Virus record (IMG/VR): IMGVR_UViG_3300042861_000796
Location: 1 to 25,013 of that record
DNA length: 25,013 nucleotides
Reading direction: 5' to 3' (one strand)
From: a virus
Each line of letters begins with the position of its first letter. The first letter of the stretch is position 1. Below the pieces are notes generated by a model. That model was not told the DNA's origin. It saw only the letters and a program-made list of their open reading frames with translations, and did not search any database. Position numbers and translations under genes: made by a program. Positions 1 to 25,013 of the stretch are shown one piece after another.

Positions 1-1
1 T

Positions 2-592
2 GAGATTACACACGACTGGTACACAAATCTTACTCGGAGTCACGAAGCGCTCCAATCCGAGCCACGAGCGCAAAAACTAAATTTCAAACCTGATTCTAAG
101 CGACTCATCCTTGAGATCGGTATCTATGAAGGCGCCTCCACAGTTTGGTGGTCCGATAACTTCCTAGAACACCCCGAAAGCCGCTTGATCACGATTGATC
201 CTTTCACCGGCTCGGACGAACATGCTGCCAGTCCCACCCAATACCCGACCCTCAACCGTATCGAGCAGATCGCTCGGACCAACGTTGCCCGCAGTAAACA
301 ACCCGGCAAAGTTGATATCCGTAAAGGTCTCAGCTGGAACCTGTTCCCAGACCTGCTGGCAGACCTAGAAAAAGGCATCGACATTCTGTACATCGACGGA
401 TCCCACGAAACCGTGGCTGTGATGCGCGACCTAACCCTGTTCTACCCCTACGTCAAACCCGGTGGCGCCGTGATCATCGACGATTACGCCTGGGAAAGCG
501 TCAAATCCGGCGTCGATGCGTGCGTTGCTGCCTTTATGGACGTCGAAAATGGCTTCTGCTGCTTCAATCAGCTCTGGACCATCAAGAAATGA
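2..592 (+). CDS. SAM-dependent methyltransferase (5' partial)
   Basis: The reading frame is open from the left edge, so the N-terminus lies outside the window; 196 codons are visible. A class I SAM-binding glycine motif (LEIGIYEGAS) sits at visible residues 37-46, an acidic strand end (LITIDPF) follows, and near the C-terminus are YIDGSHE and a GGAVIIDDY strand. This order matches the Methyltransf_24-type fold seen in sugar- or peptide-modifying methyltransferases. The substrate cannot be read from the sequence. The stop overlaps the start of the glycosyltransferase (ATGA), so the two are probably co-translated and may modify a glycan together. The fold is fairly sure; the specificity is unknown. 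Confidence 0.8.
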   Translation, partial: EITHDWYTNLTRSHEALQSEPRAQKLNFKPDSKRLILEIGIYEGASTVWWSDNFLEHPESRLITIDPFTGSDEHAASPTQYPTLNRIEQIARTNVARSKQPGKVDIRKGLSWNLFPDLLADLEKGIDILYIDGSHETVAVMRDLTLFYPYVKPGGAVIIDDYAWESVKSGVDACVAAFMDVENGFCCFNQLWTIKK

Positions 593-1470
593 CCAGATTT
601 AACGTAATTTGTACCGGTTCTGGGATCCATAAGTGGGGCAAATCCTGGATCGAGCATATGCTCAGTCACCTGGACTGCAAATTCCACTATTTGGACCCGT
701 CGGACGACATCCCACTCTTAGAAAAGTGCATTGTTGTCACCAACACGACTGAATCTTACTTTTACATACGCCGATTACAGCAGGCGCACCTTAAATACGG
801 CGTTATCCTTCTATCCGACGAGTGTCTGACAACCTCATTGGCGTTCTTAAATAACCCAGAATGCGTATTTCTGGCGCGAAACTACTTACACCCGGGCTGT
901 TGTCGCAACTTTAAAGTATTCCACTTTGGTCTTGGCTATAAAAACGAGTTCGAGGAGTACGCAAACCCACGCCGAACCGCATCGAACCGCGAATTCCTGT
1001 GGAGTTTTAGCGGCTCACTGAAAGTAGATCGAAAACGCGCCCTCGAAGTCTTCTCAGAATTCGAACCAAACTTCACACACCTTGTCGAAAAGTTCGACGA
1101 CCCGGAATATTTAACTACACAAAAGTACGCCCAGACCCTGAACGACAGCATCTTCGTGCTTGCGCCGGGCGGTGGGGCGAGTAACGACTCATTCAGGATT
1201 TACGAAGCTCTGGAATGCGGAGCAATTCCGGTCGTAATGCGAAACTTACCACCGCTGGTAGTCACCCCAAGCTATTGGCACGGAATCTTCCCAGGGTCAG
1301 ATCTACCATTCGTCGTGGCTGACACGTGGGAAGAAGCCGCCGAACAAGTCCGAGCGTTGATCGACTCCGATCAAGTCGAATCGGTACGCAGAGAGTGTAT
1401 GGATTTCTGGCGCAGCTGGAAAAAATCGTGGAGGCTCGAATTTGAAAAACGAGCCGCCGGTCTCATTTAA
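589..1470 (+). CDS. Exostosin-like glycosyltransferase (GT47-type)
   Basis: A 293-residue protein. The C-terminal half carries the exostosin/GT-B signature: FVLAPGGG at about residues 189-196, then SFRIYEALECGAIPVV at about 201-216, where Glu206 is the expected nucleotide-sugar-contacting acid. A Trp/Arg-rich C-terminal helix follows. The frame stays open upstream to 520, but the ATG at 589 overlaps the TGA of the methyltransferase, which fits phage coupling and removes an implausible leader peptide. It probably transfers a sugar to a phage or host surface glycan; donor and acceptor are unknown. Its last 4 bases overlap the end of an opposing small gene. Confidence 0.75.
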   Translation: MTRFNVICTGSGIHKWGKSWIEHMLSHLDCKFHYLDPSDDIPLLEKCIVVTNTTESYFYIRRLQQAHLKYGVILLSDECLTTSLAFLNNPECVFLARNYLHPGCCRNFKVFHFGLGYKNEFEEYANPRRTASNREFLWSFSGSLKVDRKRALEVFSEFEPNFTHLVEKFDDPEYLTTQKYAQTLNDSIFVLAPGGGASNDSFRIYEALECGAIPVVMRNLPPLVVTPSYWHGIFPGSDLPFVVADTWEEAAEQVRALIDSDQVESVRRECMDFWRSWKKSWRLEFEKRAAGLI

Positions 1471-1625
1471 GACTCATTTTGAAGTCGTTCCCTGCAGTAT
1501 GAACGAAACAACTCCTTGCACTCATCATCAGATATATCCAGAGCTTTAGCTGCTTTAGGGATATTCCAACGAGCCCTAAACAACATATCCAAAGGATCCA
1601 CCTCAGTGGATATCGAGTTCTCCAT
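1467..1625 (-). CDS. Small hypothetical protein, possible HTH
   Basis: Reading the minus strand gives a 52-residue ORF, ATG at 1625-1623 and TAA at 1469-1467. It contains a PLDMLFRARWNIPKAAKALD segment followed by an acidic and then a basic helix. The pattern (hydrophobic helix, short turn, AAKALDIS, basic C-terminal helix) resembles a small helix-turn-helix unit, but I cannot name a family. The start lies inside the 3' end of the upstream minus-strand gene (23-nt overlap), suggesting translational coupling. Its stop overlaps the end of the convergent glycosyltransferase gene by 3-4 bases. Compact fit between neighbours supports a real gene. Confidence 0.6.
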   Translation of the reverse strand: MENSISTEVDPLDMLFRARWNIPKAAKALDISDDECKELFRSYCRERLQNES

Positions 1626-1764
1626 TCTTATCCCAGCTCATGTACGTACTCAATCGATGTCGATTAACATCTGCTTGAAACTTGGCAACAGTCGTAGGGT
1701 CTTTTCCGCTATTTAACTTAATCAGTTTGTCCAGCTGAGCAACAATGCGAGCTTCGACATTCAC
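1603..1764 (-). CDS. Small hypothetical protein (GTG start)
   Basis: A 53-residue minus-strand ORF starting with GTG at 1764-1762. A clear GGAGG lies about 6 bases upstream of the GTG, one of the few strong Shine-Dalgarno sites in the window, and this decides the start. The protein begins VEARIVAQLDKLIKLNSGKD and continues TTVAKFQADVNRHRLSTYM; it is helical, charged and has no membrane segment. An ATG two bases further in opens a different, very short frame and is not the start. No family recognised. It forms a small minus-strand operon with the next gene, whose ATG lies within its 3' end. Confidence 0.6.
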   Translation of the reverse strand: MNVEARIVAQLDKLIKLNSGKDPTTVAKFQADVNRHRLSTYMSWDKNGELDIH

Positions 1765-1824
1765 TACGATCCTCCGTGTGACATCAATCTACTATCGATT
1801 GATGTTTGGTTAAGGAAGAGTTTA

Positions 1825-2052
1825 TTAAACACCACGAATCAAGCCACGCTGGCGAAGCAGCTCAATAAAACTACCGCCAGGTGCTTCTTTTAAAAGCTGC
1901 TGCATACGTCGCTGATCCATGCGACGCTCAACTAAATCCCGAAACTGATCTTGATCAAGGGGATACGTGACATCACCATCCCCGGTTACGCCAGCGATCA
2001 TCTGCTGAGCGACAGCTTGATCGAGAAACTGCTTAGCGATGTCACCAGGCAT
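1825..2052 (-). CDS. Hypothetical protein, 75 aa
   Basis: A minus-strand ORF with ATG at 2052, probably the first gene of a three-gene minus-strand group. It is rich in Gln, Arg and Asp, with a predicted helical FLDQAVAQQMIAG segment, an arginine-rich ERRMDQRRMQQLL stretch and a C-terminal FIELLRQRGLIRG. There is no signal peptide or membrane helix, and I recognise no family. It faces away from the plus-strand gene at 2126, leaving a 73-bp divergent spacer that presumably holds promoters for both directions, though no convincing -35/-10 pair is visible. Confidence 0.55.
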   Translation of the reverse strand: MPGDIAKQFLDQAVAQQMIAGVTGDGDVTYPLDQDQFRDLVERRMDQRRMQQLLKEAPGGSFIELLRQRGLIRGV

Positions 2053-2125
2053 GTCACTGAAAATACCTAAATTAACTTTAGCGGGTAAAAGATCTTAGGA
2101 TTGAAGTGTCCTACATCTCCCAAAA

Positions 2126-2332
2126 GTGGCTCGGGAGTGGAATACGCCCACGCGGGAACCGTGGAACGGCATTATTAAGACCGCACTGGACACTATAGAC
2201 AAACATAATGAGCACTATTTTAAAACAAAAAATTTAAAACATTTAGTAGCAGCTGATATGCTACGAAATTATGTGTTGTATCTTAAGGAGTTCATACAAG
2301 ACTTAGAGAAAACATCTTGTAAAGTAGACTGA
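2126..2332 (+). CDS. Small conserved-looking phage protein, 68 aa
   Basis: Starts with GTG at 2126; no ATG lies nearby in frame. It has an N-terminal EWNTPTREPWNGI motif followed by two amphipathic helices containing AADMLRNYVLYLKEFI. The arrangement (Trp-rich N-terminus, then a helix with MLR-YVL-LK) is like small proteins of unknown function I associate with tailed phages, but this is from memory and not verified. It sits 19 bases before the next gene, with a purine-rich GTGGGAAAAAGACGAAAAG linker, so the two are probably one transcript. Function unknown. Confidence 0.55.
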   Translation: MAREWNTPTREPWNGIIKTALDTIDKHNEHYFKTKNLKHLVAADMLRNYVLYLKEFIQDLEKTSCKVD

Positions 2333-2351
2333 GTGGGAAAAAGACGAAAAG

Positions 2352-3389
2352 ATGAACATCTTCGACACACTTATACAAGCTGCCAAAAACAAATTAACAG
2401 AAGCGGATAAGGCTGTCGGCGGTTGGTTGCCTGGAGGCGGCGTCCCTAACCCAGCAAGTAACGCAGTACGACAGGTTCAGCAGTATACGAATATTTTACG
2501 GGACCCTGCAACACAATTAAAGAACCCAAAAATTTACAGAGCATGGCAAGAAAATCTAAGACCCATAACGCAACTGAAGCCAAAAGAATACTTTGAACCT
2601 TTACAGAGATCTTTTAGTAAGCCCACGGCTGTTCTTCATAATCCGTACACACAAACAAATGTAACGTTACCCATAAGTGTTGAAGGATTCGCAGACGAAA
2701 GACTAGATACTGGCAGTTTCTTAAAACCATCTGTAGGAATACATTTCAGCGGACCTGAAGATCTGCGCACTAGAGCAGAAGCTCGAAAAGAATTCTTAAA
2801 GTTGGGAGGGTCCCAGGAGGAAGCACGAAAACTATTCGTGCCTACTGATCCAGAGATGGAAAGAGCCAAGAGTTTAGCGTTACGAGCTCAGTTAGGACGA
2901 GGCATGGCTGCAATACAACCTGAAACATGGATAAATACTTATGCAAAACAAACGCCGTATAACAGCAGGGAAAAAGTATATGACCGTTTAACGAAAGGAG
3001 TATTTGCTGTTGACCCTGAACTAGGGGATATTAGTGTTTATAAAGAGAGCCCTACATCATGGAGAAATATTAAAAACCCAGAGAAAGTAATACAATTTGA
3101 TCCGCAGGAGTTAATCGAGCCCTTAAAACGGGAAGCTTTTGAACGTCCTGACCTAAATTCGCTTAGAAACGCTCCGCTTGGAGCAGTTGTCGAAGCAATC
3201 GGTAGACGAATTTCAGGTCCACAAGTGCAGGCAGTGATGTTTTTGGACGATATCGTCCGCCAAATGACGGGAGTGTCGCCCGCAGAGTCTGTAATCGAAG
3301 CCTCAAGTGAGCAAATTCGGCGTTCAGCGGAGCAACAACAGCGAATGGGAGTTCAAAATCCAAGAATCTGGCAAAACGCACCCTTCTGA
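2352..3389 (+). CDS. Hypothetical protein, 345 aa (possible virion-associated)
   Basis: ATG at 2352 preceded by an A/G-rich stretch. The N-terminus (IFDTLIQAAKNKL, then GGWLPGGGVPNP) suggests a helix and a glycine/proline linker. The body is mixed, rich in Pro, Arg, Gln and Glu, and the C-terminus contains SAEQQQRMGVQNPRIWQNAPF. No catalytic motif, signal peptide or transmembrane segment is visible. Such Gln/Arg-rich, Pro-punctuated proteins are common among phage internal or tail proteins, but that is only an impression. It is the last gene of its unit: an intrinsic terminator starts 20 bases after the stop codon. Confidence 0.7.
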   Translation: MNIFDTLIQAAKNKLTEADKAVGGWLPGGGVPNPASNAVRQVQQYTNILRDPATQLKNPKIYRAWQENLRPITQLKPKEYFEPLQRSFSKPTAVLHNPYTQTNVTLPISVEGFADERLDTGSFLKPSVGIHFSGPEDLRTRAEARKEFLKLGGSQEEARKLFVPTDPEMERAKSLALRAQLGRGMAAIQPETWINTYAKQTPYNSREKVYDRLTKGVFAVDPELGDISVYKESPTSWRNIKNPEKVIQFDPQELIEPLKREAFERPDLNSLRNAPLGAVVEAIGRRISGPQVQAVMFLDDIVRQMTGVSPAESVIEASSEQIRRSAEQQQRMGVQNPRIWQNAPF

Positions 3390-3408
3390 ACCGAAAAAAG
3401 TTTGAGTC

Positions 3409-3435
3409 ATCGCCCCACGCGGGCGATTTTTTTTT
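3409..3435 (+). terminator. Rho-independent terminator
   Basis: A perfect 7-bp stem, ATCGCCC (3409-3415) with GGGCGAT (3421-3427), closes a CACGC loop and runs into nine T residues (3427-3435). This ends the 2126-3389 transcription unit and isolates it from the noncoding region that follows. The loop and right arm contain the CCACGC word that recurs on this strand throughout the window. Confidence 0.9.
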
Positions 3436-3606
3436 GCGGGGCGGCTGTCTGTATACTGACACCCAAAAGTTTTTTTGCCAATTTCCCAGCAAGATACCCA
3501 TACCCTTCTCGCCCGGGGCGTCGTCTAAAAGCTCTATTTAAAAAAAAAGAGACATTGCGGGCAGAGTTAGGTATACATTGCGGCTCACTATTTTATATTT
3601 AGTCCT
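3436..3606. other. Noncoding spacer between terminator and CG/TG tract
   Basis: No credible ORF: open frames here are short, have odd composition and overlap low-complexity sequence. Visible items are a weak hairpin around TGTC/GACA (about 3448-3466), a T7 run near 3470, an A9 run near 3540-3548, and an AT-rich TATTTTATATTTA at about 3588-3600 that could be a -10 region for the RNA downstream. No tRNA fold is seen. Confidence 0.5.
3552..3583 (+). promoter_or_regulatory. Direct repeat ACATTGCGG, 23 bp apart
   Basis: ACATTGCGG occurs at 3552-3560 and again at 3575-3583. The 23-bp period is close to two helical turns, so both copies face nearly the same side of the DNA, as in many operators. 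It lies directly upstream of the AT-rich segment and the CG/TG tract, in the place expected for a promoter or operator of the large RNA. Function is inferred from position only. Confidence 0.35.
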
Positions 3607-3712
3607 CGCGCGTGTGCGCGTGTACATGTGCGTGTGCGCCCGCGTGTGTGCGTGTACGCGTGTGTATGCGCGTGGGTGTGCGCGTTACATTCGCGCGAGC
3701 GTACGCGTGCGC
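3607..3712. repeat. Alternating purine-pyrimidine (CG/TG) tract, Z-DNA-prone
   Basis: Strict pyrimidine-purine alternation, mostly CG and TG steps, runs from 3607 to 3639 (33 nt) and from 3641 to 3674 (34 nt). Shorter alternating blocks continue to about 3712 (GTGTGCGCGT at 3676-3685, CGCGCGAGCGTACGCGTGCGC near 3692-3712). Such steps are those that most readily adopt left-handed Z-DNA under negative supercoiling. It is not coding: both strands give repetitive Arg/Val/Cys/His shadow frames only. It abuts the 5' side of the structured RNA region. Confidence 0.85.
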
Positions 3713-3713
3713 C

Positions 3714-4590
3714 CGGTTCCTGTTACCTATGAGAGAACCGTTACCTGTGTGCCAGTTAGGGCTCTTGGGATAAGTGGCACAAGAGGCTTGACCTACCGCA
3801 CTGATCCCGGATACCTTTAGGTCACTGGAGGACAGGCCACGGCCCGAACCCCAGAGCACCTAGACAATCCGCAACCGCCAGCCCTGATACATGGGCCGGG
3901 CTCAGCCAGCCGCTGATGGTAGGGAGAACATCCCCGAAACGTAGGCAAAGACTGACTGAGCTTAGCTTGAAACTGTAGGGATGGTGTGCGCGGATTCCTA
4001 GGCAAGGAACCTTGACAATCTAACTAAGCGTAAGTGTAGTAGGAACACTGCGAGGCTAGTACGAAATGTACTGCGCTTAGTTATACATAACTTCCCATAG
4101 AGTGTGGGCAATGCAGCCGAACTTAAGTAGGCCACCAGGGAGAAGCACCCTACACTCTATGTCAGCAGGTATCTTGTCTGTAACTAAGGCAATGTATCGG
4201 CGTTAAACATCAGCCACGCTCGCCCCGTGGCATCTGAATACAACTACATGCTGTCCGCTTGTAGTTAGTTACAGTGCACAAGCTGTGTCCAGCGTAACTG
4301 TCTATGGTGCAGGTACGCTGGACAAACTACCTAAGCTTCACCACGGCGTGTCCCGTGCGATGGCAGCGCAGGATTTTATAGTTTGTGTGCACAACTGTGC
4401 TCTGTAACTAACTACATACAGCTATTTAGTTTGAGTCAGTGAGCTCAGCTTCTAGTTGAGCGGATCCATGTATCAGCTAGCGCATTGTCGCTTAGTAGGT
4501 ATCAGGATCAAGTTAGATCATTCGTGATCACAGACTGTAGATTCTCTCCTCAAGCTTCATAGTTTGATGAGGGATTCATTCCCTCTTTGT
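3714..4590 (+). ncRNA. Candidate giant structured RNA (~880 nt)
   Basis: This block has no convincing ORF but many long perfect inverted repeats. CGGTTC 3714-3719 pairs with 3735-3740. TGTGCCA 3748-3754 pairs with 3775-3781, and its loop CTCTT (3762-3766) can pair with AAGAG (3781-3785), a pseudoknot. TGACCTA 3789-3795 pairs with 3818-3824. A 10-bp helix 4021-4030/4074-4083 encloses two hairpins. A 13-pair helix 4096-4108/4148-4161 has one bulge. GCCACG 4213-4218 pairs with 4226-4231. A 14-bp helix 4261-4274/4402-4415 encloses an 11-bp hairpin 4286-4296/4314-4324. GATCA-TTCG-TGATC is at 4516-4529. A stem 4569-4574/4580-4585 followed by TTTGTTGTT may terminate it. Size, phage context and complexity resemble ornate large phage RNAs such as GOLLD or ROOL; assignment is unverified. 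Plus strand is chosen from the TTCG loop, the terminator and the gene direction. Confidence 0.7.
4569..4590 (+). terminator. Terminator-like hairpin at end of structured RNA
   Basis: GAGGGA (4569-4574) pairs with TCCCTC (4580-4585) around a TTCAT loop and is followed by TTTGT, then TGTT. It is a moderate intrinsic terminator in the plus direction and marks a plausible 3' end for the large RNA. A separate hairpin, ACCAGC 4599-4604 with GCTGGT 4611-4616, lies just before the next start codon. Confidence 0.5.
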
Positions 4591-4623
4591 TGTTAGCTAC
4601 CAGCCATGTAGCTGGTGAATGTT

Positions 4624-4923
4624 ATGAACATCAAGACCAACAACCAACCACGCCGTCTGCTGTTTGCTTGTGAGTTCTCTGGCTCTGAGCGTGCCAAACT
4701 CCGCCAACAGTTTGATTGGATGAGTGACGAGGAGTTCGACTCCAATAGTTCTTTCTTTCGCTACAAAGGTTATTACTACAACCTCTCAGACTTCATGCGG
4801 GTTCATGTCTCACCTGACAGCCCTATGTCTGGCTGGCACGGTTACAGCTCCGACTCTTACTACAGCGGAGTTCTAATCAAACTGTGCGGCGAGGATATCA
4901 TCGTCGGCACATACATCTCCTGA
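4624..4923 (+). CDS. Hypothetical protein, 99 aa
   Basis: Starts at ATG 4624. An in-frame GTG at 4615 lies inside a hairpin (4599-4616) and is a less likely start. The protein has a basic N-terminus, an FDWMSDEEFDSNSSFFRYKG segment and a Tyr/Ser-rich C-terminal half (YSSDSYYSGVLIKL, then DIIVGTYIS). The pattern suggests a small alpha+beta protein, with no membrane helix. It is the first gene of the small-gene island, immediately after the large RNA, and might be expressed by readthrough of it. No family named. Confidence 0.65.
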   Translation: MNIKTNNQPRRLLFACEFSGSERAKLRQQFDWMSDEEFDSNSSFFRYKGYYYNLSDFMRVHVSPDSPMSGWHGYSSDSYYSGVLIKLCGEDIIVGTYIS

Positions 4924-4928
4924 CTAAT

Positions 4929-4940
4929 TGTAACTAACCC
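4929..4940 (+). repeat. Spacer element TGTAACTAACCC, copy 1
   Basis: The word follows the TGA of the preceding gene by a few bases and lies in a 31-nt spacer ending in CTAATC before the next ATG. Near-identical words recur at 5215-5226, 5715-5724, 7365-7374 and 8879-8887, always just after (or at) a stop codon, so it is a repeated intergenic element of this island. Role unknown. Confidence 0.6.
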
Positions 4941-4954
4941 ATCGCAATCTAATC

Positions 4955-5209
4955 ATGTCCGAACTGAATGCAACTGTCTACACTCTGCCCGCACACTGGG
5001 CCAGCATTCTGATCAACCACGATTACACCGGGGCAAGTGATGAAGAAGAACAGCAGATTAGTAACTTCGTTGATGGTGAGTTTGGTGAGTCTTTGTTCTG
5101 TACTGTGTGCCTAACTAACGACAGCGAACCTGAGTTCCGTAAGTATCACGACGCGCAACCTTACGGTGTGCTCGCTTGTGACTGTCTGGACTACACATTC
5201 ATTCACTGA
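4955..5209 (+). CDS. Small hypothetical protein, acidic, 84 aa
   Basis: ATG at 4955, preceded by an A/C-rich leader without a Shine-Dalgarno. The N-terminal pattern VYTLPAHWASILINHDYTG followed by an acidic DEEEQQ helix recalls a family of short phage and plasmid proteins that begin with a Y-LP-HWA-LINGD-like motif; the family is remembered, not checked. The second half has three cysteines (CTVCL, then ACDCLDYTF) and ends in a short beta-like strand. No known activity. It is one of a co-directional run of small genes. Confidence 0.65.
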   Translation: MSELNATVYTLPAHWASILINHDYTGASDEEEQQISNFVDGEFGESLFCTVCLTNDSEPEFRKYHDAQPYGVLACDCLDYTFIH

Positions 5210-5214
5210 CTAAC

Positions 5215-5226
5215 TGTAACTAACCC
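5215..5226 (+). repeat. Spacer element TGTAACTAACCC, copy 2
   Basis: Lies 6 bases after the stop of the 84-aa gene. With its upstream AC it contains the 12-mer ACTGTAACTAAC (5213-5224), exactly complementary to bases 4264-4275 in the large structured RNA. Confidence 0.6.
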
Positions 5227-5246
5227 AACACAATCACACTAACATC

Positions 5247-5519
5247 ATGACAACCATTCAACATCTCTGCGCTCGCAACGATCACAACGGCAACCCGCAA
5301 CGTTTGTATGTTCTATCTGTAGACGGTGAACGTATCGCTGCGTGGAATGAAGGCTACCTGGGTCACCACGCTGTGCCAGGTATCTGGCGCAGTACTGCAT
5401 ACAGTGCAGAACGTATTGATTGCAGTGTGGCATTGTACCGCAAACTATTGCGTACACTTCCCTCACCTGATTGGGCTCACGATGTGCCAGGTTACGCACA
5501 TCTCCGCGAGCTTGTTTGA
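5247..5519 (+). CDS. Hypothetical protein, 90 aa
   Basis: ATG at 5247 after the leader CACTAACATC. The sequence DHNGNPQRLYVLSVDGERIAAW, followed by NEGYLGHHAVP, predicts a beta hairpin typical of small phage proteins in which N-GNP-R-Y-V is followed by an alanine/glycine turn. I believe it belongs to a widespread but uncharacterised phage family (from memory). The C-terminal part has ERIDCSVALYRKLLRTLP, a helix. A longer-looking plus frame starting at 5326 and a minus-strand frame over the same bases are shadows. Confidence 0.65.
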   Translation: MTTIQHLCARNDHNGNPQRLYVLSVDGERIAAWNEGYLGHHAVPGIWRSTAYSAERIDCSVALYRKLLRTLPSPDWAHDVPGYAHLRELV

Positions 5520-5546
5520 TCAAAGCTCTATCATCATTCCGCCGCC

Positions 5547-5711
5547 ATGATCTACTACATCAACCGCCAAGCTGGCCGTTATCACGAAACGGTAGATGAG
5601 TTTGTGTCACGTTCTGAGGCAGAACGTATGTGCAAAGAGTACCAATTCGGTGAGCACGGTAGAGCTTACTTCTACGTCTCTCGTGTTGCACGTCCTAACT
5701 GGACTGTCTGA
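5547..5711 (+). CDS. Small conserved-looking protein, 54 aa
   Basis: A short ORF, ATG at 5547 and TGA at 5709-5711. The protein begins MIYYINRQAGRYHETVDEF, continues SRSEAERMCKEYQFGE and ends with YFYVSRVARPNW. The layout, a beta strand, a DEF turn, an AERM-KEYQ helix and a final Y-VS-R-NW strand, matches small phage/cyanobacterial proteins I know only as hypothetical. Clean codon structure, gene-like spacing (27 nt after the previous stop) and the TAACTAACCC element right after its stop support it. Confidence 0.6.
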   Translation: MIYYINRQAGRYHETVDEFVSRSEAERMCKEYQFGEHGRAYFYVSRVARPNWTV

Positions 5712-5714
5712 CTT

Positions 5715-5724
5715 TAACTAACCC
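5715..5724 (+). repeat. Spacer element TAACTAACCC, copy 3
   Basis: Found 3 bases after the stop of the 54-aa gene, here preceded by CTT instead of TG, and followed by AATCGCGCCCTGATT before the next ATG. Confidence 0.55.
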
Positions 5725-5739
5725 AATCGCGCCCTGATT

Positions 5740-5934
5740 ATGTACAACTCAAACACACAGATAGACCGCAACTTCATGCGGCGCATGATTAGATCCTACG
5801 AACAGGATCTACTTGAGATTGTGCGTGGAGAGTGTGAGCACCCTAACCACGCTCAGATTGAAGCCGATTTGCGTTTGTTAGAAGAACTGCGCGGCCAAAC
5901 GTTTAGCCCACTTGCACAAACTGTTTCCTTCTGA
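5740..5934 (+). CDS. Small helical protein, 64 aa
   Basis: ATG at 5740. The protein is mostly helical with heptad-like hydrophobics (FMRRMIRSYEQDLLEIV, then IEADLRLLEELRG) around a CEHPNH turn. This suggests a two-helix hairpin, possibly a dimer. No cysteine cluster beyond the single CEHPNH, no signal peptide. Unknown family. It ends 2 bases before the next gene's ATG (TGATCATGA), so the two are coupled. Confidence 0.55.
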   Translation: MYNSNTQIDRNFMRRMIRSYEQDLLEIVRGECEHPNHAQIEADLRLLEELRGQTFSPLAQTVSF

Positions 5935-5936
5935 TC

Positions 5937-6155
5937 ATGACAAACTTCGATCACATCAGCCACTTCCACAAAGACCAACTATTGCACACGCTTAGTTATC
6001 ACATGCCTTCAGAGTTGCGTCGCATCTTAATGCGAGAGTGCCCAGCTGCATACAACTCACTGTGTGGGCGCATCGTTATAACCTCGCAGGTAGAAGATAC
6101 AGGCGACAAGATTATCGAGCGTCCTACAGATGTAGACCTTAAAGACTTTGATTGA
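5937..6155 (+). CDS. Small hypothetical protein, 72 aa
   Basis: ATG at 5937, two bases after the preceding stop. The N-terminal part FDHISHFHKDQLLHTLSYHM followed by ELRRILMRECPAAYNSLCGR reads as two helices with a short loop; the C-terminus is acidic and probably disordered (DVDLKDFD). No recognised domain. A GC-rich hairpin starts 2 bases after its stop codon. Confidence 0.55.
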   Translation: MTNFDHISHFHKDQLLHTLSYHMPSELRRILMRECPAAYNSLCGRIVITSQVEDTGDKIIERPTDVDLKDFD

Positions 6156-6156
6156 T

Positions 6157-6178
6157 CCCGCTACGCGGGGCGCCCGCA
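6157..6178 (+). promoter_or_regulatory. Intergenic GC hairpin with GCGCCCGCAC tail, copy 1
   Basis: CCCGC (6157-6161), loop TAC, GCGGG (6165-6169), followed by GCGCCCGCAC. It has no T-run, so it is not a classical intrinsic terminator. Similar hairpins with a G-C-CGCCGCAC tail occur at 8891-8913 and 9529-9551 in equivalent positions between small genes. Possible roles are RNA stabilisation, processing or termination. Confidence 0.5.
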
Positions 6179-6196
6179 CACATTAACACTGACATC

Positions 6197-6451
6197 ATGG
6201 ATAACACTCTGCCTCGCTACACAGATACAGATGGTTGTACTCATGAGTACGAACCTCCAGCTACATTATGTAGCCTCAGGCGATATAACATCGCACACTG
6301 TGCAAGACAACGTATGCAAGATGCGCACTGTTTAGGTTACCACGCTGGCGATAACTACAAGCCGTGGGTAGAACTATGGAAGCGCGAGCGTATGAGCTTT
6401 TGGTCAACACTTGCACACTCGATTCCGCACAACTTCAAAGTAAACCGCTAA
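6197..6451 (+). CDS. Small hypothetical protein, 84 aa
   Basis: The start is ATG 6197 (leader CTGACATC); the frame is open further upstream to 6152 but that part is the GC hairpin. The protein has an acidic, Tyr/Pro-containing N-terminus, then LCSLRRYNIAHCARQRMQDA, HAGDNYKPWVELWKRERMSFW and a basic tail. Trp-rich helices suggest binding to protein or nucleic acid, but no family is recognised. Its TAA sits in the loop of a CCGC-TAAC-GCGG hairpin (6445-6456). Confidence 0.55.
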   Translation: MDNTLPRYTDTDGCTHEYEPPATLCSLRRYNIAHCARQRMQDAHCLGYHAGDNYKPWVELWKRERMSFWSTLAHSIPHNFKVNR

Positions 6452-6484
6452 CGCGGGGCCAAATCACACAATCATCCCATCATC

Positions 6485-6769
6485 ATGACAACACGTTTCG
6501 AACCTAATCTTGTTTTACTTGACTCTCACGGTGTCTACATCCCCCAAATGTACTGCAGTGATGCTGACGAACACTGGGCTAACTGTGTAGGTGTTGACTA
6601 CAACGATGTGCTTACTTGTCAGGCTGGCCCAGATCACGAATGGTATTGGGAAGCGTGGCAGAACATCTTAGATAACGCAAACATCGTTAGCGATGGTGTT
6701 ACTTGGCGATTGCATCAAGATGGTGACCTTTGGGAAGTGCCCGACGGTTACGAATGGCCTGAGATGTAA
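6485..6769 (+). CDS. Conserved-looking small acidic protein, 94 aa
   Basis: ATG at 6485 after CATC repeats. Contains LVLLDSHGVYIPQMYC near the N-terminus and AGPDHEWYWEAWQNILDNA in the middle, then WRLHQDGDLWEVPDGYEW at the end. This string of motifs (GVYIPQ, GPDHEWYW-AW, LHQDGDLW) is one I associate with a widespread phage/bacterial small-protein family of unknown function. It is strongly acidic and Trp/Tyr-rich, a composition also seen in DNA-mimic proteins, though that is only a possibility. Confidence 0.65.
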   Translation: MTTRFEPNLVLLDSHGVYIPQMYCSDADEHWANCVGVDYNDVLTCQAGPDHEWYWEAWQNILDNANIVSDGVTWRLHQDGDLWEVPDGYEWPEM

Positions 6770-6803
6770 CCACGCCAGCCCAACATCACATCACACAAAC
6801 ATC

Positions 6804-7004
6804 ATGATCAACCTAGTCTCTGTTGATGAGTACGGTGTAACCTATGCCGTAGACACATTCCTATCAGTGCAAGACGCCAAAGATGCACTGTGGCAACTTG
6901 AATGTTACCTAGACGATGCACAAACTCCCGCACGTTACTACCAACTGCAAGACGCAATCTCTGACCTACGCACACAAATCGCTGAGCATGAAGACAATGA
7001 CTAA
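6804..7004 (+). CDS. Small hypothetical protein, 66 aa
   Basis: ATG at 6804 (leader ACAAACATC); an open frame continues upstream to 6693 but only as a shadow of the previous gene. The protein has an N-terminal VSVDEYGVTYAVDTFLS strand-turn-strand and two helices, VQDAKDALWQLECYLDD and YQLQDAISDLRTQIAEHE. It looks like a small alpha/beta or coiled-coil protein. Its 3' end overlaps the next gene's start by about 8 bases. Confidence 0.55.
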   Translation: MINLVSVDEYGVTYAVDTFLSVQDAKDALWQLECYLDDAQTPARYYQLQDAISDLRTQIAEHEDND

Positions 7005-7179
7005 GGCGCAAGTTGTATCCGAGTTTCGTGAACTCTGGCGCGATTCAGTTAGTTACGATCCCGCACTGCGAGGTGATCACGTCGCTAAACGTGAAGCCTT
7101 TAACAACTTCGTGGATCTACTCAACAAACAGCGTCAGGTGACTGACTACCAAGCACACAACTGGAGCAACCCTTTCTAA
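6997..7179 (+). CDS. Conserved-looking small protein, 60 aa
   Basis: The start is taken at ATG 6997 (MTKAQVVSEF); ATG 6988 is an in-frame alternative adding three residues. Motifs are VVSEFRELWRDSV, LRGDHVAKREAFNNFVDLL and a C-terminal WSNPF. The pattern F-W----S--P-LRGD--AKREA---F-D-L------T-Q---W-NPF is, to my knowledge, a recurrent phage small-protein family without a known function. It overlaps the preceding gene by 8 bases and is followed 4 bases later by the next ATG. Confidence 0.65.
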   Translation: MTKAQVVSEFRELWRDSVSYDPALRGDHVAKREAFNNFVDLLNKQRQVTDYQAHNWSNPF

Positions 7180-7183
7180 CACC

Positions 7184-7360
7184 ATGGCAAATAACTTCCC
7201 TTACGACGTGTACGGACTCGACTCTTACTCACTGTCTTACCACGCTCTAGCTCAATTCAAACAGATTCTCCTAAAGGAAACTATGCCTGATGAGATCGTA
7301 GAAGCAATCGAGGATCAGATCATCCCCGCTCTTGAACACATCCTCGCTCAAGACTACTGA
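7184..7360 (+). CDS. Small hypothetical protein, 58 aa
   Basis: A short ORF, ATG 7184 to TGA 7358-7360, starting 4 bases after the preceding stop (leader TAACACC). The N-terminus is Tyr-rich (FPYDVYGLDSYSLSYHALAQ), followed by a helix and an acidic amphipathic helix with DEIVEAIEDQIIPALEHIL. No cysteines and no membrane segment. It fits exactly between its neighbours, and the TAACTAACCC element starts 4 bases after its stop. Function unknown. Confidence 0.55.
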   Translation: MANNFPYDVYGLDSYSLSYHALAQFKQILLKETMPDEIVEAIEDQIIPALEHILAQDY

Positions 7361-7364
7361 CCTT

Positions 7365-7374
7365 TAACTAACCC
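7365..7374 (+). repeat. Spacer element TAACTAACCC, copy 4
   Basis: Preceded by CCTT and followed by AACTCACACACACACTCC before the CATC-ATG of the next gene. The preceding bases agree with copy 3 (CTT) rather than copies 1 and 2 (TG). Confidence 0.55.
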
Positions 7375-7398
7375 AACTCACACACACACTCCAACATC

Positions 7399-7746
7399 AT
7401 GAGACAGATCGAAAAGCAAATGCTCACCGCAATTCACAATCGTAAAGATTGGAAGTCTGCCAACACGCAGGTCACTGTAACCTACTTCGCCCACGCTGAG
7501 CGATTGATCGACCGCACAACTGTCTATCTACACGGCAGCCCCATCGCACAGATCAGCCCCGATACAGTTACAGTTTGCGACTGCGGCTACCAAACAACTA
7601 CAACTAAGTCGAGGCTAAATGCTATCCTGCATGATCTGTGCGGCGCTGGTATTTATCAGAAGAATTACAAGTGGTTCGGCACAGCAATCGAGGAGGCTGA
7701 TTGGGAGATCGAACCCAACACTTCACACTGTTTCGTGCGGGGCTAA
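7399..7746 (+). CDS. Conserved-looking hypothetical protein, 115 aa
   Basis: ATG 7399 after CCAACATC. The N-terminal MRQIEKQMLTAIHNRKDW is followed by a beta-rich middle (VTVTYFAHA, TTVYLHGSPIAQI, TVTVCDCGYQT) and TTKSRLNAILHDLCG with GIYQKNYKWF. The string RQIE-QML-A, then LHG--IA, then T-TTKSRLNA and G-YQKN--W is a signature I recall from many phage genomes, including cyanophages, with no known function. One extra frame on the same strand (from 7619) covers its 3' end but is used only by the next gene. Confidence 0.65.
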   Translation: MRQIEKQMLTAIHNRKDWKSANTQVTVTYFAHAERLIDRTTVYLHGSPIAQISPDTVTVCDCGYQTTTTKSRLNAILHDLCGAGIYQKNYKWFGTAIEEADWEIEPNTSHCFVRG

Positions 7747-7761
7747 ATCACTATCATCGCC

Positions 7762-7782
7762 CGCCTCAGCTTCGCTGGGGCG
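7762..7782 (+). promoter_or_regulatory. Intergenic GC hairpin
   Basis: CGCCTCAGC (7762-7770) pairs with GCTGGGGCG (7774-7782) with one G-U pair, around a TTC triloop. It lies in the 73-nt spacer between the 115-aa and 82-aa genes and is followed by CCTTCATAG, not by a T-run. It shares the short CTTCG-type loop of the other island hairpins but lacks their GCCGCAC tail. Confidence 0.5.
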
Positions 7783-7819
7783 CCTTCATAGTGTACAATC
7801 AAATGTACACATTAACACC

Positions 7820-8068
7820 ATGAAACTTGTAAGCTGTCGTCACATCGACATTGCCAACCTCAAAGGTGCAATCGTAACTAACACGAATGGCGCCCAGTTT
7901 TATGTTCTTGGATTCGAGGTTGACGTAGAATCCCACACGATCAACATCGTGATGCAACCAACCGACGGTAGCGGTCCCATAGGTTTACTGTGGGATCACA
8001 TCAAAGACTGGACAATCGCACTGCAGCCAATACACTGGCTCAACGACATTCTCACCATCACTAAGTGA
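7820..8068 (+). CDS. Small hypothetical protein, 82 aa
   Basis: ATG 7820 (leader ATTAACACC); the frame is open upstream to 7619 but that stretch overlaps the previous gene and a hairpin. The protein is predicted to be mostly beta: VSCRHIDIANLKGAIVTN, GAQFYVLGFEVDVESHTINI, then PIGLLWDHIKDWTIALQPIHW. Such sequences form small barrels or sandwiches. No family named. The next gene starts one base after its stop (TGAAATG). Confidence 0.55.
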   Translation: MKLVSCRHIDIANLKGAIVTNTNGAQFYVLGFEVDVESHTINIVMQPTDGSGPIGLLWDHIKDWTIALQPIHWLNDILTITK

Positions 8069-8069
8069 A

Positions 8070-8414
8070 ATGACACAACAACACCCCATCACCCCACCGC
8101 CAGAGCTGGTAGAGCAGTGGGCACATTTGCCTGCCGATTGGAATACGGTTGCTTCCCTTATTGCCAAATGGGGCGCCGACCAAGAGCTGGAGGCGTGCTG
8201 TGAGTGGATTAACTCATTCCAAAACAAATTTGTTCATGCCCATGATCTTCGTCTTGTCCGCCGGCCCAAGCCGCCGAGCTTGAAGGAGCAGGCGCTGTTA
8301 TCTATTGACACCGCTGTTGCTGATTATCGTATGTCAGCAGATGTTGCCAACATTGTGCGTCGCGCACTTGAACAACTCCCAGACCACACAAGAGATGGAG
8401 ATTTCAATGGTTGA
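8070..8414 (+). CDS. Conserved-looking hypothetical protein, 114 aa
   Basis: ATG 8070. N-terminal ITPPPELVEQWAHLP, then LIAKWGADQELEACCEWINS, then LRLVRRPKPPSLKEQALLSI and a C-terminal helix. The PPPELV-QW, WGADQELEACCEWL and RRPKPPSLKEQAL blocks resemble a recurring phage/cyanobacterial small-protein family that I know only as hypothetical. The Pro-rich stretch suggests a hinge between two helical parts. Its 3' end overlaps the next gene by 8 bases. Confidence 0.65.
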   Translation: MTQQHPITPPPELVEQWAHLPADWNTVASLIAKWGADQELEACCEWINSFQNKFVHAHDLRLVRRPKPPSLKEQALLSIDTAVADYRMSADVANIVRRALEQLPDHTRDGDFNG

Positions 8415-8640
8415 ACAGTTATCACAAGCAACGAAAGCGGTACTCAATGCGTTCCGGCCACCTGGTACCTATCCCGACGACCTCGACGAAATCAGCCTTG
8501 CTATTGCTATCCGTGCTGCCGTAGCTCACACTCAGCAGTATCAAGGTAAAGACTGTTTGGGTGACGAGGTGTGGACGTGTGACGCTGATGAACTTCTAGT
8601 CATCGCCACAGAACTTGAACAATTCCACAACGACAAATGA
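8407..8640 (+). CDS. Small hypothetical protein, 77 aa
   Basis: The start is taken at ATG 8407 because a GGAG lies 6 bases upstream; ATG 8395 is in frame and would add MEIS. The protein has VEQLSQATKAVLNAFRPPGT, an ISLAIAIRAAVAHTQQYQG helix and an acidic C-terminus with CDADELLVIATELEQF. It is helical and acidic, without a membrane segment. It overlaps both neighbours (8 bases before, 4 after), a sign of coupled translation. Function unknown. Confidence 0.6.
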   Translation: MVEQLSQATKAVLNAFRPPGTYPDDLDEISLAIAIRAAVAHTQQYQGKDCLGDEVWTCDADELLVIATELEQFHNDK

Positions 8641-8885
8641 AACGCGCAGAACTAATCGACCTGTACGCTGACATCACCGTACGATCAATGGATTACAGCG
8701 AGCTGGAAATGTTTGTGTACAACGCAATCGCAGAACAACTCGAAAAGACGGACAAAGGCGATCTGATCGACAGGTTCTACAAAGACATTTGCATGAGCGA
8801 TCCAAACGATCTATGGGACATCGGGCGCACAGTTTTAACTAAAGAGGAAGTCGAATTGTATTTGGCTTCGAAACAATGTAACTAA
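8637..8885 (+). CDS. Small hypothetical protein, 82 aa
   Basis: ATG 8637 overlaps the preceding TGA (ATGA). The sequence is helical and acidic: ELIDLYADITVRSMDYSELE, then FVYNAIAEQLEKTDKGDLID and a final TKEEVELYLASKQCN. No recognised motif. The final codons TGT AAC TAA plus CC recreate the TGTAACTAACC spacer word, so here the element overlaps the stop codon, and a GC hairpin follows 6 bases later. Confidence 0.55.
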   Translation: MKRAELIDLYADITVRSMDYSELEMFVYNAIAEQLEKTDKGDLIDRFYKDICMSDPNDLWDIGRTVLTKEEVELYLASKQCN

Positions 8886-8890
8886 CCGGA

Positions 8891-8913
8891 TCCGCTTCGC
8901 GGGCCGCCGCACA
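8891..8913 (+). promoter_or_regulatory. Intergenic GC hairpin with GCCGCCGCAC tail, copy 2
   Basis: TCCGC (8891-8895), loop TTC, GCGGG (8899-8903, one G-U pair), then CCGCCGCACA. The tail is nearly identical to that at 9541-9551. It precedes the A/C-rich leader of the RlpA-like gene. Confidence 0.5.
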
Positions 8914-8940
8914 TACTAACATCAACAACATCAACTCACC

Positions 8941-9258
8941 ATGAAACGTTTGCTGTTCTTGCTGCCTTTTGTCGCCCTTAATCCTCTCGAAGCTCGTACA
9001 GTTATAGCTACTGTTTATCACGAATGGTATCACAACAGAGTCACATACTGCGGTCAAACATACCAACATTGGGGCGTTAGTGCAGCGCACCCTTGGTTAC
9101 CTTGCGGCACACGAGTTCGCGTAACTAACGGCAGTAGAACACTAACAGTTCCTATAACAGACAGGTGTGACTGTAACTCAATAGATTTGAGTGCAGGCGC
9201 TGCGTATCGCTTGGGTGTCCCCTTAGACGACATCCGTAAGGTACGAATCAGCTATTAA
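8941..9258 (+). CDS. Secreted RlpA-like double-psi beta-barrel protein
   Basis: A 105-residue protein starting with a short signal-peptide-like segment (MKRLLFLLPFVALNPLEA). The rest matches the RlpA-like double-psi beta barrel: GVSAAHPWLPCGTRVRVTN (residues 45-63), then VPITDRCDCNSIDLS (70-84) and a LGVPLDDIRKVRI end. His50 and Asp74 are where RlpA-type lytic transglycosylases have their key residues. Four cysteines (37, 55, 76, 78) suit an exported protein. It may act on the cell wall or bind glycan during lysis or entry, although phages rarely use this fold for it. No SPOR domain. Leader CAACTCACC, no Shine-Dalgarno. Confidence 0.75.
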   Translation: MKRLLFLLPFVALNPLEARTVIATVYHEWYHNRVTYCGQTYQHWGVSAAHPWLPCGTRVRVTNGSRTLTVPITDRCDCNSIDLSAGAAYRLGVPLDDIRKVRISY

Positions 9259-9559
9259 TCAAACTCTCTTACAAGACACTCGTAAACCACGCCTGCCGCA
9301 AAGCAACACATCAGCCAGGTGCTGAGATCAAATGGGAAACTATACATGGGTAAGTACAAATGCTTACCCCTTCAGTCTGTCTACCTTTCGTCTGTATGTC
9401 TCGTAGCCTAAGCAACACATCATGAACCCCGGACACATCCTCCTAAGCTCAAATACTTGACGCACTCCACTAAACCCTGTGGGGGTTAGCTGTCAGCCAC
9501 GCTGCTACGGTAAAGGCTCCCTTCCACTCCGGCTTCGCCGGGCCGCCGCACTATTTACT
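9259..9559. other. Noncoding spacer with hairpins and a tiny ORF
   Basis: About 300 bases without a convincing gene. A 7-bp hairpin GGGTAAG 9348-9354 / CTTACCC 9363-9369 lacks a T-run. CTAAACCC 9470-9477 pairs with GGGGTTAG 9482-9489 with one mismatch. ATG 9422, preceded by AACACATC like real genes here, opens only 12 codons. A 24-codon ORF starts at 9332. Two CCACGC words lie at 9287 and 9497. A regulatory or RNA role is possible; nothing firm is seen. Confidence 0.45.
9529..9551 (+). promoter_or_regulatory. Intergenic GC hairpin with GCCGCCGCAC tail, copy 3
   Basis: CCGGC (9529-9533), loop TTC, GCCGG (9537-9541), then GCCGCCGCACT. It sits 8 bases before the start codon of the zinc-ribbon gene, so the hairpin occupies the position of a ribosome-binding region and could affect its translation. 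Confidence 0.5.
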
Positions 9560-9955
9560 ATGAAGTTCTCGACTGACAACCAACCACCCAGAGACATCAC
9601 TAGATGTCCCAAATGCGACAAACCCGCTTTCTACGTTCTTGAGACCCGCTCAAACAGAACGTACATAAGACGTAGAAAGCATTGTAAAGAGTGCATGTTT
9701 CGAGAAACCTTTTATGAGATATCACAAGACAGGTACCAGAAACTAGAAGCAGACTCTAAGGCACTCGCTAATCTTCTCACCCGACTACAAGAACTCGTAA
9801 CAGGACGAGGTGAACAATTAGAGCAAGTTAAAGTGCCCAGAAAGATAACAATTCCATGTGAGCGATGTGACTACGCGACGGATGGGAAGTGTTCCTTTGA
9901 CTACCCCGAAGCGTTTACATCAGAAGCACACGATTGCTCTATGTTTACAGAGTAA
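9560..9955 (+). CDS. Zinc-ribbon protein, NrdR-like N-terminus
   Basis: A 131-residue protein from ATG 9560; the open frame upstream to 9479 covers a GC hairpin and is not coding. Cys16, Cys19, Cys42 and Cys45 form a zinc ribbon, with an IRRRKHCKECMFRETFYEI stretch that closely resembles the NrdR zinc-ribbon end (RRR-C--C--RF-TYE). It lacks the NrdR ATP-cone domain. A middle helix (about 58-85) looks like a coiled coil. A second cluster, Cys100, Cys103, Cys111 and Cys126, may bind another metal. It is probably a DNA-binding regulator, perhaps of phage or host genes; the target is unknown. Confidence 0.65.
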   Translation: MKFSTDNQPPRDITRCPKCDKPAFYVLETRSNRTYIRRRKHCKECMFRETFYEISQDRYQKLEADSKALANLLTRLQELVTGRGEQLEQVKVPRKITIPCERCDYATDGKCSFDYPEAFTSEAHDCSMFTE

Positions 9956-10101
9956 CATAAGAACGCAAATCTGGTTAAGTGAGAGCTGTTTTACAGAAAG
10001 TTTTCATTACTCAGCGGTTCGATACGCTGTAACTACAGATTAAATAATGGTAAAGACGTTGAGCGGCGCTGTGATAAATTGATTCCGCTTTCCTTTATGC
10101 C
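9956..10101. other. Spacer, no gene seen
   Basis: 146 bases of mixed composition with a GTAACTACAG word near 10030 and AT-rich ATTAAATAATGG at about 10040. No clear promoter hexamers, terminator or tRNA. Confidence 0.4.
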
Positions 10102-10275
10102 ATGCGTAAGCAGGAACCCTCAGTTAAAGAGTTCGACATCTTCAGTAGCCACAAAGGGGCTTGGGGTTATCTGTGTACTGTTGAAGCAGACAGTCGCGAC
10201 GATGCAAAACTAATTGCGATGAAGGATCACGGCATCTTTCACCACAATCAGATCTCTGTTTACCCAAAGAAATAA
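10102..10275 (+). CDS. Small hypothetical protein, 57 aa
   Basis: ATG 10102 to TAA 10273-10275. The protein reads VKEFDIFSSHKGAWGYLCTV, then EADSRDDAKLIAMKDHGIFH and ends ISVYPKK. A beta strand, a helix containing EADS-DDAKLIA, and a final strand make a small beta-alpha-beta unit of the kind found in many phage proteins. An ATG at 10097 is out of frame. No Shine-Dalgarno. It is followed by a structured leader preceding the next gene. Function unknown. Confidence 0.5.
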   Translation: MRKQEPSVKEFDIFSSHKGAWGYLCTVEADSRDDAKLIAMKDHGIFHHNQISVYPKK

Positions 10276-10291
10276 TCTGTGTTAAATCCTG

Positions 10292-10370
10292 TACAGAGTG
10301 GTGGCTGTGTGCTACCATTCTGTGCAAGGCGGCACCGGCCTTTAACGTGGCGCACCCTTTCCACTCTGTA
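10292..10370 (+). promoter_or_regulatory. Structured mRNA leader (three-way-junction-like)
   Basis: TACAGAGTGG (10292-10301) pairs perfectly with CCACTCTGTA (10361-10370). Inside are a hairpin GGTGGC 10300-10305 / GCTACC 10311-10316 (one G-U, sharing two bases with the outer stem) and a second arm GTGC 10322-10325 / GCAC 10352-10355 containing AAGGC 10326-10330 / GCCTT 10338-10342. The structure ends 5 bases before the ATG at 10376. This closed multi-arm layout is like a cis-regulatory RNA. I do not recognise a known riboswitch consensus. Confidence 0.55.
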
Positions 10371-10375
10371 TCACC

Positions 10376-10798
10376 ATGAACATCAAAACCTCTGATCTTG
10401 TCTGCCTCGGTGAACGTGCAGCTTCAACGTGGGATGAACGCGATCGTGCGCAGACTGCCTTGGATGTAGCCTTCGGCACTCCGTTCGAGGCTGCCAAAGA
10501 CAATCTGCTTCGTGACATTACGATTGCAGAGTCTTCCGGTGTCGATCTTTCTATCTTCAGTGGCACCGACAGCCGCTTTAAGTTCCCTGATCTTCACACG
10601 AACATCGTTGTTCGTCTCACCCGTAAACCCACGCCGCACACCAAGCTCGAAAAGCTCGCCGAAAAGGTGGCGAAGCTTGAGCAGGAACTTAAAGTCGCCA
10701 AGATGCAACTGAAGCACACTGCAGAGCAGCTCGTGGCACAGCATGAGTGCGACGAGGTTACTGACAAAATCACCCTGGCCTTTACCCGTCTCAAGTGA
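10376..10798 (+). CDS. Hypothetical protein with C-terminal coiled coil, 140 aa
   Basis: ATG 10376, just after the structured leader. The N-terminal part includes ACLGERAA-like LVCLGERAASTWDERDRAQT and an LLRDITIAES helix; the middle contains FKFPDLHTNIVVRLTRKPTP. Residues about 88-125 (KLEKLAEKVAKLEQELKVAK and on) form a classic heptad coiled coil with alternating Lys and Glu, so it probably dimerises. No enzyme motif. Two frames on the opposite strand over this gene are shadows. Its TGA overlaps the ATG of the next gene. Confidence 0.65.
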   Translation: MNIKTSDLVCLGERAASTWDERDRAQTALDVAFGTPFEAAKDNLLRDITIAESSGVDLSIFSGTDSRFKFPDLHTNIVVRLTRKPTPHTKLEKLAEKVAKLEQELKVAKMQLKHTAEQLVAQHECDEVTDKITLAFTRLK

Positions 10799-10956
10799 TG
10801 CACAAGAACCTAGAGAACTTCGCCGTGTTTACCTTGGCGAGCATCATCACCGCCATTACCGCTTTCGGTGCATTTGGCATCAACCCCGGAGAAGCCCACC
10901 ACTCTAAAGATTGCGAATCAACACAAAGTCTTGACGCTAAGTGCGCTAGACACTAA
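10798..10956 (+). CDS. Small single-pass membrane protein, 52 aa
   Basis: ATG 10798 overlaps the TGA of the preceding gene by one base. The protein has a short charged start (MHKNLENF) and one hydrophobic segment, AVFTLASIIT AITAFGAFGI (residues 9-28), followed by a hydrophilic tail with Cys39 and Cys49 separated by nine residues. It may sit in the inner membrane with the tail outside, or be exported. Phages use such small proteins as holins, spanins or membrane modulators, but nothing here decides between these. Confidence 0.55.
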   Translation: MHKNLENFAVFTLASIITAITAFGAFGINPGEAHHSKDCESTQSLDAKCARH

Positions 10957-10980
10957 TTTGTGTCAGAGCTTGCGCTCCCG

Positions 10981-11009
10981 TCCCTTGTGTAACGCAAGGG
11001 ATTTCTTCT
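10981..11009 (+). terminator. Probable intrinsic terminator
   Basis: TCCCTTG (10981-10987) pairs with CAAGGGA (10995-11001) around TGTAACG, followed by TTTCTTCT. The U-rich tail is imperfect. It separates the small-gene island from the RavA-ViaA-like operon. Confidence 0.65.
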
Positions 11010-11040
11010 ATCTCTCACATCACCGCTTCTGTAACTAAAC

Positions 11041-12237
11041 GTGAACCACTACCTCCTGTCCTGCTCCATCTCTGCGGACGTTCGTCAATCAGTTCAAATT
11101 AAGTTTGACGATCTCAAACTTCCACAGCAGGTTATCGACACACTCGAAGCCAACAACACAGTCAGCATCCGCCCTCATCTCTCAAACGCACTTAAGGGCA
11201 AACTTGATGCACTTCGTTTGAAACAGCGCCAACTTTACGATGCTTTTTGCATTCATTATGGTGACGCTCATTTCGTAACTGCTTCCTACTTCCAAGAAGC
11301 AAACGAGATGATTAAAGAGATCAAGCGAGACGCTGATGAACACAACGATGAACTAAAAGGCTTGTGGGAAAGCGAGTACACACGGTGGCAAGAGACAGCT
11401 AACGGTATCCTCCGCCCACTGTTTTCGGAAGACACAGAGTACTCGATTGCATTCGATGCCTACATGCGTTTCTTTCCCACGCGGGAGGAATACCGCAAGC
11501 CGATTCGTGTCTCTGTGCTGGGTCCACTTCCTGTGTCTCTGCAGAAAGTCGACGCTCCTGTTGACGGAGACATTGATTCTGTACTCGCCTACGAGAACGC
11601 AATCAATACTCAGCAAGTTCTTGAAGCCGCCAAAGCGTCTGCTTCAGACAAAGCCCTGACTCTCGGCGCTCAACTGTTGGACGATCTCGATGTTCGCAGC
11701 GTCACTAAGATCGGACGTCAACAGACAGGATCAGATAAGAAGAGGGGAAGCTGGCAGATCACTGCAGAGAAACTAAAGCTCATCAGCGATAGTGTTCCGG
11801 CTTTTGGTGATCTCGCGTTGCTTGCAGATCGTTTACTGCAGTCCGGAAGTAGCTTGCAGTCCCCTGATCGCGGTGTACGCATTAAAGCAGTAGAAGACTT
11901 CTACGCTGTGCAAGAAGAGATTCGGACAGAACTGTCCAGCATCTGTAACGGACACGGTAACTCTCAGGGTCTAGAGAAACTTCAACAATCCTTGGCGCTG
12001 AGTTCACAGTACAAATTGCTGTGCGAAAAGATTAAGAACGTAGAGAACGCTAACTCTCTGAATTTGTTGGTTAAGGACGCCAACATGGAAATCGATATCT
12101 ACGAGCAGCGGTCCAAACAGCTGAAGAAGCTTATCGCTCAACGGCGTGAGTTGATCCAGGCTGCTGGCGAGAACCTCGATGAACTTATCGATGATATCAA
12201 TACCCAATCTGAACAACAGATGGAGCCCGATTTCTAA
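11041..12237 (+). CDS. Coiled-coil-rich partner protein of the AAA+/VWA operon
   Basis: A 398-residue protein starting with GTG 11041, directly after GTAACTAAAC; no in-frame ATG lies nearby. Long helices predominate: KLDALRLKQRQLYDAFCIHY, an EMIKEIKRDADEHNDELKGL stretch, and a C-terminal YEQRSKQLKKLIAQRRELIQ coil with an acidic tail. No enzyme motif. Its place before a MoxR-type ATPase and a VWA protein, and parts of its N-terminal half (VSIRPHLSNAL followed by a long helix), recall DUF3150-type proteins found beside AAA/VWA pairs on mobile elements; this is tentative. It is probably the substrate-binding or scaffold member of the complex. Confidence 0.6.
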   Translation: MNHYLLSCSISADVRQSVQIKFDDLKLPQQVIDTLEANNTVSIRPHLSNALKGKLDALRLKQRQLYDAFCIHYGDAHFVTASYFQEANEMIKEIKRDADEHNDELKGLWESEYTRWQETANGILRPLFSEDTEYSIAFDAYMRFFPTREEYRKPIRVSVLGPLPVSLQKVDAPVDGDIDSVLAYENAINTQQVLEAAKASASDKALTLGAQLLDDLDVRSVTKIGRQQTGSDKKRGSWQITAEKLKLISDSVPAFGDLALLADRLLQSGSSLQSPDRGVRIKAVEDFYAVQEEIRTELSSICNGHGNSQGLEKLQQSLALSSQYKLLCEKIKNVENANSLNLLVKDANMEIDIYEQRSKQLKKLIAQRRELIQAAGENLDELIDDINTQSEQQMEPDF

Positions 12238-12449
12238 TGGACAGGCGAGTGTATGTATTTAAAACACACGACGGTTATCTATCTGACGTAGACCACTACA
12301 CACACGACGTTACACGCGCTGTGTCATTCGTCGATATTGATGCGGCAGTAAAACGACTAGCGGCAGTCAGTGGAATGATCGCTAGTCAAGTCTCGATCGA
12401 AGAAGTCTCAATTCCTTTCCCACTTCCCTACCCCAGACAATTCTCATGA
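12237..12449 (+). CDS. Small hypothetical protein in the RavA-ViaA-like operon
   Basis: ATG 12237 shares a base with the preceding TAA (TAATG) and its TGA overlaps the next ATG (ATGA), so it is coupled on both sides. The 70-residue protein has VYVFKTHDGYLSDVDHYTHD, a VDIDAAVKRLAAVSGMIASQ helix and a C-terminal proline-rich IPFPLPYPRQFS. It could be a small adaptor of the AAA+/VWA complex, inferred only from its position. Confidence 0.6.
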   Translation: MDRRVYVFKTHDGYLSDVDHYTHDVTRAVSFVDIDAAVKRLAAVSGMIASQVSIEEVSIPFPLPYPRQFS

Positions 12450-13633
12450 ACGACCAACTCTTCGGCAAACTTCAAAACTTTCGTGGTGCTCTGAATGCTG
12501 CCACGCTCGAACGTGAGCATGTGATCGATGGTCTGCTCGCTTCCGTTATCTCTAAGCAAAACGCTTTCCTGCTCGGACCTCCGGGAACAGGTAAGAGTGA
12601 TCTCGTTCGTGGCGTCTGCAAAGGTATCGCGGGCGCAAACTATTTCGGTTACCTGCTTACTCCTACAACAGATCCCAGTGAACTGTTCGGTCCTGTTGCG
12701 GTAACCAAGCTACTGAAAGATGAGTACACACGGGACGTTTCGGGTTACTTGCCCTCAGCGCACATTGGATTCCTCGATGAGTTGTTTCGTAGCTCCTCTG
12801 CTATCCTCAACTCTCTCCTATCGCTACTTAACGAACGTACATTCAACAACGGCAACCAAGTCATAGAGACCCCGCTGCAATCGATCATCGCTGCGACTAA
12901 TAGCTGGCCTCAGGAAGAATCTCTGCAAGCTTTCGCAGATCGATTCTTGTTTCGTCCGACTGTCGAGATGCTGAAGAAACCGGTGTCTAAACGGACGCTG
13001 GATGAGTGGGCTTTGGGCATAGAGGATCGCCCACAGGTTGGCGAGTTTCTGACACTTTCGGAATTGAAAGAGATTCAGGAAGCTGCACGTAGCGTAAAAG
13101 TCTCAGAAGACTTCCTGGATAAGTTTAACTCTGTGTGGCAGATGCTGTCACAAAGGAGCATCACAATCTCTGATCGTCGCCGAGTGCAGATCCTTAAGTT
13201 CCTGAGAGCATGGGCCTTAGTCCAAGGCGATGAAGAGCTTTACCCAGAGCACATGCACAACAGCCTTGTACACATTGTGTACAACGACTTAGAAGATCAA
13301 AGCACTATCATCGAAATCCTTGAGCAGGAAGTTCCCACGGCGGAGCGGTTGTTCGCAGACGCAAAGCGAGCTGCCAGCGGAATTATGACCGAGTTCTCTT
13401 CGCTGCGTACTCGCCAACAACAGAACAACATCGGTTCTCTCAACGACCTTGTTATTCACCTGCGGAAATATCACAAGGATATGAACACGGTCAGGGACAA
13501 AGTAGACGAGCTTTTGGATGGTTCTAGGATTCGGATGAGCGTTGCTGTTAGGTCGAAAGCCGTAAAGCTCTCTCAAAACCTGCAAAACAACTGCGACACG
13601 ATTGCTCAAGCTCTCAACGAAATTACTCACTAA
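12446..13633 (+). CDS. MoxR-family AAA+ ATPase, RavA-like
   Basis: A 395-residue ATPase. Walker A GPPGTGKS is at residues 44-51, Walker B IGFLDE at 107-112, sensor-1 IIAATN at 147-152, and DRFLFR at 165-170 supplies the arginine region. Between them, EYTRDVSGYLPSAHIGFLDE and AILNSLLSLLNERTFNNG closely match E. coli RavA's GYLPEA-I-FLDE and AILNTLL-AINER-F-NG. The C-terminal half is helical with a lid domain and coiled coil. MoxR proteins form hexameric rings that remodel partner complexes with VWA proteins. The next gene, 3 bases away, is a VWA protein, so this is a RavA-ViaA-like pair. CobS-like cobaltochelatase ATPase is a less good match. Confidence 0.85.
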   Translation: MNDQLFGKLQNFRGALNAATLEREHVIDGLLASVISKQNAFLLGPPGTGKSDLVRGVCKGIAGANYFGYLLTPTTDPSELFGPVAVTKLLKDEYTRDVSGYLPSAHIGFLDELFRSSSAILNSLLSLLNERTFNNGNQVIETPLQSIIAATNSWPQEESLQAFADRFLFRPTVEMLKKPVSKRTLDEWALGIEDRPQVGEFLTLSELKEIQEAARSVKVSEDFLDKFNSVWQMLSQRSITISDRRRVQILKFLRAWALVQGDEELYPEHMHNSLVHIVYNDLEDQSTIIEILEQEVPTAERLFADAKRAASGIMTEFSSLRTRQQQNNIGSLNDLVIHLRKYHKDMNTVRDKVDELLDGSRIRMSVAVRSKAVKLSQNLQNNCDTIAQALNEITH

Positions 13634-13635
13634 TC

Positions 13636-15186
13636 ATGAATCTCCAGAAGAACTCCGAGTTTGTTCGTCTTGTACATAACGAACCACTGACGCTCATTTG
13701 CTCAGCACTAGCAGACTTCCTTTGGGAAGACTTCATCCGCGACACGAAGCCTAACGTTACGTATCTCGTTGATACGTACAACATCAAACAACTCTCAAGG
13801 TTTGGTAAGGAAGTTTTTGAACGTCTGTACAGCGCTGACGAAGTTAAGTGGCTGATCAGCGACGAAGACTTCGAAGAGTACTTTCGTGCAGTCTGCGACG
13901 GCGACACAACGACTACACCTAAGGGATACAAACCAGAGAATGCTCTCTGGTATTCAATCATGGGCGATTTGTCCCAAGCCGCTGCATGGCCCACGCTGCT
14001 TCAACGTTGCGTGGGCGAGCAGTTCAATTCAGGTAACAACTCTGTACGGATCCTCAACGAGATTTCCAAAGTCATTGAGGACGCAATCGAGCAAAATACG
14101 CTCGATGTACAGCTGCTGATCGGGTCTGGCGATCAGTTACAACAACTCCGCGACCAGTACAACAAAGCTGTACAAGACGGAGACAAGGCTGAAGCAAACG
14201 CAGCGAGAGCGCAAGGTAAAGAACTAGGACAGAAGATTCACAACGCTCTGCAAAATCTTAAATCTCAGGTTCAAGCTGAGGCAAACACAATCGTCGACAA
14301 AGTTCTAAACGAGAGCGACGAACAGAATGAGGAGATGAATAGCCTGTTCGGCTCAATGCCAGGTAACGGCAAAATGCTTAATGATTTACAGGAGAAACGT
14401 AATCTTGCAGCTCGTTTGAGCAGAAACAAGACACTCAAACAGATCGCTAAAAAGCTTGGTGCGCTGCGTCGGGTGTGGACTGAACGCAAACGTGCCAAGC
14501 CAGCCAAATCGAACTACGAAGCGGTGACCGGCGCTAAGTTCAGCGACAGCGTGATCAACGCATTCCCCACAGAGCTCGCTTTGGCGGGCTCGAAGGAGGG
14601 GCAAGCACTGTTTGCTCTGAAGTACTCACAGAAAACGATTCTCACAAAAGACTACACCGCGTCCAGAACAGACTTAGGTCGCGGCCCTGTAGTCATGTAC
14701 GTCGACGTATCCGGGTCGATGCACGGAGAATTAGAGCTGTGGAGCAAGGCGATAGCCCTAGTCATCTCAGAGCAGGCATTGTTAGATAAACGTGCCGTCC
14801 GAATTCACCTGTTTGATACCGTCGTGGGAAACAGTGTGGAGATAAAAAGCGGAACACAAAACACGAAGGAACTTATTGACTTCGTGGCGGGGTGGACACT
14901 AGGAGGTGGAACGAGCTTTAACTCCGTGCTCTCCCACGTGGTCGGTCAAAAAGAGAACTTGAAAAATTCCGACATTCTTGTTCTGACTGACGGTAACTCT
15001 GAAGCCAGCCCCGCCTGGATTTCAAGGGTCGAGAGCTTAAAGAACGAAACCGGCGCACAGATTACGACCATTTGTCTGGATATGTCCGTTCCTGACGTGT
15101 GTAAGCAATTCAGCGATGAGACTTACTCTGTAGACACTTCGAATAACATCGACTCGATTGATGTTATTCAAAAGTGTATCCGTTAA
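13636..15186 (+). CDS. VWA-domain protein, ViaA-like
   Basis: A 516-residue protein, ATG 13636, starting 2 bases after the ATPase stop. The C-terminal VWA domain keeps the MIDAS metal site: Asp357-x-Ser359-x-Ser361 (YVDVSGSMHG), Thr426 (GGGTSFN) and Asp452 (LTDGN). The N-terminal half is helical, with a charged coiled coil at about residues 160-240 containing AEANAARAQGKELGQKIHNA. This is the architecture of ViaA and other VWA partners of MoxR ATPases (helical N-terminus, VWA at the C-terminus). It probably recruits or presents the substrate to the ATPase ring. The target in the infected cell is unknown. Confidence 0.82.
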   Translation: MNLQKNSEFVRLVHNEPLTLICSALADFLWEDFIRDTKPNVTYLVDTYNIKQLSRFGKEVFERLYSADEVKWLISDEDFEEYFRAVCDGDTTTTPKGYKPENALWYSIMGDLSQAAAWPTLLQRCVGEQFNSGNNSVRILNEISKVIEDAIEQNTLDVQLLIGSGDQLQQLRDQYNKAVQDGDKAEANAARAQGKELGQKIHNALQNLKSQVQAEANTIVDKVLNESDEQNEEMNSLFGSMPGNGKMLNDLQEKRNLAARLSRNKTLKQIAKKLGALRRVWTERKRAKPAKSNYEAVTGAKFSDSVINAFPTELALAGSKEGQALFALKYSQKTILTKDYTASRTDLGRGPVVMYVDVSGSMHGELELWSKAIALVISEQALLDKRAVRIHLFDTVVGNSVEIKSGTQNTKELIDFVAGWTLGGGTSFNSVLSHVVGQKENLKNSDILVLTDGNSEASPAWISRVESLKNETGAQITTICLDMSVPDVCKQFSDETYSVDTSNNIDSIDVIQKCIR

Positions 15187-15200
15187 CCTAAGTGTGTGCT

Positions 15201-15374
15201 ATGAGCGACGTACTCAGGGAATTGATCGACGAATATAAAGGTCGATCCCACAAAAACGAACGGACGCAACCGGAACCTGAAAACCCTGGCGAATTCTTTT
15301 ACGACAGTTCGTCAGGGAAGCTGTACGTAGCGGGTCGGACGGGTCAAGGCGAATTAGCCTGGTTTGCCATCTGA
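15201..15374 (+). CDS. Small hypothetical protein, 57 aa
   Basis: The start is ATG 15201 (MSDVLRELIDEYKG); a GTG at 15192 is in frame but adds only three residues. After a charged linker, FFYDSSSGKLYVAGRTGQGE and LAWFAI form a short beta hairpin. It looks like a small WW- or beta-hairpin-like module, but no family is named. It follows the VWA gene by 14 bases and is probably in the same transcript. Confidence 0.55.
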   Translation: MSDVLRELIDEYKGRSHKNERTQPEPENPGEFFYDSSSGKLYVAGRTGQGELAWFAI

Positions 15375-15384
15375 CGTAAGCACC

Positions 15385-15798
15385 ATGTATTTAGATAACA
15401 TTCAGAAATCTTTGGAGGAGATCAAAAACGCATACAAAACTCCTTCAGGCGGTATGCAAGACCTTCTTCACTGGGTTCAAGATCTACTAGATAAAGAGTT
15501 ATTGGATAAGACCCCAACAGAGTTCTCTAGATTCGACTACCAAGGCAACTCAGTTGCGTATGCTTGCCCTTCAGGCGAATCAGGTTACGGTTATTTCTGG
15601 ATATCAAACACAAAGTCAAACATGGAGTATTTTTATTTTATATCAGACGTACTCAGCGAACAGTATGGAATGGACATAACAGACGAAAATGTAAAACTTA
15701 CAATCTTGGATCTTAAAGACTTGACAATCAACCTTGTCACGGAATTCTTCCAATTCAAGCTTTATTCAGAGCTCTCTTGCGAAGGCGCCGACCCCTGA
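15385..15798 (+). CDS. Hypothetical protein, 137 aa
   Basis: The start is ATG 15385 after GTAAGCACC; a TTG at 15364 is in frame but overlaps the previous gene. An N-terminal helical half (YLDNIQKSLEEIKNAYKTPS and LLHWVQDLLDKELLD) is followed by a Tyr/Ser/Gly-rich beta part, GESGYGYFWISNTKSNMEYF, and a helical C-terminus. No signal peptide and no catalytic motif. Unknown family. A possible -10 (TAGTAT) and TTGTCATGA lie in the 60-nt spacer that follows. Confidence 0.6.
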   Translation: MYLDNIQKSLEEIKNAYKTPSGGMQDLLHWVQDLLDKELLDKTPTEFSRFDYQGNSVAYACPSGESGYGYFWISNTKSNMEYFYFISDVLSEQYGMDITDENVKLTILDLKDLTINLVTEFFQFKLYSELSCEGADP

Positions 15799-15858
15799 GC
15801 AAGGATCCGAGTAATGGGCTAGTATGCTCCTTGTCATGACCTCTCACCTTTCTTGTAC

Positions 15859-16632
15859 ATGACTTTTCAATTTCTTCTCAACGGCACCCCTCTCGAACAG
15901 GGGGAGGCTGCCACGCTGATCAAAACCGTTAGGAACAGCCGCTCCACCCCAACCATTGAGCTGAGCGAAGTCTTCGATATCTCGAAGCTCGATAGCAAAG
16001 CCCTGTTCGAGATAGCGGTCACTATGGGATCGCAGGAGCTGGCATCGCTGGCTTGGAAGATCTCCGTCGGCAAACCGGCTAAGAAGATGAAGGCCGGTCG
16101 CCCGGCTACTCAGAAAACAGTCTGGGAAGGTCCAGAGGCTCTGATCGAAGAGCTCCACAAGTCTCAGTCTTACTGGGCTGTGGGAGCAGCAATGATTCTG
16201 GACTACTTTTCTGAGTTCAACGACTGGAACACTCTTCGGAAGATTGCCATCTTCTACGTAAACGATATCGACGCATCAAACAATAAAGTCCCGCACGATT
16301 CAATACTGTATAAAGGATTTACGTGGTCCGAAGAGCTGGGCAACTTCGAGCCAGTAGTCTTACGGGCAGGGGTTGACCGCAAAGATACGTTCCACGTCAG
16401 TCCGATGTACTTGTCCCTCCGTGAAGGGATGAACTGGTGTATGAAGAACGGACTCGTAGAGCAGAAGTCGCAGATGTCGTACGGATCGTTAGACGGGGCG
16501 AGCGGCAACACGATGCAGCGCGTGTACTACAACCTCCGACTGACGAAGCGGGGACAAGACGTCAGTCTCCTCTGGGCAGACTCGAACGAGTACATCCTTA
16601 ACTTCTTTGCGTCGCGCCGTCAGGGTTCCTAA
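15859..16632 (+). CDS. Hypothetical protein, 257 aa, possible DNA-binding
   Basis: ATG 15859; a TTG two codons earlier is less likely. Residues about 75-85 are a basic, glycine-containing linker (KPAKKMKAGRPATQK) with an AT-hook-like GRP core, and the C-terminal part (RVYYNLRLTKRGQDVSLLW and on) looks like the wing and last helix of a winged helix. The first 70 residues are acidic and helical. This suggests a DNA-binding regulator or replication accessory protein, but no family is recognised. It is the last gene before a strong terminator. Confidence 0.55.
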   Translation: MTFQFLLNGTPLEQGEAATLIKTVRNSRSTPTIELSEVFDISKLDSKALFEIAVTMGSQELASLAWKISVGKPAKKMKAGRPATQKTVWEGPEALIEELHKSQSYWAVGAAMILDYFSEFNDWNTLRKIAIFYVNDIDASNNKVPHDSILYKGFTWSEELGNFEPVVLRAGVDRKDTFHVSPMYLSLREGMNWCMKNGLVEQKSQMSYGSLDGASGNTMQRVYYNLRLTKRGQDVSLLWADSNEYILNFFASRRQGS

Positions 16633-16661
16633 GTCAGCCTTTAGTAACCAGAGTAGACTGC

Positions 16662-16690
16662 AAGCCTCGCTTCGGCGGGGCTTTTCATTT
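16662..16690 (+). terminator. Rho-independent terminator with TTCG loop
   Basis: AAGCCTCGC (16662-16670) pairs with GCGGGGCTT (16675-16683), nine pairs with one G-U, closed by a stable C-TTCG-G loop and followed by TTCATTT. It ends the operon upstream of the polymerase gene. Confidence 0.9.
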
Positions 16691-16709
16691 CTCTATCATC
16701 ATTCTCCTC

Positions 16710-18605
16710 ATGCAAGTCCGTTACATCCAAACAGCCGAACAGTTCAAGGAAGTTCTGCCCGAGTTAAAGCAGATTCCAAAAATGTGCTTGGACTGCGAAA
16801 CAACGGGTTTGCAAGCGACGATCGCGAAACTCCGCTTACTGCAGCTCTGTGACGCCACGCCGGAGATCGAGGATCGTATCGTTTATGTCCTAGATCTATT
16901 TAAGTTCAAACCAAACGAGGAACTTAAGGAACTTATAGAATCTCGCGCCATGTTGCTGGCGCACAACATGAACTTCGACTTCCAGTTTCTGCTATCGATC
17001 GGGATTGATTTTAAGAACAAGATCTTCGACACGTACGTCGCAGAGCGCGTCCTTCGCTCTGGCTTTAAAGAGAAACGGGTCAGTCCAAAATCTCAGACTA
17101 CATACTTCACAGACGTCAGCTGCAGCTTGAAAGCTGTGGCGGAACGTAGGCTCGAAATTGAAATCAGTAAGGAGCAGCAGAAGTCTGACTGGGGTGCCGA
17201 AGAACTCGACATCGAACAAATCGAGTACGCCGCAGGAGACGTCGATATCCTTCCACGCATCGCGGCATCGCAGTTAGCAGAACTAAAGGAGGAGAACCTT
17301 TTACCCGTCTATGGGCTCGAATCCAAGTGCGTCCGCCCCGTGGCAATGATGAGCTACAAAGGATTCTGTGTCGATTTGACTAAGTTAAACAAGCTCAAAG
17401 CGTCTATTGAAGAAGAGCTGGAACAGAAGACCGAACAGTTCGTTAAATCACTGGACGATAGACTTCCGACAGATCTGAAACTTCCTCGGGGAATTGATGG
17501 AAAGGTCGCAGTCGGTAAGAGACCGAAAAAAGATTTTAATCCTGGATCCACGACGCAGGTTATCTCTGCCTTTACTGCTTGCGATATCGAGCTGCCTAGA
17601 GACGCCAAGACGGAGAAGAAAACCCTCAACCAAATCGCTCTCGCAGAGTTCGATAGCGACGACCCCACGCTGAACCTCTACAGGCAGCGGGTAAAAGTGG
17701 AGACAAAACTAGAACACATCACCAAGCTGCTAGAAAATGTAAATCCCGTAACGCTCCGTATTCACTCTGGTTACAACCAAACAGGTGCGAACTCAGGGCG
17801 CTTCACAAGCAACGGTGCTCCGAAGACAGCTAAAAGGGAAAAGAAAACAGTTTTTGCAGTCAACATCCAGCAAGTTCCAAGAGGTAAAGAATTCAGGGAG
17901 TGCTTCATCGCGGAGCCGGGATTCAAGCTGGTGATCTGCGACTGGGCTCAGATCGAGCTACGACTCGGTGCGGAACTGATCAACATCCCTCAGATGCGAC
18001 AGGCATTTAAAGATGACATTGATTTACACACAATGACTGCTAGTCTTATCTACAAGAAGGACTTACACGAAGTGTCTAAAGATGAACGACAAGATGGAAA
18101 GACTCTGAACTTCGCGTTGCTCTACGGAATGGGCTACAGAAAATACAAGACATATGCAGCACAGAGTGGGAAGATGCTTTCTCTGTCAGAAGCGAAAGTC
18201 GCACACGCGGCCTTCCATACTGCATACCCACGCCTGCGCATGTGGCACCGGGAGAGGGCGGCTCTGGTAGAGGACGGCTGGGCTTATGTACGTACAGCGT
18301 GCGGACGGCGCAGGCTTCTGAGTTATGACGATGCGACAATGATGTGCTCAGCCAACACCTTGATCCAGGGCAGCGGCGCAGACATCCTGAAGATCGCCAT
18401 CGCAGATCTGAACGAACACTTAGATGAAAATGTGCGAATGGTCGCGTGTGTGCACGACGAAATTGTGCTGGAAGTAAGAGAGGATCTTGCTAATAAATAC
18501 AAGGAGGTGCTGGAAACCGCCATGATCCAAGCAGCTCAAAAAGTGTTAACATCTGTCCCAGCATCAGCAGATGCGAATGTTGGTGATTCATGGGCCGCTA
18601 AATGA
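16710..18605 (+). CDS. polA: DNA polymerase I family (A-type), with 3'-5' exonuclease
   Basis: A 631-residue replicative polymerase. The N-terminal DEDDy exonuclease has Asp28 and Glu30 (CLDCETTGL), Asp90 (HNMNFD) and Tyr173-x3-Asp177 (YAAGD), so proofreading should be intact. The C-terminal polymerase keeps motif A (Asp411, DWAQIELR), motif B (Arg460, Lys464, Phe468, Tyr472 in RQDGKTLNFALLYG) and motif C (His582-Asp583-Glu584, HDEIVLEV). There is no 5'-3' exonuclease domain, as usual for phage enzymes. The residue matching E. coli Phe762 is Phe, reported to be common in virulent phages. It copies the phage genome; SSB-like, nuclease and primase-like genes follow. ATG 16710; a short CTCCTC precedes it, no Shine-Dalgarno. 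Confidence 0.95.
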   Translation: MQVRYIQTAEQFKEVLPELKQIPKMCLDCETTGLQATIAKLRLLQLCDATPEIEDRIVYVLDLFKFKPNEELKELIESRAMLLAHNMNFDFQFLLSIGIDFKNKIFDTYVAERVLRSGFKEKRVSPKSQTTYFTDVSCSLKAVAERRLEIEISKEQQKSDWGAEELDIEQIEYAAGDVDILPRIAASQLAELKEENLLPVYGLESKCVRPVAMMSYKGFCVDLTKLNKLKASIEEELEQKTEQFVKSLDDRLPTDLKLPRGIDGKVAVGKRPKKDFNPGSTTQVISAFTACDIELPRDAKTEKKTLNQIALAEFDSDDPTLNLYRQRVKVETKLEHITKLLENVNPVTLRIHSGYNQTGANSGRFTSNGAPKTAKREKKTVFAVNIQQVPRGKEFRECFIAEPGFKLVICDWAQIELRLGAELINIPQMRQAFKDDIDLHTMTASLIYKKDLHEVSKDERQDGKTLNFALLYGMGYRKYKTYAAQSGKMLSLSEAKVAHAAFHTAYPRLRMWHRERAALVEDGWAYVRTACGRRRLLSYDDATMMCSANTLIQGSGADILKIAIADLNEHLDENVRMVACVHDEIVLEVREDLANKYKEVLETAMIQAAQKVLTSVPASADANVGDSWAAK

Positions 18606-19102
18606 GTGAACTAGTTAAAATCGAAAAAACAGCAGAAAAAGAGGTCTTTGCTATTAAGTTAGGAAAGACCTACGTGGCGGTTGTTAATGCAGATGATGGA
18701 CTTTATTTCCTCCCGTCCCTATACGAGTCACCCCTTGTAGCGTGCAACGCAGCCAGAGCAGAGAAACGAAAAAACAGCATCACGCTGAACGTTAAGAAAA
18801 AAGTAAATAGTGCGCAATCTAAGAAAAGCACTAAGATAGCGAAGGTAAATTCCCTCTACACCGAGGAGGAGATGTCCTCGCGCCCGTATTTAAAGTTCCG
18901 AGAGGTCTGGGTGATCCTGAACCCACGCGGGGAGTTTGTCGAAAACGCCATCCAGGGCGAGACCCTGGTCATGTACAACGGTAAGAAAGAAAAAGCAGAG
19001 GTTTTTAAGAGCTACGAAGAAGCTCTGTGTACAATGAAGACTTTAGATATGGTTGTTCGCAAGGGGCATTACCTTCGAAGATTTTTCGAAGAAATGAAAT
19101 GA
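18602..19102 (+). CDS. Hypothetical protein, 166 aa
   Basis: ATG 18602 overlaps the polymerase stop (ATGA), so the two are coupled. The N-terminal part is beta-rich (VFAIKLGKTYVAVVNADDGL), followed by a strongly basic linker (KRKNSITLNVKKKVNSAQSK) and a C-terminal domain with WVILNPRGEF and a KGHYLRRFFEEM helix. Basic charge and coupling to the polymerase suggest a DNA-binding or polymerase accessory role, but no family is recognised and the sequence is unlike thioredoxin-type processivity factors. Confidence 0.65.
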   Translation: MSELVKIEKTAEKEVFAIKLGKTYVAVVNADDGLYFLPSLYESPLVACNAARAEKRKNSITLNVKKKVNSAQSKKSTKIAKVNSLYTEEEMSSRPYLKFREVWVILNPRGEFVENAIQGETLVMYNGKKEKAEVFKSYEEALCTMKTLDMVVRKGHYLRRFFEEMK

Positions 19103-19180
19103 AAGCACACCGACTAAACAGTGAGTACGTGATTTAGTGATCGAAAACTTGCTACGATCATAGGAGATAGATTTAGTCGC

Positions 19181-20209
19181 GTGGCTGTTCGGCGTCGTCC
19201 TTCGTACGGTTTTTCGTTAGCCGGAACATCTTTCGGCGTTAGCCCCGAAGTGGGTGTTTCGAAGAGCACGCTGGCACAATTATTTCCCGAGCTGGATCTA
19301 GGGACACTGACCCCCAGCACAAAACCAGAAGAAGTAGAAAAACCAGTCGAAGGTGCTCCTACCGCCACGGGCACTGGTGTAACTGCAGTCAGCCCAGATG
19401 AAACCATCCCCGGATCCGAATTTCAGAAATATAACCTTGAAGGTAAATTAACTTACGGCGCACCGTTTAACATCCAGTTTGGTCCTACTGGACCTCAAGG
19501 ACGAGGCAGCCGTCTCGGCTATTCCGGTAGTGCGCCGACTCAAACTCCGACTGGGATGACGGCCCCAACACAAGTCGGGTCTTCCTCTCAATCCTCGGTT
19601 GCCCTTCCGAAATATGAAATGCCAGAGTTTGACTATTCGCCTTTCGAAAGTCTGCTTGAACAGGGTCGCGGTATCCTGAGCAGCATCCAAGAGGCAGCTA
19701 GGGGTATGACATCTTCTCAGCAGATGGAACCCGGTGCCGCCGAACCAACCAGCACTGAGGCTCCGGTTGCGTCCACAGCTGCTCCCTCGACAGCCCCAAC
19801 AGTTCCGGTCCGCCTTCAAGTTAAACAAGCTGCTGAAGCTGCCGGAGGCGCAACTAATCTCGGTAAAACTGGAGTCAAGGGTCTGCTGTCTCAAGGCGTC
19901 GATCCCACTCAAATCGAAAAACAAGCTCGCGCTGCTGGTGTGTCTCTCGGTAGTAAGGCGCAGAGCGCTGTCGACCGCGCACAAGTACAAGCGATTGCGC
20001 AGGCCCCCACAGGTCTCAAGACTCAAGTTCAACAAGTCGCGCAGGCCACGGATGCCGGAAGAATCACGCAAGCTGGCGCTCAGGCTCTGATTTCTAGTGG
20101 TGCAAGTGCTGCGAGGATCGAACGAATTGCGGAAAAGCAGGGAATCGACATCGGTAAGCAAGCTCAGCAATTAATCAATAAAGCGCAGGATAAAAGAGAT
20201 AAGAAGTGA
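19181..20209 (+). CDS. Low-complexity repeat protein, 342 aa
   Basis: GTG 19181 is the most upstream plausible start; AGGAGA lies about 14 bases before it, a rather long spacing, so the start is uncertain. The first 200 residues are Pro/Ser/Thr/Gly/Glu-rich and probably disordered (PSTKPEEVEKPVEGAPTATG and similar). Residues about 210-340 contain two related helical repeats of about 50 residues, one around GVKGLLSQGVDPTQIEKQAR and one around ALISSGASAARIERIAEKQG. No enzyme motif. It could be a virion, scaffold or DNA-organising protein. The stop overlaps the GTG of the next gene. Confidence 0.65.
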   Translation: MAVRRRPSYGFSLAGTSFGVSPEVGVSKSTLAQLFPELDLGTLTPSTKPEEVEKPVEGAPTATGTGVTAVSPDETIPGSEFQKYNLEGKLTYGAPFNIQFGPTGPQGRGSRLGYSGSAPTQTPTGMTAPTQVGSSSQSSVALPKYEMPEFDYSPFESLLEQGRGILSSIQEAARGMTSSQQMEPGAAEPTSTEAPVASTAAPSTAPTVPVRLQVKQAAEAAGGATNLGKTGVKGLLSQGVDPTQIEKQARAAGVSLGSKAQSAVDRAQVQAIAQAPTGLKTQVQQVAQATDAGRITQAGAQALISSGASAARIERIAEKQGIDIGKQAQQLINKAQDKRDKK

Positions 20210-20739
20210 ATCAGTACTCAATTAAACTTGAACGTAACGACAAAAAGTTAGTCCTCGCCGTCCAGTCCAACGACACAGCTCACGTCCAAGCTCAGGCTGT
20301 AGACATTTGTAGAGCTGTAGACGCTACACAATATTCTATAAGCTACGAACAAATCGAAGAGTCTGCTTTAGCTAAACTATTCCGCGACCTAGCTTTCAAC
20401 AACTTCGAGTACACGAAGTGTTCTGAGTGGGAAGGATCGTTCTCAAATAAGCAACCGTGCTTCTACGTATTAGGAAAACGAGTATACGTCCGTTATTCGT
20501 TTCTCTTATATTTGGACATCCCTAAAGACAACTGTTATCCAAAGCCACGCTGCGGGAACCCAAACTGCATCAACCCGTTGCACTTTGATTACAAAACGGC
20601 AAAGCACTCCAAGCTATCTCCAGGCGATATCGAGATCCTCAAAGCACAACGACGGGAAGGTGCAAGCGTAGTCCAGATCGCCAAAATTTTAAATGTACAC
20701 AGAGCAACAATCTACAGGCATTTACAGGAAGTAGCCTGA
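20206..20739 (+). CDS. Degenerate HNH-like protein with C-terminal HTH
   Basis: 177 residues, GTG 20206 overlapping the preceding TGA. Residues 92-130 resemble an HNH homing-endonuclease zinc site: KRVYVRYSFLLYLDIPKD, then RCGNPNCINPLHFDYKT, with Cys116, Cys121, Asn123 and His126 kept. The usual V-H-C of the first motif reads YPKPRC, so the catalytic His is missing. A C-terminal helix-turn-helix (139-175, DIEILKAQRREGASVVQIAK then HRATIYRHLQ) resembles those of resolvases and homing endonucleases. It may be an inactivated homing nuclease turned DNA-binding protein. It follows the repeat protein in the same transcript. Confidence 0.7.
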   Translation: MNQYSIKLERNDKKLVLAVQSNDTAHVQAQAVDICRAVDATQYSISYEQIEESALAKLFRDLAFNNFEYTKCSEWEGSFSNKQPCFYVLGKRVYVRYSFLLYLDIPKDNCYPKPRCGNPNCINPLHFDYKTAKHSKLSPGDIEILKAQRREGASVVQIAKILNVHRATIYRHLQEVA

Positions 20740-20817
20740 TTTGATCGCCAAACCGGCTCGGCGCTGGTACCATAGTGCGGTTCGACTGCGGTCGGACACC
20801 CAAACCAAACCGGAACA

Positions 20818-21462
20818 ATGAACGTTTTTATCCTTGGCCTTCGGGTCACAGCGAGCGCCGCTGAAGACGAAGGAACTGTAAATGTGCTGGCAGAGTCGCT
20901 GCCCTCTAACGAAAAACGTGTTGCAACGAAAGTTCAACTCCTACAGAAAGCTGACCACTACGTTGGTAACCTCCTGAAAAAATTTGAAGAAGGTCAAACC
21001 GTCCTGGCGATTGGTCCCACGCGGCCTACTCCTGACGGTGTGCTGCAGATGCAGCCCATGCTCGTGGTGACCGAGGATAACTTCCAAGATCTCCTGGCAA
21101 TCAACCTCTTCATCGCGACCGGTGGCTTGGGTCCCAAAGCTGAGGAGATGGAAATTGGCGACAACACCGTCACCAACAGATCTCTCGCATGGCAGACCGA
21201 AGACCAAGAAACTGCATGGATGAAGCTCTCCGCATGGGGTGGGCTTTCCGCACAACTCGCTGAGCTGGCTCCCGGAACCCCGACGATTGGCGTTGGTAAA
21301 GTCTCGACCTCCGAAAAGGACGACAAGTCTTACCTCAACTACAATCTGGATAAGGTTCTTTACCTGCCTAAGGCTTCACGTAAAGCGCCTGTCAAAGCAG
21401 CCGACCCTGAAAAAGGCAAGGTTGCTGCTGCTGCTCTCGGTTCAATCGACTTTTCCCTCTGA
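20818..21462 (+). CDS. SSB-like single-stranded DNA-binding protein
   Basis: A 214-residue protein. The middle (TVTNRSLAWQTEDQETAWMK, LSAWGGLSAQLAELAPGTPT, IGVGKV) matches the core of an OB-fold SSB, where a W-x-V-x-FGKLAE region and a G-x-V strand follow each other. A disordered Lys/Ala/Pro linker follows and the C-terminus is hydrophobic-acidic (GSIDFSL), reminiscent of the SSB tip used to dock partner proteins. It would coat ssDNA made during phage replication. The first 100 residues are not a standard SSB. A non-SSB OB-fold protein is possible. A 78-bp spacer precedes it. Confidence 0.55.
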   Translation: MNVFILGLRVTASAAEDEGTVNVLAESLPSNEKRVATKVQLLQKADHYVGNLLKKFEEGQTVLAIGPTRPTPDGVLQMQPMLVVTEDNFQDLLAINLFIATGGLGPKAEEMEIGDNTVTNRSLAWQTEDQETAWMKLSAWGGLSAQLAELAPGTPTIGVGKVSTSEKDDKSYLNYNLDKVLYLPKASRKAPVKAADPEKGKVAAAALGSIDFSL

Positions 21463-21474
21463 TTTCTGCTGATC

Positions 21475-22263
21475 ATGTTTATCGCTGGTGACTTTTCGGA
21501 ATCCGAAATTCTCTGCAACATTCCGCCTCACACTCTACGCATTGATCTTCAAGCTCGTCGCTGGAAATCTGACGTTGATCCCGACAACGCAATCGTAGAT
21601 CGCAACGACAACGGTATTCCGATTGAATTCATTCTCATCGGATTCACCCCGTACTTCGGAAACCTGGGTATGCGCAATCAGGAGGAATTCCTTCGTATCG
21701 CGTACATCGGTGTATCCCCTCACCACAGGTTGCTACCTCCTCGGTGCGTCACGACTTCGATGATCTCTGGCAAATCCAGCCAAAAGAACTTCATCGCTTA
21801 TTTCCAAACCCTGTATAACAACCGCATTAACTGTGCGTCTGTTATCACTTCAACCAAGTTCGTGACCCGCTCATTTAACGAGCGTGATCCGATGACTGGT
21901 GCCGACGGGGCGAAGATCAACTTCAACTGCCTGGACTTCAGCGATCGTCCTGCTCAGAACGACGATGAGGAAAAGCTCCTCAAAGACGTGTCCGAGTGGC
22001 TGGCCAAGGACGGAACAGGCATGGCGGCGAACGCACTGAAGAGCAGCATCCCCGGCGCTGATCTGATCGAGCTTCCTCTGGGCAGCGATCACGCTGCACT
22101 TAAAGCTGATTTCGCATCCACGCGGGGTCAAGCTCCCGAGCGTACGTTTGCTGCACCCGAACCCGAAGCCAAGGCTCTGAAGTCTGCCGAACCACCTTCT
22201 CCTAAAGCGAAGAAGGTAGAACTAACCGAAGAGCAAGCAAAAGCACTCGGGATTGATTTCTGA
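21475..22263 (+). CDS. Hypothetical protein, 262 aa, with SSB-like tail
   Basis: ATG 21475, 12 bases after the previous stop. The first 190 residues look like a compact beta-rich domain (IPIEFILIGFTPYFGNLGMR, EEFLRIAYIGVSPHHRLLPP, FIAYFQTLYNNRINCASVIT) with many Arg/Asn/Tyr residues. Then comes a Pro/Ala/Glu-rich linker and a short C-terminus, EQAKALGIDF, similar in type to that of the neighbouring SSB-like protein. It probably works with that protein on DNA, perhaps as a second ssDNA-binding or replication accessory factor. I cannot name the family. A strong terminator follows. Confidence 0.65.
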   Translation: MFIAGDFSESEILCNIPPHTLRIDLQARRWKSDVDPDNAIVDRNDNGIPIEFILIGFTPYFGNLGMRNQEEFLRIAYIGVSPHHRLLPPRCVTTSMISGKSSQKNFIAYFQTLYNNRINCASVITSTKFVTRSFNERDPMTGADGAKINFNCLDFSDRPAQNDDEEKLLKDVSEWLAKDGTGMAANALKSSIPGADLIELPLGSDHAALKADFASTRGQAPERTFAAPEPEAKALKSAEPPSPKAKKVELTEEQAKALGIDF

Positions 22264-22288
22264 GCTAACGTAAAAACGAAGCCAAGGC

Positions 22289-22317
22289 AGCGGTCTTTTT
22301 CGAAAGGCCGCTTTTAT
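22289..22317 (+). terminator. Strong rho-independent terminator next to a start codon
   Basis: AGCGGTCTTT (22289-22298) pairs with AAAGGCCGCT (22303-22312), ten pairs with one G-U, closed by TTCG and followed by TTTATT. The next ATG is at 22319, only 4 bases after the T-run. That gene may therefore depend on readthrough or on another start signal. Confidence 0.9.
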
Positions 22318-22318
22318 T

Positions 22319-22708
22319 ATGTACCTCAACTGCATCTCAACAAAAATAAAGCAAGATGGTGAGTGGGTAAGCCTCTTTGTAGAGGATGTAGGTTTTGCCT
22401 ACAACGTGGGTCTGGCGATCCACAAGTCGAAACGTGCGGCAAACGATTGGTATCGAAACCGCAAGAACAAAAGAGCTCGCTCAGTCCTCACTAAGCAGGG
22501 ACTCCGCTCACTGGCTGCCTTACGTACAGCGCTGGAGATACTAAAGATTCACTTAGAAGTTACGAACGCCAAACCTCTCATGATTATGCCTCGTACGGAG
22601 CGGACCGCTGCCTTAGCTAAATATCTCAAGCGGCTGGGGTTTCAGGAGTATCCACAGGGTGAGCAACCTCTCTACTTGCTAACAACTCATCAAAAGCAGG
22701 AAGAGTGA
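22319..22708 (+). CDS. Hypothetical protein, 129 aa
   Basis: ATG 22319 lies just after the terminator hairpin, with no space for a ribosome-binding site. Sequence landmarks are ISTKIKQDGEWVSLFVEDVG, a basic SKRAANDWYRNRKNKRARSV helix, ALRTALEILKIHLEVTN and the C-terminal TERTAALAKYLKRLGFQEYP. The end (PRTER--ALAKYL-RLGF) resembles the last helix and strand of GNAT-type folds, but the first half lacks a clear CoA-binding loop. The last 83 bases overlap the antisense NblA-like ORF. Function unknown. Confidence 0.6.
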   Translation: MYLNCISTKIKQDGEWVSLFVEDVGFAYNVGLAIHKSKRAANDWYRNRKNKRARSVLTKQGLRSLAALRTALEILKIHLEVTNAKPLMIMPRTERTAALAKYLKRLGFQEYPQGEQPLYLLTTHQKQEE

Positions 22709-22883
22709 CTTGATTGCGAGCGCACCATGAGGCGAGGCAGGAAAACAAACGTTTGTTGATGAGTGATTGTTTATGGACCATTTCAAAAATTTGAAGTAAT
22801 CCGTCTCTATCTAACTTCTTCGCGTCCATCATCACTCGATTATGTAAAAACTCCTGTTCTTGACTCATCCAGTCGAGTTGCAT
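22626..22883 (-). CDS. nblA: NblA-like phycobilisome degradation protein (antisense)
   Basis: An 85-residue minus-strand ORF, ATG 22883 (ATG 22868 is an alternative). The start MSQEQEFLHNR, then KKLDRDGLLQIF, then HKQSLINKRLFSCL aligns with the NblA pattern LS-EQEF, 11 residues, MSREQ, DFL, Y-Q-(I/V)-----(Y/F)--L, with the EQEF-to-DR spacing kept exactly. NblA is a small adaptor that brings phycobilisomes to the Clp protease, and some cyanophages carry it. The C-terminus (about residues 60-85) is longer than usual and acidic. It is the only minus-strand gene in the right half, overlapping the plus-strand gene end by 83 bases. Short length makes the call uncertain. Confidence 0.6.
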   Translation of the reverse strand: MQLDWMSQEQEFLHNRVMMDAKKLDRDGLLQIFEMVHKQSLINKRLFSCLASWCARNQVTLPAFDELLASREVAHPVDTPETPAA

Positions 22884-22972
22884 ACCGAGACAGCAGCTTT
22901 CTCAACGTTAATCACAGAAGCGGTCAAAGACCAACCCATTTGCTAAGCTCCACACATTCTTCCGTTTTACGC

Positions 22973-23527
22973 ATGGCATCGTTTTACACAATCCCTGAAG
23001 GCGTGACGCATCAACTGATCAAGAACAGCTACATCCAAGGCTCAGTTCTAGTCCCATATGATCCAAACGATACGCTCAGCGATCAGCTGCGAGCTCACAA
23101 TCTTACAGTTACAACTAACAAAGACAGCGATAACTTAGTAAACCCGATTTGGTGGACAACCATGCGGGGTAAACAATACGACTGGGTTATCGCAAATACA
23201 ACCGGACTTAATGAATACAGTGAGTACATACTTGACTACGGGATTCAGATCGCACGGGAAGGAATTGCCGTCTTAGATCGTTTGTCGTTTATAGAACCTG
23301 TGGCTAAGCGCCGAAGCTTCTTGCTCTCGAACAAGATGTCGAACATGATCGTCCTGTCGCCACGGCCGCGTTTCAGTTCTGTCAGCGCGTCTCGCGATTC
23401 CGTCACGAGCTGCTGGTTCGTTTTTCAGCGACCGGACAAGTGGATGGACGGCACTCACGTGTCATACGCTGTAAATTGGGACGCAGCTCAAACGCTCCCT
23501 CCCCTCGATGACATCGCAATCAAGTAA
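22973..23527 (+). CDS. Degenerate N6-adenine-methyltransferase-like protein
   Basis: The start is ATG 22973 (MASFYTIPEG); the frame is open to 22763 but that part overlaps the antisense NblA-like ORF. The 184-residue protein follows the order of phage DNA adenine methyltransferases: FYTIPEGVTHQLI, YDWVIANTTG (70-78) at the catalytic NPPF/DPPY site, ILDYGIQIAREGIAVLDRLS, FIEPVAKRRSFLL, then VLSPRPRF and SRDSVTSCWFVF. The usual NPP(F/Y) is NTTG and no G-x-G motif is seen where SAM should bind (VPYDPND). It is probably not an active methylase and may bind DNA only. Confidence 0.65.
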   Translation: MASFYTIPEGVTHQLIKNSYIQGSVLVPYDPNDTLSDQLRAHNLTVTTNKDSDNLVNPIWWTTMRGKQYDWVIANTTGLNEYSEYILDYGIQIAREGIAVLDRLSFIEPVAKRRSFLLSNKMSNMIVLSPRPRFSSVSASRDSVTSCWFVFQRPDKWMDGTHVSYAVNWDAAQTLPPLDDIAIK

Positions 23528-23864
23528 ACTTGAAAAGTTCCAGCGTGCTGTGTGCGATAGGTTAGACAAGACGAATGAAAAACTCGATCGGGTTATTGCC
23601 TTACTGGTATCAGCACAGCTCCTTGAAGAGTGCATCTCCCCTGAAGGAGAGATCCGAGATGCCCAGCAGTGCGCGGAGATTGTTGTTGAAAGTTTTTCAG
23701 CAGGTCTTTGCCTCACCGAAGAGTTGACGAGCCGCACTAAAGATATCGAATACCAGAAGTCCGAGTTTTTTGTAGATGAGGACGAAGATGAGGCAGAGGA
23801 AGATGATGATAGTGATGACGACGATGGTCCCGAGGAGCCTCGACTTTTCTCGATGGCATTCTGA
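23508..23864 (+). CDS. Hypothetical protein with acidic tail, 118 aa
   Basis: ATG 23508 overlaps the preceding gene's end by 20 bases. The N-terminal helix (KLEKFQRAVCDRLDKTNEKL, DRVIALLV) is coiled-coil-like. From about residue 89 to 111 it is almost entirely Asp and Glu (VDEDEDEAEEDDDSDDDDGP) before a short RLFSMAF end. The acidic tail could mimic DNA or bind a basic partner, as the SSB tail does. No family. It lies between the methylase-like and nuclease genes. Confidence 0.6.
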   Translation: MTSQSSKLEKFQRAVCDRLDKTNEKLDRVIALLVSAQLLEECISPEGEIRDAQQCAEIVVESFSAGLCLTEELTSRTKDIEYQKSEFFVDEDEDEAEEDDDSDDDDGPEEPRLFSMAF

Positions 23865-23879
23865 TTTAATCGACTAAGA

Positions 23880-23897
23880 TGTGTCCAAGTTGACACA
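23880..23897. promoter_or_regulatory. Inverted repeat TGTGTC/GACACA
   Basis: TGTGTC (23880-23885) and GACACA (23892-23897) flank CAAGTT, ending 7 bases before the GTG start of the nuclease. It contains a TTGACA word (23890-23895) but no -10 at the proper distance. It could be an operator or a small translational hairpin. Confidence 0.35.
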
Positions 23898-23903
23898 TTC
23901 AAC

Positions 23904-24680
23904 GTGTCCCAAACACGACTTACTCTCAACGGATTACGTCATTACAGATGTGATGGTGTTAATGTTCCGCTTCCGTCCGTAACAAGCGTCCTTTCTGCCA
24001 CGCAGACCGAGGAAACACGTAAGAAGCTAGCGCATTGGAATCTGGCTAACCCCGGCGCTGCCGATATGGCAGCAGAAAGGGGGACGTGGATCCACAACAG
24101 CGTTGAGAATCACATCAGGGGGCTGATGGTAAGCCCCCCGCCTCAATACGCTCCATATTGGAAGGATGTACCAGAAAAAGTAGACGAACTGCTAGAGAAT
24201 GGTCGCGTTCTATGGAGCGAAAAACCATATAACAAGCCGGAATGGCATAAGTATGTCGGTGATGACGGTGTGGGTCGTCTTCACTTTTACGATCCGATCA
24301 AAGCTCAGGGGTACGCCGGGTGCCCTGACATCATCTACCAGGACGGAAACGGCGAATTAATCCTGGGTGACTTCAAGACCAGTAACGGTCCGTACAGTTA
24401 TAAATTCCCCAGCGCCAAAGTCCAGATGGAGGAAAAACTCCGAAAGGCGCTCGTCTCCGGAGTATTTAAATTAAAGAAAACCAAACTGCAATTAGCTGCT
24501 TACGCAATCGCAGCCGAAACTTGCTTAGGAATCACAATCAACAAGACGCAAATTATTGTAAGTACAGCAATCCCTGAATTCTCTGTTCAGGTATTTACTT
24601 TCGGCCCAGAAGATTTGAAAAAAGATAAACAGATGTGGTTTGAAGTCTTACGTAAGTTTTATGAGACTCAGCTTGCGTAG
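23904..24680 (+). CDS. PD-(D/E)XK family nuclease (RecB/Cas4-like)
   Basis: A 258-residue protein, GTG 23904. Motifs of the RecB-type PD-(D/E)XK fold are complete: a GTWIHNSVE helix with His64, GCPDIIY with Asp142, LGDFKTS with Asp156-x-Lys158, and QLAAY (Gln196 to Tyr200). The spacing is that of phage exonucleases used in recombination and end processing. There are no cysteines for an Fe-S cluster as in Cas4. It probably degrades or trims phage DNA ends and may pair with the SSB-like and polymerase genes. The metal-binding acid is Asp156, the usual (D/E)xK site. Confidence 0.88.
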   Translation: MSQTRLTLNGLRHYRCDGVNVPLPSVTSVLSATQTEETRKKLAHWNLANPGAADMAAERGTWIHNSVENHIRGLMVSPPPQYAPYWKDVPEKVDELLENGRVLWSEKPYNKPEWHKYVGDDGVGRLHFYDPIKAQGYAGCPDIIYQDGNGELILGDFKTSNGPYSYKFPSAKVQMEEKLRKALVSGVFKLKKTKLQLAAYAIAAETCLGITINKTQIIVSTAIPEFSVQVFTFGPEDLKKDKQMWFEVLRKFYETQLA

Positions 24681-24688
24681 GCTCGGGT

Positions 24689-24727
24689 TTTTTAATTAAA
24701 GTCCAGCATCCACGCGGGGATCCGTGG
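24689..24727 (+). promoter_or_regulatory. T-run and CCACG/CGTGG hairpin in the last spacer
   Basis: A run of six T (about 24688-24693) follows a weak hairpin region after the nuclease stop and may be a weak terminator. Next, CCACG (24710-24714) pairs with CGTGG (24723-24727) around CGGGGATC. The same arms occur in the large RNA (4214-4230). Confidence 0.35.
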
Positions 24728-24752
24728 CACAATGGCTCTGCGCAGAGGGACC

Positions 24753-25013
24753 ATGCTCTTCTTCTACTCCAAAAATCAAAAAGTTCGTCAATTTGTAAAC
24801 CCCAAAACTGGAAAGATAAATCCAGGTGGAAACTTCAAATCATTTAATGAGAACTGGGAAGCATCAGAAGCGGGTGCTGAGGGCATCGCCAAAGCCACAG
24901 CGGCTGGGGATGGTCTGTGCGCGTGGCACTTGGTTAACGGAAAGAGAGTAAAAGATTCGACCGGAACGATTAAAGCTGGTCTGATTATTATCGACATTGA
25001 TAATCAAGCAGAT
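24753..25013 (+). CDS. Primase-polymerase-like protein (3' partial)
   Basis: The gene runs off the right edge; 87 residues are visible. ATG 24753 is preceded by GAGGGA at the right distance for a Shine-Dalgarno; ATG 24732 is an in-frame alternative. After an N-terminal KVRQFVNPKTGKI and GGNFKSFNENW stretch comes GLCAWHLVNG and KAGLIIIDIDNQAD. The hydrophobic strand ending in IDIDN is typical of archaeo-eukaryotic-type primase/polymerase domains, where the paired Asp residues bind metal. The replication context agrees. The rest of the domain lies outside the window, so this is tentative. Confidence 0.5.
   Translation, partial: MLFFYSKNQKVRQFVNPKTGKINPGGNFKSFNENWEASEAGAEGIAKATAAGDGLCAWHLVNGKRVKDSTGTIKAGLIIIDIDNQAD

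Follow-up and report, generated by a model that had tools for sequence, protein, structure and literature searches.

The phage antitermination signals nut and put are only about 60-75 nt long. In phage lambda, a nut site with its boxA stands in the leader of an operon that contains internal terminators. HK022 put, about 75 nt long, is a structured cis RNA at the start of the phage early operons, where it suppresses pausing and termination in a factor-independent manner and without a boxA (PMC9378689). The boxA element, to which NusB/S10 bind in rrn leaders, also has precedents before other untranslated RNA, as it precedes both rRNA and CRISPR arrays (PMC7862264). In the cyanobacterial 16S-23S spacer, boxA reads GAACCTTGAAAA and is followed by the D4 sequence CTGCATA (PMC8461337). 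A separate group of phage-encoded RNAs, GOLLD and ROOL, is large and ornate, with functions that are partly or wholly unknown (PMC12286853).

Here, we analysed a viral DNA stretch of 25,013 nt, the IMG/VR record IMGVR_UViG_3300042861_000796—hereafter called the “window”—which contains a block that shares features with all of these systems. A sequence-only reading had described this block as a large, ornate, gene-free structured RNA, possibly of the GOLLD or ROOL class or of a new one. On the + strand, the segment 3700-4610 folds at -340 kcal/mol, as compared to a shuffle mean of -295 (z -5.3), and none of 20 dinucleotide shuffles (0/20) is as good; the - strand is less extreme (z -4.0, dinucleotide shuffles). 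The inverted repeats named in that reading are present, although some are imperfect: the repeat 3866-3885/3977-3996 is paired at 75% and the 13-nt stem at 4096-4161 at 92%, while 4021-4030/4074-4083 forms 10 perfect pairs with 43 nt enclosed. Its “14-bp helix” turned out to be interrupted, and the longest helix is instead the 21-nt pairing of 4260-4280 with 4396-4416 (95%). The GATCATTCGTGATC hairpin was also found within the block. As for the proposed terminator-like end, the hairpin at 4569-4585 exists, but the U-tract after 4585 is broken and is not kept in the relatives; therefore, the block end is not a clear terminator, and no conserved terminator is found there. The coordinates of all of the features are collected in Table 1.

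Table 1. Features of the structured RNA block and its surroundings in the window
Feature	Positions	Strand	Basis and remarks
Intrinsic terminator, stem ATCGCCCCACGCGGGCGAT then T run, closing the upstream gene(s)	3409-3436	+	conserved in L004, L008, L010
Highly conserved upstream block GTATACTGACAC ... CCAGCAAGAT ... TTCTCGCC ... AAAAAAAAAG ... TTGCGGGCAG	3449-3592	+	promoter-like
Structured RNA block	3713-4590	+	fold z -5.3; alignments and consensus folds of relatives; 5' end approximate
Hairpin CACTGG...CCAG just 5' of boxA1	3820-3854	+	compensated change in L073 (CTGATCG/CGATCGG), by eye
boxA1-like element GCACCTAGACAATC	3856-3869	+	aligned copies GAACCTTGAAAACTGAATC (L073), GAACCTTGACAACCGAACT (L078), GCACCTAGAAAACCGAATC (L041)
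5' rod domain between the boxA-like elements	3859-4002	+	base pairs boxA1 (3859-3863) with anti-boxA (3998-4002)
Near-invariant apical segment GATGGTAGGGAGAACATCCCCGAA	3915-3938	+	invariant alignment columns; IMG/VR scan, 21 contigs
boxA2-like element GAACCTTGACAATCTAACT	4007-4025	+	match to cyanobacterial boxA+D4
Stem TAACTAAGCG/CGCTTAGTTA with enclosed junction	4021-4083	+	inverted-repeat search; L008 counterpart stem GTTAG/CTAAC (by eye)
Stem CATAGAGTGTGGG/CCTACACTCTATG with interior	4096-4161 (4096-4108/4149-4161)	+	13 nt, 92%; region variable among relatives
Long-range 21-nt helix TGTAGTTAGTTACAG.../...CTGTAACTAACTACA, enclosing hairpins A and B	4260-4416	+	compensated in L073 (AGTGTTAGTTAC/GTAACTAACACT), by eye
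Hairpin A, TGTCCAGCGTAACTG ... CAGGTACGCTGGACA	4286-4324	+	best-conserved piece of 3' half; invariant pairs; IMG/VR motif scan, 26 contigs
Hairpin B	4334-4368	+	9 pairs with compensatory double changes, several with 3-4 pair types; 3 pairs E<0.05
Three GATC repeats, 10 nt apart; last two pair GATCA/TGATC	4506-4530	+	
Tail hairpin CTCTCC-[TCAAGC/GTTTGA]-TGAGGGA	4540-4577	+	inner helix 5/6 pairs double-changed, 4 at E<0.05; outer helix invariant
Alternative hairpin GAGGGA/TCCCTC, excluding outer helix of tail hairpin	4569-4585	+	weak: pairing 88% kept, slid control nearly equal
Same-strand gene run: small genes, MoxR/VWA pair, DNA polymerase, exonuclease	4615-25013	+	ORF list, Pfam, PHROGs; reaches record end
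Intrinsic-terminator-like hairpin inside run	10980-11002	+	conserved; compensated stem in relatives (GTCCCTTGTGTAACGCAAGGGAT, GTCCCCTGTGTGATGCAGGGGAT, ATCCCTTGTGCTACACAAGGGAT)
Intrinsic-terminator-like hairpin, CTTCGG loop, just 5' of DNA polymerase gene	16662-16683	+	conserved in relatives

Relatives of the block were collected from IMG/VR. The MoxR-like ATPase (12446-13633) as bait yielded 34 loci, several of which reach back to a homologous block, and the gene just downstream of the block (4615-4923) added ten further loci, while the upstream protein (2352-3389) yielded no relatives. Scans with hairpin A and the apical segment returned 26 and 21 contigs, and a third scan, for the anti-boxA and boxA arrangement, returned 20, mostly members already known. 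Removal of near-copies left 32 distinct stretches, of which at least L050 aligns over hairpin A only, so that about 30 are clear relatives. They have in common the 5' domain, hairpins A and B, a GATC-rich stretch, and the tail hairpin, with variable inserts between them. The GATC sites at 4506-4529 are spaced by exactly 10 nt in the window, a spacing kept in many relatives; this trio could be a protein-binding or methylation pattern instead of RNA structure.

The fold of the block is preserved among these relatives. For the 5' domain, aligned over 20 sequences, 88.7% of the cells of a 34-pair structure are paired, as compared to 32-48% when the structure is slid along the alignment, and 13 of the pairs are double-changed. 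The consensus folds reach z -8.5 for the 5' domain and z -12.8 for the 3' domain (RNAalifold energy against column shuffles), and in both domains the + strand of the alignment folds better than the - strand. When only the proposed pairs were put to a phylogeny-aware test, whose null was simulated along the tree, two, four, and three pairs reached E<0.05 in the 5' domain, the tail hairpin, and hairpin B, respectively. These nine base pairs compare with one in all slid controls together, in a test that is partly non-independent, since RNAalifold had proposed the hairpin B pairs from the very alignment tested, and the other two structures were drawn up after the alignments had been viewed. Over all pairs without this restriction, none reaches E<0.05 against the simulated null (best 0.10-0.11), as expected for about 20 sequences. 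The RNA strand holds no conserved reading frame: none of the three forward frames is open in any of the 20 or 22 relatives in either domain. On the reverse strand, a few frames of the short 5' domain stay open in 2-5 of 20 relatives, and the length of this domain varies from 170 to 177 nt, often no multiple of three. We thus consider the RNA structure of the block to be real, as established through comparison of the related sequences.

The proposed membership of GOLLD or ROOL was not supported. The covariance model of GOLLD (RF02032, conserved 3' region) found nothing at E<=10 in nine phage records, with the control genomes matched below the cut-off only, and that of ROOL (RF03087) likewise gave no match in these nine records or in the controls; the weakness of these controls limits both negatives. 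Neither family is listed in a scan of the block against the whole of Rfam at E<=10. The matches that do appear there are low-complexity miRNA-like or snoRNA-like ones, which we rejected, in the stretch 3600-3712, about 100 nt in which purines and pyrimidines alternate (GT/GC) and which only close relatives retain. At the gathering scores, the window has no match; Rfam scans of 12 relatives yielded nothing beyond the tRNAs in L042 and L043. The surmise of a new class fared better, as the lack of a match in Rfam 15 implies a new family.

Within the viruses, the covariance model of the 5' domain finds one copy each in eight of 13 phage records (E<1e-27), and weak boxA-sized matches only in two more. 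It also finds diverged members (L019, L020, L198, L199, L200, and L027). In the L042 group, the rod domain is missing and no more than one boxA-like match occurs. Searches of GenBank phages with the window's block and with that of L042 gave no DNA match, and the hairpin A motif has no match in cellular genomes. Against 291 genomes of the Microcoleus class, the 5' model recovers boxA-sized scraps only (E>=0.038). The block belongs to uncultured viruses of cyanobacteria and constitutes a new RNA family, absent from Rfam 15.

The 5' domain is a rod flanked by two copies of a G[AC]ACCTNGACAAYYGAATA-like motif. The resemblance of this motif to the cyanobacterial boxA+D4 is closest in L027 (GAACCTTGAAAACTGAATA, 18/19 letters), followed by L060, L062, and L073 (17/19), and several relatives have 16-17/19. 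The copies in the window are weaker: boxA2 (GAACCTTGACAATC, at 4007) matches 11 of the 12 core letters, and boxA1 (GCACCTAGACAATC) is off consensus and paired. The start-to-start spacing of the two elements is 148-154 nt, typically about 152, in 20 of the 21 sequences with the apical segment; in the remaining one, L018, an insertion extends it to 179 nt. An anti-boxA directly preceding boxA2 forms pairs with the 5' half of boxA1, and this pairing covaries (CACCTAG/CTAGGTG, AACCTAG/CTAGGTT, and AACCTTG/CAAGGTT), with E=0.001 for the best pair (columns 5-158). Of the 17 boxA matches in the 13 phage records, 16 fall within or beside the block, on its strand, that of G012 placed by neighbourhood alone, as compared to seven scattered matches in the reversed-letter control.

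The position and strand of the block relative to a long transcription unit are conserved among the relatives. According to mechanical ORF runs, made without gene calling, the RNA heads a same-strand run of 25.6 kb in G001, 25.7 kb in G002, 23.6 kb in G008, and about 26-28 kb in G003 and G005; the runs in G007 (at least 10 kb) and G004 (at least 6.4 kb) are ended by the contig edge. In these genomes, the ORFs on the other side of the RNA run mostly in the opposite direction. In the window, genes upstream of the block are on the same strand and end in the strong intrinsic terminator at 3409-3436. The conserved upstream block follows, 306-388 nt 5' of the first boxA-like match in 18 relatives and single copy in G005 and G003, the two genomes checked. 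It contains a TATACT/TATAAT-like hexamer, CCAGCAAGAT, CTCGCC, and an A8 tract. At the other end, a CCAGC...GCTGG hairpin (4600-4614) precedes the ATG of the downstream gene and recurs before another small gene in relatives (L041 3885-3936). The two conserved terminator-like hairpins inside the run are candidate sites of read-through in an antitermination reading; they could also simply end sub-operons with their own promoters, which would count against that reading.

NblA is a phycobilisome-degradation protein of cyanobacteria. NblA-like genes occur in nine of the 12 large relatives at E<=0.001 (two above the Pfam cut-off), and among 14 control genomes only in Synechococcus elongatus. The named phages nearest by DNA polymerase infect Pseudanabaena, with 28% identity for PA-SR01. 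The hosts of the family are thus cyanobacteria, that of the window as inferred from its relatives. No boxA was found in the 42-kb stretch read of PA-SR01, which has 900 bp without annotated genes (L208 37571-38470).

Where does this form of boxA occur in cellular genomes? The motif GAACCTTGACAACWGAATA matched 112 genome stretches, as compared to about 15 expected from our own base-count estimate. Eleven of the 112 matches are upstream of rRNA genes located through a motif search, nine just 5' of 23S and two 5' of 16S. In Microcoleus FACHB-DQ6, an Oculatellaceae MAG, and Phormidium tenue FACHB-1050, the form found in the relatives (GAACCTTGACAACTGAATA) is 5' of arrays of 7-32 tRNA genes, 29-162 nt from the first tRNA (tRNA-array loci: L104 1990, L123 4823, L127 5859), while in Oscillatoria princeps it is downstream of most tRNAs. 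Many further matches lie elsewhere, chiefly in Firmicutes. By its sequence surroundings, then, this form of the motif marks long untranslated transcripts in the host phylum, though it is not confined to them. At L087, L088, L101, L105, L133, and about 15 similar loci, in Anaerococcus, Peptoniphilus, Finegoldia, and others, the motif is followed by a near-identical leader (GACCAAGACAGGACATTAACCATTTGTGGAGC) that looks like the leader of one mobile element. At the cyanobacterial loci L099, L118, L120, L146, and L154, GGTGAGA-type hairpins of an RNA follow it, and L146 has a group II intron domain 2.6 kb further along.

Three things had escaped the sequence-only reading: the pair of boxA-like elements, the identity of the hosts as cyanobacteria, and the head-of-run position. 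Together, they favor transcription antitermination over a cage-forming RNA. We propose, with a probability of about one half, that the block is an oversized processive antitermination leader of a phage operon, of the nut/put/rrn type. How would such a leader act? First, RNA polymerase would start upstream of the block, possibly within the conserved 3449-3592 region, and transcribe the large structured leader with its two rrn-type boxA elements. The rod would fold during synthesis, so that boxA1 is held by the anti-boxA and boxA2 stays free. Then, host NusB/S10, with NusA and NusG, would bind boxA on the nascent RNA and remain with the polymerase. Finally, the polymerase would read through the terminators of the 20-28 kb replication-type operon, as with lambda nut, HK022 put, and the rrn leader. 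Since cyanobacteria lack Rho (PMC13289151), classical Rho-blocking cannot be the purpose of this putative leader; its benefit would be against pausing or intrinsic termination, or for RNA folding.

The block differs from rrn boxA, nut, and put in its size, its paired boxA elements, and its anti-boxA. It shares with rrn boxA the 12-nt core and D4-like letters, the location before a long untranslated or structured RNA, and the strand logic. Unlike rrn boxA, it is phage-borne, has two copies separated by about 152 nt, a covarying rod between them, and an anti-boxA as the pairing partner of boxA1, and heads a protein operon, not rRNA genes. As in lambda, boxA is part of a phage operon leader, a putative one here, and the operon contains internal hairpins, which are terminator-like here; in contrast to lambda, the block has no identified boxB-type 15-nt hairpin or N-like protein, is about ten times longer, and belongs to other hosts. 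Our search of the phages for a boxB or an N-like protein found neither, N-like peptides being too short and variable for exclusion, and none of the 13 phage records has a NusB or NusG domain. With put, the block shares the structured RNA at the start of a phage operon, and sequence similarity to it is not expected. Among the openly accessible journal papers searched, we found none on cyanophages and boxA in this sense.

The off-consensus, paired boxA1 of the window and the rod-less L042 group speak against the antitermination leader reading. This reading also leaves the size and the 3' half of the block without explanation, and for that reason we keep a trans-acting giant noncoding RNA as a strong, if tentative, rival. 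Such an RNA would be GOLLD/ROOL-like in function, abundant in infection and released by processing near the 3' hairpins, and boxA would serve only the synthesis of this RNA without premature stops, as it does for rRNA, tRNA arrays, and CRISPR arrays. The length near 900 nt, the multi-domain covarying fold, and the variable inserted domains are consistent with this possibility; moreover, the hosts place the same boxA form before tRNA arrays, and boxA 5' of long noncoding RNAs is established (PMC7862264). The block is also like GOLLD and ROOL in being large, ornate, and phage-encoded, and in the L042/L043 relatives tRNA genes lie no more than a few kb away. However, no homology to them was found, with no Rfam model match at E<=10, and the block has two boxA-like elements, while the GOLLD/ROOL paper reports no boxA (PMC12286853). 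The missing conserved 3' terminator, the fixed position heading a long gene run, and a boxA pair more elaborate than anything in an rRNA leader also argue against a trans-acting product. The two readings are compatible, and both can be true.

The tail of the block allows an attenuating leader of the small-gene island, in which GAGGGA would pair with the upstream CTCTC to read on or with the downstream TCCCTC to stop, while the large domain senses some signal. The mutually exclusive pairings are found in nearly all relatives, with the outer tail helix invariant; however, the downstream pairing is no better than slid controls, the U-tract is absent in many relatives, and boxA is left unexplained, which makes this reading unlikely. 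We regard as still more speculative a new giant phage RNA class in which the paired boxA elements capture the host factors for rRNA antitermination and ribosome assembly, and in which a single anti-boxA, contested by boxA1 and boxA2, acts as a switch; this RNA would both drive the operon and divert the factors from host rRNA synthesis. Lastly, a DNA-level element with incidental structure (a replication origin or a partition or packaging site), as the conserved upstream A-tract block, the three GATC sites at 10-bp spacing, and the divergent gene clusters flanking the block in several relatives might suggest, is very improbable, given compensatory changes that preserve RNA-type pairing, better folding of the + strand in both domains, strand-specific boxA orientation, and a GC skew without a clear switch at the block in G005 or G003.

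The block adds to the phages a large structured RNA family outside Rfam 15, with relatives numerous enough to define its fold. If the antitermination leader reading is true, the block would give a boxA-type antitermination leader to phages that infect Rho-less cyanobacteria, where the purpose of boxA beyond Rho-blocking is open. It would thereby link two themes that are usually separate, giant phage RNAs and processive antitermination.
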